Source of the DNA: Methanococcoides sp.
GTDB taxonomy: Archaea; Halobacteriota; Methanosarcinia; Methanosarcinales; Methanosarcinaceae
Length of the DNA: 64,000 nt
NCBI GenBank assembly: GCA_021108275.1
Contig: JAIORD010000019.1
Location: 1-64,000 of the forward strand
Reading direction: 5' to 3'
The notes beneath the pieces were generated by a model that saw only the letters and a program-made list of their open reading frames with translations, was not told where the DNA came from and did no database searches. This document shows, in pieces, positions 1 through 64,000 of the stretch. The position numbers and the translations under genes are program-made. Position 1 is the first letter of the stretch. Every line of letters begins with the position of its first letter.

Positions 1-84
1 TCCCATCTTGAAGCTAAAAACAGTGAAGTTCTTGATCTGAAATCCCATCTTGAAGCTAAAAACAGTGAAGCTCTTGATTTGAAA
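1..84. repeat. Tandem 42-bp coding repeat (two visible copies)
   Basis: Bases 1-42 and 43-84 are nearly identical and encode SHLEAKNSE(V/A)LDLK twice. The array runs off the left edge, so more copies are likely upstream. A 14-residue unit is two heptads, as expected of a coiled coil. Confidence 0.85.
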
Positions 85-3000
85 GCGACCCTTCACCAAA
101 GGGAAAATTCTTTGTCATGGAGATTTAGTCAGTATTATGGAAAATATTTCAGTATGGAATCTTCAGCAACAAAGACTATTTCATCTATTCTTAATAATAT
201 GATGAATAATAGAGAGTCAAAATTTGATTCTAATAGTATTACTTTTGATGAAAATCATCAGTTTAAAAACGAAACAAAATCTAAAAAACCGATACAGATA
301 AAAGAAAATCTAGAAATAAATGAAATATACTTTGGGGAAGAAAAGGGTAAAGTAAGCGTCGTATTACCTGTATACAACCAAGCAAATTTGCTTGAAGAAT
401 CCATTCAAAGTGTTTTAAACCAAACATACCAAAATTTTGAATTAATTGTTGTCAATGATGGCTCATCAGATAATGTTGAATCTGTACTCGATAAATATGC
501 TGACCATCCTAATATCTTAATCGTGACACAGAAAAATCAAAAACTACCAAGGGCGCTCACAAACGGTTTTAGATATGCCACAGGAGAGTTTCATACCTGG
601 ACTTCAGCAGATAATATTATGCTTCCAAAACAGTTGGAAGAACAAGTTAAATTTTTGCAAGAGAATCCTGCTGTAGATATGGTTTATTGCAATTACGAAG
701 CAATTGATGATAGGGGTAATCCCTTAGTAAATTCTAATTTCCGCGTTCATAATCAAAAGGCAACAGGTTCTAATTTCATTCATCTTCCAAGATCAACAGA
801 AAAACTTAATGTGGTAAATGATAACTTTATTGGTGCCTGTTTCATGTATCGATGTATAGTTAGTAAAGTAATTGGTGAGTATGATCCCAATTCATTTGGT
901 TGTGAAGATTATGATTATTGGATGAGAGTTAATAATTTATTTACAATAAAACATCTTGGAAAAGATGATGCCTTATATCGATATCGTGTGCATGATAATA
1001 CCTTAAGTGCGAAAGCAGAGGAATTTGACATTTTTAATAAAGTCGAAAAATTAATAGAGTATGAGGCAGAAAGAAAAGAATTCTACGAAGATAATTTCGA
1101 CATATTTTTCCTGAATGAAAGTTCTTCATTCGACATTGTCAAAAAAAATCATGAGTCATTTCACAATATTGTCCAAATTAATGATTTGAATGAAATTAAA
1201 AATTATGGGTCATTTAAAAAATGCATTCTATTTTCTAACAATATTGAAATGAATAATGTATTCAAGAAATTTAAACAAAATGAAGAGATTTTTAAAATAA
1301 TTGTAGCTGAAAATGAAATAAATGAAAATAAAGTTGATAATGAAGCATTTGCACTAAGCGATTGGATAATTACATTAAATGAAAGAACTTTTAATCTATT
1401 ATATAATATATATCCAGAAAAAATTATGTTAGTTCCTTTCTTTAAAAATAACGTTTTAGATGTAATATTAAAGTTAGCAAATAACAAAATATTCTATAGG
1501 TTAACTAGACCAGATGAAAAGTCTATTCCACCACAAATTTACTTTAATAGAAAATTAAATGTGCTAATAGAAACCAAAAGTTTAGATAAAGGTGGATTAG
1601 AGCAAGTTATTTTTGATTTGGCAACTAATATTGATAAAAATTCATATGAAATATTTATTGCGTGTATAGATAAAGCTGGTCATATTGCAGAAAAGTGCAG
1701 GAAAAATGGGATTCCCGTATTTTTAATTAATAATGACGAGAAAAGATATGAAGAAATAATTAAAGAGCATAATATTGATTTAATTAATTCTCATTATTCT
1801 AATTTTGGTGTTAACGTTGCATCGAAATTGAGCATTCCAATTATATCTGTAATCCATAATAATTATGTTTGGTTAGATTCAACAGAGTTATCTGAATTTA
1901 GGGAAGTAGATAATTGCATTAATAAATACATTGCAGTATCCAAAAATGTAAGTAGGTATTCAAGGCATCATTTTGAAATTGATGCAAAAAAAATAGAAAT
2001 TATACCTAATGGACTTAATATCGAAAGATATAATAAATTATCAAAAGACACTCTTAAAACCAGAACCGATTTTGGTGTCAATAATGATGATTATATATTT
2101 TTACACGTAGCTGCATGTCAGGGGGCTAAAGGACATAATCTCCTAATTAGCGCAATGAAAGATCTAGTTGTTAAATATCCAAAAATAAAAATAATTAGTG
2201 TTGGTCATACTTTAGATTTTAATTATTGCAACACAATTAAAGAAAGAATTAAAGATGAAAAATTGGAAGAAAATATTATTTTCAAAGGATTTGTGTCAGA
2301 ACACGATTTGATAAATATTTATCAGATATCTGATGCTTTTTTACTGCCTTCACTCTTTGAAGGATGGAGTATTTCAATGATGGAGGCAATGTATTTTGGT
2401 TTACCTCTAATATTAACTGACGTTGGAGCATCAAGAGATATTATTAAAGACAATGATATCGGAATGATCATTCCTAATTCATATGGAGACATTGTTAACC
2501 TAAATTGTTCTAATCTAACTAGGTATTATTCAGAACAATATCCCACAAACACTGATCATCTCAAATCAGTAATGATTGATTTCTATGAACGCAAGGAGGA
2601 ATGGAAAATGAATGGAAAAAGAGGCATAGAGAAATTAAAATCTTATTATACCATAGACAAAACTATGAAAAAATATGAAGATATCTTTACTGCAGTTTAC
2701 AAGAAGATTCCAATTAGCATAAAATCTACGGTTCATGCTGGCAATTACGACATTGAGAGAGATTATTCAAGTGAAATGGGATTTTGGGAAAATCATCTTG
2801 CAAAAAACGATGAGTATGTAGATTATTTGGAAATGATTCTCAATAAAGACCATAGAAAAGAAGTATTTCCAAAAAAATTACTAGGCTTAATAAAAGACTT
2901 GAGTGATGAATTAAATCATGAAAATATAAAATTATTAGAAGTAGGATCAGGACCAACATCAAATCTAGCTTGGGGAGTGGATAATGGATTATTTGAGATT

Positions 3001-3438
3001 ACAGCAATTGATCCTTTGGCTAACTTTTATAATAATCTAATTGATAAACATAATTATAGTTTTCCAATAAGATCGATAGAAGGAGCTGGTGAAGATATTT
3101 TAGATTTGTTTAATGAAAATACGTTCCACATGGTTTATTCTCAAAATGCTCTAGACCATGCTGTATCCCCCAAAGAATGTCTAATAAATATGTATTCGGT
3201 ATTGAAAAATGGTGGAATGCTTTATTTGTGTGGAAACGTTAAAGAGGGAACAAATGAAGGTTGGAAGGGGCTTCATCAGCATGATTTAATACCAATTGAT
3301 AATCAGCTATTCCACTTCGATAAAGAAGGTAAACCTACAGATTTGACTGGAAACTTGGGATTAGAATTAATTAGCTGCAATAAAAGTGGAGATTCACCAG
3401 GTGATTGGTATAATATAGCTTTTAGGAAAAATGAATAA
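1..3438 (+). CDS. Multidomain glycosyltransferase (coiled coil + GT2 + GT4 + methyltransferase), 5' end outside window
   Basis: The frame is open from base 1, so the gene starts left of the window; 1145 residues are visible. Residues 1-28 are two copies of a 14-residue coiled-coil unit rich in E, K and L. A GT-A domain of family GT2 spans about 117-340 (SVVLPVYNQ, VVNDGSSDN; the usual metal motif reads TSADN). A GT-B domain of family GT4 spans about 517-905, with the donor-site motif FEGWSISMMEAM near 786. A SAM-methyltransferase-like domain spans about 920-1145 (LLEVGSGPTSN near 978). Such chains are typical of polymerases or terminators of surface glycans, and the coiled coil may set chain length. 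It converges on the exporter operon. Substrates cannot be told. Confidence 0.85.
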   Translation, partial: SHLEAKNSEVLDLKSHLEAKNSEALDLKATLHQRENSLSWRFSQYYGKYFSMESSATKTISSILNNMMNNRESKFDSNSITFDENHQFKNETKSKKPIQIKENLEINEIYFGEEKGKVSVVLPVYNQANLLEESIQSVLNQTYQNFELIVVNDGSSDNVESVLDKYADHPNILIVTQKNQKLPRALTNGFRYATGEFHTWTSADNIMLPKQLEEQVKFLQENPAVDMVYCNYEAIDDRGNPLVNSNFRVHNQKATGSNFIHLPRSTEKLNVVNDNFIGACFMYRCIVSKVIGEYDPNSFGCEDYDYWMRVNNLFTIKHLGKDDALYRYRVHDNTLSAKAEEFDIFNKVEKLIEYEAERKEFYEDNFDIFFLNESSSFDIVKKNHESFHNIVQINDLNEIKNYGSFKKCILFSNNIEMNNVFKKFKQNEEIFKIIVAENEINENKVDNEAFALSDWIITLNERTFNLLYNIYPEKIMLVPFFKNNVLDVILKLANNKIFYRLTRPDEKSIPPQIYFNRKLNVLIETKSLDKGGLEQVIFDLATNIDKNSYEIFIACIDKAGHIAEKCRKNGIPVFLINNDEKRYEEIIKEHNIDLINSHYSNFGVNVASKLSIPIISVIHNNYVWLDSTELSEFREVDNCINKYIAVSKNVSRYSRHHFEIDAKKIEIIPNGLNIERYNKLSKDTLKTRTDFGVNNDDYIFLHVAACQGAKGHNLLISAMKDLVVKYPKIKIISVGHTLDFNYCNTIKERIKDEKLEENIIFKGFVSEHDLINIYQISDAFLLPSLFEGWSISMMEAMYFGLPLILTDVGASRDIIKDNDIGMIIPNSYGDIVNLNCSNLTRYYSEQYPTNTDHLKSVMIDFYERKEEWKMNGKRGIEKLKSYYTIDKTMKKYEDIFTAVYKKIPISIKSTVHAGNYDIERDYSSEMGFWENHLAKNDEYVDYLEMILNKDHRKEVFPKKLLGLIKDLSDELNHENIKLLEVGSGPTSNLAWGVDNGLFEITAIDPLANFYNNLIDKHNYSFPIRSIEGAGEDILDLFNENTFHMVYSQNALDHAVSPKECLINMYSVLKNGGMLYLCGNVKEGTNEGWKGLHQHDLIPIDNQLFHFDKEGKPTDLTGNLGLELISCNKSGDSPGDWYNIAFRKNE

Positions 3439-3498
3439 AAATAGCAAAGAATTTATTTATCTATTTAGTAGTGCAGATCGTATATCCTGTCATATTGT

Positions 3499-3518
3499 AA
3501 GGCCTGTTTAAAGGTCTT
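3499..3518. terminator. Hairpin between convergent genes
   Basis: AAGGCCT and AGGTCTT pair over 7 positions (one G-T) around a 6-base loop, 60 bases after the glycosyltransferase stop and followed by a pyrimidine-rich tract. It lies in the gap between convergent transcripts. A terminator role is inferred. Confidence 0.35.
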
Positions 3519-3700
3519 ATAATACTTTTCTTAATTCTGAAGCATTGCACCATGTTTCTGAGGAAGAAAATTGGATCGATTTATAGCTAATTTGATAATC
3601 GCATATAAAATCAATAAATTAATGAAAATTTATTTGTGTTAGCTAATGTAGAAAAATTCTACAAAGCTATATTTTTCTATCGACCATATAATCCCACTTT

Positions 3701-4429
3701 TTATGCTAACGATTGATATAATCCTATCATTTCCTCGGTATCACCAATTCCAACTTGTTTACCATGATTCAACAATAAAACTCGATCACAAAATTGTACT
3801 ACTGAACTTAAGTCATGACTTACGTAAACAACAGTTTTATCCATCTTCTTATAATTTTCGAAAACTTCAAAACATTTTTTCTGAAAATCTAAATCCCCTA
3901 CTGCTAGAACTTCATCTAGTAAAAGGATTTCTGGTTCAATCTGAATTGCGGTTGAAAATGCCAGTCTTACAACCATACCACTTGAAAAATTTTTAATTTT
4001 TGTATCCTTGAAACGTGTCAGTCCTCCAAATTCAAGAATATCATCTATACGATCTCGAATATCATGGTCTGATAGTCCCATGATAGAACCATATATCTCA
4101 ATATTTTCTTTTGCAGTCAAGTCAGGTTGGAAACCTATTCCTAATTCTAAAAATGAAGTTATTTTTCCATTTACTAAAATGTCGCCCTCTGTTGGCCGAA
4201 TTGTATTTGCAATTAATTTTAGAAGAGTACTTTTTCCACTTCCGTTATGGCCGATGATTCCAAGCCACTCTCCTTTCTTGACACTGAAATTAATATCTTT
4301 TAATGCGGTAAATGTTTCATAACCTGTTTTACTATCCATTAATCCACACAAATTTTCAAATAATGTAGTTTTTTTTTCATGCGGGATTTTATATGCCTTC
4401 GACACATTTGTTGCTTCAATAATTTTCAT
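3701..4429 (-). CDS. ABC transporter ATP-binding protein for polysaccharide export (Wzt-like)
   Basis: The 242-residue nucleotide-binding subunit probably powers export of a lipid-linked surface polysaccharide with the membrane subunit just upstream. Visible motifs are Walker A GHNGSGKS (60-67), signature FSSGM (148-152) and Walker B EILLLDEVLAVGD (167-179). The long insertion before Walker A (residues 15-45) is typical of the Wzt/TagH/KpsT group. The C-terminal carbohydrate-binding domain of many Wzt proteins is missing, so export would not depend on a terminal sugar cap recognised by this subunit. It is the last gene of the leftward glycan operon, 5 bases after wzm. Confidence 0.9.
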   Translation of the reverse strand: MKIIEATNVSKAYKIPHEKKTTLFENLCGLMDSKTGYETFTALKDINFSVKKGEWLGIIGHNGSGKSTLLKLIANTIRPTEGDILVNGKITSFLELGIGFQPDLTAKENIEIYGSIMGLSDHDIRDRIDDILEFGGLTRFKDTKIKNFSSGMVVRLAFSTAIQIEPEILLLDEVLAVGDLDFQKKCFEVFENYKKMDKTVVYVSHDLSSVVQFCDRVLLLNHGKQVGIGDTEEMIGLYQSLA

Positions 4430-4434
4430 TCTAA

Positions 4435-5202
4435 TTAAACCTCCTCTGCAAATCCCGGTTCAAGTTTGATAAAAATCAAATACCCAACAATTAATATCAT
4501 AATGGATGAAGCAAAACAAAAAGCTAGATCCCACATAGGTACAGTTGCATTATAAAGTAATGACTCTCTTGATATCAGTATAATCCTTGCCACCGGGTTC
4601 AAAAGTAATATATTTTTAATGTATTCTGGGTATGTCGAAATGTCGAAGAAAATTCCACTTGCAAAAAATCCTGCTTGAAGAACAACCGCCCAGATATATT
4701 GCACATCTCTATAATATGTATTAAGTGCTCCTATTGCGAGTGATGATCCAAATATGAGCATAAATAAGATTATGAAAATTACTGGGAAATAAATAATAGT
4801 TGAAGTTGGAATTACCCTTGAGACTGCCATAAAAATAAAAAATACGCCAAGCTCAAGCACAGCCATCATTAAAGCGGTCAGGGAAGAACTGAAAATCAAA
4901 ACTTCTCTTGGGATATAAACCTGTCTTATCATTCCTGGCTTGCCAATTATACTATTCAGTCCCATACTTGTTCCCTTGGTGAAAAAATCCCATAAAACAA
5001 TACCAATAAGGAGGAATAAGTGATAATTCTCTTGTGTACTTGGAAATGCATAGGCAAATACTATATAGAGTACTAACAACAACAGCAATGGCTCCAGCAA
5101 TGACCAAAAGAAACCCAGGATTGAATTTTTATACCTGATTTTGAAATCACTAATCGCTAACCTTTTAACAAGACAACGATACTCCCAAAGATTTCGAATC
5201 AT
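4435..5202 (-). CDS. ABC-2 type polysaccharide export permease (Wzm-like)
   Basis: This 255-residue membrane protein has about six predicted transmembrane segments and the ABC-2 pattern of a cytoplasmic N-terminus (LAISDFKIRYKNSILGFFWS) followed by helices. It is the membrane half of the exporter whose ATPase lies directly downstream. Its start overlaps the stop of the upstream GT4 gene by 4 bases, which suggests coupled translation. Its length is normal for the family. Confidence 0.9.
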   Translation of the reverse strand: MIRNLWEYRCLVKRLAISDFKIRYKNSILGFFWSLLEPLLLLLVLYIVFAYAFPSTQENYHLFLLIGIVLWDFFTKGTSMGLNSIIGKPGMIRQVYIPREVLIFSSSLTALMMAVLELGVFFIFMAVSRVIPTSTIIYFPVIFIILFMLIFGSSLAIGALNTYYRDVQYIWAVVLQAGFFASGIFFDISTYPEYIKNILLLNPVARIILISRESLLYNATVPMWDLAFCFASSIMILIVGYLIFIKLEPGFAEEV

Positions 5203-6275
5203 TTTTCTATAACTCCTCTTATTTTTCTAATAAATTCTGATGTATCAAAAGTTTTTGCTCTCTTGATGCATGCATCTTTATATCTTTCTGGATTTGTTGA
5301 AACAATCTTTATCACATTAACGATACTTTCTACATTTGCTTCAACTAATGTGCCTGTGGAGCCATCGATCATACTTTCAAGATATCCGCCTTCCTTCACA
5401 GCTACAACTGGCTTTCCTGCAGCCATGGACTCTATCGGAGTCATACCAAAATCCTCATCCATAGCAGTTGTGATATGTCCTTTACAGGTAGCATATAATT
5501 CGATCAGTTTATCTTCAGAGACACTTCCAAGTAATATTACGTTCTCAGGAAGATCGTTGATCAACTTTGATGCATATTCTGATGCATGATCTCCTTTTGC
5601 ATATCCCCCAACTATAACGAGTCTTTGCTCAGGCATCTGTCTGAAAGCTTCAATCTGCAACTCAATTCGTTTTTCTGGATAAAGGCGATTTACAGACAGC
5701 CAAAAATCTCCGTATTCTTCGAATTTATATTTTGAAGTATCAACTGGGGGATAAATGACTTCTGCATCTTGATGAAAATATTTTTGTATTCGTTTCTGAG
5801 TATTTCTCGAGTTTGTTACTATTTTATTCACATGAGATAGATAATATTCCGAGATTTTTTTATGTAATTGTACCCAGATCATAAATGCTATGGAAACAAA
5901 AAAAGAATGGTTCTTCAGATACACCTCATATAGATCGTAAAATGCTCTTGTAGGTGTATGGCAATAATAAAGATTAGGTTTATGTTTCTTTGCTCCAAAA
6001 TGGGCCCAGTTTCCAGAGAAAATAAAGAAATCATATTCTTTTGAGAAATCACATTTTGAAAACTTATAAGATGCATCCATTTGCTTTAAAGGGGATATTT
6101 TTAAAGTTTTTCCAAGACTGACTATATTTAGATCTTCATACCCCATTTTTTTAACAGAATCCATATCTACATCCGTGGTAATGACATCCGCACCAAGTCC
6201 TCGTGCAAGTGTCAGAACAAGTTTTTCCCCACCACCAATGGCTCCGATATAGTCATGGAATATAGCGATTTTCAT
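5199..6275 (-). CDS. GT4 glycosyltransferase (WbaZ-like, probable mannosyltransferase)
   Basis: The 358 residues form a GT-B fold enzyme with the N-terminal glycine loop IGGGEKLV and the stretch YCHTPTRAFYDLYE, which is characteristic of the WbaZ/mannosyltransferase branch. The C-terminal donor motif is DEDFGMTPIESMAAGKPVVA. It likely adds a sugar to the lipid-linked repeat unit on the cytoplasmic face. It overlaps both neighbours by 4 bases (ATGA), so it is part of a tight operon. The mannose assignment fits the GDP-mannose gene remnant upstream, but donor and linkage are inferred. Confidence 0.85.
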   Translation of the reverse strand: MKIAIFHDYIGAIGGGEKLVLTLARGLGADVITTDVDMDSVKKMGYEDLNIVSLGKTLKISPLKQMDASYKFSKCDFSKEYDFFIFSGNWAHFGAKKHKPNLYYCHTPTRAFYDLYEVYLKNHSFFVSIAFMIWVQLHKKISEYYLSHVNKIVTNSRNTQKRIQKYFHQDAEVIYPPVDTSKYKFEEYGDFWLSVNRLYPEKRIELQIEAFRQMPEQRLVIVGGYAKGDHASEYASKLINDLPENVILLGSVSEDKLIELYATCKGHITTAMDEDFGMTPIESMAAGKPVVAVKEGGYLESMIDGSTGTLVEANVESIVNVIKIVSTNPERYKDACIKRAKTFDTSEFIRKIRGVIEK

Positions 6276-7402
6276 TTCAATTCACCATATGTACACAGAA
6301 GTTCTGAAACTATATTGTTCCACTCATATTTTTCTGATTTTTCAACTGCAGCTTTAGACATTTCCTGAAGAACTGGATCGTTCTGTACTATCTTTTTAAT
6401 TGAGTCTGCGATAGCATCCGGATCAGGCTCTGCAACGCATCCACAGGACATATCAACCAGATATTGGGCAGCATTTTTCTTTGCTTTGACAGTGATCACA
6501 GGTGATCCGCATGCAAAAGCTTCAACCACTACCATTCCAAAACCTTCCCTGATCGATGGTAAGACAAATATTTTTGATGATTTGATCCTTCCTATCAGCT
6601 CATCATATTCCATAAAGTCAAAGAACTCCACATTATCCTCTATTCCAAGGTCTTCAACAAGGTCTAAGAGATTTTCTTTCTCAGGTCCCTGTCCAATTAT
6701 GTGTAATTTAACAGCAGGAAATTCGTTTTGTATTCTTAACATGGATCTTAGGAGCATATCTACGTTCTTCTCTTTGATAAGTCTTCCAGCAAAGAGAACA
6801 TCACATATCTCATTGGCTGGAGGATTCACCAAAATCCTATCAAGATCGATACCGTTTGGGACAACTGTAATCTTCTGACCATCCAGTCCAAGAGACCCCA
6901 GGTTCTTCTTTGTCATATCTGATACTGCGATGGTATTTGATGATATTTTTGAAACAACTCTTTCAACAATTCTCCCAAAAATTCCCATCTTTCCCATATA
7001 ATCATACCAGTAGTCATCCCACACCTCATGCCATGTAAAAAATGCTGGGCTCCTTCTAATAACAGACACAGCTTTTACAGTGAAACAGGAGAAATAAGGG
7101 AACACGCTCACATCGATGACATCGAACCTTTCCTTCAAAAGGTGGGGGAACAGTCTCACTGAGAATATCAAAGCCTCGGTGATCGAACGTCTGCCATTGA
7201 CATACAGTTCCCGGGCTGCACATACGCCATGTAGGGTCATATACTCGTATTCGATAACATCATCGCCTTCCCACCATTTGATGCCAAAGAGGTGGACCTC
7301 GTCTCCGCGCTCTGCAAGCCGTTTTCCAAGCTCATAGATGCGCTTCTCAGCGCCACCTTTGACCCAGGGGTATATCGCATCATAGACAAAGGCGATCTTC
7401 AC
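6272..7402 (-). CDS. GT4 glycosyltransferase
   Basis: This 376-residue GT-B enzyme starts MKIAFVYDAIYPWVKGGAEKR, the usual nucleotide-sugar fold with a GGxE loop. The C-terminal half has DVLFAGRLIKEKN and the donor motif PSIREGFGMVVVEAFACGSP. It probably acts in the same surface-glycan pathway as its neighbours, with which it shares a 4-base overlap downstream and a 6-base gap upstream. The sugar donor is unknown. Confidence 0.88.
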   Translation of the reverse strand: MKIAFVYDAIYPWVKGGAEKRIYELGKRLAERGDEVHLFGIKWWEGDDVIEYEYMTLHGVCAARELYVNGRRSITEALIFSVRLFPHLLKERFDVIDVSVFPYFSCFTVKAVSVIRRSPAFFTWHEVWDDYWYDYMGKMGIFGRIVERVVSKISSNTIAVSDMTKKNLGSLGLDGQKITVVPNGIDLDRILVNPPANEICDVLFAGRLIKEKNVDMLLRSMLRIQNEFPAVKLHIIGQGPEKENLLDLVEDLGIEDNVEFFDFMEYDELIGRIKSSKIFVLPSIREGFGMVVVEAFACGSPVITVKAKKNAAQYLVDMSCGCVAEPDPDAIADSIKKIVQNDPVLQEMSKAAVEKSEKYEWNNIVSELLCTYGELK

Positions 7403-7408
7403 GTAAGC

Positions 7409-8536
7409 TCACCGATCCGTGTCTGTATCCAGGAGCATCACACTCAGGAATATCGCGCTGAAGACAAGCTGAGTCCCTATTGCACCAAAGACCATTGCCA
7501 TGACCGCGTGTTCGATCTCTAATAGAGACCCATAGCCTGAAGTGATCCATGTATAGGCAACCTTCGCTCCAAGGACAATCCCTATCACAAACATAAAGGC
7601 ACCGGCCAGCAGCTCCATTTCAAGGGAATGGTAGCTTAAAAATTTATAGTCGCTTTGATTTTTTCTTTTATATACGCCATGGATTATGCCATAGGTCTTC
7701 ATATAGGTGCCTGTGGCCAGGATCTGACCGCCAATAAGCAGCAGCATGCTACCCAATATGAATGAATGCACTCTGTTCTCCACATTTCCTTGCAGAAGAA
7801 GGGAGAATGTTGTAAGAAAACCTAGTATGAAAACAAAAGCTCCGGGAATATATAGGAAAGGAACTGGACGATACAACATCATGAAACGTACATGCCTCCA
7901 TCCGTCCTCGAATGAGCGAAGTTTTGATGGTGCTTCCCTTGGATGGTAGGTAATCGGAACTTCCTTGATCCTCAAATCCTTGTAGGCCGCCTCAATGACC
8001 ATTTCTGAGGCAAGCTCCATCCCGTGGGTCTTGAGGTCCATTTTATTGAAGGCTTCCTTTGTGAATGCCCTCATACCGCAGTGGGCATCCGATATATTTG
8101 CTTTGAACAAAACATTCAAGAGCCAGGTCAAAAATGGATTTCCGATATATTGATGCAACCAGGGCATTGCTCCTTTTTTGATATTTCCCTTAAGGCGGCT
8201 GCCAATAACAAAATCCGCCTCGCCTTTCATCAGATAGTCAAGAAAACCCGGCAGCTCTTCAAAATCGTATGTATCATCCGCATCAGCTATGACGATATAG
8301 TCCCCTTTTGCATGCGATAGGCCTGTTATGTATGCATTTCCATAGCCTTTGACAGAATGAATGACCTTTGCACCCATTGAACTTGCGATCTGCGGGGTAC
8401 GGTCTGATGAATTATCAACAACGACGACCTCCCCTTCGACCCCATAGTGTTCAAAAACCTTTTTGGCCTTTTCTATACAGGTCCCAATTGTACCTTCCTC
8501 ATTCATTGAAGGCATAACTACGGATATTATGGGCAT
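7409..8536 (-). CDS. GT2 polyprenyl-phosphate glycosyltransferase (DPM1/GtrB-like) with C-terminal membrane segments
   Basis: The 375 residues begin with a GT-A domain (SVVMPSMNEEGTIG; VVVDNSSDRT; metal motif DADDT near 99) followed by about four hydrophobic helices from residue 225. This is the build of dolichyl/undecaprenyl-phosphate hexose synthases. It would move a sugar from a nucleotide donor to a polyprenyl phosphate for envelope glycan or S-layer glycosylation. It is the first intact gene of the leftward glycan operon. A collapsed GDP-mannose pyrophosphorylase gene lies just upstream. Confidence 0.88.
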   Translation of the reverse strand: MPIISVVMPSMNEEGTIGTCIEKAKKVFEHYGVEGEVVVVDNSSDRTPQIASSMGAKVIHSVKGYGNAYITGLSHAKGDYIVIADADDTYDFEELPGFLDYLMKGEADFVIGSRLKGNIKKGAMPWLHQYIGNPFLTWLLNVLFKANISDAHCGMRAFTKEAFNKMDLKTHGMELASEMVIEAAYKDLRIKEVPITYHPREAPSKLRSFEDGWRHVRFMMLYRPVPFLYIPGAFVFILGFLTTFSLLLQGNVENRVHSFILGSMLLLIGGQILATGTYMKTYGIIHGVYKRKNQSDYKFLSYHSLEMELLAGAFMFVIGIVLGAKVAYTWITSGYGSLLEIEHAVMAMVFGAIGTQLVFSAIFLSVMLLDTDTDR

Positions 8537-8566
8537 GTTAATATTCCTTGAAATTATATTTCATTA

Positions 8567-8801
8567 TTATTTTCTCCCATATTCATCGTCAAATCGGACA
8601 ATATTATCCTCTTCCACATAATCCCTAAATTGCACCTCAATGATCTCAAGCAGTAGCTTGTCCGAATTTGAGAGCCTATGTTTCACACCTGTCTTTATGA
8701 ATGTGCTTTCTCTTTGTTTCAAGAACTGTTTAGGGTATTTTTCACGACCTAGGGGGCCAAAGGCGTGTTCCAGAGCCGTTTGCGAGAATAATCGGTTTCA
8801 T
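8567..8801 (-). pseudogene. Mannose-1-phosphate guanylyltransferase / mannose-6-phosphate isomerase remnant with large internal deletion
   Basis: Reading leftward from ATG at 8801, the start is MKPIILANGSGTRLWPP, the nucleotidyltransferase signature. After a frameshift near 8752 it continues GREKYPKQFLKQ. It then jumps straight to RESTFIKTGVKHRL and ends EDNIVRFDDEYGRK, the C-terminus of the cupin domain. Only about 75 of some 450 residues remain, so roughly 1.1 kb has been deleted and no enzyme can be made. It sits 30 bases upstream of the GT2 gene and was probably once the first gene of the operon. Confidence 0.8.
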
Positions 8802-8957
8802 TGTATGAGCCTTTTATTCTAGTAATCATGTTTATATCGTTCACTTAATTTTGAGTTCACTATAAGTTAATCCAATATAATTGTTCGCAAATTTTTATAT
8901 GACAAATCCAAATTTTGATAACAATCAATTGATTAAAATACATATAATAATCAGTAA

Positions 8958-9122
8958 ATAACCTGGATTCGCGAAAAAAGGGAATTTGAAAAGACGTCAG
9001 ATCCCACTCATGTAGATTCATCTACTGGTTCTGGTACCCCCATCTTGGCAATTCAAAAACATGATGAATGCAAACTCCATTACGACCTTCTTTTTGAGGT
9101 AGATGGGGTCCTTAAAAGATAG
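8958..9122 (+). pseudogene. LigD-type 3'-phosphoesterase domain, N-terminal remnant
   Basis: The frame reads REKREFEKTSDP, a Ser/Thr/Gly linker, then ILAIQKHDECKLHYDLLFE and VDGVLKR, ending in TAG. This matches the start of the LigD 3'-phosphoesterase family (YREKRDFEKTPEP, FVIQKHDARRLHYD, DGVLKSWAVPKGP). The remaining hundred or so residues are gone, and sequence of an unrelated macro-domain gene begins exactly there. There is no good start codon. It is a dead fragment of an NHEJ-type end-processing gene. Confidence 0.75.
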
Positions 9123-9484
9123 GTTTTCCCACAGGCGATGCAAAGATCACTTCAGTTTATCATCTTCCTGCAAAGTGGGTGACACATACAGTTGGTCCGA
9201 TATGGAAAGGAGGCACTTCAGGTGAGGACAATAAGTTGGCTAAATGTTACCGTAACTCTCTGAAGGTTGCTGTAAAGAACGGTGTAAGAACGATAGCTTT
9301 TCCCTCTATAAGTACGGGTGCATATGGTTTTCCTGTGGAGAAGGCGGCGAAGATAGCCATGCGTGAGATAGCTGGTTTTCTTGAGAAAAATAAGACCATT
9401 GAGAAGGTATTTGTTGTTTGTTTTAATGAGGAGGCTTTCAGGAGCTATTCGAATGCTCCTGAGGAAGTGTTGGGGAGGGAGTGA
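9119..9484 (+). pseudogene. Macro domain (ADP-ribose-binding/hydrolase) gene, N-terminally truncated
   Basis: Reading from 9119, the frame gives GFPTGDAKIT, then HLPAKWVTHTVGPIWKGG, then AFPSISTGAYGFPVEKAAKIA, the second half of a macro domain, ending at a TGA. The first 60 or so residues, with the NAAN and GGGVxGAIH ADP-ribose loops, are absent and replaced by the LigD-like remnant in another frame. A downstream GTG at 9179 could start a 101-residue peptide, but it would lack half of the binding site. It is best called a pseudogene. Confidence 0.75.
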
Positions 9485-9570
9485 GGATAATGATCCCCTT
9501 TAATATCAAGTAGGTAAATTCATCGTTCTGCAAGCAAATATTTGTAATTGCAACTTGTCTTTCGACTTAA

Positions 9571-10815
9571 TTATTTAATCAGGATGCGATATTTTATTCC
9601 AGCTATCAATATTAGGCCTGTTAATATGGTTGCTATTATGTAAACTAATTTGTGATCCTCTTCTTTTTCATTATTTTGGATCTTCCCCTCTCCAAAAGCA
9701 ATCTGGTCCATTCCATCTGGTGATGGGGGTGTGGATGTAGATATTGTAGTGTAAGGACCATCATTTTTTCTTTTCTTTTCCTGGCTACCATAAACAACAG
9801 AATTTATAACAAAGCCTCCTGTCTCAGCAGGGTTCAGGGGCATGGAATTTCCGGATATTGTGTAAGGTATTGTATAATATATCCTTGCAAAGAAAACAGG
9901 AACTCCTGAATAATCATATGTGAATGAATCAGACCAAGTATCGTCAGGCTGGATGTTTACGTCCAGGTCATATTCCTTAATTAGGGTTGTTTCGTTCAGC
10001 AATGTGTCTGATACGTAGACCTCAGCCCTGTAGAGTGAATAATTAAAATCGCTTGCATCCTCTACGATAACTCCTACTTTCCATCTTCCTTCTGTGATCA
10101 TTTGTTTTTCAACTGTAAATGTTGTTGTTGTAACAGCTGACAATGATAGGTTTCTTGATGCCACAATTGCAGGGCTGGTAAAAGACAGAGTTGAAGGTTG
10201 CAGTATTATGTCTGATTCGGGGCTTGTTCTGAAGAACAGGTCGAGGCTTTCACTGGAGTATGGTGATATCGTGAAATTCTTCCACAGTATCATATTATCT
10301 ATCCAGTTAATGCTGCTTTCTGATGCGGTATGGCTTATGTAATTAAGTTGGGGTGGGAATGATTTTTCAAATGAAAGTATGTCGATCTCCTTGCTTCCAG
10401 GGTTGTTTATCTCAACCCTATAGACAAGTTCCTGTTCAGCATTCAGGTCGAGGGTGGAAGGTACCGTGGTCTCTATAACTGCTGGTAATGCTATTGTACC
10501 TGAGCCGGGTAGCTGATAGGATATTATGGTCGTGCTGTTTGGATCCAGCTCATTTATGTATTTTTCTGTGGGTGTTATCCCGTCACTGAAGCTTATATTG
10601 ATATCAGATACAGTGTGACTCGAAGAGGGGTTTGTGATTGAGAGGTATCCTGTAATATTCCCGCAATCGTATGTTCCGTCTGAATAGAAAACAAGATCGT
10701 TGATATATTCGGTGGTGTCAAGTTCAAGGTTCAGGGACACAGCACTAGCCTGTGGAAGAAAGATTACCAGACTTAGAATGGTCGCAATAGCTATGAGTTT
10801 GTAACAATATTTCAT
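9571..10815 (-). CDS. Secreted, C-terminally anchored surface protein
   Basis: The 414 residues have a Sec signal peptide (hydrophobic 5-22, cleavage near QASA-VS), an extracellular part with repeated beta-sandwich-like modules rich in Asn, Ser and Thr, a charged low-complexity stretch (about 345-390) and one transmembrane helix near the C-terminus (LVYIIATILTGLILIAGI). Its start overlaps the stop of the 1439-residue gene by 4 bases, so the two are probably made together. Modules resemble the protein encoded at 16127. The function is unknown; a cell-surface or S-layer-associated role is inferred. Confidence 0.75.
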   Translation of the reverse strand: MKYCYKLIAIATILSLVIFLPQASAVSLNLELDTTEYINDLVFYSDGTYDCGNITGYLSITNPSSSHTVSDINISFSDGITPTEKYINELDPNSTTIISYQLPGSGTIALPAVIETTVPSTLDLNAEQELVYRVEINNPGSKEIDILSFEKSFPPQLNYISHTASESSINWIDNMILWKNFTISPYSSESLDLFFRTSPESDIILQPSTLSFTSPAIVASRNLSLSAVTTTTFTVEKQMITEGRWKVGVIVEDASDFNYSLYRAEVYVSDTLLNETTLIKEYDLDVNIQPDDTWSDSFTYDYSGVPVFFARIYYTIPYTISGNSMPLNPAETGGFVINSVVYGSQEKKRKNDGPYTTISTSTPPSPDGMDQIAFGEGKIQNNEKEEDHKLVYIIATILTGLILIAGIKYRILIK

Positions 10816-13800
10816 ACAGTATCAATCCCCACAGTGAATGCATCAGTTAGGGAGTATTTCCCGTTTCCCACAAGGGTATAATTGATCACCTTGCTCTCTC
10901 CGGCTACAAGGTCCAGGCTCCAGTAGAACATATTGTCCTGTGAATTGTTGTAATTGGGTACTGGATCTGTTATTGTGAAATTGGTTGGGATGAGGTCATA
11001 GGCTCTGGCATCTGTCTTGTTAAAGTCTACAAGGCTTGTGAGGTTCAGGGTTACACTATAACTGTTGGAAGTTGCTCCCGGTTCGATCGTCTTTGTGATG
11101 CTGAAGTTCATGAAATCTGGGATATCATTGACTGTGATCGTTACGGTCTCTGTATCTTCGAGTTGTCCGTCGGATGCTGTGAATTCCACATGGTAGATCC
11201 CGCTGTCATCAGGTCCCGGGGTCCACGTGAATACGTTGTCCGTCAGTGTTCCAAAGGTTGCGTTTGTGGAGTAACTGATTGAATTTTCATCTGGATCAGT
11301 TGCATTGAGTGTTATCGTCAGCAATTCAGATTCATTTATTCCGATTAGAAGCGGTTCAGTTTCCAGTTTGATCATCCATTCATCGTATATATTACTCCCA
11401 GCGGGTGATTCAGTGTTGCCCATAAATATGAACTCTTCTTCATCAGTCAGGGTGACAGAATGTATGTAATCATTACCAGTTCCACCAATTGTTTTGTTCC
11501 ATAGCTCGTTTCCTTCTGAATCAGTTTTGAGCCCCCATCCATCGTATTTATTACTTCCAGCGGGTGATTCGATGTTGCCTGCAACTATATAGCCACTGTC
11601 CTTCATCGTCCGGATATCACATATTTTGCCAGGCATGGAGTTACCAAATGTTCTGTTCCATGTTTGATCTCCATTACTGTCCGTTTTTATCAACCAGATA
11701 TTACTAGATGAATATGAGATCCCCTTTTCCCCTGCAACTATGTATCCTCCGTCGCTTACCTGTTTCACAGAATATGCTTTGTCACTATATGTTCCATCGA
11801 TTCCATCAAAAGTTGAGTTCCACTGCTCAGCACCGCTTGAATCTGTTTTGATCAACCATGCATCATAGGAACTTTGTCCAAAAGAACTAGTTTCTCCTGC
11901 AATTATGTATCCTCCATCACCTGTCAACGTGACAGAGTAAGCGTAATCACTGCTTGTTCCACCAAATGTCTTATTCCATTCATGGCTTCCATTCTCGTCT
12001 GTTTTCACTAACCAAGCATAGTCTATAACTTGTCCAGATTCAAAAATATGAGTTCTGCCTGCAAAGATATATCCTCCATCACTTGTCTGCTGGACAGAAC
12101 GTGCATAATCATCGATGTTATTTCCAAATGTCTGATTCCATTCTTCAATACCGCCTGAATCTGTTTTTATTAGCCATGCCTCAGGAGAACCTGTTCCAAA
12201 AGAACTTGTTTTTCCTGCAATTATGTATCCATCATCGTTTGTCTGCTGGACAGAATAAGCATAATCATTACCTGTGTTGCCAAAAGTATTGTTCCATTCT
12301 TCGGTTCCATTTAGATCTGTTTTAATCAACCAGGCATTGTGGTACCCTTCTCCAAAAGAACCCGTGTCTCCTGCAATTATATATCCTTCATCACTTGTTT
12401 GTTTCAAGGAGTATGCATAATCACTGCTGATTCCACCAAACGTCTTATTCCATTCCTCTGATGGTGCTATATATTTTCTATTATTGCTTAGAATTGAAAG
12501 TGTAGGTGCATGATTTGCTGGAGGCGTGGTATATGGTGCAGCCAGTGGTAGATAATCGTAATAATCCGGTGTTGCAATCGTATAAGTCTCGTCGCATATG
12601 CAATCACCGTTCACATCAGAATTATTGATCTGGCTAAACCCAGTACCATCTGGTGTAAGCCAGTAGTTACCGCCAAGATATGAACCGCCTGCGACATTCG
12701 TGCCTACAGTCTTTGTGGTGTTCCAGACATTGCCAGTATTGCTCCCGACAAAGTAAGTATTGACAGAGTTATTGAAGTGATTGTTGTAGATGAGATTGTT
12801 GTTGGAAGAAGACATTGCGATGCCGAAGTTGTTATTGTTCGATGCCGTATTGCCAGTCAGCGTGTTGTTGCTGGAAGAATTCATTACGATGCCGTGGGTA
12901 TTGTTTGCCACCGTGTTGTTGGTCAGGTTGTTGTCGCTGGAAGTATCCAGCCAGATGCTGAAGTTGGTATTGTTCGCCACCGTGTTGTTGGTCAGGTTGT
13001 TGTCGCTGGAAGTATCCAGCCAGATGCTGAAGTTGGTATTGTTCGCCACCGTGTTGCCGGTCAGCGTGTTGTTGTCGCTGGAAGTATCCAACCAGATGCC
13101 GTATTGGGTATTGTTCAACGCCGTGTTACTGATCAGTGTGTTGTTGCTGGAAGAAAGCAGATAGCTGCCGTATTTATTGCTCAACGCCGTGTTACTGATC
13201 AGTGTGTTGTTGCTGGAAGAAAACATATAGAAGCCGTAGTTATTGTTGGCCACCTTGTTGCCAGTCAGCGTGTTGTTGCTGGAAGAAAGCAGTAAGATGC
13301 CCAAGTTATTGTTCGACGCCGTATTACCGGTCAGCGTGTTGTTGTCGCTGGAAGTATCCAGCCAGATGCCTGATTTTGCATAATTTGTAGCGCCGCTCAC
13401 ATTGAACCCGCTGATGGTCACTCCGTCAGCAGTGATATAGAATACATGATCACTAGCGCTTGCAGCGGTAACATTTGTGGCTGCAGTGCCACCTGTTGAG
13501 GTGATGTTCAGTTGCTTGTTCACATCCACATTCTCATTATACGTGCCTGGATACACAAGAATTGTGTCACCCGCGGTAGCAGCGTTGACCGCTGCCTGGA
13601 TGGTGGTGTAGTCACCTGTCTCATCCTTTTTCACGAGTATGTATGGCGTTGTGGTTACAGTATCATTAACCCAAGTGGTGTTGATATTTTTGGAAGTATC
13701 AACTGTCCTTGTGCCGATGGTGTAACTGGTGGATGTTGTCAATTCTGTCGCTGCGTAAGAGGTACCAGTCACGTTTTCCATGAACTCATTATTAATGTAG

Positions 13801-15131
13801 ACCATGGTATAATTGAAATCAGGATCATTGGGTTTTGTCCAAGTCCAGTTGATGGATGTTGATTTAACGAGTGTGTCAGCCAATCCGGTTACACTGGCGG
13901 GTGGTGTGGTATCCGGTGCAACATTTGTTTCCAAAGTATATGTTACAGATATGGGTATCCAGTCAAGATTGACAGTGTTATCTCCTATGTCCTCAACTTT
14001 AATTTGTATATTGTCGTCATTTATTTTTTCAGGAGTCCATTGTGTCCAACTTGCAACGTTAGTGAAATAAGTTGCCTGGGTGCCTGTCAATTCCTGAGAG
14101 TATGTTTGTGTTAACCATGTATTTCCACCATCGCAACTTAACTGAAGCTTTATGCTGTCAGGGCTTCCTCCGGGAGGATATGATGACATAGCATAAATTC
14201 TTACATTTACTGCGATTATATTTGCGTTATCAGGTATGTTAAAATTATAGCCCGAATAAATATTCCATGCCCCATTAAAAACTGAATAATTTCCATCGTT
14301 TGCATAAGCATTAGTCGGATCTGTGCAAGTTCCAATGTTGCTGGTGGGGGAAATGTATAGTGTTTTGGAGATTGGTATTGGATCAATATCGATTGGTTCA
14401 ATGTCGATTGGGTTGATACCACTCAATTCCACACTTGAAGTCACGGTTGGTTTGGTAATTGTTTCTAAAGGTTGTGATGTACCGGCCGTCAGGTTCTCGA
14501 CAGCAGGTGCATAGACCTCGAATCCTGTTGTGATCGTAACTGTTATATTTTCGACATCAATAGCTGTGATATTCACGATTTTTTGCCCAGTTGAGTTGGA
14601 TAGGTAAGTCGCCGAAAACATGCCATCTAATGCATAGGTGCTAATGGTCAGGTTCTCTACAGTAATATTCACTGAAGCGTTCACTGGCATTTGAGTGGAA
14701 GCATCTGTGATATTTCCAGACAGGAGTATGTCACCTACAGGATATTGTTGCTCAATATCTGTGTTTATGGAAAGAGCTCGTATATCGAACTCTGATGTTT
14801 CACTGATAGATTCTCCACTAACAAGGATCGTATATGTCCCGAGCACTACACCCTGCTGCGGAGAGTATTCTGTAAGGTAGCCATTTTCGTATGGGCTTAG
14901 TATCAGTTCGGTCAGGCTGTTCCATGGATCGATGACATGGGCTGTGACATTCGCTGTTTCATTTATGGATATGTGCACGGTTTCCCAGGGGTTGTATGAT
15001 GGCATGTCTGTGGTGATCATCGACTGATCTGCAAGTGCTGTTGATGGACACTGTAGTGCCAGTGCTATAATGACAAATAGTAACAGCTTTTTGAATAGCT
15101 TCGACTCCATCCATTTCACCCCCATTTTCAT
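10812..15131 (-). CDS. Giant secreted modular surface protein (FnIII-like, parallel beta-helix, WLIKTD repeats)
   Basis: The 1439 residues have a signal peptide (KLLLFVIIALALQCPSTALA), Ig/FnIII-like modules to about 500, and a NosD/PbH1-type right-handed beta-helix about 500-830 with 22-23-residue rungs (NNTLTGNT, LDTSSDNN). About six 55-residue repeats of the form DGGYIIAG...AWLIKTDSxG...W follow at 890-1260. The end is a cadherin/Ig-like domain and a DUF11-like domain. No C-terminal helix is visible, unlike its operon partners, so it may be released or held by the neighbour. Beta-helix proteins of this kind often bind or cut polysaccharides, but no catalytic residues are recognised. Confidence 0.8.
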   Translation of the reverse strand: MKMGVKWMESKLFKKLLLFVIIALALQCPSTALADQSMITTDMPSYNPWETVHISINETANVTAHVIDPWNSLTELILSPYENGYLTEYSPQQGVVLGTYTILVSGESISETSEFDIRALSINTDIEQQYPVGDILLSGNITDASTQMPVNASVNITVENLTISTYALDGMFSATYLSNSTGQKIVNITAIDVENITVTITTGFEVYAPAVENLTAGTSQPLETITKPTVTSSVELSGINPIDIEPIDIDPIPISKTLYISPTSNIGTCTDPTNAYANDGNYSVFNGAWNIYSGYNFNIPDNANIIAVNVRIYAMSSYPPGGSPDSIKLQLSCDGGNTWLTQTYSQELTGTQATYFTNVASWTQWTPEKINDDNIQIKVEDIGDNTVNLDWIPISVTYTLETNVAPDTTPPASVTGLADTLVKSTSINWTWTKPNDPDFNYTMVYINNEFMENVTGTSYAATELTTSTSYTIGTRTVDTSKNINTTWVNDTVTTTPYILVKKDETGDYTTIQAAVNAATAGDTILVYPGTYNENVDVNKQLNITSTGGTAATNVTAASASDHVFYITADGVTISGFNVSGATNYAKSGIWLDTSSDNNTLTGNTASNNNLGILLLSSSNNTLTGNKVANNNYGFYMFSSSNNTLISNTALSNKYGSYLLSSSNNTLISNTALNNTQYGIWLDTSSDNNTLTGNTVANNTNFSIWLDTSSDNNLTNNTVANNTNFSIWLDTSSDNNLTNNTVANNTHGIVMNSSSNNTLTGNTASNNNNFGIAMSSSNNNLIYNNHFNNSVNTYFVGSNTGNVWNTTKTVGTNVAGGSYLGGNYWLTPDGTGFSQINNSDVNGDCICDETYTIATPDYYDYLPLAAPYTTPPANHAPTLSILSNNRKYIAPSEEWNKTFGGISSDYAYSLKQTSDEGYIIAGDTGSFGEGYHNAWLIKTDLNGTEEWNNTFGNTGNDYAYSVQQTNDDGYIIAGKTSSFGTGSPEAWLIKTDSGGIEEWNQTFGNNIDDYARSVQQTSDGGYIFAGRTHIFESGQVIDYAWLVKTDENGSHEWNKTFGGTSSDYAYSVTLTGDGGYIIAGETSSFGQSSYDAWLIKTDSSGAEQWNSTFDGIDGTYSDKAYSVKQVSDGGYIVAGEKGISYSSSNIWLIKTDSNGDQTWNRTFGNSMPGKICDIRTMKDSGYIVAGNIESPAGSNKYDGWGLKTDSEGNELWNKTIGGTGNDYIHSVTLTDEEEFIFMGNTESPAGSNIYDEWMIKLETEPLLIGINESELLTITLNATDPDENSISYSTNATFGTLTDNVFTWTPGPDDSGIYHVEFTASDGQLEDTETVTITVNDIPDFMNFSITKTIEPGATSNSYSVTLNLTSLVDFNKTDARAYDLIPTNFTITDPVPNYNNSQDNMFYWSLDLVAGESKVINYTLVGNGKYSLTDAFTVGIDTV
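12780..13380. repeat. Coding tandem repeats of the beta-helix rungs
   Basis: About nine units of 63-69 bases lie in tandem. The two at 12901-13039 are almost identical over 69 bases (encoding SIWLDTSSDNNLTNNTVANN-type rungs). This high identity points to recent expansion by recombination inside the surface-protein gene. Confidence 0.85.
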
Positions 15132-15132
15132 T

Positions 15133-15888
15133 TTAGTTCTTAAATTTCCATTGGCGGTATGACCATATTCCTATTATTCCAAACATCAGGAAAAAGAATA
15201 TCTGCGACCATTTGACTGGCAGATCTGGGAGGGGCAGGGTACCGTACTCGAAGTTCAGCTCCCACCCATTGTCATTGATGTCACCGTTTGTCCAGATGAT
15301 CTTGTCATCGGTCTTCATGGATTGGGAGTCTGAGTATGATACATGCTTTCCGTCAATATCGGCTTCTATTATTGCATTCTCTATGGGTATGCTGGATGGC
15401 TGTATCATATATGTGATATCATCAAAGAGTATTCCTTTATCGATGATGTCATCAGTTGTATATTCTATTATTATTGTCCTGCTCTGTCCTGGCATCACGG
15501 GTGTCCAGAATCCATAACGTATGGTTGTGATATCATCTTCTTCTGTCACCAGGATATCTGTTATCACGCTGCCATCATCAAGTCTGGCAGAGACCTCGGA
15601 GATCTCCATCCCCTGCAATTTTTCCGTGAATGGTATGGATATCCCCAGTAGATTCGAACTCTGTTCCTTGCTTAGGGTTATGTATCCATAACCGGGAACA
15701 ACTGCCTTGTCTATGACATTTTTTATAGTCAGCTCTTCTGTCACATGGGTTGTGGTGGAATCGACCTCAATGGTCACATTATAGTTTTCCCATACTTCCA
15801 CAGTCGTGCTTGCACATGCTGGCATGGTCATTTGTATAATTGCTATGATCAATATTATTGCTATTGTTCCTGTTTTTATGTGAGACAC
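15133..15888 (-). CDS. Membrane-anchored secreted protein, first gene of surface operon
   Basis: The 251 residues have an N-terminal signal peptide (GTIAIILIIAIIQMTMPACA), an extracellular beta-rich domain and a C-terminal transmembrane helix (IFFFLMFGIIGIWSY) with a short basic tail (QWKFKN). The first usable start is GTG at 15888. A TATA-like element 60 bases upstream supports a promoter here. The stop is one base from the start of the giant surface protein, so the genes form an operon. No known family is recognised. Confidence 0.72.
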   Translation of the reverse strand: MSHIKTGTIAIILIIAIIQMTMPACASTTVEVWENYNVTIEVDSTTTHVTEELTIKNVIDKAVVPGYGYITLSKEQSSNLLGISIPFTEKLQGMEISEVSARLDDGSVITDILVTEEDDITTIRYGFWTPVMPGQSRTIIIEYTTDDIIDKGILFDDITYMIQPSSIPIENAIIEADIDGKHVSYSDSQSMKTDDKIIWTNGDINDNGWELNFEYGTLPLPDLPVKWSQIFFFLMFGIIGIWSYRQWKFKN

Positions 15889-15945
15889 ACCCTATTATAT
15901 AGTATATCCATTCTTTTTTTAAAGTGAAATTTCATTTTATTAAAA

Positions 15946-15959
15946 AACTTTTATATACC
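15946..15959 (-). promoter_or_regulatory. TATA-box-like element for the leftward surface operon
   Basis: On the minus strand the sequence reads GGTATATAAAAG, a good archaeal TATA box. It is about 60 bases upstream of the GTG start at 15888, within the 238-base AT-rich divergent spacer. Confidence 0.5.
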
Positions 15960-16126
15960 ATAACGATTTAATCTCTTGTTATCTCAATTATAATGATGAT
16001 GATTTCAATATGACTCATAATGAGGTGTGAAATCAGTATTATCATAATTATGATATGTTTATAGTATTATTAAATAGTATTTATTTGTATTGTACTTATA
16101 ATGTTTAATGGGAGGGAAGTTATTAC

Positions 16127-17815
16127 ATGTATAAAGTAACTGAAGGAGGCATCTTCAGACAAACCTTCATTGGGATTGTATTGATCTCAATCCTGACTTT
16201 ACCGGCAGCTGCCACAAGTGTGCTGGATATTCAAGTAACGGAATCTTTGAATGTAGAGGATCTGTACAACGGGACACTTACTCAGGGGAGTGCCACAGGT
16301 TCAGGTGTGATCACCATAACAAATGAATTGTCATCAACACCCCTTTATGACATTTCACTTAACTTCAGCAATGGTACAACTCTTTCTTCTTCATGGATTG
16401 CTTCTTCGGGTATGACCCTTGACACAAGTGAAAATGGTCATGTCATCGTCCATATCAATTCTCTTGTTAACGGAGCATCGGAGACCATATCCTATGAATG
16501 TTCGGGCTCAAGACCAATTCTTTTCGAAGAAAGTTATGAGTTTGACAAGATACTTGTTAATGATAGTACCAATGTTACCTTGACGCTGAACAATACAGCA
16601 AGCTCTACCATTAGCAATATATTACTTGTCAAGACCGCTGTAGACAGTGATACTGACTCAACACCTGATTTTCTATTCTCCAATGCGGAATCTACTGTAG
16701 GACTGGTATTGATGACAATAGATAAGGATGTGATCAGATGGAATGGATTTAGTTTGACTGCTGGTGCAACTGCCACCCTCAACTTCACAGCTACAGAGAA
16801 CGATGCGGATGCACATGCGAATTCAGAATCCCTGTCTGCAGTTGAATATTATATGGGTAATGCGAGCCTGCAGTTCACTATAAATGACGGTACAACTTCC
16901 GGTAGTGGAATCACTTTGAACGATGATCCGACAGCGGTTACATCTAATTTCGCAATAAGCCTTGATAAGAACCAGTTGGACCAGACAGAAGGTGGAAATG
17001 GTGATGGTGATGACTGGGGATTCACACCTGAGGTCACAAACACCGATTCAGAAAGTATCGATTTCAGCATATCGGCAGTGAATGTATATGTGACCAACAA
17101 TGTGGACCTTGAAACTGCCATTGATTCTACAACTTATAATCCAGGAACCCTTTCAAGCGGAGCTACCTGGACAGACTCTGAGTGGCCGGTATTGGATTTC
17201 CCAGACCCTGTGCCAGTTGGTTGGATCGATGTGGACCTTTCTGTAGACCTTTCAGGGGATCAGTTAATAGATAGTTATTCCACGACCAATGGAACATACC
17301 AGCTCATTGAGAAGATATACATCATCAACGGCTACCTTGTGGAGGCAAAGAAGACCATCACCAAGAATGCCACAGAAGATTATTATGATGTCTCCCTCTG
17401 GGTACACAACAAGGGTAACCTTGCAACACCACCACATGTAGTTGTATATGATATTGTTCCACAGAACTTCTCTCTGGAATACAATGAGACCAATCCTACT
17501 GGTAACACTGCAGTAACATCCCCTATTCAGGGTGTAGCGCATTGGTGGGATGTTGGTTCGCTAGAGGCACATGGAACTGCGGACAACCAGACATACATCA
17601 ACTATACGGTTTCAGGTGCGGGCATTTACAGAATGTCGGACTTGTTCATACTTGGTATTGACCCTGCCTATTCACTTGACCTGCCGAGCACACCTGTGCT
17701 GACAACAGGAACAAAGGTTGCAACAAGTACAAATGTTGAATCTGTTATGTCTGTGCTGATGCTCGTCTCCTTGCTTGTGGGGGTCGTGGGTATGCGCAGG
17801 AACAAGAGAGATTAA
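16127..17815 (+). CDS. Secreted, C-terminally anchored surface protein (DUF11-like modules)
   Basis: The 562 residues have a signal peptide (TFIGIVLISILTLPAAATS), repeated beta-sandwich modules with many N-glycosylation sequons, and a C-terminal helix (VMSVLMLVSLLVGVVGM) followed by the basic tail RRNKRD. A GGGAGGG ribosome site lies about 10 bases upstream. The segment INYTVSGAGIYRMSDLFILG closely parallels the last residues of the giant protein encoded opposite, so the two share a module. It is transcribed away from the surface operon across an AT-rich spacer. The exact role is unknown. Confidence 0.78.
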   Translation: MYKVTEGGIFRQTFIGIVLISILTLPAAATSVLDIQVTESLNVEDLYNGTLTQGSATGSGVITITNELSSTPLYDISLNFSNGTTLSSSWIASSGMTLDTSENGHVIVHINSLVNGASETISYECSGSRPILFEESYEFDKILVNDSTNVTLTLNNTASSTISNILLVKTAVDSDTDSTPDFLFSNAESTVGLVLMTIDKDVIRWNGFSLTAGATATLNFTATENDADAHANSESLSAVEYYMGNASLQFTINDGTTSGSGITLNDDPTAVTSNFAISLDKNQLDQTEGGNGDGDDWGFTPEVTNTDSESIDFSISAVNVYVTNNVDLETAIDSTTYNPGTLSSGATWTDSEWPVLDFPDPVPVGWIDVDLSVDLSGDQLIDSYSTTNGTYQLIEKIYIINGYLVEAKKTITKNATEDYYDVSLWVHNKGNLATPPHVVVYDIVPQNFSLEYNETNPTGNTAVTSPIQGVAHWWDVGSLEAHGTADNQTYINYTVSGAGIYRMSDLFILGIDPAYSLDLPSTPVLTTGTKVATSTNVESVMSVLMLVSLLVGVVGMRRNKRD

Positions 17816-17833
17816 TCTCACATTTAATTGTAA

Positions 17834-17890
17834 AGGGATATTTGCCTTGTGGCTTTTATCCCTCCTCCCATTTTGGTTTTTGATATTTTT
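17834..17890 (+). terminator. Hairpin plus T-rich tract after the surface-protein gene
   Basis: AGGGATA (17834-17840) pairs with TATCCCT (17857-17863), and T-rich sequence follows to 17900. It starts 19 bases after the stop of the rightward surface gene. Confidence 0.45.
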
Positions 17891-17899
17891 TATTGTTCT

Positions 17900-18374
17900 A
17901 ACCTAGGTTTGATATTTTAGCCTCCTTCATAAAGAGAATGTATTCTCTGCTCTGTAGTAAGCAGGTATAAAAAGTAAAATATAAGGTACTAATGCACAAT
18001 ATTGACAGGGGGTGGCAAAATTGGATGAGCTTTATTTGAGGATTACTACAGAGCCGATTTCTTCATTTGATCGCAAGTACTGATTAAATCCTATCAACTT
18101 TTCAATCAAGGTACTTGTTGGAATGTTAAGATGAGCCATTGAGATTTCTTTTGTGATTTGAAATACATGTAGAATAAATTATACCACACCTAAACACACC
18201 TTATGATCTCGCTTATATGATATTGAACTGAGATTCGCGAACTAATAATTTTTCATGATAATATAATGATGATGAATAACTTTATATTTAGAAATAGTAT
18301 TATTGCTCCCATCTAATTTCTTTGCTCTATAATATAATTTATAATCGCAAATTTTTACAAATGAGGGTGCATTA
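17900..18374. other. Non-coding stretch with a possible 20-residue ORF
   Basis: Most of this AT-rich stretch shows no gene. One short frame from TTG at 18021 to TGA at 18083 is preceded by GGGGGTGG and encodes MDELYLRITTEPISSFDRKY; it could be a peptide or a gene remnant. TATA-like AT-rich sequence at 18329-18345 and GAGGGTG at 18363 serve the PAS gene that follows. Confidence 0.3.
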
Positions 18375-20240
18375 ATGGGTAATAGTTTAAAAAAACGAAT
18401 CTTAACCTTTGAAAAAGAATTATTACTAAAAAACCAAGCGATTGAATCAAGTATTAATGCTATTGCGTTAGCAGATATTGAAGGAAATATCGTCTACATA
18501 AATACCTCTTTTATAAAGATGTTTGGATTTGATAACAAAAACATATTTTTGCGTAGAAATGCAGATTGTTTTTGGGATAAACAAGTTGAAGCAACAGAAC
18601 TTATTGAAAATATTCATGAAAAAGGTTCTTGGTCTGGTGAACTCACAGCTCGAAAAAAGGATGGCTCTCATCTGATAACTTTAGCTTCCGCTAACATAAT
18701 TCGGGATGATTTGGATGAGGGAATTGCTATCATGATATCGTTTATTGATGTTTCCAAGGAGAAAGAATTGGAAACAGAATTTGAAACTATATTTAATTCT
18801 GTTAACGATGGAATTTTGATATGGGACTCCAATTGTAAACTTTTGGAAATAAACCAGATTGCTTGTGATGGATTGGGATATTCAAGGGCTGAATTACTGC
18901 AAATGACTGTAATGGACATAACACCTCCTGAATTAGTAGAACCAATAGGTGAGCAAATAATTGCTAAAATGCATCTGGGGGGAGGGATCGTCGAAACGCT
19001 CACTAGATGTAAAGATGGTTTATTGTTACCAATTGAACTTAACATCCGTCCAATCAAATACAAAGGAATTGATGCGATCTTAGCCGTTGCCAGAGATACA
19101 AGTGAACGCAAGAAAGCAGAACGTAAGATCAAAGAAAGTGAAGCAAAATATCGCGCCCTGTTCCATTATAACAGTGCTGTGATGCTAATTATTGACCCGG
19201 ATACCGGCAACATAATAGATGCAAATCCTGCTGCATGCTCATACTATGGCTACGATATAAAAGAGCTCAAGCACATGAAGATAAGCGATATCAACATTTT
19301 TTCAAAAGATCGAGTATTGGAAGAAATGGAAAATGCAAGATCTGAAAAGAGAAAACAATTTACCTTCACCCATAGGCTGTCCAGTGGAGAAATGCGCAAT
19401 GTGGATGTCTACAGTTGCCCAATAGTGATTAATGACAAAAAGGTCCTTTGCTCGATAATTCACGATATCACTGATTGCAAGAAAGCAGAAGCTGATTTGA
19501 TGACTGGTACAGAAAATTATATCAGTCTGGTAGAAAATGGAAATGATGGGATCATCGTAATTCAAGACGACCTGCTTAAATTTGCAAATCAAAAGTTCAT
19601 GGATATATGCGGATTTTCAAAGGATGAAATAATCGGGAACTCTTTTTTTGATCTGGTTTCAACTGAATATAAGGAAATAGCACAGGAAAGGTACAATAAG
19701 AGATTTAGCAGCGAAAATGTTCCAAACAATTATGAAATTGAGATAGTTTCAAAGGATGGAAACTTTATTCCAGTGGAGATAATTGGATCCATTATCGTAT
19801 ATGAAGGCAAACCCGGAGATATGATAATAATCCGTGACATCACTGAGCGGAAGCATATGATGGAAGCTTTACAAAAATCAGAACAGAAGTTCAGATATAT
19901 TTTTAACAACTCTAATGATTCAATTATCATATATGATCTAGATGGTAGTATCATTGAAGTTAACGAAGTTGCTTGTCAATTCACAGGTTATAGCAGGGAT
20001 GAAATGCTGAGTATGTCGGTGATGGACTTAGATTCTCCTGAACAGGCAGCAAAAATGTCTGATAATATCAAGCGCTTACAAAAAGGAAAACGTGATATAT
20101 TAGAGAGCGTAACTATTTGCAAAGACGGCACTCCTGTCCCTATAGAACTAAGTAACCGTCTTATTGAGTATGAAGGCAAAACTGCTGTACTCTGTATTGC
20201 CAGAGATATTACAGAACGAAAAAAACAGAACATAAAATAA
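18375..20240 (+). CDS. Multi-PAS sensor protein lacking a kinase domain, probably truncated
   Basis: The 621 residues contain about five PAS/PAC units separated by the usual linkers (DTSERKKAERKIKESEAKYR, ITERKHMMEALQKSEQ, ITERKKQNIK). No histidine kinase, GGDEF or output domain follows. The frame ends in TAA directly after ITERKKQNIK, and in-frame codons beyond the stop read ESEAKYKDVVLSMDARFYAAR before another TAA at 20306. That is the normal linker to a next PAS or kinase domain. A stop mutation plus loss of downstream sequence is likely; a naturally kinase-free sensor is the alternative. Confidence 0.75.
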   Translation: MGNSLKKRILTFEKELLLKNQAIESSINAIALADIEGNIVYINTSFIKMFGFDNKNIFLRRNADCFWDKQVEATELIENIHEKGSWSGELTARKKDGSHLITLASANIIRDDLDEGIAIMISFIDVSKEKELETEFETIFNSVNDGILIWDSNCKLLEINQIACDGLGYSRAELLQMTVMDITPPELVEPIGEQIIAKMHLGGGIVETLTRCKDGLLLPIELNIRPIKYKGIDAILAVARDTSERKKAERKIKESEAKYRALFHYNSAVMLIIDPDTGNIIDANPAACSYYGYDIKELKHMKISDINIFSKDRVLEEMENARSEKRKQFTFTHRLSSGEMRNVDVYSCPIVINDKKVLCSIIHDITDCKKAEADLMTGTENYISLVENGNDGIIVIQDDLLKFANQKFMDICGFSKDEIIGNSFFDLVSTEYKEIAQERYNKRFSSENVPNNYEIEIVSKDGNFIPVEIIGSIIVYEGKPGDMIIIRDITERKHMMEALQKSEQKFRYIFNNSNDSIIIYDLDGSIIEVNEVACQFTGYSRDEMLSMSVMDLDSPEQAAKMSDNIKRLQKGKRDILESVTICKDGTPVPIELSNRLIEYEGKTAVLCIARDITERKKQNIK

Positions 20241-20343
20241 GAAAGTGAAGCAAAATACAAAGACGTTGTTTTGTCAATGGATGCTAGATTCTATGCTGCA
20301 AGATAAGCTAAGATCAAACTCTTAAAAATGGTGGATCAAAAGA

Positions 20344-20742
20344 TCACTCCACCATTTCCTCGTTCTCTTCTGCCCAGGAAGGCTGGTTTATAGCAAAGAA
20401 CTCAAGGTCAACAGTCCCGGTGTTCTCCGTGTGCTGCTTTGAATTTGCAGGTATGTGAACAAGCTTTCCTTTCCTAAGCTCAAATGGTATATCCTCTATG
20501 TAGAGCAAACCTTCACCTTCAAGAACATAATATACCTCCGGGTTCTTCATCATGTGAGGTTCAATGGACTTGTCGGGCTTGATTATTACGTGTGCAATGC
20601 TGTAATTAACATCCAGGTCTCCATCAGCTTTTGCCGGGTGGAATAAATTACCAATAAATACGTCTCCAAAACGGCTGAAGTGCTCAAGATCTTCAACATC
20701 ATCGGTGTAGATATAGTCATTAACGTAAAAGCCGGAATGCAC
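20344..20742 (-). CDS. Cupin-domain protein
   Basis: The 132 residues include a single conserved-barrel cupin: PHMMKNPEVYYVLEGEGLLYIE followed by LVHIPANSKQHTENTG, with H and E metal ligands in motif 1 and a histidine in motif 2. The C-terminus is acidic. Such small cupins are often sugar-phosphate isomerase-like or metal-binding, but the substrate cannot be told. GTG at 20742 is the first standard start. The frame stays open upstream to about 20850 without ATG, GTG or TTG, so the true start is uncertain. Confidence 0.75.
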   Translation of the reverse strand: MHSGFYVNDYIYTDDVEDLEHFSRFGDVFIGNLFHPAKADGDLDVNYSIAHVIIKPDKSIEPHMMKNPEVYYVLEGEGLLYIEDIPFELRKGKLVHIPANSKQHTENTGTVDLEFFAINQPSWAEENEEMVE

Positions 20743-20840
20743 AAGGTATGTGCTATAAAAACTATCTAAGGTATAGTATTTGGTGACTATGAAATCTTCA
20801 GGATGAGGTGTAAACTCATCTATGATCCTGGCTGAGATCT

Positions 20841-21809
20841 TTATATTTGCGACTGATTTACTGTTACTTGTGAAGATCTCATTATGTCAATACTTGTTGC
20901 AGTGCCCAAATTAATGTCTTCTTCCTGTTCGAGGGCCTGAAATATTTTCTGGACCAACATATGTTTTATTTTCCTTCGTTGGCGAGGGTCCACCACATAT
21001 CTGACACGCATATCTATCCAGTTATCCCGGGTTGTCATGTATAGTTTGGTTTCCACGTCATAGGAGGTGATGAAATATTTCTCACTCATGTTCAAGAGTT
21101 CTTTTTTTGCAGAATCTTCAAAATCATATATGGCATCCTTTGCAACCTTTAATGTAATTTCTTCTGCTTTTATCCAGTTGCTTCCATATACCAACATGAT
21201 CTGAACTTCGTCCCAAATGAAGGAGAAGTCCTTAGTGTAGTTCTTGACCGTACCACTTAGGATGAAACTGTTTGGCAGCTGAACGATACGTCCGGTATAT
21301 TGATCCCCGTCAACCCATTCACGAATCTCCATTATGGTGGTGCTGAAATTCTTTATATCAAGCACATCTCCGATTATATCTCCCACTTCTATCCGGTCAC
21401 CAGCCCTGAAAGGACGGGATCCAAAAATAATTATACCGCCAGCTATACTTTTTAACAGGTCCTGAAGGGCTATGGCAACACCTGCACTTAGTATCCCATA
21501 GGCTACTATCAGGCCGGTGGTTTCTCTGAACCACACGGCAAAAAGGGATGCCAGAACAAGGAATGTGATCATTATTGAGACAGTTTTGCGGAACGTGTAC
21601 CTTTCCTTGTTATCATGTACTTTTACTCTAACAATGTCTTCGATGATGGCTCTTATTATGTAGAATGCCAGGACAATGAGCACGGAATGCAATATCTTTG
21701 TTAGCAGGGTCTCATAACCAATTAGATAGTCTGTAAAATAATTGATATATGTGATGAATATTGCTAAGGCTAGCAAAATAATCATATTCAGCCCTCTCAA
21801 AAACCCCAT
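20841..21809 (-). CDS. MscS-family mechanosensitive ion channel
   Basis: The 322-residue protein has four N-terminal hydrophobic helices, then the pore-lining helix and beta domain typical of MscS: SAGVAIALQDLLKSIAGGII, FRAGDRIEVGDIIGDV, and the polar PNSFI stretch. It would act as an emergency release channel under hypo-osmotic stress. Two further channel-like genes lie about 1 kb downstream on the same strand, so this is a small membrane-stress cluster. Confidence 0.9.
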   Translation of the reverse strand: MGFLRGLNMIILLALAIFITYINYFTDYLIGYETLLTKILHSVLIVLAFYIIRAIIEDIVRVKVHDNKERYTFRKTVSIMITFLVLASLFAVWFRETTGLIVAYGILSAGVAIALQDLLKSIAGGIIIFGSRPFRAGDRIEVGDIIGDVLDIKNFSTTIMEIREWVDGDQYTGRIVQLPNSFILSGTVKNYTKDFSFIWDEVQIMLVYGSNWIKAEEITLKVAKDAIYDFEDSAKKELLNMSEKYFITSYDVETKLYMTTRDNWIDMRVRYVVDPRQRRKIKHMLVQKIFQALEQEEDINLGTATSIDIMRSSQVTVNQSQI

Positions 21810-21992
21810 AAAATAATTTTATGAGCTGCAACCATATTAACCCTTTTGTCTGAAGAATGAATTACAGAAGTGATGTACAGATCTCTGCAATGTAGCACAT
21901 ACTGCCAATCATATAATTAATTAGTAAGGGTACTTTTCAATTAAAGTAAAGTTATGGAGAGATAGCATTTACAAATGAGAATGGGTAAAATG

Positions 21993-22223
21993 TTAGTTAA
22001 GGATCGAAGTAATGAAACTCAGGGTCAGGTATGCAGTTACCAGCATCACGATCCCTATGAGTATATAGGTAAGGATGTTTCTGTAAACTACGTTCTTTTC
22101 AGACCCTGCTTTGATCCCGAAACCTCCGGCACAGGTGCCAGTTCCACAACCTTTGGTACTACAGCTTTCTTTAGTGTTTTGTTCACTGTTTACCATGGGA
22201 AGTGTTTTGATTTCTTTGGGCAT
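21993..22223 (-). CDS. Small cysteine-rich single-pass membrane protein
   Basis: The 76 residues combine an N-terminal polar part with four cysteines (SCSTKGCGTGTC plus glycines) and one C-terminal hydrophobic helix (ILTYILIGIVMLVTAYLTLSF). The cysteine cluster could bind a metal or sit at a redox site near the membrane. I do not recognise the family. The opposite strand has an overlapping frame of similar length, but the minus frame has the coherent membrane-protein composition. Confidence 0.55.
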   Translation of the reverse strand: MPKEIKTLPMVNSEQNTKESCSTKGCGTGTCAGGFGIKAGSEKNVVYRNILTYILIGIVMLVTAYLTLSFITSILN

Positions 22224-22466
22224 TATTAATATTCTCTTCCCGTTGAATATAAACGTTTGTATTTAGGCATTCTTTCAATATATGCCGACCTAGATGTCCT
22301 TTTTGTAAATAATTTTGCTTGATACTTATTCGATATAAAAGGTAATTGTCAGGTCTAAATAACTTTAAGATCGTAGCCTGGAGAGCTTCTCAATGTATGG
22401 ATGCTCATAATTAGTGAGACGAAAAACCCAAAGATCCCTAAAATATTAATTTTCCATACTATTCTG

Positions 22467-22886
22467 TCATTCACTGGGTGAATATTTGATCGCTAGGATC
22501 CTTATTGCACCCAATACCAGTAGCACTACCGATAGGCTTAACATAAATTCATATTCAATTTTTTGGGCATAAATTCCAACTGCGATCTCACGCATGACGA
22601 TCAAAATCGTGGCATCTGTTATATATGTAAGTCTGATTCTTTCATGTTCACGATAATCATTAAAAGCCTTGAAAAAGTCAATAAGAACAAAAACCGTGAG
22701 GACACTAAAGACTATGTTTGTAAAACTTATCTGAATAAAATTGCCATCAAAAAGCCCTATTAAAATTGAGCCAAGACTCGCAAAGATCTTTAACACTCCC
22801 ACAATTACCGCTAGTAGCAGTATATAAAGAATGAGTGTAGTGACATAACGTATCACAATATCAAATATTTTGTCATGATTTAACAT
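22467..22886 (-). CDS. PsiE-like membrane protein
   Basis: The 139 residues carry four predicted helices with the charged loop FNDYREHERIRLTYITDATI between helices 2 and 3, as in the phosphate-starvation-inducible PsiE family. ATG at 22886 is preceded by GGAGGG. The role is unknown even in bacteria. It lies next to mechanosensitive-type genes on the same strand. Confidence 0.7.
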   Translation of the reverse strand: MLNHDKIFDIVIRYVTTLILYILLLAVIVGVLKIFASLGSILIGLFDGNFIQISFTNIVFSVLTVFVLIDFFKAFNDYREHERIRLTYITDATILIVMREIAVGIYAQKIEYEFMLSLSVVLLVLGAIRILAIKYSPSE

Positions 22887-22961
22887 TTACTCCCTCCATT
22901 GAAGGGTTGATCAACAAGAATCTTCTAACTTACCTTAAAAATAAAAAAAGAAAAGTAGGGA

Positions 22962-23862
22962 TTATTTCTTCTCTTTGGCATATGCCACAAGTGCTTCTTT
23001 GATACCCCACTTGAAAGCTACTACAACAGCTAATCCCCATGCAAGTGGTCCTATCAGCAGATAGAAGATACTCGTATCGATCAGCATTGTATCAAGTGCC
23101 AATAATACCAGTACCAGTGCAAGGAATCCCTTTAGTAATGGGATCCAAACATTACTTCCCTCTACTTCCATTCCTTCCATGATACCTTTGAGGTAATCTG
23201 TAAGGAGGTCAAGTACCAATAGTCCAACTACCAGTATGAGAACACCTGCAAATAAACTGGGTATGTAATTGAGTACAGCTGCCAGGAAATTAGATACAAC
23301 ATCCAATCCCAGGATATTAGAAGCTGCCAGGATGAAGATCAAGTACCCAAAGGCTTTTACAATACCTGCAATTATTCCCGAAATTTTCAAGTTTGCTGCT
23401 TCAAGACCTTTTCCTTTCATCAATACCTGATGCTATCAATATCGTCTTTACCAGTCCTGCCAGGAAATCAACGATAAGCAATCCAATTATAAGAATTATC
23501 GCTGCTGATATTACAAGAGGCAGGAATAATATGATCTGGGCGAGGAAATCTGCCACTATCTGTATCTTCAGTATGTCTATAATAATTACAGCAAAGATGA
23601 TATAGACGAACCATTTGATTATGTTATCAAACATTGCCACGGTGGTCGATTCAGTTCTTTTGATCATACCGCCTAAGAATGTTTTATCAATAAGATCATC
23701 CAGACCTATCTTATCAAGGACCTTTGCTCCGATCTTTCCAAGTATTTTCCCGACAATCAATGCTACTATCATCAATATTATGACAGCTACAAGTGTCGGA
23801 ATAAATGCAATGAACTGATCCACCATTCCAAATAAACTTGTCAGTATAGGTGATTCTACCAT
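22962..23862 (-). pseudogene. TM-helix-repeat (PF05552-type) channel-like protein, split in two by a frameshift
   Basis: The first frame (23862-23401, 153 aa) ends LIASGIDERKRS. The second (23423-22962, 153 aa) continues GLEAANLKISGIIAGIVKAF. Dropping one base in the run at 23406-23413 joins them into one protein of about 300 residues reading ASGIDERKGLEAANLK. Each half has conserved glycine-rich amphipathic helices (VAVIILMIVALIVGKILGKI; LFAGVLILVVGLLVLDLL) as in the mechanosensitive TM-helix family. The change could be a true mutation, a programmed shift or a sequencing error in an A/G run. Either half might still be made, since ATG codons follow the shift. Confidence 0.7.
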
Positions 23863-24377
23863 TATATATTCCCCCGTATATTTATTTTTGTAGAAGAAAT
23901 ATTCTAAACCCAGATATCTCTCCTACATCACTCCAAAGTTAAATTTAGTATGTTTGTATTTAAGGCTTCTGCCTAAAATATTTCGTACAGTCATTTAAAA
24001 CAAAATATATTAAAAAATGGTTTAATATCTGGACTTGAAAGTTGGTCTTTCTAGCTCTGTAGAAATTCTTATAAGACGAAAAGGTGAAGTTTGCATAACT
24101 TGTACTTTAACAAAGAAATGGTGTCATAATTAGATATAAGTTTTTTACAGGTTCATTTTCTTCCATTTCCTTTTGTGATATGTTTGTAATACGAGGCTGT
24201 TCATTCTAAATCATCTATGTACTTTTAATTCCATTGATGTCTTTTTTCAGTCATTCAATTATATCATTTTACAAGAAAAACTTCGAAACATTAATGTATG
24301 GTACTTGTTAACAGATATCAACATCAGTGTGTGTTATGTGGTAGCATATATCAGGCAAAAAATGGCAAGTGATAATT
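23863..24377. other. AT-rich intergenic region upstream of the symporter operon
   Basis: No gene is seen in this 515-base region. It must hold the promoters of both divergent units. No clear repeats or hairpins beyond AT-rich tracts were recognised. Confidence 0.4.
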
Positions 24378-24497
24378 ATGTTAGGAATTGATGATCCTCA
24401 AATCTGGTTGGCATACATACTGTGCATTGTTAGTGCATTGGGTTGTATGGTGTATGGTCTTTTAAAGTGGAACGAAGAAGAAAGTGAGGAGTGGTGA
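24378..24497 (+). CDS. Symporter small accessory protein
   Basis: The 39-residue frame starts MLGIDDPQIWLAYILCIVSA and has one hydrophobic helix ending in a charged tail (KWNEEESEEW). Tiny one-helix proteins of this pattern are encoded directly upstream of sodium:solute symporters in Methanosarcinales and many bacteria. The gene stops 3 bases before the symporter GTG start, so the two are translationally coupled. It is likely an assembly or regulatory subunit. Confidence 0.8.
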   Translation: MLGIDDPQIWLAYILCIVSALGCMVYGLLKWNEEESEEW

Positions 24498-24500
24498 TAA

Positions 24501-26093
24501 GTGGCGGTAAATACTTCAACGCTTGGTATCTTCATTCTTGTATATCTTCTTGCAGTCTTCTATTGTGGCTGGTTGGCTTACAAAAGGACAAAGGATGTAG
24601 ATGACTACATGCTTGCCGGACGGAATGTAAATCCTTATATTCTTGCTCTTTCTTATGGTGCTGCTTTCATCAGTACAGCGGCTATCATTGGTTTTGGAGG
24701 AGTGACGGGAACACTTGGTCTTGGAACTCTCTGGCTTGTGTTCATGAATATCTTTGTGGGTATCTTTATAGCGTTCGTAGTATTTGGTGCAAGGACTAGA
24801 AGGATAGGTTTGAACCTTGGTGCTGTAACTTTCCCTGAACTTCTCGGAAGGCGTTTCCAGTCTCGTTTCATTCAAGGTTATTCCGGTGCTCTCATTGCCC
24901 TTTTTATGCCTCTCTATGCAGGTATCGTCCTTATTGGTGGTGCAAGGTTCATGGAAACCGCACTTTCAATAGATTACAATATTGCAGTACTTATCCTGAT
25001 AGTCATCGTAGCAGCTTATGTCATTACAGGTGGTCTGCTTGCTGTCATGTACACAGATGCACTTCAGGGAACTTTGATGCTTGTTGGAATGGCAATTCTT
25101 CTGGTACTGACCTATGCTAAGCTCGGTGGTGTCGTAGAAGCTCATCAGGCACTTACGAACCTTGCTCCAATGGTTCCTGAATCTCTTGCAGCAGGTGGTC
25201 ATCAGGGCTGGACCGCAATGCCTGTATTTGGATCTCCGATCTGGTGGACAATGGTCTCAACCATCATTCTTGGTGTTGGCATTGGTGTATTGGCACAGCC
25301 ACAACTTGCTGTCAGGTTCATGACAGTCGATAGTAAGAAATCTCTTAATAGAGCAGTTTTCGCAGGCGGTCCGTTCATTCTTATGATGGCAGGCGTAGCA
25401 TACATTGTAGGTGGTCTTTCAAACGTCCATTTCTTCAATACGGTGGAAATGATCTCTATCGATGTTGCAAAAGGGAATCTGGACGTTATCATGCCTGAAT
25501 ACATTAACAGTGCAATGCCTGAATTGTTCGTTATCTTTTTCATGATAACTTTACTTGCAGCGGCGATGTCCACATTAAGCTCACAATTTCACACAATGGG
25601 AACAGCTATAGGACATGATTTTTACCGTGAGTTCCTCATGAAAGGGAATGCAGGTAATACTATTACTGTTACCAAATTAGGTATCATTGTGACCATTATA
25701 TTCAGTGTCATACTTGCATACATTCTACCTATTAGCATAATTGCAAGGGCAACCGCTATCTTCTTCGGACTTTGTGCAGCAGCTTTCCTTCCGATGTACA
25801 TTGGTGCATTGTTCTGGAAGAGAATGACAAAAGAAGGCGCGATCGCGAGTTTGATCATAGGTACTTTCAGTAGTCTATTCTGGCTGGCATTCGTGCATGT
25901 AAAGGAAGCAGCACCTCTTGGCATCTGCAAGGCTCTTTTTGGAACCGATACTTTACTTACAGGTACCTGGACAGTCGTTGACCCAATTCTTATTGCCGTT
26001 CCTCTTGCAATGGTAGCTGCAGTGAGTGTCAGTCTTTTGACAAAACAGCCATCAAAGGAACACCTTGATGCGTGTTATGGTAAGAAGTTCTGA
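24501..26093 (+). CDS. Sodium:solute symporter (SSS family)
   Basis: The 530 residues form about 13 transmembrane helices. SSS features include DYMLAGRNV after helix 1, GAAFISTAAIIGFGG in helix 2 and the MLAVMYTD-type segment GGLLAVMYTDALQG. It would import an organic solute with sodium. Candidate substrates in a methylotrophic methanogen include glycine betaine, proline or carboxylates, but the sequence does not decide. The start is GTG at 24501 following GTGGTGATAA. It forms an operon with the 39-residue partner. Confidence 0.9.
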   Translation: MAVNTSTLGIFILVYLLAVFYCGWLAYKRTKDVDDYMLAGRNVNPYILALSYGAAFISTAAIIGFGGVTGTLGLGTLWLVFMNIFVGIFIAFVVFGARTRRIGLNLGAVTFPELLGRRFQSRFIQGYSGALIALFMPLYAGIVLIGGARFMETALSIDYNIAVLILIVIVAAYVITGGLLAVMYTDALQGTLMLVGMAILLVLTYAKLGGVVEAHQALTNLAPMVPESLAAGGHQGWTAMPVFGSPIWWTMVSTIILGVGIGVLAQPQLAVRFMTVDSKKSLNRAVFAGGPFILMMAGVAYIVGGLSNVHFFNTVEMISIDVAKGNLDVIMPEYINSAMPELFVIFFMITLLAAAMSTLSSQFHTMGTAIGHDFYREFLMKGNAGNTITVTKLGIIVTIIFSVILAYILPISIIARATAIFFGLCAAAFLPMYIGALFWKRMTKEGAIASLIIGTFSSLFWLAFVHVKEAAPLGICKALFGTDTLLTGTWTVVDPILIAVPLAMVAAVSVSLLTKQPSKEHLDACYGKKF

Positions 26094-26199
26094 TCTCAGT
26101 TCATTGGAATATACGATTTTGGGCAGCATTTGGCTGCCTCTTTCTTTTTTTGCCTTTTTCAAATGATAGACACCCTTATTCATCCTAAAATGGTATATA

Positions 26200-26446
26200 T
26201 ACCATTAGTTCATATGTCCCATTAGTCACTGGTTGTGAGAACCAAGCAATCAATGGAAATATATGTCCACCTACAGGCGAATAAGGTCGTGGATAAAGTG
26301 TCGCTCTTGCTCGAAACATGTAAAGCCGAATCGAGATAGGGACGAAGACATAGTAGGGCAGGGACTGCCCCATTTCAAGCTCGTGGAGATTCCAGTAGGT
26401 AATCAATGAAACAAGAAGTCACTCATTTCAATGGGTGACAGTTCAC
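26200..26446 (+). mobile_element. Remnant right end of an IS200/IS605-type (TnpB) element
   Basis: A perfect 9-bp hairpin, GTCACTCAT-ttca-ATGGGTGAC (26418-26439, one G-T), is followed by AGTTCAC ending at 26446. The preceding bases ATGAAACAAGAAG match the end of the intact TnpB element at 52120 (ATGAAGCAAGAAG ... GTTCAC). A degenerate frame before it (GLPHFKLVEIPVGNQ) may be the last TnpB codons or guide-RNA scaffold. No transposase is left. The left boundary is a guess. Confidence 0.5.
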
Positions 26447-26494
26447 ATAGTTCCGATAATCAACATTATCCAGCTATTGTATGAGGAATAACAG

Positions 26495-27304
26495 ATGCCT
26501 GTAATGAGTCTTATTGGATGCCGGATGTTCGAGGATGAGATAGTCCATCTGGTGGAGAACGATCCGCTGATAGATGAGCTTATTGTGGTGGAGAACAAGG
26601 ATTGTTCCCGTCTGGTGGAAAAGCTTGATGATGTCGGAATTTCCTACAAACTTGCTCCTGCAACATCCCTGAACTCTGCTTACAAGGGCAATTGTGCGGA
26701 CAAATACTGTTTTATTATCAATATCCTTGAGTTCGCTCTGCATGCTATACCTCAAAACCTTAAATCTGAGGTATATAAGGCAGTTGAGGACATGGCCGAC
26801 TTTTCTGATGGTGTCCTGTTGTTCTACGGTCTTTGTGGGAATGTTCTTGGCAAGATCGAGGAAGATCTTGGTGATCTGGATTGCAAGATCTGTATCCTTA
26901 AAGAAGAGAATGGCGAGATCGTTGATGATTGCATTGGGGCTGTACTTGGTGGCAGAGATGCATATCTTGAACAACTTAAGAGTTTCAAGGGTGTAGGTAC
27001 GTTCTTCCTGACTCCTATGTGGGCAGCCAATTGGGGAGATATGCTTGTTGCCGGAGGTTTTGGTAAAGACCCTACAGATGTTGAAACCTCGAAATGGGTG
27101 TTCGATTCCATTGGCTACAAGAAAGTTGCAAAATTGAATACCGGGCTTCATTACGAAAAGGAGTTCGATAATATCGTTAAAGAATTTGCTGATATTTTCG
27201 AGTTCGATATTTTGAACATCGAAGGTACCCTTGAACTTGTGGAGAGATGTTATCGTGGTTTCAGGGATGAAATTCTTGAAGGTCATCATGAAAAGCTCGA
27301 TTGA
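26495..27304 (+). CDS. DUF1638 domain protein
   Basis: The 269-residue cytoplasmic protein starts MSLIGCRMFEDEIVHLVEND and has several conserved cysteines (NKDCSRL, LFYGLCGNVLG, DDCIGAVLGG) of the DUF1638 family. In methanogens and anaerobic bacteria these genes often accompany corrinoid methyltransferases and their activators, which suggests a role in methyl-group metabolism. Here no methyltransferase is adjacent. The neighbour is a solute symporter across an insertion-sequence remnant. Confidence 0.8.
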   Translation: MPVMSLIGCRMFEDEIVHLVENDPLIDELIVVENKDCSRLVEKLDDVGISYKLAPATSLNSAYKGNCADKYCFIINILEFALHAIPQNLKSEVYKAVEDMADFSDGVLLFYGLCGNVLGKIEEDLGDLDCKICILKEENGEIVDDCIGAVLGGRDAYLEQLKSFKGVGTFFLTPMWAANWGDMLVAGGFGKDPTDVETSKWVFDSIGYKKVAKLNTGLHYEKEFDNIVKEFADIFEFDILNIEGTLELVERCYRGFRDEILEGHHEKLD

Positions 27305-27388
27305 GCATTCTTCTTTTGCATACTGTTATTAAGGATATTGTCAATGATTAAAGCAAAATTAAGCTATCTATAACTATGGTGATATTTC

Positions 27389-27820
27389 TTGACACGAGTA
27401 CTTGCTACGGGAACTTTTGATCTTCTGCATTCGGGACATGTTTTTTTCTTGACACAGGCACGTAGTTTAGGCGATGAGCTTTATGTCCTTGTTGCAAGGG
27501 ATTCCATGATAAAGCACAAAGCACAACCTATTGTTCCTGAAGGACAGCGACTTGAGATGATAAGTGCTTTCGGGGTCGTGGACAAGGCACTTCTTGGAAG
27601 TGAGAGTGATATCTTTGAGCCTTTAAAAGAGATAGACCCTGATATCATCGTTCTGGGACATGACCAGTTCTTCGATGCCGGTGAGCTTGAAAAAAGTCTG
27701 GGTGAGAAGGGCTTTAAAGCAAAGGTAGTACGTGTCGATGATGCGATGAAATGTGAACTTTGTAGCAGTGGAAGAATTATTAAAAGGGTACTTGAAAGGT
27801 ACGGACAGAATGAGGAATGA
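27389..27820 (+). CDS. ribL: Archaeal FAD synthetase RibL
   Basis: The 143-residue nucleotidyltransferase has the HIGH-type motif GTFDLLHSGHVFFL, a KMSKS-like equivalent further on, and the C-terminal cysteines CELCSSGRI that mark archaeal RibL rather than glycerol-3-phosphate cytidylyltransferase. It would adenylate FMN to FAD. Translation begins at TTG 27389, preceded by GGTGAT at 27379. A second flavin gene, ribH, lies 1.2 kb away on the other strand. Confidence 0.88.
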   Translation: MTRVLATGTFDLLHSGHVFFLTQARSLGDELYVLVARDSMIKHKAQPIVPEGQRLEMISAFGVVDKALLGSESDIFEPLKEIDPDIIVLGHDQFFDAGELEKSLGEKGFKAKVVRVDDAMKCELCSSGRIIKRVLERYGQNEE

Positions 27821-27868
27821 AAGTTCTCTCAAAAATGTCTGGAAAAAATGCAGAAAAAATATGTGAGA

Positions 27869-29011
27869 TCAGAGGAGTGTTTCCTCTATCCTCTGAAGTG
27901 CCTGTTTTATCCTTTCCTGTGAGGTTGCGTAGGATATTCTTACGAAATCCTTTCCACTGACTCCGAATGCTGATCCGGGTGTTACGGCTACGTGTGCATC
28001 CTGAAGCAGTTTTTCAGATACTGTATCACCGTCTCCAAATTCACTGACATCGGCAAATGCATAGAATGCTCCGTCCGGTTTTTTACACTTAATACCAATG
28101 GCGTTCAGTCCATCGATGAGGACATCACGTCTGGCTTTAAACTCTTTTAGCATATCATTGACAGGTTCCTGTGGACCTTCAAGGGCAGCTACACCACCGA
28201 ATTGTGCGAAAGTGGTCGCACTACTTACTGAGTGTGAGTGTATCTTTTTGAATCCTTTCATGATCTCAGGTATTGCTGTTACGTAACCAAGTCTCCAGCC
28301 TGTCATTGCGTATGCTTTTGAGAATCCGTTGACCGTTATGGTACGTTCATGCATGCCGTCAAGTGAACCCATGCTGATATGCTTTTTGTCGTAGATGATC
28401 TTCTCATATATCTCATCCGATAACACCAGAAGGTCGTGGTCGATGGCAAGGTCTGCAATGGTCTTGAGCTTTTCCTTGTCAAATACTCCACCTGTAGGGT
28501 TGCATGGTGAGTTCACTACAATGAGCTTTGTCTTATTCGTGATGAGCTCCTCTATTCCGTATGGCATGAAACCGTTCTCGGGGTCAGTTGGTGCCCATAC
28601 GGGGTTTGCACCTGCGAGTTTGATGCAGGGGCTGTAGGATACCCATGACGGGTCCGAAAGGATAGCTTCATCGTTATCATCGAGAACTGACATCATGATC
28701 TCGAATATAGCCTGTTTTGCACCGGGTGTGACAAGTACGTCATCGGAGGTTACTTCCAGTTTGTTCTCTGTCTGCAACTTGTTTGCGATGGCTTCCCTCA
28801 GTTCAGGTATCCCTGTGGAAGGTGCGTAATGAGTTTCACCGCGGTACATAGCATCTGCTGCTGCTTTACAGATGTGGTCAGGTGTGTTGAAATCAGGCTC
28901 ACCGAGGCTAAAGCTGATGATGTCGATACCTTCGCTTTTCATCTTGTTCGCAGCGTTGGCGATCTTTATCGTAGCTGACTCTTCTACACGTTCAAGTCTG
29001 GAGGATGGCAT
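27869..29011 (-). CDS. Class I/II pyridoxal-phosphate aminotransferase (AspC-like)
   Basis: The 380 residues show the fold-type I features: PDFNTPDH near the N-terminus, VNSPCNPTGG for substrate binding, SDEIYEKIIYD and the PLP lysine in GFSKAYAMTGWRLGY. The C-terminus has PDGAFYAF and the substrate-carboxylate arginine in FVRISYA. It probably transfers amino groups between aspartate or an aromatic amino acid and 2-oxoglutarate; the exact substrate is not decided by motifs. It converges on ribL and is 50 bases from ribH. Confidence 0.9.
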   Translation of the reverse strand: MPSSRLERVEESATIKIANAANKMKSEGIDIISFSLGEPDFNTPDHICKAAADAMYRGETHYAPSTGIPELREAIANKLQTENKLEVTSDDVLVTPGAKQAIFEIMMSVLDDNDEAILSDPSWVSYSPCIKLAGANPVWAPTDPENGFMPYGIEELITNKTKLIVVNSPCNPTGGVFDKEKLKTIADLAIDHDLLVLSDEIYEKIIYDKKHISMGSLDGMHERTITVNGFSKAYAMTGWRLGYVTAIPEIMKGFKKIHSHSVSSATTFAQFGGVAALEGPQEPVNDMLKEFKARRDVLIDGLNAIGIKCKKPDGAFYAFADVSEFGDGDTVSEKLLQDAHVAVTPGSAFGVSGKDFVRISYATSQERIKQALQRIEETLL

Positions 29012-29061
29012 TTCAGATCACTCTCTCTATATTCGTTTTTAATTCAAAGATAGCTCAAATA

Positions 29062-29478
29062 TCACAGACGCTGGACCAGTTTCACCGCAGCTTCAACGGC
29101 ACGCTTGGCATAGTCCACACGCTGATGTGCTTCCATACGTGTCATTCCCGGGCCTGCGATTCCAAGGGTCACCGGCTTGTCATATTCAAGTGAAAGGTCT
29201 ATTATCTTCCTTGCTGCCTGCTGTACGACTATCTCGTCATGTTTGGTGGCACCTTCGATAACTATCCCAATGGTTATCACAGCATCAATATCATCCTTCA
29301 AACAAAGCTTCTTGATAGCAAGAGGCATATCATAAACGCCAGGAACAAGGATAGTTTCTGTAACTTCTGCACCAAGGAACTTTGCATGTTCAATTCCCAT
29401 AAGTTCCATCTGGTAAGTCAGGTCTCTGTTAAATTCAGCTACTACAAATCCCAATCTAATAGTTTCACTATCACTCAA
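29062..29478 (-). CDS. ribH: 6,7-dimethyl-8-ribityllumazine synthase
   Basis: The 138-residue protein is of normal archaeal length with [11 protein letters not shown] for pyrimidine binding, the turn [14 protein letters not shown], and GATKHDEIV with the catalytic histidine. It makes the lumazine precursor of riboflavin, needed for F420-0 type deazaflavin precursors and flavins. Its start is followed by the aminotransferase on the same strand. Confidence 0.92.
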
Positions 29479-29631
29479 AGCATTAAACTCCTTTATAATG
29501 ACTAAATTATCTCATTTATTAAACATCAATCTTGCATATAAATATACGTATAGGCTATTATAGCATCAAAATCTTATTATTTAAGATTATCATACGCAAC
29601 AATAAATAGGAATACTTTCAAGTAACAATTA

Positions 29632-30678
29632 ATGCTATCGAACGTCGTTATCCTGCTTATCGGTCTTATCCTGCTGGGCAAGGGCTCGGACGTTTTTGTC
29701 AGTTCAGCATCTGCCATTGCAAAAAAACTAGGAGTTTCAGAGTTCATTATTGGCTTGACACTTGTTGCTATTGGAACTTCAATACCTGAACTCGCTTCTT
29801 CTATGGCTGCATCACTTTCACATTCAAGTGGTATCGTTATAGGTAATGTTGTAGGTTCAAATATTGCAAACATAGCTCTTATAGTTGGATGTGCTGCGAT
29901 CATCTCGGAGGTGAAGACCCATTCACAGATGATACAAAGGGATGGCTATATCATGCTTTTTGCTTTCCTTCTCTTCTTAGTTCTTGCATTTGATCTGCAA
30001 CTCTCAAGAACTGAAGCATCCATCCTTATCCTTCTCTATGTAGCTTATATTTTCTTTTTGTTCGAAGAGACGTCAAAATACGAAGGTAAATTCTACTTTA
30101 AGGAGTTTATAACTTATTTCGTCAAATTCAAATATGTAAAGACCATGAACCAGCGTATACGAACAGGGATCAATAACCACAACTCCGGTGAAGGACAAGA
30201 AAATAATAAGGAACATAGTGATCTCTACAAAGATCTCCTTATCCTTGCCTTTGGTGGAATTGCAGTGATGTTGGGTGCTAAATACTTTGTTGAGCAAGCA
30301 ATATTCTTTGCACAGCTCTTTCAGGTCCCTGACACTTTCATCGGTATAACACTGGTTGCAGTCGGTACATCCCTTCCCGAACTAATGGTGACAATATCTG
30401 CTGCACGCAAAGGCTATGGGAGCATTGCAATTGGGAATGTCATCGGTTCCAACATAACGAATATCCTCTTGGTAGTGGGAATCTCTGCATTCGTGTTCCC
30501 TCTTGAAATAACAGGACTAAGCATCATGTTCACGATCCCGTTCATGATCTTGATCAGTGTTGTTCTGTTATGGTTCATCCACACTCACTGGGAGATCAGG
30601 AGGATAGAAGGAATGGTATTGATATTGATGTATTTGATCTTCCTGATATTGTTGTTCAGTTTCGGACTAGCTATCTGA
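29632..30678 (+). CDS. Calcium/sodium antiporter (CaCA family, YrbG-like)
   Basis: The 348 residues make about 10 helices in two inverted halves. Each half has the alpha-repeat: IGLTLVAIGTSIPELASS with GNVVGSNIANIALIVG, and IGITLVAVGTSLPELMVT with GNVIGSNITNILLVVG. A central hydrophilic loop with charged residues (about 165-200) may be regulatory. It exchanges cytosolic calcium for external sodium or protons. Confidence 0.92.
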   Translation: MLSNVVILLIGLILLGKGSDVFVSSASAIAKKLGVSEFIIGLTLVAIGTSIPELASSMAASLSHSSGIVIGNVVGSNIANIALIVGCAAIISEVKTHSQMIQRDGYIMLFAFLLFLVLAFDLQLSRTEASILILLYVAYIFFLFEETSKYEGKFYFKEFITYFVKFKYVKTMNQRIRTGINNHNSGEGQENNKEHSDLYKDLLILAFGGIAVMLGAKYFVEQAIFFAQLFQVPDTFIGITLVAVGTSLPELMVTISAARKGYGSIAIGNVIGSNITNILLVVGISAFVFPLEITGLSIMFTIPFMILISVVLLWFIHTHWEIRRIEGMVLILMYLIFLILLFSFGLAI

Positions 30679-30745
30679 GCATTCCCCCTCAATTAACTTT
30701 TCAATTATTGGTCTATCGGTCAAATTACAGTATATATTGACATGA

Positions 30746-33469
30746 TCACCACTTAAGGAAAGTCTTTGCAAGCAATGACCCCTTTCTGATGTAATATTTC
30801 CTTATCTCATCCTGCACGAACAGCAATATTGCAAAAGGCATTGCAAGTACAAGATATTCCATTGAGACCGGTGCTGTTCCAAATATCTTGTTCGCAAATG
30901 GATGGAACATTATCATGGAAAGTATCACTAATTCGCTCACTACCGCCAGTAGTATCATTTTATTCGTGAACATATTCCTGGATAATGCAGACTCAATTCT
31001 TGTACGGGATACGAGCAAATTTGCGATCTGGCATATTATGACCGCAGCAAAAAATGCCATTATGGCCTGTCTGTAGAGAAGATCATTGCTTAGCAAGGCC
31101 TGTCCCCAGGTCCAGCCTCCATCCAGAAGTACTGCAAAATAACAGGTAAAGCCTGCCAGGGCTTCGATGGGTCCTTTCATTCCATAGGATGTCAAAAGTA
31201 CCTGTGGTGTCAGGAGCCTTTCATATTTTGAGCGGGGAGGACGCTTCATTATGTCCCCTTCCCCCTTCCCCCTTCTCAACAGCCAGTGCCAGTGCCGGAA
31301 GTATATCTGTACCAAGGTCGATGGCAAGGATCAACTGCACGTTCATGGGCAGGGTATCGAAAGGAGGACAAATGCAATGAATGGCAGTATTTCCGGAATA
31401 TTGCTTGTAAGTATGTAGGCAATGAACTTCTTGATGTTGTCGAAAACTGTCCTTCCTTCTTCCACAGCATTGACGATAGTGGCAAAATTATCATCAAGAA
31501 GTATCATGTCAGCAGATTCTCTTGCAACATCCGTACCGCTTCCCATGGCGACACCCATGTCTGCGTTCTTTATTGCAGGAGCATCGTTTACACCATCCCC
31601 GGTCATGGTCACTATCTCTCCCCTTGACTGAAACGCCTGTACTATCTTCAATTTCTGAACCGGGGATGTTCGTGCGAATATAATATACGGAGCCTTCAGT
31701 TTTTTTGAAAGTTCATCAATTGATAATTTGTCCAGCTCAGCACCTGTGATCATCACCGGCTCATGGCCATTGCTACTAAAACCAACGTTCTTTGCGATGG
31801 AAAGGGCAGTTACCGGATGATCTCCTGTTATCATCACTACCTTTATTCCGGCCCGATGACATCTGTGAATAGCATCTTTGACCTCAGGTCTGTGAGGATC
31901 GACCGCACCGGCAAAACCGATAAATGTAAAACCTGTGTCGTATTCGATCTCCTCTTCTGCCCTGCGATATGCAAGAGCAAGCACACGTTCACCTCTTCCT
32001 GCGATCTTCAAATGCATATCAAGGAGCTCGTTCCGGTCATCTTCGGTAATAGGTACTTCGTCCCCGTCCATCAGGACATGGTCGCACATTTTAATAACAA
32101 CTTCAGTTGCGCCTTTCAGGTAGGATTCCTGTTCATCCGAATCAGTATGGTAAATGACCTGCATTCTTTCTTTCAGGGAGTCGAAAGAATATTCCTTCAA
32201 GCGAGTATTATTTTCCCGGATCTGATCAATATCAGTAAACCTGGATGCGTACATCAACAAAGCACCTTCAGTGGGGTCTCCCTTATATCTCGAAGGTCCT
32301 TCAACGAGCCTTGAATTATTGCAAAGTACTGCTACTTTCATTAGAATGTCCGGTGGAACTTCCCCGTTGCTCACATCAATTTGTTCAAAGCCCAGGGTCA
32401 TTGAATGTATGGCCATCTTATTCTGGGTCAGTGTTCCGGTCTTATCCGTACAAATGACCGTGGTCGATCCAAGGGTTTCCACAGATTCGAGCCGTTTGAT
32501 AAGTGCATTCCTCTTTGCCATTCTTTTAGAAGCCAGGCTTAGAGACAGGGTCACAGTCGGAAGCAATCCTTCAGGTACATTGGCGACTATGATACCTATT
32601 GCAAAAATGAGATTCAACAGGAACAGGTCCTGTGTCACAAAACCTATAGTAAAGAATGATATTCCGAGAAATATTGCAATTATTGAGATGATCCTGATGA
32701 AATTATTAAGCTCTTTGCGAAGGGGTGTTTCAACTGATGTTGTCTGTTCCGTCAGGGTTGCTAGCTTTCCCATCTGTGTATTGTGCCCAGTTCCATAAAC
32801 AACGGCTTTTCCGTTCCCTGTCAATACAAGCGTACCTGAGAATACCATGTTCCTGCATTCGAGTACATTTGGGTGGGTACATTCAAGTGAGCGTAACTGT
32901 GGCTCAGCCTCACCGGTCAATGACGAATTGTCAACCTTTAAAGTATTCTCTTCAATGAGCCGACCATCAGCAGGGACCTTGTCTCCTTCTTCAATGAATA
33001 TGACATCCCCGACAACCAGTTCGGGTGCTAATATTTCCTTTATTTCCCCATCCCTCAGGACCTTGGCAACAGGGGGTATAAGTTGGCGAAAACTCGCCAT
33101 TATCTGTTCTGCCTGATATTCCTGTATAAAGGTGAACGTGGCATTAAGAACTACAACTCCAAAAAGGGCGATCGCTATGTAGAGATTGCCTTTTCCAGGG
33201 TCCAGCAGTTCTGATGCATATGAAAGCAAAGCACCTGCGATAAGCAGGACCGAGAAAAAATTGTGGAATTGCTTTAAGTACTTCTTAAGAGCTGATTCGC
33301 TCCCTATATTCTCAAAAATATTCCTTCCACAGATCTCCAGCCTTTCTAAGGCTTCACGTGTTGTTAATCCCTCGATACCAGCATCGAACCTTTTGAGAAA
33401 CTCTTCAAGAGAAATGCTATGCTCATCGCCTTTTATCTCGCAATCAAAAACTTTATTGTTGAGTATAAT
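30746..33469 (-). pseudogene. P-type cation-transporting ATPase (type II) disrupted by two indels
   Basis: From about 33469 the frame encodes the N-terminal cation-ATPase domain (SLEEFLKRFDAGIEGLTTRE) but has no ATG, GTG or TTG until 33229. It continues through TGEAEPQ, the phosphorylation site DKTGTLTQNKM and TGDGVNDAPA. At 31352-31354 a base is missing from a C run, so IPLPMNVQ becomes IPCP-stop. The middle segment ILAIDLGTDILPALALAVEKGE is out of frame until an extra 7-base unit at 31255-31274 restores it. The remaining C-terminal helices run to 30746. It resembles Na/K- or H-type pumps. Inactive unless the indels are sequencing errors. Confidence 0.82.
31255..31274. repeat. Short tandem repeat causing a frameshift
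   Basis: CCCCTT-CCCCCTT-CCCCCTT lies inside the ATPase gene. The protein frame needs one unit fewer, so a slippage duplication of 7 bases is visible. Confidence 0.7.
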
Positions 33470-33829
33470 GTTACCCCCGTATTCTCAACATATTTGTAGA
33501 TATAACTGTAATAATAGGATATAGATTATTCTATATGATCAAATTACAGGGATAAGAGGTTCAGAGCTATTTTATTAAAAAAGTGAGTATTCATCAGGCA
33601 AGATTTCCGATATTTGATCTATCTTTTCTTTCAGGAACAATAAGACTATTCCAGGCACAGCTCGTGCAGAAAACTTATAGAATAAGGAGGTGTCCATCCG
33701 TAACATATGCTTGCACAGTTACGGACGGGATGGGAATTATTTACCTATCATCACAAATTGTAACATGGGGGAATAATGAAAAGTCCCTGAAATAAAGAAG
33801 TTTCCGGTTCTTACGGAAAGCTCCTTTAT
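33470..33829. other. Gene-poor stretch with an inverted repeat and a 40-residue ORF
   Basis: A minus-strand frame from ATG 33697 to TAA 33575 encodes MDTSLFYKFSARAVPGIVLL plus 20 more residues ending DEYSLF; it could be a small protein, but its ribosome site is weak. TCCGTAAC (33697-33704) and GTTACGGA (33718-33725) form an 8-bp stem at its start, extendable with CCATC/GATGG. Near 33800-33826 a hairpin ends the next gene. Confidence 0.35.
33797..33828 (-). terminator. Hairpin downstream of the first 55-residue membrane gene
   Basis: GAAGTTTCCG and CGGAAAGCTCC pair imperfectly just after the stop at 33830 (minus strand). The same hairpin follows the duplicate gene at 45490-45518, so it was copied with it. 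Confidence 0.45.
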
Positions 33830-33997
33830 TCAGAAGAGGGTAGCATAAGATGAAAGTCTGAGAAAGGCCATCAGAGCAATTGATACTGTAAGGGTGGCAA
33901 TGAATGCTCCGTTTCCATCAATTTTAAGTCCTCTATTTGTCCATTCAAGGATGCCGTCTTCGTCTTCCATTGTGGAACCTGCGTAGTATGTTTCCAT
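33830..33997 (-). CDS. 55-residue membrane protein, copy 1
   Basis: The frame from ATG 33997 encodes METYYAGSTMEDEDGILEWT, then an amphipathic stretch and one hydrophobic helix (GAFIATLTVSIALMAFL). A strong GGAGGAA ribosome site lies 9 bases upstream. An almost identical protein is encoded at 45522-45689, with mostly silent or conservative differences, which argues for selection on the protein. The upstream region has two palindromes, also conserved. The family is not recognised; a one-helix regulatory peptide is possible. Confidence 0.75.
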   Translation of the reverse strand: METYYAGSTMEDEDGILEWTNRGLKIDGNGAFIATLTVSIALMAFLRLSSYATLF

Positions 33998-34040
33998 TTC
34001 TTACTTCCTCCTGGTTTTATTGGCAATGAGTGTCTATCAC

Positions 34041-34077
34041 GATTAATCATTGCACACATCTATAATGATTAATCATT
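34041..34077. promoter_or_regulatory. Paired palindromes upstream of membrane gene copy 1
   Basis: GATTAATC (34041-34048, extended GATTAATCAT) and the perfect 14-bp palindrome AATGATTAATCATT (34064-34077) have centres 26 bases apart. Both are kept in the duplicate promoter at 45733-45769. They look like paired operators for a dimeric repressor or activator; that role is inferred. Confidence 0.6.
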
Positions 34078-34280
34078 TATTAAGGTTTCGGAGTTCTGAG
34101 TTACTTGTTAGAAAAAATGAGGTGAATGGAGTATATCAAGGTATTTCCCTGAAAGAGATAGATGAAGAAAAGATCGTTAAGTTGCTAAAAGTAGTAAAGG
34201 AAGAATAATAAATCTAGTACTGATAGTATTTCCTAATATTATCAATACCAATATCCGTGACCCCAGATTCCTGCCTGATC

Positions 34281-34679
34281 TTAGGACAGGATCCTGTTGG
34301 CAAGCCAGGGAGATGTTGCTGTCACGATAAGTACAAGCAGCCAGATACGTCCTTCGAAGATATTGTAATCATGCAGTAGCTTCTCCCATGAAAGGCCTAT
34401 GACAAAATGCCCGAAGAGGAATTCAAAGGATATTGTCAGGAACAGCCACATCAGACCAACATAAATGAACTGTAAAGAGGTTCCCGAAACACCTGAATGT
34501 TTCAGGAAAATATAGGTGATCGCAAATATGATCGTGCTGAAGATAACAGAACTTATCTGGTGGGCAAGAAGTTCACCTGTATAAGGTGCATATAGCCCTC
34601 TGGCTATTCCATTTAATATGGCAGGTATGATGAACAGCAACCAGACACCAAAGGAATACAAGTAAAGTTTTGAGATCAT
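34281..34679 (-). CDS. Four-helix membrane protein, copy 1
   Basis: The 132 residues have four predicted helices (LYSFGVWLLFIIPAILNGIA; ISSVIFSTIIFAITYIFL; FIYVGLMWLFLTISFEFLFG; WLLVLIVTATSPWLANRI). A paralogue with the same start, middle and end but 21 residues shorter is encoded at 48436-48798. The family is unknown to me. A symmetric TATA-like element 45 bases upstream (34722-34733) could serve it and the divergent glycogen operon. Confidence 0.7.
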   Translation of the reverse strand: MISKLYLYSFGVWLLFIIPAILNGIARGLYAPYTGELLAHQISSVIFSTIIFAITYIFLKHSGVSGTSLQFIYVGLMWLFLTISFEFLFGHFVIGLSWEKLLHDYNIFEGRIWLLVLIVTATSPWLANRILS

Positions 34680-34721
34680 ATTATTAATTTTGACATTTAC
34701 AGATAAAAACTTATTCTCGGC

Positions 34722-34733
34722 TATATATAAATA
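34722..34733. promoter_or_regulatory. Bidirectional TATA-like element
   Basis: TATATATAAATA lies 45 bases upstream of the leftward membrane gene and 150 bases upstream of the rightward glycogen operon. Read on either strand it resembles a TATA box. Which strand uses it is not shown. Confidence 0.4.
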
Positions 34734-34881
34734 TTGTATGTTTTAACTGAAATTCAGAACGTTTAGTCAATATAGTGTGCTTATTTTGTTTGAGGGTCTC
34801 CACAGGGCCAATATCTTTACAAAACCTAATATAGTCCTCCTGCTAATCTTGTAGACGATTAATAAGTTCGGGGGTTAATGG

Positions 34882-36687
34882 GTGATCGAACGTAAATGTA
34901 TTATTATTGCCGGCGAAGAAGCTGGTCCAAAGTCCAATAAGATGGGCGGTATATGGAATGTTATTGATGCAGAAGTAAAGAACCTTGCTCAAATGCTTGA
35001 AGACGGTACCATCGAAGAGGAATCGACTCCAAGGATCTTCGTAGTGGGTTCTTATTATGGGCATACTGGCTCGGATTGGAACAAAGGTCTGAACCGTATC
35101 ACAGACATGACTGAATTTGAAGAGTTTTTCCCAGATGAAGAGCTTTCAATGATCATTGAAGAACTCAAGGTAAAAGGCATTGAAGTTGTTGTTGGGGCCA
35201 TAAAGGTCAAAGAAATAGAAATTATTTACTTGATGTTCAAGACAAATGATTTTTGTAGAGTGGTTGTTGAATATAAAGGCGAACATATTTGTCTGGAAAA
35301 TAAGGTCAAGGCTGAAGCTTATGACCTCATTGGCCTTGATTCCTTATCCTTTGAGGATCTGGGGAACAGGACCGAATATACGCATTATCTTAATCTTTCA
35401 TATGCAATATCTGAATTTGTTCATACTCTCGTATCTCTCAGGGAAGAGACTGCCGGTGCCTATGAAGATAAACTGATCTCTGAATTTGCCAGTTCTTTGA
35501 TGCCTACATTGTATGTTTCACTGCACTGCCACGAGTTCGGGGTCTTTTATGCAATTGCCAGACTCAAGAAGATCGGTGTTACGATCAATACAGTTGCAAC
35601 CTATCATGCAACTATTCCAGGAAGGGGTGCAGGACATCTTTCTATAAAGAAAATACGTGAAAATGATAGTTCATTGGGTGATGGGGTTCCAAAGAATATG
35701 GCAACTCTTGAGTCGTTGTCCTCATATGCAGATGTTGTAACTGCAGTAGGAGATTCTACAAAAAAAGAGATCAAATTGTTCTATGGCATTGATTCCATTG
35801 TTGTAAGGAATGGTATCGATCTTGAGATCGAGGACATCGATGAATTATTGGATAAAAAGTTTAAATGCCGTACTAAGATCCAGGAATTAACTGCCAGTAA
35901 ACTTTATAATACGCATCACAGTGTAGAGCTATTGCCGGAAAAGATAATTCCTATATTCTCTATATCACGGATCGAAATTGAAAATAAAGGCTATCCTGAC
36001 CTACTGGATTCGCTCCTTCTTCTTGACAGGATGGTAAGGATCGAGATCAAAGCTGGTAGGCTTGATAAGGACTACAGGGTCGTGTGTTTCATCATAACTG
36101 CTCATGGTCCAAAAACAAATCTGCCGGAAAATTTCCCGATAATGCTCAATGAAGATATACTGATCGGTGAAGAATTACGGATCCAAAATATGATCGAGAA
36201 CAGGGGACTTGAATGTTCCAAACTTCCAAATGGTGATAGGTATGTTTCTGCTATTCTTTATCCCCAGTGGTTGTCAGATCATGATGGCGGTTTCAACATG
36301 ACTGTCGATGAATTCATGGCTGGTTGTATTGCCGGCATATTCCCTTCAAGATATGAGCCTTTCCTGTTAACTGGTCTTGAAGCTGGAAAGGAAGGAACAC
36401 CCAGCATTGTCAGCAAGGTTTGTGGATTCAGTGATGCGTTAAGCACTGCCAAGCGCCTGGTGATGGGGATGGGTGGGGTACTGGTAGTTGATAATATCGA
36501 TCTTGCCTATCTTGAAACGATAGCAGATTATGCACTTACCCTGGATTACTTCATAGACACTTACACTGATGACAAGACAAAATACAACTTCCTCTGTCAG
36601 GAAGCAAATCTCCTTGCTAAGGATATGAACTGGAAGGAGCCTACTAAACAATACTACGAGATGCTTACAGGTACAAAATTAAAATAA
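34882..36687 (+). CDS. Glycogen synthase, GT3 (eukaryotic-type)-like
   Basis: The 601 residues form a GT-B enzyme. GEEAGPKSNKMGGIWNVID at the N-terminus, LHCHEFGVF and YHATIPGRGAGH in the first half, and FPSRYEPFLLTGLEAGKEGT in the donor site resemble GYS-type glycogen synthases (family GT3) rather than bacterial GlgA. It would elongate alpha-1,4-glucan from UDP- or ADP-glucose. The start is GTG at 34882 after GGGGGTT; ATG at 34878 is out of frame. It is the first gene of a seven-gene operon for glucan synthesis and turnover. Confidence 0.82.
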   Translation: MIERKCIIIAGEEAGPKSNKMGGIWNVIDAEVKNLAQMLEDGTIEEESTPRIFVVGSYYGHTGSDWNKGLNRITDMTEFEEFFPDEELSMIIEELKVKGIEVVVGAIKVKEIEIIYLMFKTNDFCRVVVEYKGEHICLENKVKAEAYDLIGLDSLSFEDLGNRTEYTHYLNLSYAISEFVHTLVSLREETAGAYEDKLISEFASSLMPTLYVSLHCHEFGVFYAIARLKKIGVTINTVATYHATIPGRGAGHLSIKKIRENDSSLGDGVPKNMATLESLSSYADVVTAVGDSTKKEIKLFYGIDSIVVRNGIDLEIEDIDELLDKKFKCRTKIQELTASKLYNTHHSVELLPEKIIPIFSISRIEIENKGYPDLLDSLLLLDRMVRIEIKAGRLDKDYRVVCFIITAHGPKTNLPENFPIMLNEDILIGEELRIQNMIENRGLECSKLPNGDRYVSAILYPQWLSDHDGGFNMTVDEFMAGCIAGIFPSRYEPFLLTGLEAGKEGTPSIVSKVCGFSDALSTAKRLVMGMGGVLVVDNIDLAYLETIADYALTLDYFIDTYTDDKTKYNFLCQEANLLAKDMNWKEPTKQYYEMLTGTKLK

Positions 36688-36762
36688 GATCTGTAACTGT
36701 TAACAAAGTATTGTTCTTATGAAAAGAAATTGAATATATCTATATTGGGGATGATGGGGAAT

Positions 36763-37752
36763 ATGTCAGAGATACGCAAGCACTATTTTCTGGATGAATA
36801 TTGCATAATAGCACCAGGAAGAAGTAAAAGGCCTTCAGTGTTCAAATCAGAAAAGAAAGAAAAGGCCTCCAATAAATGTGTTTTTTGTGCCGGGGAAGAA
36901 GATAAAACTCCTCTTTCAACTGCGGTTTATAAAAATGGCAGTATTCTGAAAGATTCCGAAAGTTCAAGAATAACAGGATGGGATGTACGTTGCATACCAA
37001 ATCTTTATCCTGCACTTGATCCGGATGCCAGTGAAGTTAATTCAGATAATGAGGTATTTCCAGGTTATGGTTTTCATGAAGTTATAGTTGAAACACCTGC
37101 GCATGAGAATATGATCCCTGATCTTTCAGATGAAGAGATGTCATTACTTATGAAGGTCTATTAGGATCGTGTAATACACTACGAAGCCATTGATAATATC
37201 GAATATGTCTCACTGTTTAAGAACTGGGGGGAAAAGGCAGGTGCGTCTCTGGAACATACACATTCCCAGCTAATAGCAATGCCCATTAAACCTCCGCTAT
37301 TAATGCGAGAATTGAAGGTCATCGGATCATTTTCAAGATGTCCTTATTGTGACATCGTAGAAAAAGAAAGCAAAAGTGAGAGGCTCTTATATGAAAATGA
37401 ACATTTTACGGTTATAGCACCTTATTGTTCAAAGGTCCCGTATGAGCTGTGGATCCTGCCTAAGGATCATATAAATCATATCTCAAGCTTTGATCAGGAC
37501 CAGTTGGACTCGCTGGGAAAAGCAATACGTTCTGCTCTCTCATGTCTCCGGGACAATATGGGCGAGATACCTTATAATTACATGTTCTATCAGCTAAGAG
37601 ATGAACCTGGATATCACTTTAATTTGAAGCTTCAACCGGTTACAACGAAGGCAGCAGGTTTTGAGAAAAATACCGATGTATACATTAATACAATGCCTCC
37701 GGAAACGGCTGTGAAATATCTTCAGGGTAATTTTCAGGATGGCTCTGAATGA
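36763..37752 (+). CDS. galT: Galactose-1-phosphate uridylyltransferase with an internal in-frame TAG (possible pyrrolysine)
   Basis: From ATG 36763 (SEIRKHYFLDEY) the frame is open to TGA 37752 except for TAG at 37162-37164, residue 134 of 329. Before it comes KCVFCAGEED and LMKVY; after it DRVIHYEAIDN, the active-site motif LEHTHSQLIA (HxHxQ) and a second CxxC (RCPYCDI). Homologues usually have a glutamine or arginine at the TAG site, so both halves belong to one GalT/HIT-fold enzyme. In a pyrrolysine-using methanogen TAG can be read through. The enzyme links hexose-1-phosphates with UDP-hexose, feeding the neighbouring synthases. A nonsense mutation is the alternative. Confidence 0.85.
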
Positions 37753-37814
37753 TACTTTTAAGTACTAATCTAAATATTTAATGAATACTATAAACTAATT
37801 GGATTTGAAAAAAA

Positions 37815-38978
37815 ATGGGGAAAAATTTAATGATCGGGATGTTCTCTTGGGAGAGTTTACACTCGATAAAAGTGGGTGGTATAGCTCCGCATGTTTCCGA
37901 ACTTGCTGAAGCTCTTGCGAAGACCGGACATTCAGTCCACATATTTACCAGAAATAATGGGCTGGAGCCATACGAAGAGGTCAATGGGGTTCACTATCAT
38001 AGGTTAGATCATTCTCTCTCTGGGGGAATTGTTCAGCAAATGGATAGCATGTGTGATTCAATGTACTCAAGATTCATTGATGTTACGAAGGAATATGGCA
38101 ATTTCGATATATTGCATGCACACGATTGGCATCCATTCAATGTGGTCTCAAGGATCAAATATGAATTTGGTATACCTTTTATGTTCACATATCACAGTAC
38201 CGAATGGGGACGGAATGGTAACATACATGGGAACTGGTGGGAAGCCGAGGAAATATCCCATAGGGAATGGAAAGCTGGCTATGAGGCTACGAAGGTCATA
38301 TCTACATCACAGCAACTTACAGATGAGATCAAGTTCCTGTACCAGATACCGGATGAAAAGATCTCGATCATTCCAAACGGTATCTTCCATGGAAAGATAA
38401 AAAAGGATGTTGATGCCGGTGAAGTGAAAGAGAGATTAGGTATCCATCCTCTTGCACCGGTCGTTCTGTTCATAGGACGTATGAGCTACCAAAAAGGTCC
38501 GGACCTGCTTGTTGAAGCTATCCCTGAAGTGCTGGATCATCGCTGGGACACTCAATTTGTTTTCATTGGTGAAGGTGAAATGCGCCCTCCCTGTGAAGCT
38601 CTTGCAAATGCTGAAAAAGTTTCAGACAATTGCCATTTCCTGGGGTATGTGGATGATGAAAGAGCCAAGGACTGGTTCAATGCATGTGATATTCTCTGTA
38701 TTCCAAGCAGGAACGAACCTTTTGGAATTGTTGTCCTTGAAGGGTGGGATGCTGAAAGGACCATCGTTGCAACAGATGCTGTCCAAATAATCGATAATTT
38801 CGTAGATGGGATCCTTGTCTACAAAAAACCGGATTCTATTGCATGGGGCATAAAGTACGTGCTTGATGACCTCTCCAATGGCAGCATGAGAAAAACCGGT
38901 AAAGAGCTTATAGAGACTAAATATAACTGGCTCAAGATTGCAGAAAATACAAGTGAAGCATACCTTGATGCTCTCTAA
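37815..38978 (+). CDS. GT4 glycosyltransferase, glycogen-synthase-like
   Basis: This 387-residue GT-B enzyme starts MIGMFSWESLHSIKVGGIAP and has LHAHDWHP in the first half, FIGRMSYQKGPDLL in the linker and PSRNEPFGIVVLEGW in the donor site. It belongs to the archaeal GT4 group often labelled glycogen or maltodextrin synthase. Lying 60 bases after galT and before the GH57 genes, it probably also builds alpha-glucan; its division of labour with the GT3-like synthase is unclear. Confidence 0.85.
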   Translation: MGKNLMIGMFSWESLHSIKVGGIAPHVSELAEALAKTGHSVHIFTRNNGLEPYEEVNGVHYHRLDHSLSGGIVQQMDSMCDSMYSRFIDVTKEYGNFDILHAHDWHPFNVVSRIKYEFGIPFMFTYHSTEWGRNGNIHGNWWEAEEISHREWKAGYEATKVISTSQQLTDEIKFLYQIPDEKISIIPNGIFHGKIKKDVDAGEVKERLGIHPLAPVVLFIGRMSYQKGPDLLVEAIPEVLDHRWDTQFVFIGEGEMRPPCEALANAEKVSDNCHFLGYVDDERAKDWFNACDILCIPSRNEPFGIVVLEGWDAERTIVATDAVQIIDNFVDGILVYKKPDSIAWGIKYVLDDLSNGSMRKTGKELIETKYNWLKIAENTSEAYLDAL

Positions 38979-39043
38979 AACTAAATTATGGCTATCAATA
39001 GTGCTGATGCCATCAATAACATAATAAAATAGGAGGCTTGGGA

Positions 39044-40174
39044 ATGCAGTCGGTTTGCATCTGTTCAGAAGTACATCTTCCTTGTGTGCTAAAGTGGTAC
39101 TGGCCATCGGAGGGCTATCGATCTCCGGAATTCGAAACATATTTTGATCAGCCCAAAATGTACTCTGCTTTAGAAAAAAATGTCCCGGAGATAATCCGTA
39201 CCAATGAAGCTTTGCTGGATTCCATAGATAACGGTGCAAAGTATACCTTTGATATATCCGGGATCTTTTTAGATCAATGTAAGTGGAATCCTGCTGTAAT
39301 AGAATCATTCAAGGAGCTAAAAGACAGGGGTGCCGGTTTTTCAGCATCACCCTATTATCATTCCATATCATCCCTTTTTCCTGATAATAAGGAATTTAAG
39401 GAACAGGTCACCATGCATCGGGATAAGATCAAGGAGATCTTCAATGTCAATCCCCGGACCTTCATAAATACTGAACTGATCCTTACAAAGGAGCTCAGTA
39501 CGATCCTTAAGGAGATGAAGTTCAAGTGCCTTATTTCAGAAGGGTCGGAGAACCTATTGTACGGAAATGATCCAAATCAGGTTTATGATAATCATATACC
39601 AACGCTCTTGCGTCACATACCCTTAAGTGAAGATATAGAGATCCGCTTTTCAGATCAGAAATGGATAAGCTATCCTTTGATCGCTGATAAATTTGCTTCA
39701 TGGATAGCTAACATGGAAGGCGATGTGACCACATTACATTTCAAATACAGTTCTATCCTTTCCCATCAGCAGAATAGAAGCGATATACTTCAATTCCTCA
39801 TCGATCTTCCGGCAAGTTTTGAGAAATATGGAATTTCCATGATAACACCTGAAGAAGCTTTGAAGAATTTTAAGACAAAGGAACTTCCATCTATCATGAA
39901 CAAGTCCACTTCTCGCTATGGGATGCATAATTTGATGGGTAATCACCCTCAGCACCTGTACCTGCATGAACTGATAAGTATCGGTGAGATCCTCCAGTCC
40001 AAAAAAGGTGCTCCTGAATATGATAAACTGAACTGTATCTATCGATACTTGCAGCAAAGTGAAATATTGCTGGAGATGGGGTCTGATAACCAGAATATTG
40101 GTTATGAAAAGGCAGTCAATATCTTCTCCGCACTTTCGGACTTTAAACGCGCAATACTGGAGGTGAAGGTATGA
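39044..40174 (+). CDS. GH57-family protein with altered acid/base residue (likely pseudoenzyme)
   Basis: From ATG 39044, 7 bases after AGGAGG, the protein has 376 residues. It aligns with the next gene throughout. The nucleophile motif is kept (FINTELILTK, E144), but the motif with the acid/base aspartate, FMDYETFGEHQ in the neighbour, reads HFKYSSILSHQ here with K234. The HQP of motif 1 is HLP. Loss of the acid/base residue suggests no normal glycosidase activity, so it may bind glucan or assist its partner. It overlaps the next gene by 4 bases (ATGA). Confidence 0.8.
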   Translation: MQSVCICSEVHLPCVLKWYWPSEGYRSPEFETYFDQPKMYSALEKNVPEIIRTNEALLDSIDNGAKYTFDISGIFLDQCKWNPAVIESFKELKDRGAGFSASPYYHSISSLFPDNKEFKEQVTMHRDKIKEIFNVNPRTFINTELILTKELSTILKEMKFKCLISEGSENLLYGNDPNQVYDNHIPTLLRHIPLSEDIEIRFSDQKWISYPLIADKFASWIANMEGDVTTLHFKYSSILSHQQNRSDILQFLIDLPASFEKYGISMITPEEALKNFKTKELPSIMNKSTSRYGMHNLMGNHPQHLYLHELISIGEILQSKKGAPEYDKLNCIYRYLQQSEILLEMGSDNQNIGYEKAVNIFSALSDFKRAILEVKV

Positions 40175-41373
40175 GATCCGTATGTATGTACTTCCAACTC
40201 CATCAGCCGTATCGTTTGAAGTGGTTCTGGCCGGATGATTCTAAAGGGTTTGAAAGGTATTTCGATGTTGCAATAAACAGGAGTATCTTCGAGAAGGTTG
40301 CCCGTAAGTGCTACCTTCCAGCCACGACCCTCCTGGCAGAACTCGTTGACCAGCATGAAGGCAATTTCAAGTTCAGTGTTTCAATAACCGGAACTCTCCT
40401 AAGCCAGTGCGAAAAATGGAATCCTGATGTACTTGACGTTTTCACCCAACTTGCAGACTCAAAACGGGTGGAATTCATCGATGAGACCAATTATCATTCC
40501 CTTGCAGGTCTTTTCGATGATAAGAATGAGTTTCGGGAACAGATTCGGGAACATCATGAGCTTACTTCAGACCTACTTGGTGTAAAACCACAGGTTTTCA
40601 GGAACACAGAACTCCTTTACAACAACAGTATTGCGGAAACAGTTTCATCCATGGGTTACAAGGCCATCCTTACGGAAGGTGTTGATCAGCTGTTGGACTC
40701 CCGATCCCCCAATTATGTCTACAAAGCAAAGGATTGTGGTCTACCTGTTCTTCTCAGGAACTATAAGATGAGTGATGACATAGGTTATCGTTTCTCAGCA
40801 AGATGGTGGGAAGAGTATCCATTAACTGCTGACAAGTGGGCAAACTGGGCATCCACAGAACAAGGGGATTGTATGAACATCTTCATGGATTACGAGACCT
40901 TTGGTGAGCATCAATGGTCCGACTCCGGAATCTTTGATTTCCTTAGGGCTTTACCTGGTGAGGTCCTTGACAAAGGTCTTGAGTTCAATACTCCTTCTGA
41001 GATCGTCGAGAAGTACGAACCGGTAGGAGAGGTAGATGTCGGGGACTTTAACACGATCTCATGGGCAGATATGGAGAGGGATACGAGTGCATGGCTTGGT
41101 AACGACATGCAGCGTAGATGCTTCGAAGAGGCAAAAATGCTTGGACCTTACGTGAAAAGAACGAATGATCCGAAGCTCATCAGCATATGGAGGCATCTTC
41201 TTACATCTGATCACTATTACTACATGAGTACAAAATGGTTAGGAGATGGAGATGTACATTCGTATTTCAGTATCCATACATCACCCTATGATGCAGCCAT
41301 AAATTTCATTGCAGCATTATTGGATTTCAAATCCTGTGTTTTCAGGAAACTGGCTGAAATGAACAAAGAATGA
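40171..41373 (+). CDS. GH57 alpha-amylase
   Basis: The 400 residues carry all main GH57 motifs: FQLHQPYRL near the start, nucleophile in VFRNTELLYN (E147), acid/base in IFMDYETFGEHQW (D240) and the later YFSIHTSPYDAAINF. It hydrolyses or disproportionates alpha-1,4-glucan in the cytoplasm; no signal peptide is present. It is translationally coupled to the degenerate GH57 gene upstream, which suggests a fixed ratio or a complex. Confidence 0.9.
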   Translation: MRSVCMYFQLHQPYRLKWFWPDDSKGFERYFDVAINRSIFEKVARKCYLPATTLLAELVDQHEGNFKFSVSITGTLLSQCEKWNPDVLDVFTQLADSKRVEFIDETNYHSLAGLFDDKNEFREQIREHHELTSDLLGVKPQVFRNTELLYNNSIAETVSSMGYKAILTEGVDQLLDSRSPNYVYKAKDCGLPVLLRNYKMSDDIGYRFSARWWEEYPLTADKWANWASTEQGDCMNIFMDYETFGEHQWSDSGIFDFLRALPGEVLDKGLEFNTPSEIVEKYEPVGEVDVGDFNTISWADMERDTSAWLGNDMQRRCFEEAKMLGPYVKRTNDPKLISIWRHLLTSDHYYYMSTKWLGDGDVHSYFSIHTSPYDAAINFIAALLDFKSCVFRKLAEMNKE

Positions 41374-41395
41374 TCCTTGAAAAGGAGGGATATAT

Positions 41396-43339
41396 TTGAT
41401 CAGGCATCCAAATGCTATACTCGGCAATGATGAACTGCTTGTATCAATGGGTGAAAAAGGCAATCTTCTGGGATATTTTTACCCAAGGAGAGATTGGGCT
41501 CAACATCTTGTAGAGTCCAAAGCCTGCATTTACACAGGGGGGAATCTACTATGGACGGATTCTCCTGAATGGACCTCTAAACAGGAATATGTGGATGGTA
41601 CGGATGTGATCTCAACCCATCTGTCCCATTTTTCCGGTGTTGAAGTATCAATTCATGACTTTATGCATAAGGAAATGCCTGTCCTTGTACGAAAGTATGA
41701 GATCACATCAAAAGAGCATATCAGTGGCAAATTCTATTATTATTCTAATTTTCAGGCAGGTGAGACCCATCTGAGAAACTCTGCTTTTTGTGATCCTAAT
41801 GCCAGTCTGCTTGTTCAATACATGCAGAACTTCTACATTGGTACATCAAGTGCTCCGAAATTTGAGGAGTGGCAGGTTGGTAAGATACAGGAGAATGGGT
41901 GGGTGGCAAGTGCTAGAAGTGATATGGAGGATGGTAGTCTCCAGCAAAATGTCGAAGAGATCGGTGATCTGGACAGTTCGATCGGGTGGGAGCTTAACCT
42001 CTTGCCTGGTGAAAGTACCACGATCACGCTTTTTATCGGTATTTCTTCAGAAAGACAGTTGATATACGACCTGCTGGCTGATGTTCTGGAACAGTCCTCT
42101 GCTGACATAATTCATGGATATGAAGATCGTTCAGCTCGATGGTTATCAAAAAAGCGAGCTTTAGAATTATCCGCACTGGAAGATGATCCCCTTTTCAAAA
42201 AAGAGGTGACTAGCTTATACGTTCGCTCATTGCTCTCTCTGAACTTACTGAATGACCCTGATGAGGGATCATTTGTAGCTTCCCCTGAGTTCGACCCTGC
42301 TTTTGAGATGTGTGGTGGATATGGGTTCTGCTGGAACAGGGACTCGGTAGAAGTCGTTCTTGCTCTATTGAATGCTGGTTATCCTGAATTTGCGGCAAAG
42401 TTCTTTGAATGGTGTAAAAGAACACAACTTCCAAATGGTTCGTGGTTCCAGAGGTACTGGCTTGATGGAAAGGAAGCTCCTTCCTGGGGTAATTTTGATG
42501 ATTCGACCCAGATTGATGAGACCGGTTCAACGCTTTATGCGTTTGATCAATATTACCTAAAACTGGAAGTGTCTGAAAGAGCTGAATTCCTTAAAACCAT
42601 TTGGGAAACGGTGCGTAGAGGTTCAGAATATCTCATGGGAAGGACTGTCCAGGGGCTTCACGATCCATGCAGGTGCCTGTGGGAATCCGATAAAGGCATA
42701 TTCAGTTATACGAATGCTGCTATCTATGCCGGTCTGAAAGGTTCTGCTCATCTGGCCGGGGAAAATGGTGAACCGATATTTGCAGAAAAATGGTTCGATA
42801 GGGCTGAACTGGTCAGGAAGGAGACCATTGAGAAACTGTGGCTTGAGGAAGGCTATTTTTCCCGTGGCATCATTGACAACAATATCCACAGGACCGTGGA
42901 TTCGAGTATTGTCGGCACTTTTATTCCCTTTTCTCTTCTTTCACCGAACGATCCTGATGAAAAGGCCATGATACTCTCAATGATAGAGCATATTGAAAAT
43001 GCTCTCAGGATTCCGGTCAATGGATATTTTGGGATCAAACGTTATGAAAATGACAGCTATATAGGTGGTAATCCCTGGGTAGTTACAACATTATGGCTTT
43101 CCCGTGCCTTGCTCACTCTTGCTGTATCGCTGAGGAACAAGGATGATGAATATGACCTGCTGGTGAATAAGGCAATTGAATACATTAAATGGACAATTAG
43201 AAGCACTACCAGCACCGGTCTTTTGTCCGAGCAAGTGGATAAGAACACCGGGCAAGCTACATGGGCCAGACCTTTAGGCTGGAGCTGTGCACTATTTATC
43301 GAAAATGCTCTGCTTCTGAATGAATTGAAAAAAGCGTGA
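41396..43339 (+). CDS. GH15 glucoamylase-like glycosidase
   Basis: The 647 residues have an N-terminal beta-sandwich (to about 270) and an alpha/alpha-barrel typical of archaeal GH15. Motifs include MCGGYGFCWNRDSVEVVLAL and a carboxylate-rich loop STQIDETGSTLYA carrying a likely acid; the base would be in the C-terminal third. It releases glucose or trims ends of alpha-glucans. No signal peptide, so it is cytoplasmic. TTG at 41396 is chosen because AAAGGAGGG precedes it by 7 bases. Confidence 0.87.
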   Translation: MIRHPNAILGNDELLVSMGEKGNLLGYFYPRRDWAQHLVESKACIYTGGNLLWTDSPEWTSKQEYVDGTDVISTHLSHFSGVEVSIHDFMHKEMPVLVRKYEITSKEHISGKFYYYSNFQAGETHLRNSAFCDPNASLLVQYMQNFYIGTSSAPKFEEWQVGKIQENGWVASARSDMEDGSLQQNVEEIGDLDSSIGWELNLLPGESTTITLFIGISSERQLIYDLLADVLEQSSADIIHGYEDRSARWLSKKRALELSALEDDPLFKKEVTSLYVRSLLSLNLLNDPDEGSFVASPEFDPAFEMCGGYGFCWNRDSVEVVLALLNAGYPEFAAKFFEWCKRTQLPNGSWFQRYWLDGKEAPSWGNFDDSTQIDETGSTLYAFDQYYLKLEVSERAEFLKTIWETVRRGSEYLMGRTVQGLHDPCRCLWESDKGIFSYTNAAIYAGLKGSAHLAGENGEPIFAEKWFDRAELVRKETIEKLWLEEGYFSRGIIDNNIHRTVDSSIVGTFIPFSLLSPNDPDEKAMILSMIEHIENALRIPVNGYFGIKRYENDSYIGGNPWVVTTLWLSRALLTLAVSLRNKDDEYDLLVNKAIEYIKWTIRSTTSTGLLSEQVDKNTGQATWARPLGWSCALFIENALLLNELKKA

Positions 43340-43383
43340 AAGAGTTCGAGTTCGAACTGAATATATCTTAAGGTGTAATTCGG

Positions 43384-45366
43384 ATGTCCTCATATACAAT
43401 AAACAATGATGAATTCGATCATGCTTCTGCTATTTCCCGGGAATGGCTTATCACGAACGGTATCGGAGGTTATGCATCATCTACTATCATTGGTGAGAAT
43501 TCCAGAAAATACCATGGTCTACTGATCGCTTCTGCAAATCCTCCGGTCGACCGTAGGGTACTGCTTTCTTCCCTTGATGAAGAGCTCATTGTTGGAAATG
43601 AGGTCTATCGTCTTGCAGCCCACAGGTATCCCAATACATTGTATCCTTCCGGTTTCAAATATCTCGAGCGTTTTTCTGCTTCTCCGCTACCAACCTTTGA
43701 GTACAGTATCGGGAACATTAAACTGATAAAGAATATCTTCATGATCCATGGGCAGAACACCACAATTGTCAGGTACAAACTAATAAATCCTGATAATGAG
43801 GACCTCGTTTTCCGTATATTGCCTCTTGTGACCAACAGGGATTTCCACCAGCTTAAAAGGGCAGATGAGGTCAGTTTTAGTGAAAGGCATGATGCTTCAG
43901 GAGTTCAGTTGAGAACTGTTGATGGTGTTCTGCAACTGCGGTCCAATATGCAATATGAACAGGAATCACAATGGTACTATAATTTAGAATATGATACTGA
44001 ACGTGAGCGAGGGGAAGCTTATCAGGAAGATCTCTATAACCCTGGTCATTTTGAAAGACAGGTCTCGGATCATGTGAGTGAAATGTATGTTGTAGCTTCG
44101 ACCTCTGTTTCAGAAAATATGGAATTCGATATCGAACTTGTTAATTTTGAATATGAAAGGGAACTTTCAAGGCAAAGCTCTCTGCAGGACTGCTGCAATT
44201 TAACAGATGATCTCGCACAGAAGCTCGTCAGTGCTGCAGACTCTTTCATTGTACAACGAAACTCTACCAGTTCAAAAACGATACTCGCAGGTTATCACTG
44301 GTTTGCGGATTGGGGACGGGATGCGATGATCTCGCTTCCGGGGCTTACTCTTGTAACAGGAAGGTTCAATGATGCAAAAGCTATTCTGACCACCTTTTCT
44401 GAAAATTGTTCACAAGGCCTCATGCCAAACCGTTTTTCAGATGACGGGCTTTCTCCTACGGATTACAATACAGTCGATGCTTCACTCTGGTTCATCCATT
44501 CCCTTGGGCGATATTATTCCTATACCAGGGATATCGAATTTGTTAAGAAGATGTGGGATACGGTTGGATCAATTATCCACAAATACATCGAAGGGACCTT
44601 ATACGGTATCCGTATGGATGAGGATGGACTCATTGAGCAGGAAGGGCAGCTTACTTGGATGGATGTGAAGGTCGGTGATAGGGAGATCACACCAAGAGCT
44701 GGAAAAGCATGCGAGATAAACGCTTTGTGGTATAATTCCCTCTGTATTGCCAACTGGCTGGGGGAATTGATAGGTGCAGACACAAAGCAGTATCTTGAAA
44801 CCTCTCAATTGGTAAAGAACAACTTCGTTGATACTTTCTGGAACCCGACGGAGAAGTGTCTTTATGATTACATATCTGTGAATGAGGATATGTCTGTCAG
44901 TAAAGATGCATCTATCAGGCCGAACCAGATATTTGCAGTTTCATTACCTTACACGATGCTTGATCCTGAAAAGGAGAAAATGATCGTTGAAAGGGTGACT
45001 GAAGAACTCCTAACTCCTTATGGTCTGAGGACCTTATCACCGGCTGACAGCCAGTATATCGGAAGATACAGAGGTGACAGGGATTCCCGGGACCGTGCAT
45101 ATCATAATGGCACGGTCTGGCCCTGGCTACTTGGACCATTCGTGGCTGCATATGCAAAGGTACACGACAGTTCTCCCTCAAGTCTGGAATATTGCAGGCA
45201 ATTGTTGCTCAATTTTGGATCCCATTTTGATGAGGCTGGAATAGGAACAATTTCCGAGATATTTGATGGTGATATCCCGCACAGACCAGATGGATGCATT
45301 TCCCAGGCATGGAGCGTGGCTGAGATATTACGGGCCTATGTTGAAGATGTGAATATTCAAAGTTAA
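43384..45366 (+). CDS. Glycogen debranching enzyme (amylo-alpha-1,6-glucosidase, GH133)
   Basis: The 660 residues have the N-terminal GDE domain (WLITNGIGGYASSTIIGENS, KYHGLLIAS) and the C-terminal (alpha/alpha)6 barrel with ILAGYHWFADWGRDAMISLPG, YNTVDASLWF and YHNGTVWPWLLGP. It removes alpha-1,6 branch stubs during glycogen use. It is the last gene of the operon, 44 bases after the GH15 gene. Confidence 0.92.
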   Translation: MSSYTINNDEFDHASAISREWLITNGIGGYASSTIIGENSRKYHGLLIASANPPVDRRVLLSSLDEELIVGNEVYRLAAHRYPNTLYPSGFKYLERFSASPLPTFEYSIGNIKLIKNIFMIHGQNTTIVRYKLINPDNEDLVFRILPLVTNRDFHQLKRADEVSFSERHDASGVQLRTVDGVLQLRSNMQYEQESQWYYNLEYDTERERGEAYQEDLYNPGHFERQVSDHVSEMYVVASTSVSENMEFDIELVNFEYERELSRQSSLQDCCNLTDDLAQKLVSAADSFIVQRNSTSSKTILAGYHWFADWGRDAMISLPGLTLVTGRFNDAKAILTTFSENCSQGLMPNRFSDDGLSPTDYNTVDASLWFIHSLGRYYSYTRDIEFVKKMWDTVGSIIHKYIEGTLYGIRMDEDGLIEQEGQLTWMDVKVGDREITPRAGKACEINALWYNSLCIANWLGELIGADTKQYLETSQLVKNNFVDTFWNPTEKCLYDYISVNEDMSVSKDASIRPNQIFAVSLPYTMLDPEKEKMIVERVTEELLTPYGLRTLSPADSQYIGRYRGDRDSRDRAYHNGTVWPWLLGPFVAAYAKVHDSSPSSLEYCRQLLLNFGSHFDEAGIGTISEIFDGDIPHRPDGCISQAWSVAEILRAYVEDVNIQS

Positions 45367-45489
45367 CACTAATTGGAAAAATAGTAACTCGATAAAATGC
45401 GATTGAAGATAAAAAAGGGAGAATTGGTATCAGTTGCTTGTGATCATAAATTTGTAAAGTGGAGATCAATAAAAAGGCGATGAAGTAAA

Positions 45490-45518
45490 GGAGTTTCCGG
45501 TCTTACGGAAGGCTCCTC
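45490..45518 (-). terminator. Hairpin after membrane gene copy 2
   Basis: GGAGTTTCCG and CGGAAGGCTCC pair around GTCTTA, just downstream of the stop at 45522 on the minus strand. It may also end the rightward glycogen operon. The same structure is at 33797. Confidence 0.5.
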
Positions 45519-45521
45519 TAC

Positions 45522-45689
45522 TTAGAAGAGGTTAGCATAAGATGAGAGTCTGAGGAATGCCATCAGGGCAATGGATACTGTAAGGGTGGCGATGAATGCT
45601 CCGTTACCATCAATCTTAAGTCCTCTATTTGTCCATTCAAGGATACTGTCTTCTTCATCCATTGTAGTGCCTGCATAGTATGTTTCCAT
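45522..45689 (-). CDS. 55-residue membrane protein, copy 2
   Basis: The protein METYYAGTTMDEEDSILEWT plus one C-terminal helix (GAFIATLTVSIALMAFL) differs from the copy at 33830-33997 in only about five residues. Changes between the genes are mostly at third positions, so the protein is under selection. The GGAGGAA ribosome site, the two palindromes upstream and the terminal hairpin are all kept. The function is unknown. Confidence 0.75.
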   Translation of the reverse strand: METYYAGTTMDEEDSILEWTNRGLKIDGNGAFIATLTVSIALMAFLRLSSYANLF

Positions 45690-45732
45690 TTCTTATTTCC
45701 TCCTGGTTTTATGGGCAATGAGTATATATCAC

Positions 45733-45769
45733 GATTAATCATTGCACACATCTATAATGATTAATCATT
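45733..45769. promoter_or_regulatory. Paired palindromes upstream of membrane gene copy 2
   Basis: GATTAATCAT (45733-45742) and AATGATTAATCATT (45756-45769) repeat the arrangement at 34041-34077, with identical palindromes and the same spacing. Confidence 0.6.
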
Positions 45770-45784
45770 TATTAATGTTTCGGA

Positions 45785-46116
45785 GTAAAGAAATATTTGT
45801 CTTGTTCATATTTATCAAGATCACAATATCCTCGCACAGAAAGTCTGGGATATTAGTAAATGAAAAAAGTGTACCCAGCACTATTGAAAAGAACGAGGTT
45901 TTTGAGGCAATAATAGATCACTTTGATGAACAGAATTGAGAAGAACGAAGTACTTGAAGTGATTATTTTATACTTCATCAGTTGAACAACTAGGCCATAG
46001 GCTCTGAGTTGAATGCATACTAAATATTCGTTTAGCAGGTAACACAGATGGAAAACCATCTGCGTTTATCTATTGTTGATCAAATGATACCAGATATCTT
46101 GAGAAGTAAATTTGGA
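45785..46116. other. No supported gene
   Basis: An AT-rich stretch beyond the palindromes. The plus frame KSVPSTIEKNEVFEAIIDHFDEQN ending at 45939 may be the tail of a lost gene, but nothing else supports it. Confidence 0.3.
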
Positions 46117-46962
46117 TCAGCTATCATTGGTCCGGTTTCTGGTTGGTGCAGCAAGTGCTCCAAAACCATTTCCAATTAAATTTCCATAGACTGACTGGGT
46201 TGGTGCTATCCAGACCTTCCCTGTACCTTCAAATGTTTGTAGCATTCCTTCTCCACTTGTTAAAGCACCAACAAGGTTCTTTGTTGATTTCTGAACGCTA
46301 TAGTTAATTGAAGCAGACCTCAGGAATGCAAAATTTCCATCAACTTGAAGTTTTTCATTTTCCATTTCATACTTTACCACTTCACACATGGGGACTGGGA
46401 TCTCAAGAACACATAATCCACTTCCTGTTATTTTGGTCTGGAACCAACCTTCGCTGCCAAAAAGACCTGAGGATAGGTTCCTTTGGTTTTCAACTCCAAT
46501 CTTAAGGGTTTCTTCACAGCAATAAAAAAGACCTTTATCAACAACAATCGAATCATTGTTCAATTCAACAATTATGAAGTGACCAAAACTGGGCTCAAGA
46601 AATATCTCGCCAGTTCCCTTATAGTGCGGCTTAAAAATAGATTCATTGGTTAACTTGTTCTTGACAAGTTTTTTGGCAAACCCTCCCACACCCCCGGTCT
46701 TTGACTCAGCAGTTATGTTTCCTTTATGGAAATGAAGAGTTCCAGCTTCAGTTAATAGTCCGCCATCATCAAGGCTTATCTTTACCTGTTTAAGGGACAT
46801 TCCTGCATTCTGGATATAAAATAAGTTTTTTGCAAGACCCTGGTCTTTGCTTCCTTTAAGGGATTTATATTCAAGTATCTCTACTTTAATACCATCTTTC
46901 TCAATAGAATCGATCACATTGGTGTTTTCATAAAATTGCTCGCTCATTTTATCCATCCACAT
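46117..46962 (-). CDS. AIM24-family protein
   Basis: The 281 residues show the AIM24/DUF124 tubby-like beta fold: QNAGMSLKQVKISLDDGGL, MLQTFEGTGKVWIAPTQS and GSGLCVLEIPVP. Members are linked to membranes or mitochondria in eukaryotes, while the role in archaea is unknown. ATG codons at 46962, 46956 and 46947 compete; MSEQF at 46947 is plausible. The gene stands alone, with AT-rich spacers on both sides. Confidence 0.82.
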   Translation of the reverse strand: MWMDKMSEQFYENTNVIDSIEKDGIKVEILEYKSLKGSKDQGLAKNLFYIQNAGMSLKQVKISLDDGGLLTEAGTLHFHKGNITAESKTGGVGGFAKKLVKNKLTNESIFKPHYKGTGEIFLEPSFGHFIIVELNNDSIVVDKGLFYCCEETLKIGVENQRNLSSGLFGSEGWFQTKITGSGLCVLEIPVPMCEVVKYEMENEKLQVDGNFAFLRSASINYSVQKSTKNLVGALTSGEGMLQTFEGTGKVWIAPTQSVYGNLIGNGFGALAAPTRNRTNDS

Positions 46963-47279
46963 ATTTCGATAAGAGTTGTTTGCAGGAATTCAATAGAATA
47001 TAACTATTCTTTTACAGCTGTCAACCAAATTATCATTTTAAATATTAATTAATAAAAGAAAATTATAAGTATATAAATAATTCTGAAAAATTCAGACTTA
47101 AATGGTTTTTATTATACAGTTAGGTATATACACAACCCATAATTAAAAAACGTAATAAGTTCCAAACTCCTAAATAAATTATACGTGACAAAATGAGCAT
47201 TTAGTACCCTGACTCAAACAGATAAATAATTCAATGCTTAACTGCTCGTCAATACATACTGAACTTACAAAAAATACAG
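46963..47279. other. No gene seen in divergent AT-rich spacer
   Basis: The spacer holds long A/T tracts. Promoters of both flanking genes must lie here, but no element stands out. Confidence 0.35.
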
Positions 47280-47720
47280 GTGGTAGATATGGCAGATAAT
47301 GATTTTCCGGCACCAAGTGAGGGTTTTGTGCTCACACATACGTTGATAGTGAGTGATGTTAAGACTTCGTGCGAATGGTACAAGAAAATGTTTGACGGCA
47401 AGGTGGTCATGGAGCCCAGTGCTGATGGTACCCCGTGCATTATGAAAGTGGCAAATAGTTGGATCATACTCAATTTTGGTGGCGGCGAGCCGACGGATGA
47501 CAAGCCCGATACCATCGTTGGCGTGAAGCAAGATCATGATATTTTGAGTGCGTTCTTAAATGTTCGAGTGGCTGATCTTCAAGAGTTTTATGAATCACGA
47601 AAGAAACGCGGAGCTAAATTTATAACAGAGCCCAAAGATCACAGTGCTGAATATCGTTGCTATATGGTAGACCCAGACGGCTACTTGATAGAAGTCGGTG
47701 AAGCTAAGTCTCGTGAATAA
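47280..47720 (+). CDS. VOC-family (glyoxalase/bleomycin resistance-like) protein
   Basis: The 146 residues hold a paired beta-alpha-beta-beta-beta fold: LTHTLIVSDVKTSCEWYKKM at the start and YRCYMVDPDGYLIEVGEA at the end, where H and E are probable metal ligands. GTG at 47280 or ATG at 47289 may start it. It could be a lactoylglutathione-lyase-like enzyme or resistance protein; the substrate is unknown. Confidence 0.8.
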   Translation: MVDMADNDFPAPSEGFVLTHTLIVSDVKTSCEWYKKMFDGKVVMEPSADGTPCIMKVANSWIILNFGGGEPTDDKPDTIVGVKQDHDILSAFLNVRVADLQEFYESRKKRGAKFITEPKDHSAEYRCYMVDPDGYLIEVGEAKSRE

Positions 47721-47755
47721 TTTTGCACTCGGTGGATCATCTGATCCACTTTAAC

Positions 47756-48286
47756 TCATTTCCTCTCATACTCAAAATAACTACAAGCATCCCCAACACA
47801 CCTTATCACCCTACCCTTTACCTTCCCCTCAATTATGTCAAGTTCTATGGCGATGGGTTCAGCAACTCCAGGCACTATCGCACTGCCCGGGGAGAGCAGA
47901 AGGACCTCGTAATCCTCGATGATCGGATGGTGGAAATGCCCGAATATCAGAACATCCACGCCCATTTCTTTTGCCAGATAGCGCAGCCCGTCCGGGTTAT
48001 CTGATGTCAGTTGGCCTTTGTGAATGACCCCTACCCTGACACCCTCAACCTCAATGACCTGTCTTTCAGGCAAGAGTTCCATCAATTCGGGTACATCAGT
48101 GTCTCCGTGGACTGCCACAAGTTTTCCTAAACCTGCCAGTTCATTGTAACATTCCAGTGTCTCAAAATCCCCTGCATGGATCAATATATCACTATTCTTC
48201 ATAATTGTGACCAGATCATTAGGCAACAACTCGATCAGCGACTGCCCCGATTTAATATGAGTATCTGATAAAATGATTAGTTTCAT
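47756..48286 (-). CDS. MJ0936/YfcE-type metallophosphodiesterase
   Basis: The 176 residues follow the calcineurin-like motifs: LIILSDTHI, LIHAGDFE, VHGDTD, and FGHFHHP with PGSA further on. These small enzymes hydrolyse phosphodiesters with two metal ions. In place of the usual GNCD the motif is HGDTD, a common variant. It ends 36 bases from the VOC gene, with convergent direction. Confidence 0.88.
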   Translation of the reverse strand: MKLIILSDTHIKSGQSLIELLPNDLVTIMKNSDILIHAGDFETLECYNELAGLGKLVAVHGDTDVPELMELLPERQVIEVEGVRVGVIHKGQLTSDNPDGLRYLAKEMGVDVLIFGHFHHPIIEDYEVLLLSPGSAIVPGVAEPIAIELDIIEGKVKGRVIRCVGDACSYFEYERK

Positions 48287-48435
48287 GTGTCTCCCCCATT
48301 AACTTATTAAAATCTTGTATTACTGGCATATAATGATTCCCCACATAAAGTCGAAGTACATTGTTGCAATGTGGGAAATCTTTCAGTTCAACATGAAGAT
48401 TATCTTCTTTCTTCGATCCATACTTCTCGTAGATA

Positions 48436-48798
48436 TCATTTTGATCCTCTGTCAGTTGGAACCCCGATGATCCTGTTGGCAAGCCAGGGGGATGTAGCCG
48501 TTACAACTAACACAAGTAACCAGATGCGTCCTTCAAAGATATTGTAATCATATAGCAGGCGCAGCCAGATCAGCCCAATATAAATAAACTGCCTGGATAT
48601 CCCGGAAACACCCGAATGTTTCAGGAAAAAATAGGTGACTGCAAATATGACCGTGCATAAGATCACCGAACTTATCTGGTGGATAAGAAGTTCATCTGTA
48701 TAGGGTGCATAGATCCCTCTAGCTATTCCATTTAATATGGCAGGTATGATGAACAGCACCCAGACACCAAGGGAATAAAAGTAAAGTTTCGGGAACAA
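48436..48798 (-). CDS. Membrane protein, copy 2 with 21-residue internal deletion
   Basis: The 120 residues match the 132-residue protein of 34281-34679: LYFYSLGVWVLFIIPAILNG at the start, FLKHSGVSGISRQFIYIGL in the middle and ATSPWLANRI at the end. Between IGLIWL and LLYDYNIFEG about 21 residues, which formed most of the third helix, are missing in frame. The C-terminus also runs on into GVPTDRGSK. With three helices left, the topology would be inverted at the C-terminus, so it may be decaying. Confidence 0.6.
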   Translation of the reverse strand: MFPKLYFYSLGVWVLFIIPAILNGIARGIYAPYTDELLIHQISSVILCTVIFAVTYFFLKHSGVSGISRQFIYIGLIWLRLLYDYNIFEGRIWLLVLVVTATSPWLANRIIGVPTDRGSK

Positions 48799-49292
48799 AT
48801 TAGTAATTTTGAGCTTTAGTAATAAAAAGTTATTATTCGATTTAAAAATTAATATTTCAAGTTTGCAGATTTAATTCAGCATCTTTGTTTTTGTTCTGTT
48901 CTATTTAAAGTTGCGTAGATGAGTTCGATTAGTGAGGGGAAATAAACGTCTTCTCAAATCGATGAGTTTGAAGTATGTAATTCTACAAGTCGCCCAAGTC
49001 CCTTGTCCTGAAACTGATGCCATGATATGTCATCCATCATTTTTTTATACCATTCAAAAGGCTTTGTAAAATTTTAAAGGCGTTGTCCTTTTTGAGACTC
49101 ATTCCATTTTTCACATCAGACGCCTATTATAACGGGTTTGGGCTATATCTTAAAGACACCAACCTATCTATTAGGTCAAGAGTTCCTGTTGTAGCTACTC
49201 TTGATCGACTCGCTTATGACTTTTTGAAGATTGGGGTCTTCAACACACAACAAGTCGGGGATATAGTTAAGGGAAATTGTGGGGGGACTTTG
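48799..49292. other. No supported gene upstream of the histidine kinase
   Basis: The kinase frame is open back to 49083, but those 70 residues do not look like protein of the family. The stretch otherwise shows only AT-rich sequence with a GGGGGG run at 49281-49286 that serves as ribosome site. Confidence 0.4.
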
Positions 49293-51341
49293 ATGAGTGA
49301 TCTATCTATCGAGAAGGGGCTACTGGAGAGTGAAGATATATACAAAGCGTTGTTTGAAGGTACTGCCGAGGGGATACTTGTTGCAGATATTCAAACAAAA
49401 GAATTCCTGTTTGCCAATCCAGCTATGTGCAAAATGTTAGGTTATACAGAAGAAGAATTGTTGCAAATGAGTTTACTTGACATTCATCTGAAAAATGATC
49501 TGAAATGTGCTATATCTGAATTTGAGAGTCAGGCACGAGGGGAGAAAACCTTATCGTCATCCAGACCTTGTTTGCGAAAAGACGGAACAACGCTATATGC
49601 AGATATTAACACAACCAATATCTTGATAAATGGAAGAGAATGCAATGTAGGTTTCTTCACAGACATCACTGAGCGTAAGGATGCAGAGGAGAAGCTCAAA
49701 TGGGAGTCCGCTACCAACAAAGTATTGGCGGAGTTATCGAATGCACTGGTCGATCCTAAAGAGACAATAGAGAATATTACAAAGATGGTTATGGATCTCG
49801 CCATGGATCTCACTACGAGTAAACATGGATTTGTTTCTACCATTGACCCTGAAACAGGTGCCAATGTTGCACATAGTCTTACCGAGATGATGGAAGTGTG
49901 TCAAGTCTCTCTGGAGAACAAACGGATTGCTTTCCCGATAGGTGAGGTCGGAGTCTATCCCAGTCTCTGGGGGCATGCGTTGAACACGAAAAAGGCGTTT
50001 TATACCAATTCTCCCCGGACTCATGAAAAATCCGTTGGAATACCAAAAGGGCATATCGTACTCAACAATTTCCTCAGTGTTCCGGCTGTGGTAAGGGACG
50101 AACTACTTGGACAGATCGCACTTGCCAATTCCGAAACAGGTTATACAGAACGGGAACTTGATCTGATCAAGAGAATTGCTGATCTCTATGGCCTATCAAT
50201 GGAACGCAAGCAGATGGAAGAAGCTCTACGTAAGAGTGAGGCCAGTTTGTCCAACGCACAGCGTATTTCTCATGTTGGAAACTGTGATTGGGACATTGTC
50301 AACAATGAGCTGCACTGGTCAGATGAGGTCTATCACATCTTTGGGCTGGAACCCCAGGAATCCAGGGCTACTTATAATGCGTACATAAGAGCCATCCATC
50401 CTGATGATAGAATGCTTGTTCTGGAACATATAAATAAAGCAATATATGAAAATAAACCGTATAGTATTGACTACCGCATTCTTTTACCCGATGGCTCAGA
50501 ACTTATTGTTCATGAACAGGCCGAAGTCACGTTTAACGAAACCGGTCAGGCCATTCGAATGGCTGGCACAGTGCAGGATATCACAGTTCGTAAAAAAGCA
50601 GAGAATGCAATGTTCAATGCAAAACTTGTTGCTGAAGCTGCCGACAAATCCAAGGCAGAATTTATTGCAAATATGACCCATGAGCTAAGAACACCTCTCA
50701 ATGCTGTTATAGGATTTTCTGAAATGTTAATGCTTGGAACTTTTGGAACACTCAATGAGAAACAAACAAAATATGTGAACAATATTACTTCAAGCGGAAA
50801 ACACTTGCTGGATGCGATCAACGAGATCCTTGACCTTTCAAAGATCGAGGCTGGAAAGATGGAACTGCATCCTGAAGAATTCGAAGTGTCTTCTGCAATA
50901 GAGGAAGTGAACATAATGGTCGCATCAATGGCCGAAAAAAAGAGGATCGCGATCACTGCCGATCTTGCAGACAATACTACTGTTATTGAGGCTGACAAGA
51001 CCAAATTCAAGCAGATACTATACAATCTGCTGAGCAATGCCATTAAGTTCACGGATCAGGGAGGGTCAGTGACAATTGGAGAAAAAACCTTAGATGACCT
51101 TGTGCATATTTCTGTAAAGGACAGTGGTATTGGTATTTCCCCAGAGGATCAGGATAAACTGTTCAACCCTTTCTTTCAGGTGGATTCTTCAAGTACCAGG
51201 GAGTATGGGGGTACCGGTCTTGGCCTTGCCCTTATCAAGAAGTTTGTTGAAATGCATGGCGGAGAGGTCTGGGTGGAATCTGAAGTTGGAAAAGGCAGTA
51301 TCTTCACGTTCTCAATTCCAATGGCGAGCAAAGTGCAATAA
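49293..51341 (+). CDS. Hybrid-input histidine kinase (PAS-GAF-PAS-HisKA-HATPase)
   Basis: From ATG 49293 (MSDLSIEKG, 7 bases after GGGGGG) the protein has 682 residues. It has PAS about 10-135, GAF 140-310 (signal or redox pocket), a second PAS 320-440, HisKA with ANMTHELRTPLNAVIGFSE (phospho-accepting histidine near 463) and HATPase with NLLSNAIKFT, DSGIGIS and GGTGLGLAL. There are no membrane segments, so it senses a cytoplasmic cue. No response regulator is adjacent. Confidence 0.9.
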   Translation: MSDLSIEKGLLESEDIYKALFEGTAEGILVADIQTKEFLFANPAMCKMLGYTEEELLQMSLLDIHLKNDLKCAISEFESQARGEKTLSSSRPCLRKDGTTLYADINTTNILINGRECNVGFFTDITERKDAEEKLKWESATNKVLAELSNALVDPKETIENITKMVMDLAMDLTTSKHGFVSTIDPETGANVAHSLTEMMEVCQVSLENKRIAFPIGEVGVYPSLWGHALNTKKAFYTNSPRTHEKSVGIPKGHIVLNNFLSVPAVVRDELLGQIALANSETGYTERELDLIKRIADLYGLSMERKQMEEALRKSEASLSNAQRISHVGNCDWDIVNNELHWSDEVYHIFGLEPQESRATYNAYIRAIHPDDRMLVLEHINKAIYENKPYSIDYRILLPDGSELIVHEQAEVTFNETGQAIRMAGTVQDITVRKKAENAMFNAKLVAEAADKSKAEFIANMTHELRTPLNAVIGFSEMLMLGTFGTLNEKQTKYVNNITSSGKHLLDAINEILDLSKIEAGKMELHPEEFEVSSAIEEVNIMVASMAEKKRIAITADLADNTTVIEADKTKFKQILYNLLSNAIKFTDQGGSVTIGEKTLDDLVHISVKDSGIGISPEDQDKLFNPFFQVDSSSTREYGGTGLGLALIKKFVEMHGGEVWVESEVGKGSIFTFSIPMASKVQ

Positions 51342-51445
51342 AATATTATTCAGGAGTATTAGTGATATTATTACTGGTTATATAGCACCTGAATATTAAC
51401 ATAAGTAATATTACTAAACTCCTCTGTTGCTATCGCTATTCCTTT

Positions 51446-52119
51446 TTATCCATACAAAACCTGTATAAAAGTAAGTATTGAAACGATCAAAAAGATCAGC
51501 GATAAAAAGACCTTCTTATTTTGATGAGAAATAAGCTGAGATGCACGAACTCCAAGTTGGGCACCCAGTATGACACCAGGTCCTGCAAATATGATTATAC
51601 TGAATACATCAGCAAGGAAAGATGTGTCACTGCTAACAAAAATATCTAGGACATGAACAAACGATGCTATCAATGCGGTTACAATAACAATAAAGACACT
51701 GGTCCCGGAAGCTATTGCCGGAGGCATCTTCAAACGCTGTTCCAGATTGTACTCGTTTGCTTCCCCAAGGCCGGATGAAACCATTCCAACAAAAAGTCCT
51801 CCAATAGAGCTTAAAATGTAGAATAGAATATCTATTTTTTCAAAGTGGAAACGCCACGGATGTGTGTGTGCTTTTTGATCGTACAATGATGGGTGCTTTG
51901 GCAGAATCTTTTTTTCTGGCAGAATAAATACAATAGACAATAAAAGCATACCTGCTCCAAAAACAGTGAGTAAGAACAATGGTCCTATGAAGCCACCCAG
52001 AATAACTCCTGCTATAGCAGATGGGATGGAAACGATCAGCACATGTTTTGCACACCTGAAATCGATGAGTTTCTTACGTGCATAACCCAGAGCTCCGCTA
52101 CCAAAACCAAATATCTCAA
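51446..52119 (-). pseudogene. TauE/SafE-type permease, C-terminal part (interrupted)
   Basis: Read leftward from 52117 the frame runs EIFGFGSGALGYARKKLIDF, then helices (IPSAIAGVILGGFIGPLF...) to TAA at 51446. This is the continuation of the N-terminal part at 53488-53643: without the inserted element the codons join as GLLTFEIFGFGSG. TauE/SafE proteins are about 260-residue membrane carriers of sulfite, sulfonates or other anions. The insertion separates the first two helices from the rest, so the gene is broken. Confidence 0.85.
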
Positions 52120-52213
52120 GTGAACTACTTCACGCTTACGTATGGAGCTTCTTGCTTCATCCTTTGAACCATCGTTCACAAGTCTGCAAGCCCTTCCCCT
52201 CGTTCCGAAGGTG

Positions 52214-53335
52214 TCAAATATTTAATAAATTTTGATGTTGAAGTGCAAACTTCTTGATATTGATCGCGGCATTAATATCCCTGTCGTGTTCTGTATTACA
52301 CTCAAGACAGCTCCAATCTCTATCTTTCAAGGTCATTTTACCATTATGATGACCACATACACTACATAATTTTGAAGATGGCTCAAATTGACCTATCTTT
52401 AATAGTGTCTTCCCGTACCAATCTGCTTTATATTCGAGTTGTCTAAAAAACTCACTCCATGAAACATCACTGATCGCTTGTGCAAGACAATGGTTTTTTA
52501 TCATACCCGAAATATTCAGAGTTTCTACTGCAATTGCTTGGTTCTCGCTTATGAGTTTAGAAGTAGTTTTGTGCAGGAAATCAGTTCTCTGGTTTCGGAT
52601 TTTTTCGTGGAGTTTTGATACATTATGTCTGGCTTTATTTCGGTTCTTTGAACCAATTTGTTTCTTACTCATCCGCTTTTGTAAGATCTTCAGCCTATCC
52701 ATACTATTTCGAAGGCATTTGGGATTGTCAATTTTTTCACTATTGGAAAGTATAGCGAAGTGAGTAAGTCCAACATCTATTCCCAATGTTGATTTTTCAT
52801 CGAACATTTCTTTTTCAGGCAATTCGTTTCCATCATCTACTAGAATACTGATGTAGTATTTTCCAGCAGGTGTTCTGGATACCGTAGCGGTTTTTACTTT
52901 ACCTTCAAACTTTCGATGTAACTTTGCCTTTATTGGTTGCTTCAACTTCGGAAGTTTGATCGTATCAGTTTCGAAATCCACTGAATAATGTTGTGGTATC
53001 TGGAACGATTGTACAGGATTTTTCCTTGATTTGAAATTAGGAAATCCTTTCTTCTCCCTGAAAAAACGAGTGAAAGCAGATTCGAGATTGATAAGCGTAT
53101 TCAATAACGATTGAGAATTGACCTCTTTTAACCATTCATTGTTTGGTTTCAGGTCATGAACAAGTCGATGCTGTAATTCGAATCTCGACAAGTGTTCCTT
53201 ATCAACTTCATACGCTTTGTTCTTCTGCTCTAAAGCCCAATTATACGTAAACCTACATGCACCAATATGTTTTATAAGAACCTCGGTTTGAGATTCAGAA
53301 GGGTACAGGCAGTATTTGTAGGCTTTAAGCATCAA
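52214..53335 (-). CDS. tnpB: RNA-guided endonuclease TnpB
   Basis: The 373 residues keep the full RuvC-like site: D187 in LGIDVGLTHF, E271 in IAVETLNISG and D353 in HDRDINAAINI. The zinc finger CSVC...CLEC is at 324-346. The N-terminal helix-turn-helix segment (YKYCLYPSESQTEVL) is complete. TnpB cuts DNA guided by an RNA from the element's right end next to a short target-adjacent motif, helping the element persist. All catalytic residues being intact suggests a recent insertion with an active nuclease. Confidence 0.93.
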   Translation of the reverse strand: MMLKAYKYCLYPSESQTEVLIKHIGACRFTYNWALEQKNKAYEVDKEHLSRFELQHRLVHDLKPNNEWLKEVNSQSLLNTLINLESAFTRFFREKKGFPNFKSRKNPVQSFQIPQHYSVDFETDTIKLPKLKQPIKAKLHRKFEGKVKTATVSRTPAGKYYISILVDDGNELPEKEMFDEKSTLGIDVGLTHFAILSNSEKIDNPKCLRNSMDRLKILQKRMSKKQIGSKNRNKARHNVSKLHEKIRNQRTDFLHKTTSKLISENQAIAVETLNISGMIKNHCLAQAISDVSWSEFFRQLEYKADWYGKTLLKIGQFEPSSKLCSVCGHHNGKMTLKDRDWSCLECNTEHDRDINAAINIKKFALQHQNLLNI

Positions 53336-53414
53336 TACACCATATTTTTTAACAATATATTAATGTTTTGTAAAATGATGTTGTATGTGGATTGTACGCC
53401 TTTCATCCCACATA

Positions 53415-53452
53415 AAATCGAAGATTTAATGTGCATGTTTGATCTTCGATTT
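53415..53452. repeat. Inverted repeat in the left leader of the TnpB element
   Basis: AAATCGAAGAT (53415-53425) and ATCTTCGATTT (53442-53452) are perfectly complementary over 11 bp with a 16-base loop. GCATGTT/AACATGC form an alternative, overlapping stem. Such left-end structures are recognised by the Y1 transposase in this family. Confidence 0.6.
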
Positions 53453-53487
53453 AACATGCCCACCTTGCGGAAGGGGACTTCTCGGCT

Positions 53488-53643
53488 GAAAGTTAAAAGC
53501 CCGGTGGCAAAAGCAACCTGGGGTTCAAGGTGCAACACCAGAAAAAAGAAAGGGCTGAAGAATACGGCACCTCCGATCCCTGCAGCCATTGCGATCATAG
53601 AGATCAGAACGCCCACCGGAAACATGAAACAATATTCGATCAT
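53488..53643 (-). pseudogene. TauE/SafE-type permease, N-terminal part (interrupted)
   Basis: The frame from ATG 53643 reads MIEYCFMFPVGVLISMIAMA and GIGGAVFFSPFFFL...ATGLLTF, the first conserved helix pair with its glycine-rich turn. Beyond residue 52 the frame runs into the inserted element (REVPFRKVG) and stops at 53332. See the C-terminal part at 51446. Confidence 0.85.
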
Positions 53644-53687
53644 ATTGATCCTGTTGATATGAAGGGCTTAAAACACACCCTCATCAA

Positions 53688-53969
53688 TTATTTTCCATTC
53701 TGGTCAAGACAATAATACTGATCTGAAAGGTTATTTTCAATATATACTTCGCATTCCCCGCATACGCATCCTTTTTTATCGGTTATACATTTACTTTTTC
53801 CAAAAGCGCAAAATAATCCTTCCATATGTTCAGCTTCTGAAACATCACCTTTCATCATGTGCACCATATTACCTGGCATAGACTTTACCTTGCACGCAAA
53901 CGTATAGCTCGGGCATTTCATACACATACACTTACTTAGATTTTCTTTGCTTTTTTCTACATTTCCCAT
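53688..53969 (-). CDS. Cysteine-rich DUF2769 protein
   Basis: The 93 residues have ten cysteines: CMCMKCPSYTFAC near the N-terminus, LFCAFGKSKCITDKKGCVCG in the middle and YYCLDQNG at the end. This is the DUF2769 pattern found in methanogens and some anaerobes, which is thought to bind metal or iron-sulfur centres, though no function is proven. Confidence 0.85.
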   Translation of the reverse strand: MGNVEKSKENLSKCMCMKCPSYTFACKVKSMPGNMVHMMKGDVSEAEHMEGLFCAFGKSKCITDKKGCVCGECEVYIENNLSDQYYCLDQNGK

Positions 53970-54558
53970 TGTACCACCCTTATTTGATGTAAATCACATC
54001 ATTTTCTAAAAAACGACTATGTATGTCACATGTCGTCTACTTATAAAATTGTAGAGTGTTACTATTTAGTCTTTTTGGCCTTTGAGGAAGCCGGCCACAG
54101 AGGAGGCATCAATTCGAGTTGCCGTTTCCATTCTCTGTCAATGGTGTACCTGAGATACAGGAGACCCATTGTTCAATATAAAAATATCAATACTTCCTCC
54201 CTGATATTTTAGCATCAAAGCTGCTTACAAGTAGGTCTCCTAAAATTAAGAGAGCTATCAGGTTCATTGTTGATCATCCTGCTATGAACCTGCTATGAAA
54301 AGAATGTTGATGGAATATTCGGATAGAGTGGAATAAATTATCAATTATTGAATCTAGTTATACTTATGTTGAATTGTTTATTAGAAATCCCACTTTTTAT
54401 ATATTCTTGGTTTTACAAAGCAGTTTGCTATAAAATTTAAAGAGTTCGGTTTTTCCCAGTTACCTATATCCCCGCACAATAGTGTGTCGATGCCTATACG
54501 AAGGGAACTTCTAAAATAAACCACAATCTATATTAATAGCCATGTAATAGTGTAGCCG
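53970..54558. other. No supported gene
   Basis: This 590-base stretch has only short open frames with poor composition. Nothing recognised as RNA gene or repeat. Confidence 0.4.
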
Positions 54559-54690
54559 ATGAATTGGCCAGACATAATACAGTGGACTATAGTTTTGGTT
54601 GGAGCATTTATTGTGTACAGTGCAGCATTGCAGGATATGCATGATGGTGTGTATAGAGATAGACTGTTCTCTACAAACCGTAATAAGTAA
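54559..54690 (+). CDS. 43-residue one-helix membrane peptide
   Basis: The frame from ATG 54559 encodes MNWPDIIQWTIVLVGAFIVY and a charged tail (QDMHDGVYRDRLFSTNRNK). The composition is that of a real small membrane protein. A 32-residue frame follows 26 bases on. No homologue is recognised. Confidence 0.5.
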   Translation: MNWPDIIQWTIVLVGAFIVYSAALQDMHDGVYRDRLFSTNRNK

Positions 54691-54716
54691 AGTACATTTA
54701 AAAACGGAGTAATAAG

Positions 54717-54815
54717 ATGGATCTTAATGACCACCTGTTCATCTTGTCAGAAAATATTCCGAACTTGATCAAGAATAAAGATCTCGATGATGAAGAAAAG
54801 GAGATCACCGCATAA
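54717..54815 (+). CDS. 32-residue acidic peptide
   Basis: The frame MDLNDHLFILSENIPNLIKN plus DLDDEEKEITA is preceded by GGAG (54707). It is short, acidic and amphipathic, in possible operon with the 43-residue peptide. It could be a regulator or spurious. Confidence 0.4.
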   Translation: MDLNDHLFILSENIPNLIKNKDLDDEEKEITA

Positions 54816-54826
54816 TCATTTGGAGT

Positions 54827-55090
54827 TCATTTTTCTTCTTTTTCCATGATCTCTTTGATCTTTTTATCTTCCCAACCTTTAACGAATTTGCTCACACTAA
54901 TTCCTTGTATCACTACAAAGGTCCCCCATCCAATAAGTGGCCAGTGAAACCACCATCCTCCTCCATCAGAATAGTCGATAAAAAATAGTATGGCCATTAT
55001 CACCAGGTATACTGCCAGATGGTTGTAGAACTTCTTGAGTTCCTTTACTCGTTTCTGGGCACGTAATAATTTATCATCTTTTTCTAACAT
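54827..55090 (-). CDS. 2TM-domain membrane protein
   Basis: The 87 residues have a charged N-terminal helix (RAQKRVKELKKFYNHLAVY), two transmembrane helices and the aromatic loop DGGGWWFHWPLIGWG typical of the 2TM family, then a charged tail. Related domains are often attached to histidine kinases, but this one stands alone. It converges on the two small peptides. Confidence 0.8.
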   Translation of the reverse strand: MLEKDDKLLRAQKRVKELKKFYNHLAVYLVIMAILFFIDYSDGGGWWFHWPLIGWGTFVVIQGISVSKFVKGWEDKKIKEIMEKEEK

Positions 55091-55464
55091 TTGCTATTCC
55101 CCCCATAATAAAATTAGTGAAAAAAGTATTTGATGTTTTTGGATGTGTCAGACTTTGCAGAGATTCTTGTTTTGTCCTTTTTTGTTCTGATTAGAAGAAG
55201 ATGAGTTTCTCTAAGGGTACATTGCATTACATGAAGCAGAATGCAAAGAGTGATAAGTCGTTTACTCTTAATGCTCACGTTAGGGAGAGGTTGGAGATGT
55301 GGTGAAGGTTATTGAGAATTTTTTTTGATGTATCAAGATTGATACATTTTACAAACCAAGGCGATGATAAACCAAGATCAATTTGAAGGAGTTCTTTATC
55401 TTCCATAGTGATTGAATTGGAGATCTGAATATTAAATTACCCACTCAATGTTGATGAGATTCAT
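55091..55464. other. Non-coding stretch with a possible gene remnant
   Basis: A 34-residue plus-strand frame at 55201-55305 (SFSKGTLHYMKQNAKSDKSF then TLNAHVRERLEMW) has a protein-like composition and may be the C-terminal remnant of a lost gene. A resemblance to the C-terminal tail of some Cas1 proteins crossed my mind but cannot be supported here. Otherwise AT-rich. Confidence 0.3.
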
Positions 55465-56058
55465 TTATTTTAAGTATTGATGGAATGATGTGTATTTCGG
55501 TTTCAGTGGATTAATAATTGGTTTTTTGTTATTCTTTTTGTTCTTTTTTTTATTCATTCTTTTTCCTTTTTTATTATTTTTTTCAATCAATTCCATATAT
55601 GCATCAGATCTTATATTAAGGCGATATTCTGGTTTTGGCTCAAATGATTTACAAATACACTTTTTTGAAACGACAATGCAGTTTTTTCGTAAGCATGAAT
55701 TATCTAAACTCATGTAATAACTACAAACTGCACAACAATAGGTCTTATCTTTTAATTGAGATGCCACCCGAGTAAACTTAATAAAATGATTACCTCGATC
55801 ATATTTCAGGTCATAATACCTTATATTGTATATTTTACTCAAAATCGTCACCGGTGCAGGTGGATTCCAATCAGAATACGGCGGTTTATCATTTATACAG
55901 TTAGGTTTTTTATCTTTTACAAGAGTTATGCAATCTTTAGATTTTAATGAGTTTAAATCACTATTTTTTGACTGTATAGTATAAACTATTGATTTACAGG
56001 TAGGGCAGAAATTTATAGAATCTTTATGCTTTGAATTGCATTTTTTGCAGATTTTCAT
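55465..56058 (-). CDS. Zinc-ribbon protein with lysine-rich tail
   Basis: From ATG 56058 (MKICKKCNSKHKDSINFCPTC), placed 5 bases after GGGTGG, the protein has 197 residues. A first CxxC...CxxC ribbon spans 4-22 and a second cysteine cluster (CCAVC...CLRKNC...CIC) lies near 110-138. The C-terminus is very rich in lysine and asparagine (MNKKKNKKNNKK). The DNA is much richer in A/T than its neighbours, which may mean transfer. Nucleic-acid binding is a guess. Confidence 0.6.
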   Translation of the reverse strand: MKICKKCNSKHKDSINFCPTCKSIVYTIQSKNSDLNSLKSKDCITLVKDKKPNCINDKPPYSDWNPPAPVTILSKIYNIRYYDLKYDRGNHFIKFTRVASQLKDKTYCCAVCSYYMSLDNSCLRKNCIVVSKKCICKSFEPKPEYRLNIRSDAYMELIEKNNKKGKRMNKKKNKKNNKKPIINPLKPKYTSFHQYLK

Positions 56059-56107
56059 TAGTGCCACCCATAAATTATATTTCAAAACGAAATTGATACA
56101 AACAAAA

Positions 56108-57643
56108 TTAACGATGTATTATACAATCAGCCCTGACATAAATAACAGAAACCCCATCAACGGCAAGCCTGTCCTTCACAAGCTCTTCAAGTTCCTTTAT
56201 CCTGCTACCAGCAAGCTCCGGATCATTGAACTCAAAGACAGTGACATCATCACAGAGTGCTTTTACAGCTTCCGTAAGGTCAGGTGTGGATTGTCCGCCT
56301 GTCATTGCTGCTGTCCTGTTGTCCAGCACCATGACGAGCACGTCACGTTTGGTCTCGACAGCATTTATCAGGCCTAAGATGCCGGAATGTGACAGTCCGA
56401 AGTCACCTATGACAGCAACGGACTTTTTATCGAAACCTGCAGCTGTGGAAATAGCAGCACCAAGTGCAAATCCGACATCAACGGCTTCAAGGGGTGCAGA
56501 GGCACTGCGTATGGAGCAGCCCATATCGCCTGCTATGAAAATATCCAGATCATGAAGCATTCTATAGACCGGCAGGAAAAGACAGTCCTCGCACAAAGAA
56601 CGTGAACCCCTTTCCCCAATGGTCTCAATAAAAGTATATTTAGTTACCTTATCTTTATCGATGTTCTCGATCGCAAAACCGATCTGCTCTTTTTCAATGC
56701 GACCATATGGGAGATGCCCGGTCATTTTTCCCAGTACGTTCTCGCAGATACTGATGTGGGATTCGATAAAGGCTTCACTTTCCTCAATAACGAGAACTTT
56801 TTCATGGTCGGATATGAAATCTCTTAGTTTCCTAACAGGAAGCGGAGATACAACATTAAGTGAAAGATGCGAAACCTCAAGCTGTCTTTCGGACAATAGC
56901 TTATCCACAAGCAAAGAGGGATAGCCAGAAGAAATTATGCCTGTCTTGCCTGCTTTAACATATCGTGTCAGAGAGGTGTTCTCTGCTTCATCCACAAGCA
57001 ATGGCTGTACATTTATGTGAAAATGCTGGTGCTTGCCACGCATTGTCAGCTTCCAGACAGACCTGTCAAATGTAGCTTCTGTCTTCTTAATATCCTCGGA
57101 TCTTTTAACAGGACCTGTGGCTTTTTCCAGACGATCCGTTATCCTGACTATAACAGGGGTCTTTGTATTTTCGGAGAGTTCGAATGCTCTGATAAGTGAC
57201 CTGTATGTAGCATCCGGGTTCGACGGGTCGAACACCGCGACCTCTGCCACCTCACCGTACCATCGTGAATCCTGCTCGTTCTGGGATGCTCTGACCCCGG
57301 GATCATCGCCTGCTATTATTACAAGTCCTGCGCCGATCGTATGTGTGACAGAGGTTATGAGAGGGTCGGAAAGGACATTCATGCCGACGTGTTTTGTGAT
57401 GGTCAGTGCCCTTCTGCCTGAAACGGAAGCACCGAGTGCGGTCTCCAGTGCGGCCTTCTCATTGGTCATCCACAGAGTGGTTACGTCAGCGGGACTGTTC
57501 TTTTCAAAATGTTCGATCACGGCTGTCGTGGGAAATCCGGCAACTGCCGTTATCATCTTTACACCACAGTCCATGGCTGCAGCATAAAGGGCTTCAAGTC
57601 CCGTGACCTCCACAGGTCCATTCTGACCCTCAGGAACGTTCAT
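56108..57643 (-). CDS. IorA-like thiamine-diphosphate enzyme lacking the ferredoxin domain, methanogen marker-associated
   Basis: The 511 residues follow indolepyruvate:ferredoxin oxidoreductase alpha: an N-terminal pyrimidine domain (GFPTTAVIEHF, MTNEKAALETALGASVSGRR), a middle domain and a TPP-binding domain with GDFGLSHSGILGLINAV and VLDNRTAAMTGGQ. Classical IorA has about 100 more residues with two 4Fe-4S clusters; here the chain ends soon after the TPP domain without CxxCxxC. It overlaps the stop of the Mmp11 gene by 4 bases. The reaction is unknown; a 2-oxoacid step in a methanogen cofactor or modification pathway is inferred. Confidence 0.85.
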   Translation of the reverse strand: MNVPEGQNGPVEVTGLEALYAAAMDCGVKMITAVAGFPTTAVIEHFEKNSPADVTTLWMTNEKAALETALGASVSGRRALTITKHVGMNVLSDPLITSVTHTIGAGLVIIAGDDPGVRASQNEQDSRWYGEVAEVAVFDPSNPDATYRSLIRAFELSENTKTPVIVRITDRLEKATGPVKRSEDIKKTEATFDRSVWKLTMRGKHQHFHINVQPLLVDEAENTSLTRYVKAGKTGIISSGYPSLLVDKLLSERQLEVSHLSLNVVSPLPVRKLRDFISDHEKVLVIEESEAFIESHISICENVLGKMTGHLPYGRIEKEQIGFAIENIDKDKVTKYTFIETIGERGSRSLCEDCLFLPVYRMLHDLDIFIAGDMGCSIRSASAPLEAVDVGFALGAAISTAAGFDKKSVAVIGDFGLSHSGILGLINAVETKRDVLVMVLDNRTAAMTGGQSTPDLTEAVKALCDDVTVFEFNDPELAGSRIKELEELVKDRLAVDGVSVIYVRADCIIHR

Positions 57644-58548
57644 AGCTTAGCTTCCAGATCAATTGATTCATCAGGACGGGCAAACCATGCAAGAGATCCC
57701 AATGCACCTATGACACCATTGCCATCGAGCCAGACCTCAACACCATTCTTGCGTGCATGTTCCATTGCAATGTCCTTGGTCAGTTCTCCGCTGCGACACA
57801 TGGTGCTGTATTCTTCCATATGGGATGCCTCGAAAGAGGACAGTACCACCATGCCGGTCTCATCGGAAACACTGTATTTGAGCAGTGCATTTTTCATGTC
57901 TTCAAGGAGCTCTTTCTTCGCTTCCTCGCTTACACAACCAAATTCAAGCACTGTGGATACGCAATTCTGTGTTTTAGCCGAGACCGGGAACAATTGGACA
58001 AGGGAATGTGATAGATAGACGGATTCATTGCTATTAAGTGCTGTAGCAATGTTGTGTGTCATTGACCACGTAGCTCCCTCTTCCTTCGTATCGGTGTCAT
58101 CTATCCCGATAAGCACACGCTGCCGTCTTGGAACGACTATGGTGCCTTTGGCAGCCTTTCCGCCACCTGAGTCACCCACATCATAGCGTAGCACTCCCTG
58201 TGCGAATGCTCTGCATTTCGTGGCACCCACGCCTCCGCCTCCAAGACCTGCATAGGTGATGGATACTTCATCCCCGTCAACCACAACCGATTCGATCCCG
58301 GCAGCAGCCACTGATGGCTTAAGTGTAAGATCGCAAACATCAGCTTTCACGAGATAGCGGCTCATGTTGCCCACTGCACGTGCCTTCTGTACAAGGGGTG
58401 ACCGGGCATAATGGAAGCGTGACCATGCAGCACCACTATAGCAATTCGTATGCTCGATTATCTCTGCATACTCGTTATTTTCATCACAGACCACATAGAT
58501 TCCCCTGTAGGGGATCGTATAGGGATCTGTAAGTTCTACTTCTTTCAT
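57640..58548 (-). CDS. Methanogenesis marker protein 11
   Basis: The 302 residues match the conserved methanogenesis marker 11 family: PYRGIYVVCDENNEYAEIIE, GLGGGGVGATKCRA and a C-terminal LIGIDDTDTKEEGATW (148-163) that is shared with the TiaS/DUF1743 group of ATP-dependent tRNA enzymes. The family is confined to methanogens and its function is not known. It is upstream of and coupled to the IorA-like gene. Confidence 0.92.
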   Translation of the reverse strand: MKEVELTDPYTIPYRGIYVVCDENNEYAEIIEHTNCYSGAAWSRFHYARSPLVQKARAVGNMSRYLVKADVCDLTLKPSVAAAGIESVVVDGDEVSITYAGLGGGGVGATKCRAFAQGVLRYDVGDSGGGKAAKGTIVVPRRQRVLIGIDDTDTKEEGATWSMTHNIATALNSNESVYLSHSLVQLFPVSAKTQNCVSTVLEFGCVSEEAKKELLEDMKNALLKYSVSDETGMVVLSSFEASHMEEYSTMCRSGELTKDIAMEHARKNGVEVWLDGNGVIGALGSLAWFARPDESIDLEAKL

Positions 58549-58808
58549 CTGATTGGATTAATTATGAGTAATGGTTTAAAGCTTTTGTTAAAAGCTCATG
58601 ATTTGTGAAGAAGAAAAACCATTTGTTGCAGAAATATTAGACATGTACTGTCCTGATAGGCAGCATTTTTATTTTGTGAAGGCATAAGGTTTGAATGTAA
58701 AGTTTCACACAATAACAGGGGATAGAGTTAACATCAAAAAACACTCGTTTTTTCACGATATGTTTTGTCCATCTTATTCTGTGTACTGAAAAAAATTGAT
58801 TTTAAAAA

Positions 58809-58860
58809 AAGCATGTCAGACAGATACTGATCAATCGGGAAGATTGCAGTTTATCTGTCT
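58809..58860 (-). terminator. Long hairpin with T-run after the CxxC gene
   Basis: AGACAGATA (58818-58826) and TATCTGTCT (58852-58860) pair perfectly, with an inner AATC/GATT stem. On the minus strand a run of seven T follows (58803-58810). It is 42 bases downstream of the CxxC-x17-CxxC gene. Confidence 0.6.
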
Positions 58861-58901
58861 TTCATTAAAATATGTCAGAATTAAATTATATCAAGATATG
58901 A

Positions 58902-59078
58902 TTAGTTTCTGGCTGGTCTGTGATTCTGAAAACATTCCCTGCAGTATACAGGTCTGTCACCAGACGGCTTGAAAGGTACTTCAGTCTCCTGTTTGCAGTC
59001 AGAGCATGTTGTCTTGTGCATTTCTTTTGGGCCGTTGTTTGAACCAAAACCACTGCCGCCTCTGTTATTGTATTCCAT
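58902..59078 (-). CDS. CxxC-x17-CxxC zinc-ribbon protein
   Basis: The 58 residues start MEYNNRGGSGFGSNNGPKEM. CSDC is followed by exactly 17 residues (KQETEVPFKPSGDRPVY) and CREC, then a basic tail. This zinc-ribbon family is named from that spacing and often carries Gly/Arg-rich ends, suggesting RNA binding. GGAGATAAACAA precedes the ATG. Confidence 0.82.
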   Translation of the reverse strand: MEYNNRGGSGFGSNNGPKEMHKTTCSDCKQETEVPFKPSGDRPVYCRECFQNHRPARN

Positions 59079-59510
59079 TTGTTTATCTCCTAAATACTTT
59101 TATAGTCCGCACAGTAGAACCGAGGCTGAGAATTATCGAATGACCAGTTTTACCTTGTCTTAGTCAAATGGCTCATTCCGATACTACTACTTCTTGCTAT
59201 CAGCAATTGTTAAAAAAAACACAAAAATTGAGTAATCTTTCATAAAACCGTTGAGCAATCGAACAAGTACTTACAGCATTTTGTAGCATAAATAACCTCT
59301 TCTATCAAACAGCACATTAGCAAAGTAAAAAGCATAAATTAAGTGAAACTAAATTTTTTATTGTTCAAATGTTGCTGCACATATTCACAGTGCAAATTAT
59401 ATCAAAATGTATTTAATCAGGTATGTTAAAATTAATATATCAAATTGTGAAAGGTAGTAGAAGTTTTTCAGTAACCATTATCATACATGGAAGCCACTTC
59501 TGAACCATAA
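59079..59510. other. No supported gene
   Basis: AT-rich upstream region between the CxxC gene and the exonuclease remnant. No clear structure. Confidence 0.35.
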
Positions 59511-59518
59511 TTTGAAAA

Positions 59519-60140
59519 GTTTTATTCATATTAATCATTCTGACAGCATTGACATTATCCGGTTGTGTCGAATCAACTGAAAATACACTTAATACTGCAG
59601 AAGAAACACTCGCAGCTGTTGAGGAGACGATTGAAGCTGTGGAAGACATCGCTGACCAAATCGAAGATAAGCCTACACCTGAAGAGCCAACTATTGCAGC
59701 AAGCGATTCACTTGTCATAGGTGCATTTAACGTGCAGGTCTTCGGAGTATCAAAAGCTGACAAACCAGAAGTGATGAATGTGCTTGCAGACATTGTACGA
59801 ACATATGATGTAGTTGCAATCCAGGAGATCAGAGATAAATCACAGACTGCTCTTCCAGAGCTTGTAGATCTTGTAAACTCCGACGGATTACAGTATGCCT
59901 ATGTAGTCAGCGAAAGGCTTGGCAGAACGTCAAGCAAAGAACAGTATGCATACATCTACAACACACAGACAACAGAAATAACTGGTACTCCAGAAACCTA
60001 CCCCGAGCCTGAAGACACTGATCCATTCCACAGGCAACCATACATTGCAGCTATCGTTCTACCCAGTATAACTTCGATGCAGTCTTGATGGTCATCCAGA
60101 AGAGAACGACTTTGTCATCATGGGTGACTTCAATACAGAA
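59519..60140 (+). pseudogene. Endonuclease/exonuclease/phosphatase-family lipoprotein gene, decayed at both ends
   Basis: The frame at 59519-60088 reads KVLFILIILTALTLSGC, a lipoprotein signal with lipobox, a low-complexity Glu/Thr/Ala linker and the DNase-I-like start IGAFNVQVFG, VAIQEIRD. There is no start codon: a TGA precedes it. Near 60045 a frameshift occurs and about 75 bases present in the second copy (62300-62420) are missing. The motif ENDFVIMGDFN follows in another frame to 60140. The catalytic C-terminal third (with the final histidine) is absent. Confidence 0.75.
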
Positions 60141-60236
60141 TTTTAACCATCAGTTTATGTAGCCTTCCTCTTTCAAACTGACATATCTGCCGTCCCCGAT
60201 GATCACATGGTCGAGAACATTGATACCAAGGATCTT
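60021..60236. repeat. Exonuclease/radC junction repeat, left copy
   Basis: From ATCCATTCCACAGGCA onwards the sequence repeats 62264-62555 with about 90% identity, apart from a 75-base deletion here. It spans the exonuclease end and the 3' end of radC in the same arrangement in both places. Confidence 0.8.
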
Positions 60237-60317
60237 CCTTGCAACAAGCTTCTTCTCGGCTACACCGATGATGTTCTTCCTGACGGTTCTCTTTTCTTCA
60301 GCGGTAGGTGCTGCCAA
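60150..60317 (-). pseudogene. Chimeric frame: phage-type N-terminus fused to the radC C-terminus
   Basis: The minus frame from TTG 60317 reads MAAPTAEEKRTVRKNIIGVA and EKKLVARKILGINVLDHV, then IIGDGRYVSLKEEGYIN to TGA 60150. The last 28 residues equal the C-terminus of RadC (62467), while the first part does not belong to it. GGAAGGAGATGATCAACC precedes the start. It looks like a junction made by the duplication; the product would be 55 residues without any catalytic residue. Confidence 0.55.
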
Positions 60318-60565
60318 GGTTGATCATCTCCTTCCTACCTGTATCCAGATGTCTCCCGCGGCCCCAACGCTGGATTTGGCAACCCCAACATTCTTTCGCA
60401 GGTGCCGACTTTGACAATTGGGAGAGTGACTGAATTACCTTCGATGATTGGTTTTTCAGATAGAAGAGTGGATTGAAGTTGTGACATAAAGTAGGCTGTC
60501 ACTTTGAGTTATAAAAAGGAAAGTTGAAAAGTAAGCAAAATGATGAGAGCAACATGCTCTCATCA

Positions 60566-60799
60566 TCACTTACCATTAAGAACACCATAAAGTGTCCCAC
60601 AAACCATACCAACTGCCCCACCAAACACCATATATTCATTGATCATAATGCCTCCTATTAACCCAGCCACAGGCACGATTATGCCCGTAAAAGCTTTAAC
60701 AAAAGTTCTGTGCTTTTCAGATGCCTCTATAAACAAATAAGCAATGCCGGCCCCTATAAAAAAGGCAAATACAATATAAGCTAATTCAAAACCATTCAT
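60566..60799 (-). CDS. Small membrane protein (possible phage holin-like)
   Basis: The 77 residues have three hydrophobic segments (LAYIVFAFFIGAGIAYLFI; IIVPVAGLIGGIMI; YMVFGGAVGMVCGTLYGVL) with a short charged loop. It lies between phage-derived sequences, so a holin-like role is possible, but no family is recognised. Confidence 0.5.
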   Translation of the reverse strand: MNGFELAYIVFAFFIGAGIAYLFIEASEKHRTFVKAFTGIIVPVAGLIGGIMINEYMVFGGAVGMVCGTLYGVLNGK

Positions 60800-60961
60800 G
60801 ATTTAAGATTACCGGAGAATTAGAAGCACTTACCAAACAAAAAGGTTTCCAATGTTTGCCATACCCTCAACCCACCACTCATGAAAAAAAGGAAAGTTGA
60901 GTTGCACATAATCACAAAATGTTATAATACATTAGTTGCAACTTCATAAAACATCGTAATT

Positions 60962-61231
60962 TTGCTTCTGGTGATAGGAATGATATCTGGAATAATTGAT
61001 GGGCTTATTGAACATTACAGAGTTGAAATAATACTTTCAATATTGACACTGGTTATTTATGGTCTAAAATTCATCACATGGCTCCTGCAATTTATTCCAG
61101 AAAGTCATCAAACCTCTGCATTCTTGATTCTTTGTATAATCATTCCATTAATTGTTGCAGTTTTTTGGTGGGTAGCAATTGAGACCATCAGGAATCTGCC
61201 TGCTTACGTTAGGGGTTTCAGCCGACAATGA
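60962..61231 (+). CDS. Two-helix membrane protein
   Basis: The 89 residues have two to three hydrophobic helices (IILSILTLVIYGLKFITWLL; AFLILCIIIPLIVAVFWWVA) and a charged tail. The start could also be GTG or ATG a few codons on. It overlaps the open frame leading to the next gene and lies within the phage-remnant interval. Unknown function. Confidence 0.5.
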   Translation: MLLVIGMISGIIDGLIEHYRVEIILSILTLVIYGLKFITWLLQFIPESHQTSAFLILCIIIPLIVAVFWWVAIETIRNLPAYVRGFSRQ

Positions 61232-61265
61232 GATCTTACTTAAGGCGAACAGGAAACGAGACAAC

Positions 61266-61694
61266 ATGTCAAATTGGATATTAACATTAAATGTTAACTC
61301 TGGAGCAATAACTGCAATCGCCACAGTAGTGCTTGTAATTATTACAGGAATTTATGTATATTTAACTCATAAAATTGCAAAGGGTTCAGAAGAGGTAATT
61401 GAACAAGCTTCAATTGATAGAGAAATCGCATATATACGCGACCAATTGGAGGAGTTTTATTATCCATTGTTCTTAGTTGTAAGTGAAATGAACGATGTTG
61501 AAAACCCTGGGAAAGCAGTCTCTGATTTATTTAATAAATAGTATCTAGCACATGACAACATGAAGTTAACCACTGCGGATACACCACTAAAATCTAGCTG
61601 CTTACTAGATGCTTTAGTGGATAAGAATGTTGTAGCAGTTGGCAAAGATATGATAATACTCAATGAACGATTGATAACACTTTTAAATCCTTAA
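61266..61694 (+). CDS. Single-helix membrane protein with internal in-frame TAG (possible pyrrolysine)
   Basis: From ATG 61266 (MSNWILTLNVNSGAITAIAT) the frame has one helix (TAIATVVLVIITGIYVYLT) and a coiled cytoplasmic part (REIAYIRDQLEEFYYPLFLV). TAG at 61539-61541, residue 92, interrupts FNK and YLAHDNMKLTT. The frame then stays open with good composition to TAA 61694 (142 residues in all), and the segment following the TAG continues as helical sequence. Read-through as pyrrolysine or decay of a tyrosine codon are both possible. The gene abuts the terminase remnant, overlapping it by 12 bases. Confidence 0.6.
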
Positions 61695-62257
61695 CCCACC
61701 GCTCACACCAAATCCACCACTGAACCGAGGCAAAGGTTTCCCAGGCTTCTCAGGAGGAAGTAGTTCAGTCAAGACCCAGACCAAAGCATCGATTCGATCA
61801 GGAGATCGGCCTTCTCCTGGAATCCAATCACACATCTGATTCTCAAGAGCCGGGAATGTAGCCACATGATGGATCCGACCTTGCTCATAGTATGAGGATA
61901 TCGGTTCAGCTCGAGTCTGCTTTCCTCTGCTTGCTCTGACCGCCTGGTAAGGAATTGACGGATCTACTAATCTTAAATTGGCTTCTACAAGTTCACCACC
62001 GTTGTTGACTTCACCGATGATACGGTCACCGTGATGCTTCTCAAAAGCTGCGATTGCTTCAGCTGCCCATTTTCTTGGTGTGGTGTGACGTGTGTAATCA
62101 CCTAGGACATACCCATGTTTCTTCTTGTAAATACCAGCAACCACGATGCCAGTATCATCAGTATCATCAGCACCATCCTTTGAAGTCACAGCATGATCTA
62201 CACCAACAACGATGCGAACCAGATCTGGAATCTTCGATACATGATGTAATCTTTAAA
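61683..62257 (-). pseudogene. Phage terminase large subunit, C-terminal nuclease part
   Basis: The minus frame reads HHVSKIPDLVRIVVGVDHAVTSK, then DDTGIVVAGIYKKKHGYVLG and GRSPDRIDALVWVLTELL to the stop at 61683. These are the C-terminal nuclease motifs of phage terminases (acidic GVD, the ERN-like NNGGELV, and the SPDRIDALVW tail). The N-terminal ATPase half is absent, cut off where the radC-junction repeat begins. A prophage remnant. Confidence 0.8.
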
Positions 62258-62263
62258 GATATA

Positions 62264-62555
62264 TCCATTCCACAGGCAGCCATACATTGCAGCTATCAGT
62301 TCTACCCAGTATAACTTTGATGCAGTCTTGATAGTCATCCACACTTATCCAGACGAGGTCACAGAAGATATCAACGCACTGGATGATGTACTCACTTATA
62401 CTCAGTCCGTTTACAGAATAAAATAGTTTTGTCATCATGGGTGACTTCAATGCAGAATTTCAGCCATCAGTTTATGTAGCCTTCCTCTTTCAAACTGATA
62501 TACCTGCCATCCCCGATGATCACATGGTCGAGAACACTGATGCCAAGGATCTTCC
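62264..62555. repeat. Exonuclease/radC junction repeat, right copy
   Basis: Repeats 60021-60236. In this copy the exonuclease fragment reads RQPYIAAISSTQYNFDAVLI and TEDINALDDVLTYTQSVY before a frameshift and the TAG at 62425, then GDFNAEF. The 3' end of intact radC follows on the minus strand. Confidence 0.8.
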
Positions 62556-63156
62556 CGCCTTCAACGAGCTTTTCCGTTACAGCTATGTCCTCCCTGCTTG
62601 GTGCGGGGTCGCCTGAGGGATGATTGTGCGTTAATATAACGGAGGCTGAAGACTCCATGAGAGCTGATTTGAACACTTCACGCGGATGCACGATGTTTGC
62701 GTTCAGGCTGCCAATGGAGATTACCTCTTCCTTGATGATATTGTTCTTCGTATCAAGATAAAGGGCTGTAAGATGTTCTTTTTTCAATTCGCGATGTCTG
62801 GGATAGAGCAGGGAATATACATCGTTTGCCGAGCGTATCTTTCTTTTAGGATCATCAGTGAAGATCTCCAGTTTTCTTGCAAGTTCGAAAAGGGCTGCTA
62901 TCTGGGAAGCTTTGGCAGGACCAATGCCCCGTATCTTTGTGAGCTGGGTAATGTTCGCCTGGCTCAATTGTTTTAGATTGTATTCCGAGAGGATACGACT
63001 GGACATACTGACCACATTCTCATCCTTTGAACCTGTACGAAGGATTACTGAAAGCAGTTCCGCATTGGAAAGGAAACCGGGACCATGTTTCAACAAACGC
63101 TCTCTTGGCCGATCTTCCGATGGCATGTCATGAATTCGTACCTGATAACCACACAT
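62467..63156 (-). CDS. radC: RadC-family protein (JAB/MPN metallohydrolase fold)
   Basis: The 229 residues have an N-terminal helix-hairpin-helix region (LTKIRGIGPAKASQIAALFE) and the MPN domain with VILTHNHPSGDPAPSREDI, the zinc-binding HxH...S..D motif, and a glutamate in the preceding helix. The C-terminus is IIGDGRYISLKEEGYIN. Its real role is unsettled despite the name. The last 28 codons are duplicated at 60150-60236. Confidence 0.92.
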   Translation of the reverse strand: MCGYQVRIHDMPSEDRPRERLLKHGPGFLSNAELLSVILRTGSKDENVVSMSSRILSEYNLKQLSQANITQLTKIRGIGPAKASQIAALFELARKLEIFTDDPKRKIRSANDVYSLLYPRHRELKKEHLTALYLDTKNNIIKEEVISIGSLNANIVHPREVFKSALMESSASVILTHNHPSGDPAPSREDIAVTEKLVEGGKILGISVLDHVIIGDGRYISLKEEGYIN

Positions 63157-63281
63157 GTAACAGAGTAATATTCTTTATTAATATAAAGCAATCGACATTT
63201 CAACTTCTGTTTTATATTTTTAGAAAGAATAAACTTTTACCACCCGTTCACCGTACTTATATATATTATTCAGGAATAGGA

Positions 63282-64000
63282 ATGGGCATGAAAGTCATTT
63301 CAGTTATAGGTTACAAGAACACAGGGAAAACGACCTTCGTTACCCGAATGGTAAAGGAACTTTCAGACCTTGGTCGTGTGGGAACGGTCAAACTGATGCT
63401 TGACCATCGTCTTGATGATCCGAATACTGATTCCGGTAAACATTTCGATTCCGGTGCCGATATGGTCACTGCCGTCACGGACAGGGAACTGGTGACCATC
63501 AGCCGTAATCCTTCTTTTGAAAAAGCACTGGATGAACTTGCTGATGCGGGAATGGATTTTGCCATAGTCGAAGGTGCAAAGGACAGTGATGTTGCAAAGG
63601 TCGTTCTCGGTGATCTGGATGAAGATATTTCCAATGTCATCGCAAGACTTCCTGAAAAGGTCGACTGGGATCTTAAAAATATTGTAGCACTGCTAATGGA
63701 ACAACCGGACCACATTACGCTCAATTCCCTTATAGAAAAGGTCAGAGCAAATCCAGAGATAGTAAAAGCAGGTGGAATTGGTACTTTTATCGGTATCGTA
63801 AGGACGGATAATGAGGATTACGAGACCAAAATGCTCGAATTCGAGAAATATGATAAGGTCGCAGATGCCAGCATCCAGAAGATACGGGAAGAAATGATGC
63901 AGCAAGAGGGTATCATCGATGTCCTCATTCATCACAAAGCCGGAAGGATAATGCCACTTGAAGATATTGTATATATCGTGATAGCAGCAGGACACCGCCA
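63282..64000 (+). CDS. MobB-MoaE fusion, molybdenum cofactor synthesis (3' end outside window)
   Basis: From ATG 63282 (or 63288) after AGGAATAGGA, the protein starts MKVISVIGYKNTGKTTFVTR, the P-loop of MobB. From about residue 160 a MoaE domain follows: GGIGTFIGIVRTDNEDYETKM, then DVLIHHKAGRIMPLEDIVYI and GHRQ at the window end. MoaE is the large subunit of molybdopterin synthase and MobB helps guanylate attachment; a fusion makes sense in the same pathway, used for formylmethanofuran dehydrogenase. MoaE typically ends about 20 residues further. Confidence 0.9.
   Translation, partial: MGMKVISVIGYKNTGKTTFVTRMVKELSDLGRVGTVKLMLDHRLDDPNTDSGKHFDSGADMVTAVTDRELVTISRNPSFEKALDELADAGMDFAIVEGAKDSDVAKVVLGDLDEDISNVIARLPEKVDWDLKNIVALLMEQPDHITLNSLIEKVRANPEIVKAGGIGTFIGIVRTDNEDYETKMLEFEKYDKVADASIQKIREEMMQQEGIIDVLIHHKAGRIMPLEDIVYIVIAAGHR

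Follow-up and report, generated by a model that had tools for sequence, protein, structure and literature searches.

A gene for a GalT-family nucleotidyltransferase in the Methanococcoides genome studied here carries one in-frame TAG, which is very probably a private CAG to TAG change that is decoded as pyrrolysine, gives a full-length enzyme and is close to neutral. The gene lies in the window, the whole stretch of 64,000 nucleotides that was analysed, and coordinates without a contig label refer to this stretch. The source is a draft assembly with a completeness of 99.4%, comprising 60 contigs and 2.67 Mb.

A GalT-family gene intact apart from one TAG

The frame from 36763 to 37752 on the forward strand runs from ATG to TGA over 330 codons and holds a single internal TAG, codon 134 (37162–37164); when this TAG is read through, the product has 329 residues. 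Re-reading of the frame bore out the preliminary description on the single TAG and on the lack of further defects, none being present in the 330 codons. The motifs that it had placed in one frame on both sides of the TAG were also confirmed: CVFC, the first CxxC (residues 39–42, 36877–36888), lies upstream, and the HxHxQ active-site motif HTHSQ (residues 165–169, 37255–37269) and CPYC, the second CxxC (residues 193–196, 37339–37350), lie downstream. Both CxxC motifs are invariant in the homologue alignment, as are H165, H167 and Q169. Identity to four congeners is 91–94% over all 329 residues, unbroken across the TAG (the named relatives at 93–94% are Methanococcoides alaskense, M. seepicolus and one Methanococcoides MAG), and the Pfam GalP_UDP_transf match (residues 76–173) crosses codon 134.

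Termination at codon 134 would leave an N-terminal fragment without HTHSQ. Since the first in-frame ATG, GTG or TTG 3′ of the TAG is at 37279, just past HTHSQ, a second fragment restarted there would lack the motif as well. Without read-through, an intact active site would thus be present in neither fragment, and a search of the genome for a second copy of the gene did not find one.

The dN/dS ratio downstream of the TAG, measured against four congeners, was 0.12–0.21, about the same range as among the TAG-free congeners themselves (0.08–0.19), which indicates that the downstream coding sequence is not there by chance. The changes private to this species were 8 synonymous and 4 non-synonymous downstream of the TAG, and 5 synonymous and 6 non-synonymous upstream. 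The dN/dS values and the private changes show no decay, but with a TAG that may be very young they are no proof of constraint after its appearance.

Codon 134 in relatives and in the structure model

The preliminary description proposed comparing the codon in close relatives. All ten congeners have a sense codon at this position (CAG in seven, CGG in two and CGT in one), and TAG occurs here in the source genome alone. The TAG is thus probably a recent point mutation with a C-to-T change, most simply CAG to TAG, on this species' branch. Outside the genus, the codon specifies Arg or Lys in other Methanosarcinaceae and also Ser or Ala further out. In an alignment of 17 homologues, Y133, D135 and R136 are invariant, while residue 134 varies (Q, R, K, S or A across the relatives). 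An AlphaFold2 model of the protein (pTM 0.77) places residue 134 in the middle of a helix spanning residues 123–141 (37129–37185), with a local pLDDT of about 96 and outside the HxHxQ and CxxC motifs. Given this variable, mid-helix position between invariant Y133 and D135-R136, pyrrolysine should be tolerated at residue 134.

Pyrrolysine machinery and release factor

A search for the pyl genes found the complete pylTSBCD set, with tRNA-Pyl (anticodon CUA), pylS, pylB, pylC and pylD consecutive on contig C1 at about 220.5–225 kb. The absence of pyl genes, which the preliminary description had named as refuting its reading, is thus not the case, and its suggestion of a Methanosarcinaceae genome with pyrrolysine as the most likely meaning of TAG in an enzyme unrelated to methylamines is supported. 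The methylamine methyltransferase genes mttB and mtbB of the same genome contain one TAG each. The genome also encodes aRF1, in which the NIKS and YxCxxxF motifs are retained, so UAG can probably still be recognised as a stop, in competition with read-through. The presence of aRF1 fits the model of competition between UAG decoding and termination in the review literature (PMC9499178).

A PYLIS-type or other stimulatory RNA structure was sought at the galT TAG. Rfam gave no match in the window, and the predicted fold after the TAG was weaker than that of shuffled sequences (z = +1.75), giving no sign of a stimulatory structure. Such a structure is not considered a requirement for pyrrolysine read-through.

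TAG itself ends pylB (C1:221990–223051; L045:1990–3051, with L167–L181 for the other genomes) throughout the 11 Methanococcoides genomes, as well as in 3 of 5 further Methanosarcinaceae; it lies immediately 5′ of the pylC start and is kept despite the rarity of TAG stops. Such a pylB end is already on record (PMC2933860) in M. mazei, M. acetivorans and M. burtonii. A feedback role for this terminal TAG is only a guess.

TAG usage in the genome and the genus

TAG statistics were obtained from about 450 kb of sampled sequence (17% of the genome) with 388 predicted genes. The first stop was TGA in 211 genes, TAA in 168 and TAG in 9 (2.3%). Six of these nine TAGs are internal, in mttB, mtbB, galT, a histidine kinase, an AlbA_2 protein and a hydantoinase fusion; the kinase TAG falls inside HATPase_c and that of the AlbA_2 protein inside AlbA_2. 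At least ten TAG-containing frames were found in the source genome. The share of TAG among first stops was 2.4% in genome G006, which we take to be M. burtonii and which has CGG at galT codon 134, 1.1% in a further congener (G010), 5.5% in the pyl-bearing genome G020 and 17.1% in G039, a relative without pylS. Judged from these counts, TAG is nearly a sense codon in this genus and UAG seldom terminates.

Continuation of coding sequence after a TAG was rejected as evidence of read-through when taken alone, as G039, which lacks pylS, has eight such cases. When seven of these were read through as a control, a Pfam domain crossed the TAG in none of the seven, and the cases reflected adjacent genes sharing a frame. 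The criterion adopted was thus a domain that spans the TAG or an uninterrupted fused frame in congeners.

Two of the other internal TAGs were followed further. A hydantoinase A-B fusion (C1:146730–150344; L041:6730–10344) has a private TAG at its linker; its congeners have one open frame with GAG, AAG, GAT or AAT at this site. A long protein encoded on the minus strand (C1:38027–40279; L090) has a C-terminal AlbA_2 domain broken by one in-frame TAG, and a full-length relative was not found in the genus. The domain scan of this protein covered the AlbA_2 part, and it is presumably of the DUF262 type, a label taken from its fold family.

Enzyme identity and gene neighbourhood

The preliminary description had named the product a galactose-1-phosphate uridylyltransferase. 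Membership of the family holds, since the GalP_UDP_transf domains, the HxHxQ motif and the GalT fold of the hexose-1-phosphate nucleotidyltransferase superfamily are all present. The specific identity does not, as the score against TIGR00209, the NCBIfam galT equivalog, is 79.7 bits, below the cut-off of 102.1. The nearest solved protein in both sequence (E = 4.5e-70, about 29% identity) and fold is Arabidopsis At5g18200 (1z84, 2h39), and the title of entry 2h39 is ADP-glucose phosphorylase. 'GalT' is thus used here as a family name and not as a statement of substrate. At5g18200 gives the best match over the whole enzyme but, besides its low identity, has no pyrrolysine; by analogy with it, ADP-glucose may be the substrate of the archaeal enzyme.

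The placement beside a glycogen gene cluster agreed with the annotated neighbours, all on the forward strand. Upstream is a glycogen synthase-like glycosyltransferase (PF05693, 34882–36687), and downstream is a GT4/GlgA-like glycosyltransferase (37815–38978); these two flanking genes are conserved beside the GalT-family gene in other Methanosarcinaceae. They are followed by two GH57 glycoside hydrolases (39038–40174 and 40171–41373), a GH15 oligosaccharide amylase-like enzyme (41396–43339) and an archaeal-type glycogen debranching enzyme (43384–45366). The GalT-family enzyme is likely to serve nucleotide-sugar turnover alongside glycogen metabolism.

Proposed explanation and alternatives

Starting from what was read directly from sequence, namely the intact frame, the pyl genes, the congener codons, the rarity of TAG stops and the other TAGs inside domains, we propose that a sense codon, most simply CAG, was recently turned into TAG by a point mutation in a UAG-decoding Methanococcoides species. 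PylB, PylC and PylD would make pyrrolysine, PylS would charge tRNA-Pyl(CUA), and the charged tRNA would insert pyrrolysine at residue 134 (we infer both the insertion and its efficiency). The result would be a full-length and probably active enzyme, given the variable mid-helix site. With UAG rarely terminating in the genus, sense-to-UAG mutations would be near-neutral and could drift into ordinary genes. A pyrrolysine-specific role for the residue is not indicated.

The gene could instead be a fresh pseudogene, in which the TAG mostly terminates, the enzyme has been lost in this strain and the remaining frame has yet to decay. A TAG private to the source genome may have arisen very recently, the genome encodes aRF1, and the private changes upstream of the TAG lean to the non-synonymous side. 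We nevertheless regard this as unlikely, since the 330 codons contain no other defect, the downstream private changes are mostly synonymous, and TAG is decoded in essential catabolic genes of the organism, which also retains TAGs in conserved kinases. A sequencing or assembly error at 37162, where the true base would be C, has in its favour that the assembly is a 60-contig draft and that CAG, found in seven congeners, differs from TAG by one base. A chance substitution creating a TAG in this gene would be expected to be rare in a polished draft, however, and many in-frame TAGs of the same genome are common to other species, so that such an error seems very improbable.

There is also only a slight chance that the pyrrolysine itself is functional or regulatory, the residue or a dependence on charged tRNA-Pyl conferring a selected property such as coupling of glycogen to methylamine metabolism. 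The location of galT in the glycogen cluster would suit such a role, and in Acetohalobium the decoding of UAG is known to be growth-dependent (PMC8211752). Against it, none of the ten congeners has TAG at this variable residue, which lies away from the catalytic motifs. The particular idea that the galT UAG is a sensor, yielding full-length enzyme only when pyrrolysine is plentiful during growth on methylamines, is similarly doubtful; if true, carbon storage would track substrate.

Relation to known pyrrolysine proteins

The near-neutral decoding that we prefer for galT has a precedent in Thg1, the tRNA-His guanylyltransferase of Methanosarcina acetivorans, which acquired pyrrolysine by neutral evolution according to the account of Heinemann 2009 given in PMC2933860 and PMC3639795; the neutral route is discussed in PMC3639795, and insertion of pyrrolysine at an introduced amber codon of a reporter in M. 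acetivorans is described in PMC2933860. As summarised in these sources, Thg1 resembles galT in being a non-methylamine enzyme with one in-frame amber in one species, a sense codon in relatives and pyl genes in the genome. It differs in that its read-through and the dispensability of the residue were established by experiment, whereas galT is known from sequence. With TAG in one species and sense codons in relatives, galT by this comparison probably belongs with the Thg1-type neutral acquisitions. The methylamine methyltransferases MtmB, MtbB and MttB share with galT the one in-frame TAG and the same pylTSBCD system, but their pyrrolysine is catalytic and conserved, whereas that of galT would stem from a private mutation at a position that varies. 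The description of galT as an unusual pyrrolysine protein was thus overstated, given this private change, the ten or more TAG frames in the genome and the Thg1 precedent.

A 2025 report in Science is said to describe an archaeal 'Pyl code' in which every TAG means pyrrolysine. Such archaea would resemble Methanococcoides in that TAG is rare as a stop and lies inside many ordinary genes; a literature search did not find the term 'Pyl code' used with M. burtonii. Standard annotation would make the galT gene a pseudogene or a split gene, while reading TAG as pyrrolysine gives a whole enzyme. With CAG in sister species, it is a clean example of an ordinary gene that has acquired UAG by drift in a genus where this codon seldom terminates, and bears on the transition from stop codon to sense codon.

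Histidine kinases with a conserved TAG

An in-frame TAG was found at the same HATPase_c codon in 20 PAS-type histidine kinases from all 11 Methanococcoides genomes searched, in the context KFTPENGCI[TAG]INA...DNGIGIP. The source genome contributes C1:50946–52880 (L099), C7:16348 (L110), one on C25 (L188) and C2:76443 (L189), and the others are from congeners (L102, L106, L107, L109, L182–L187 and L190–L195). Other kinase paralogues have threonine at this site. A histidine-kinase TAG candidate has been listed for Methanosarcina and Methanohalophilus (PMC3639795). Retention of the kinase TAG across species and paralogues suggests that it is under selection, in contrast to that of galT, and these kinases would be a better test than galT of functional pyrrolysine beyond the methylamine enzymes. 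A second group of histidine kinases, from three species, has a conserved TAG two codons upstream of that HATPase_c site (PEGG[TAG]V/I), with one member in the source genome (C4:24417–25926, L199) and one in each of the genomes G009 (L198) and G002 (L200).
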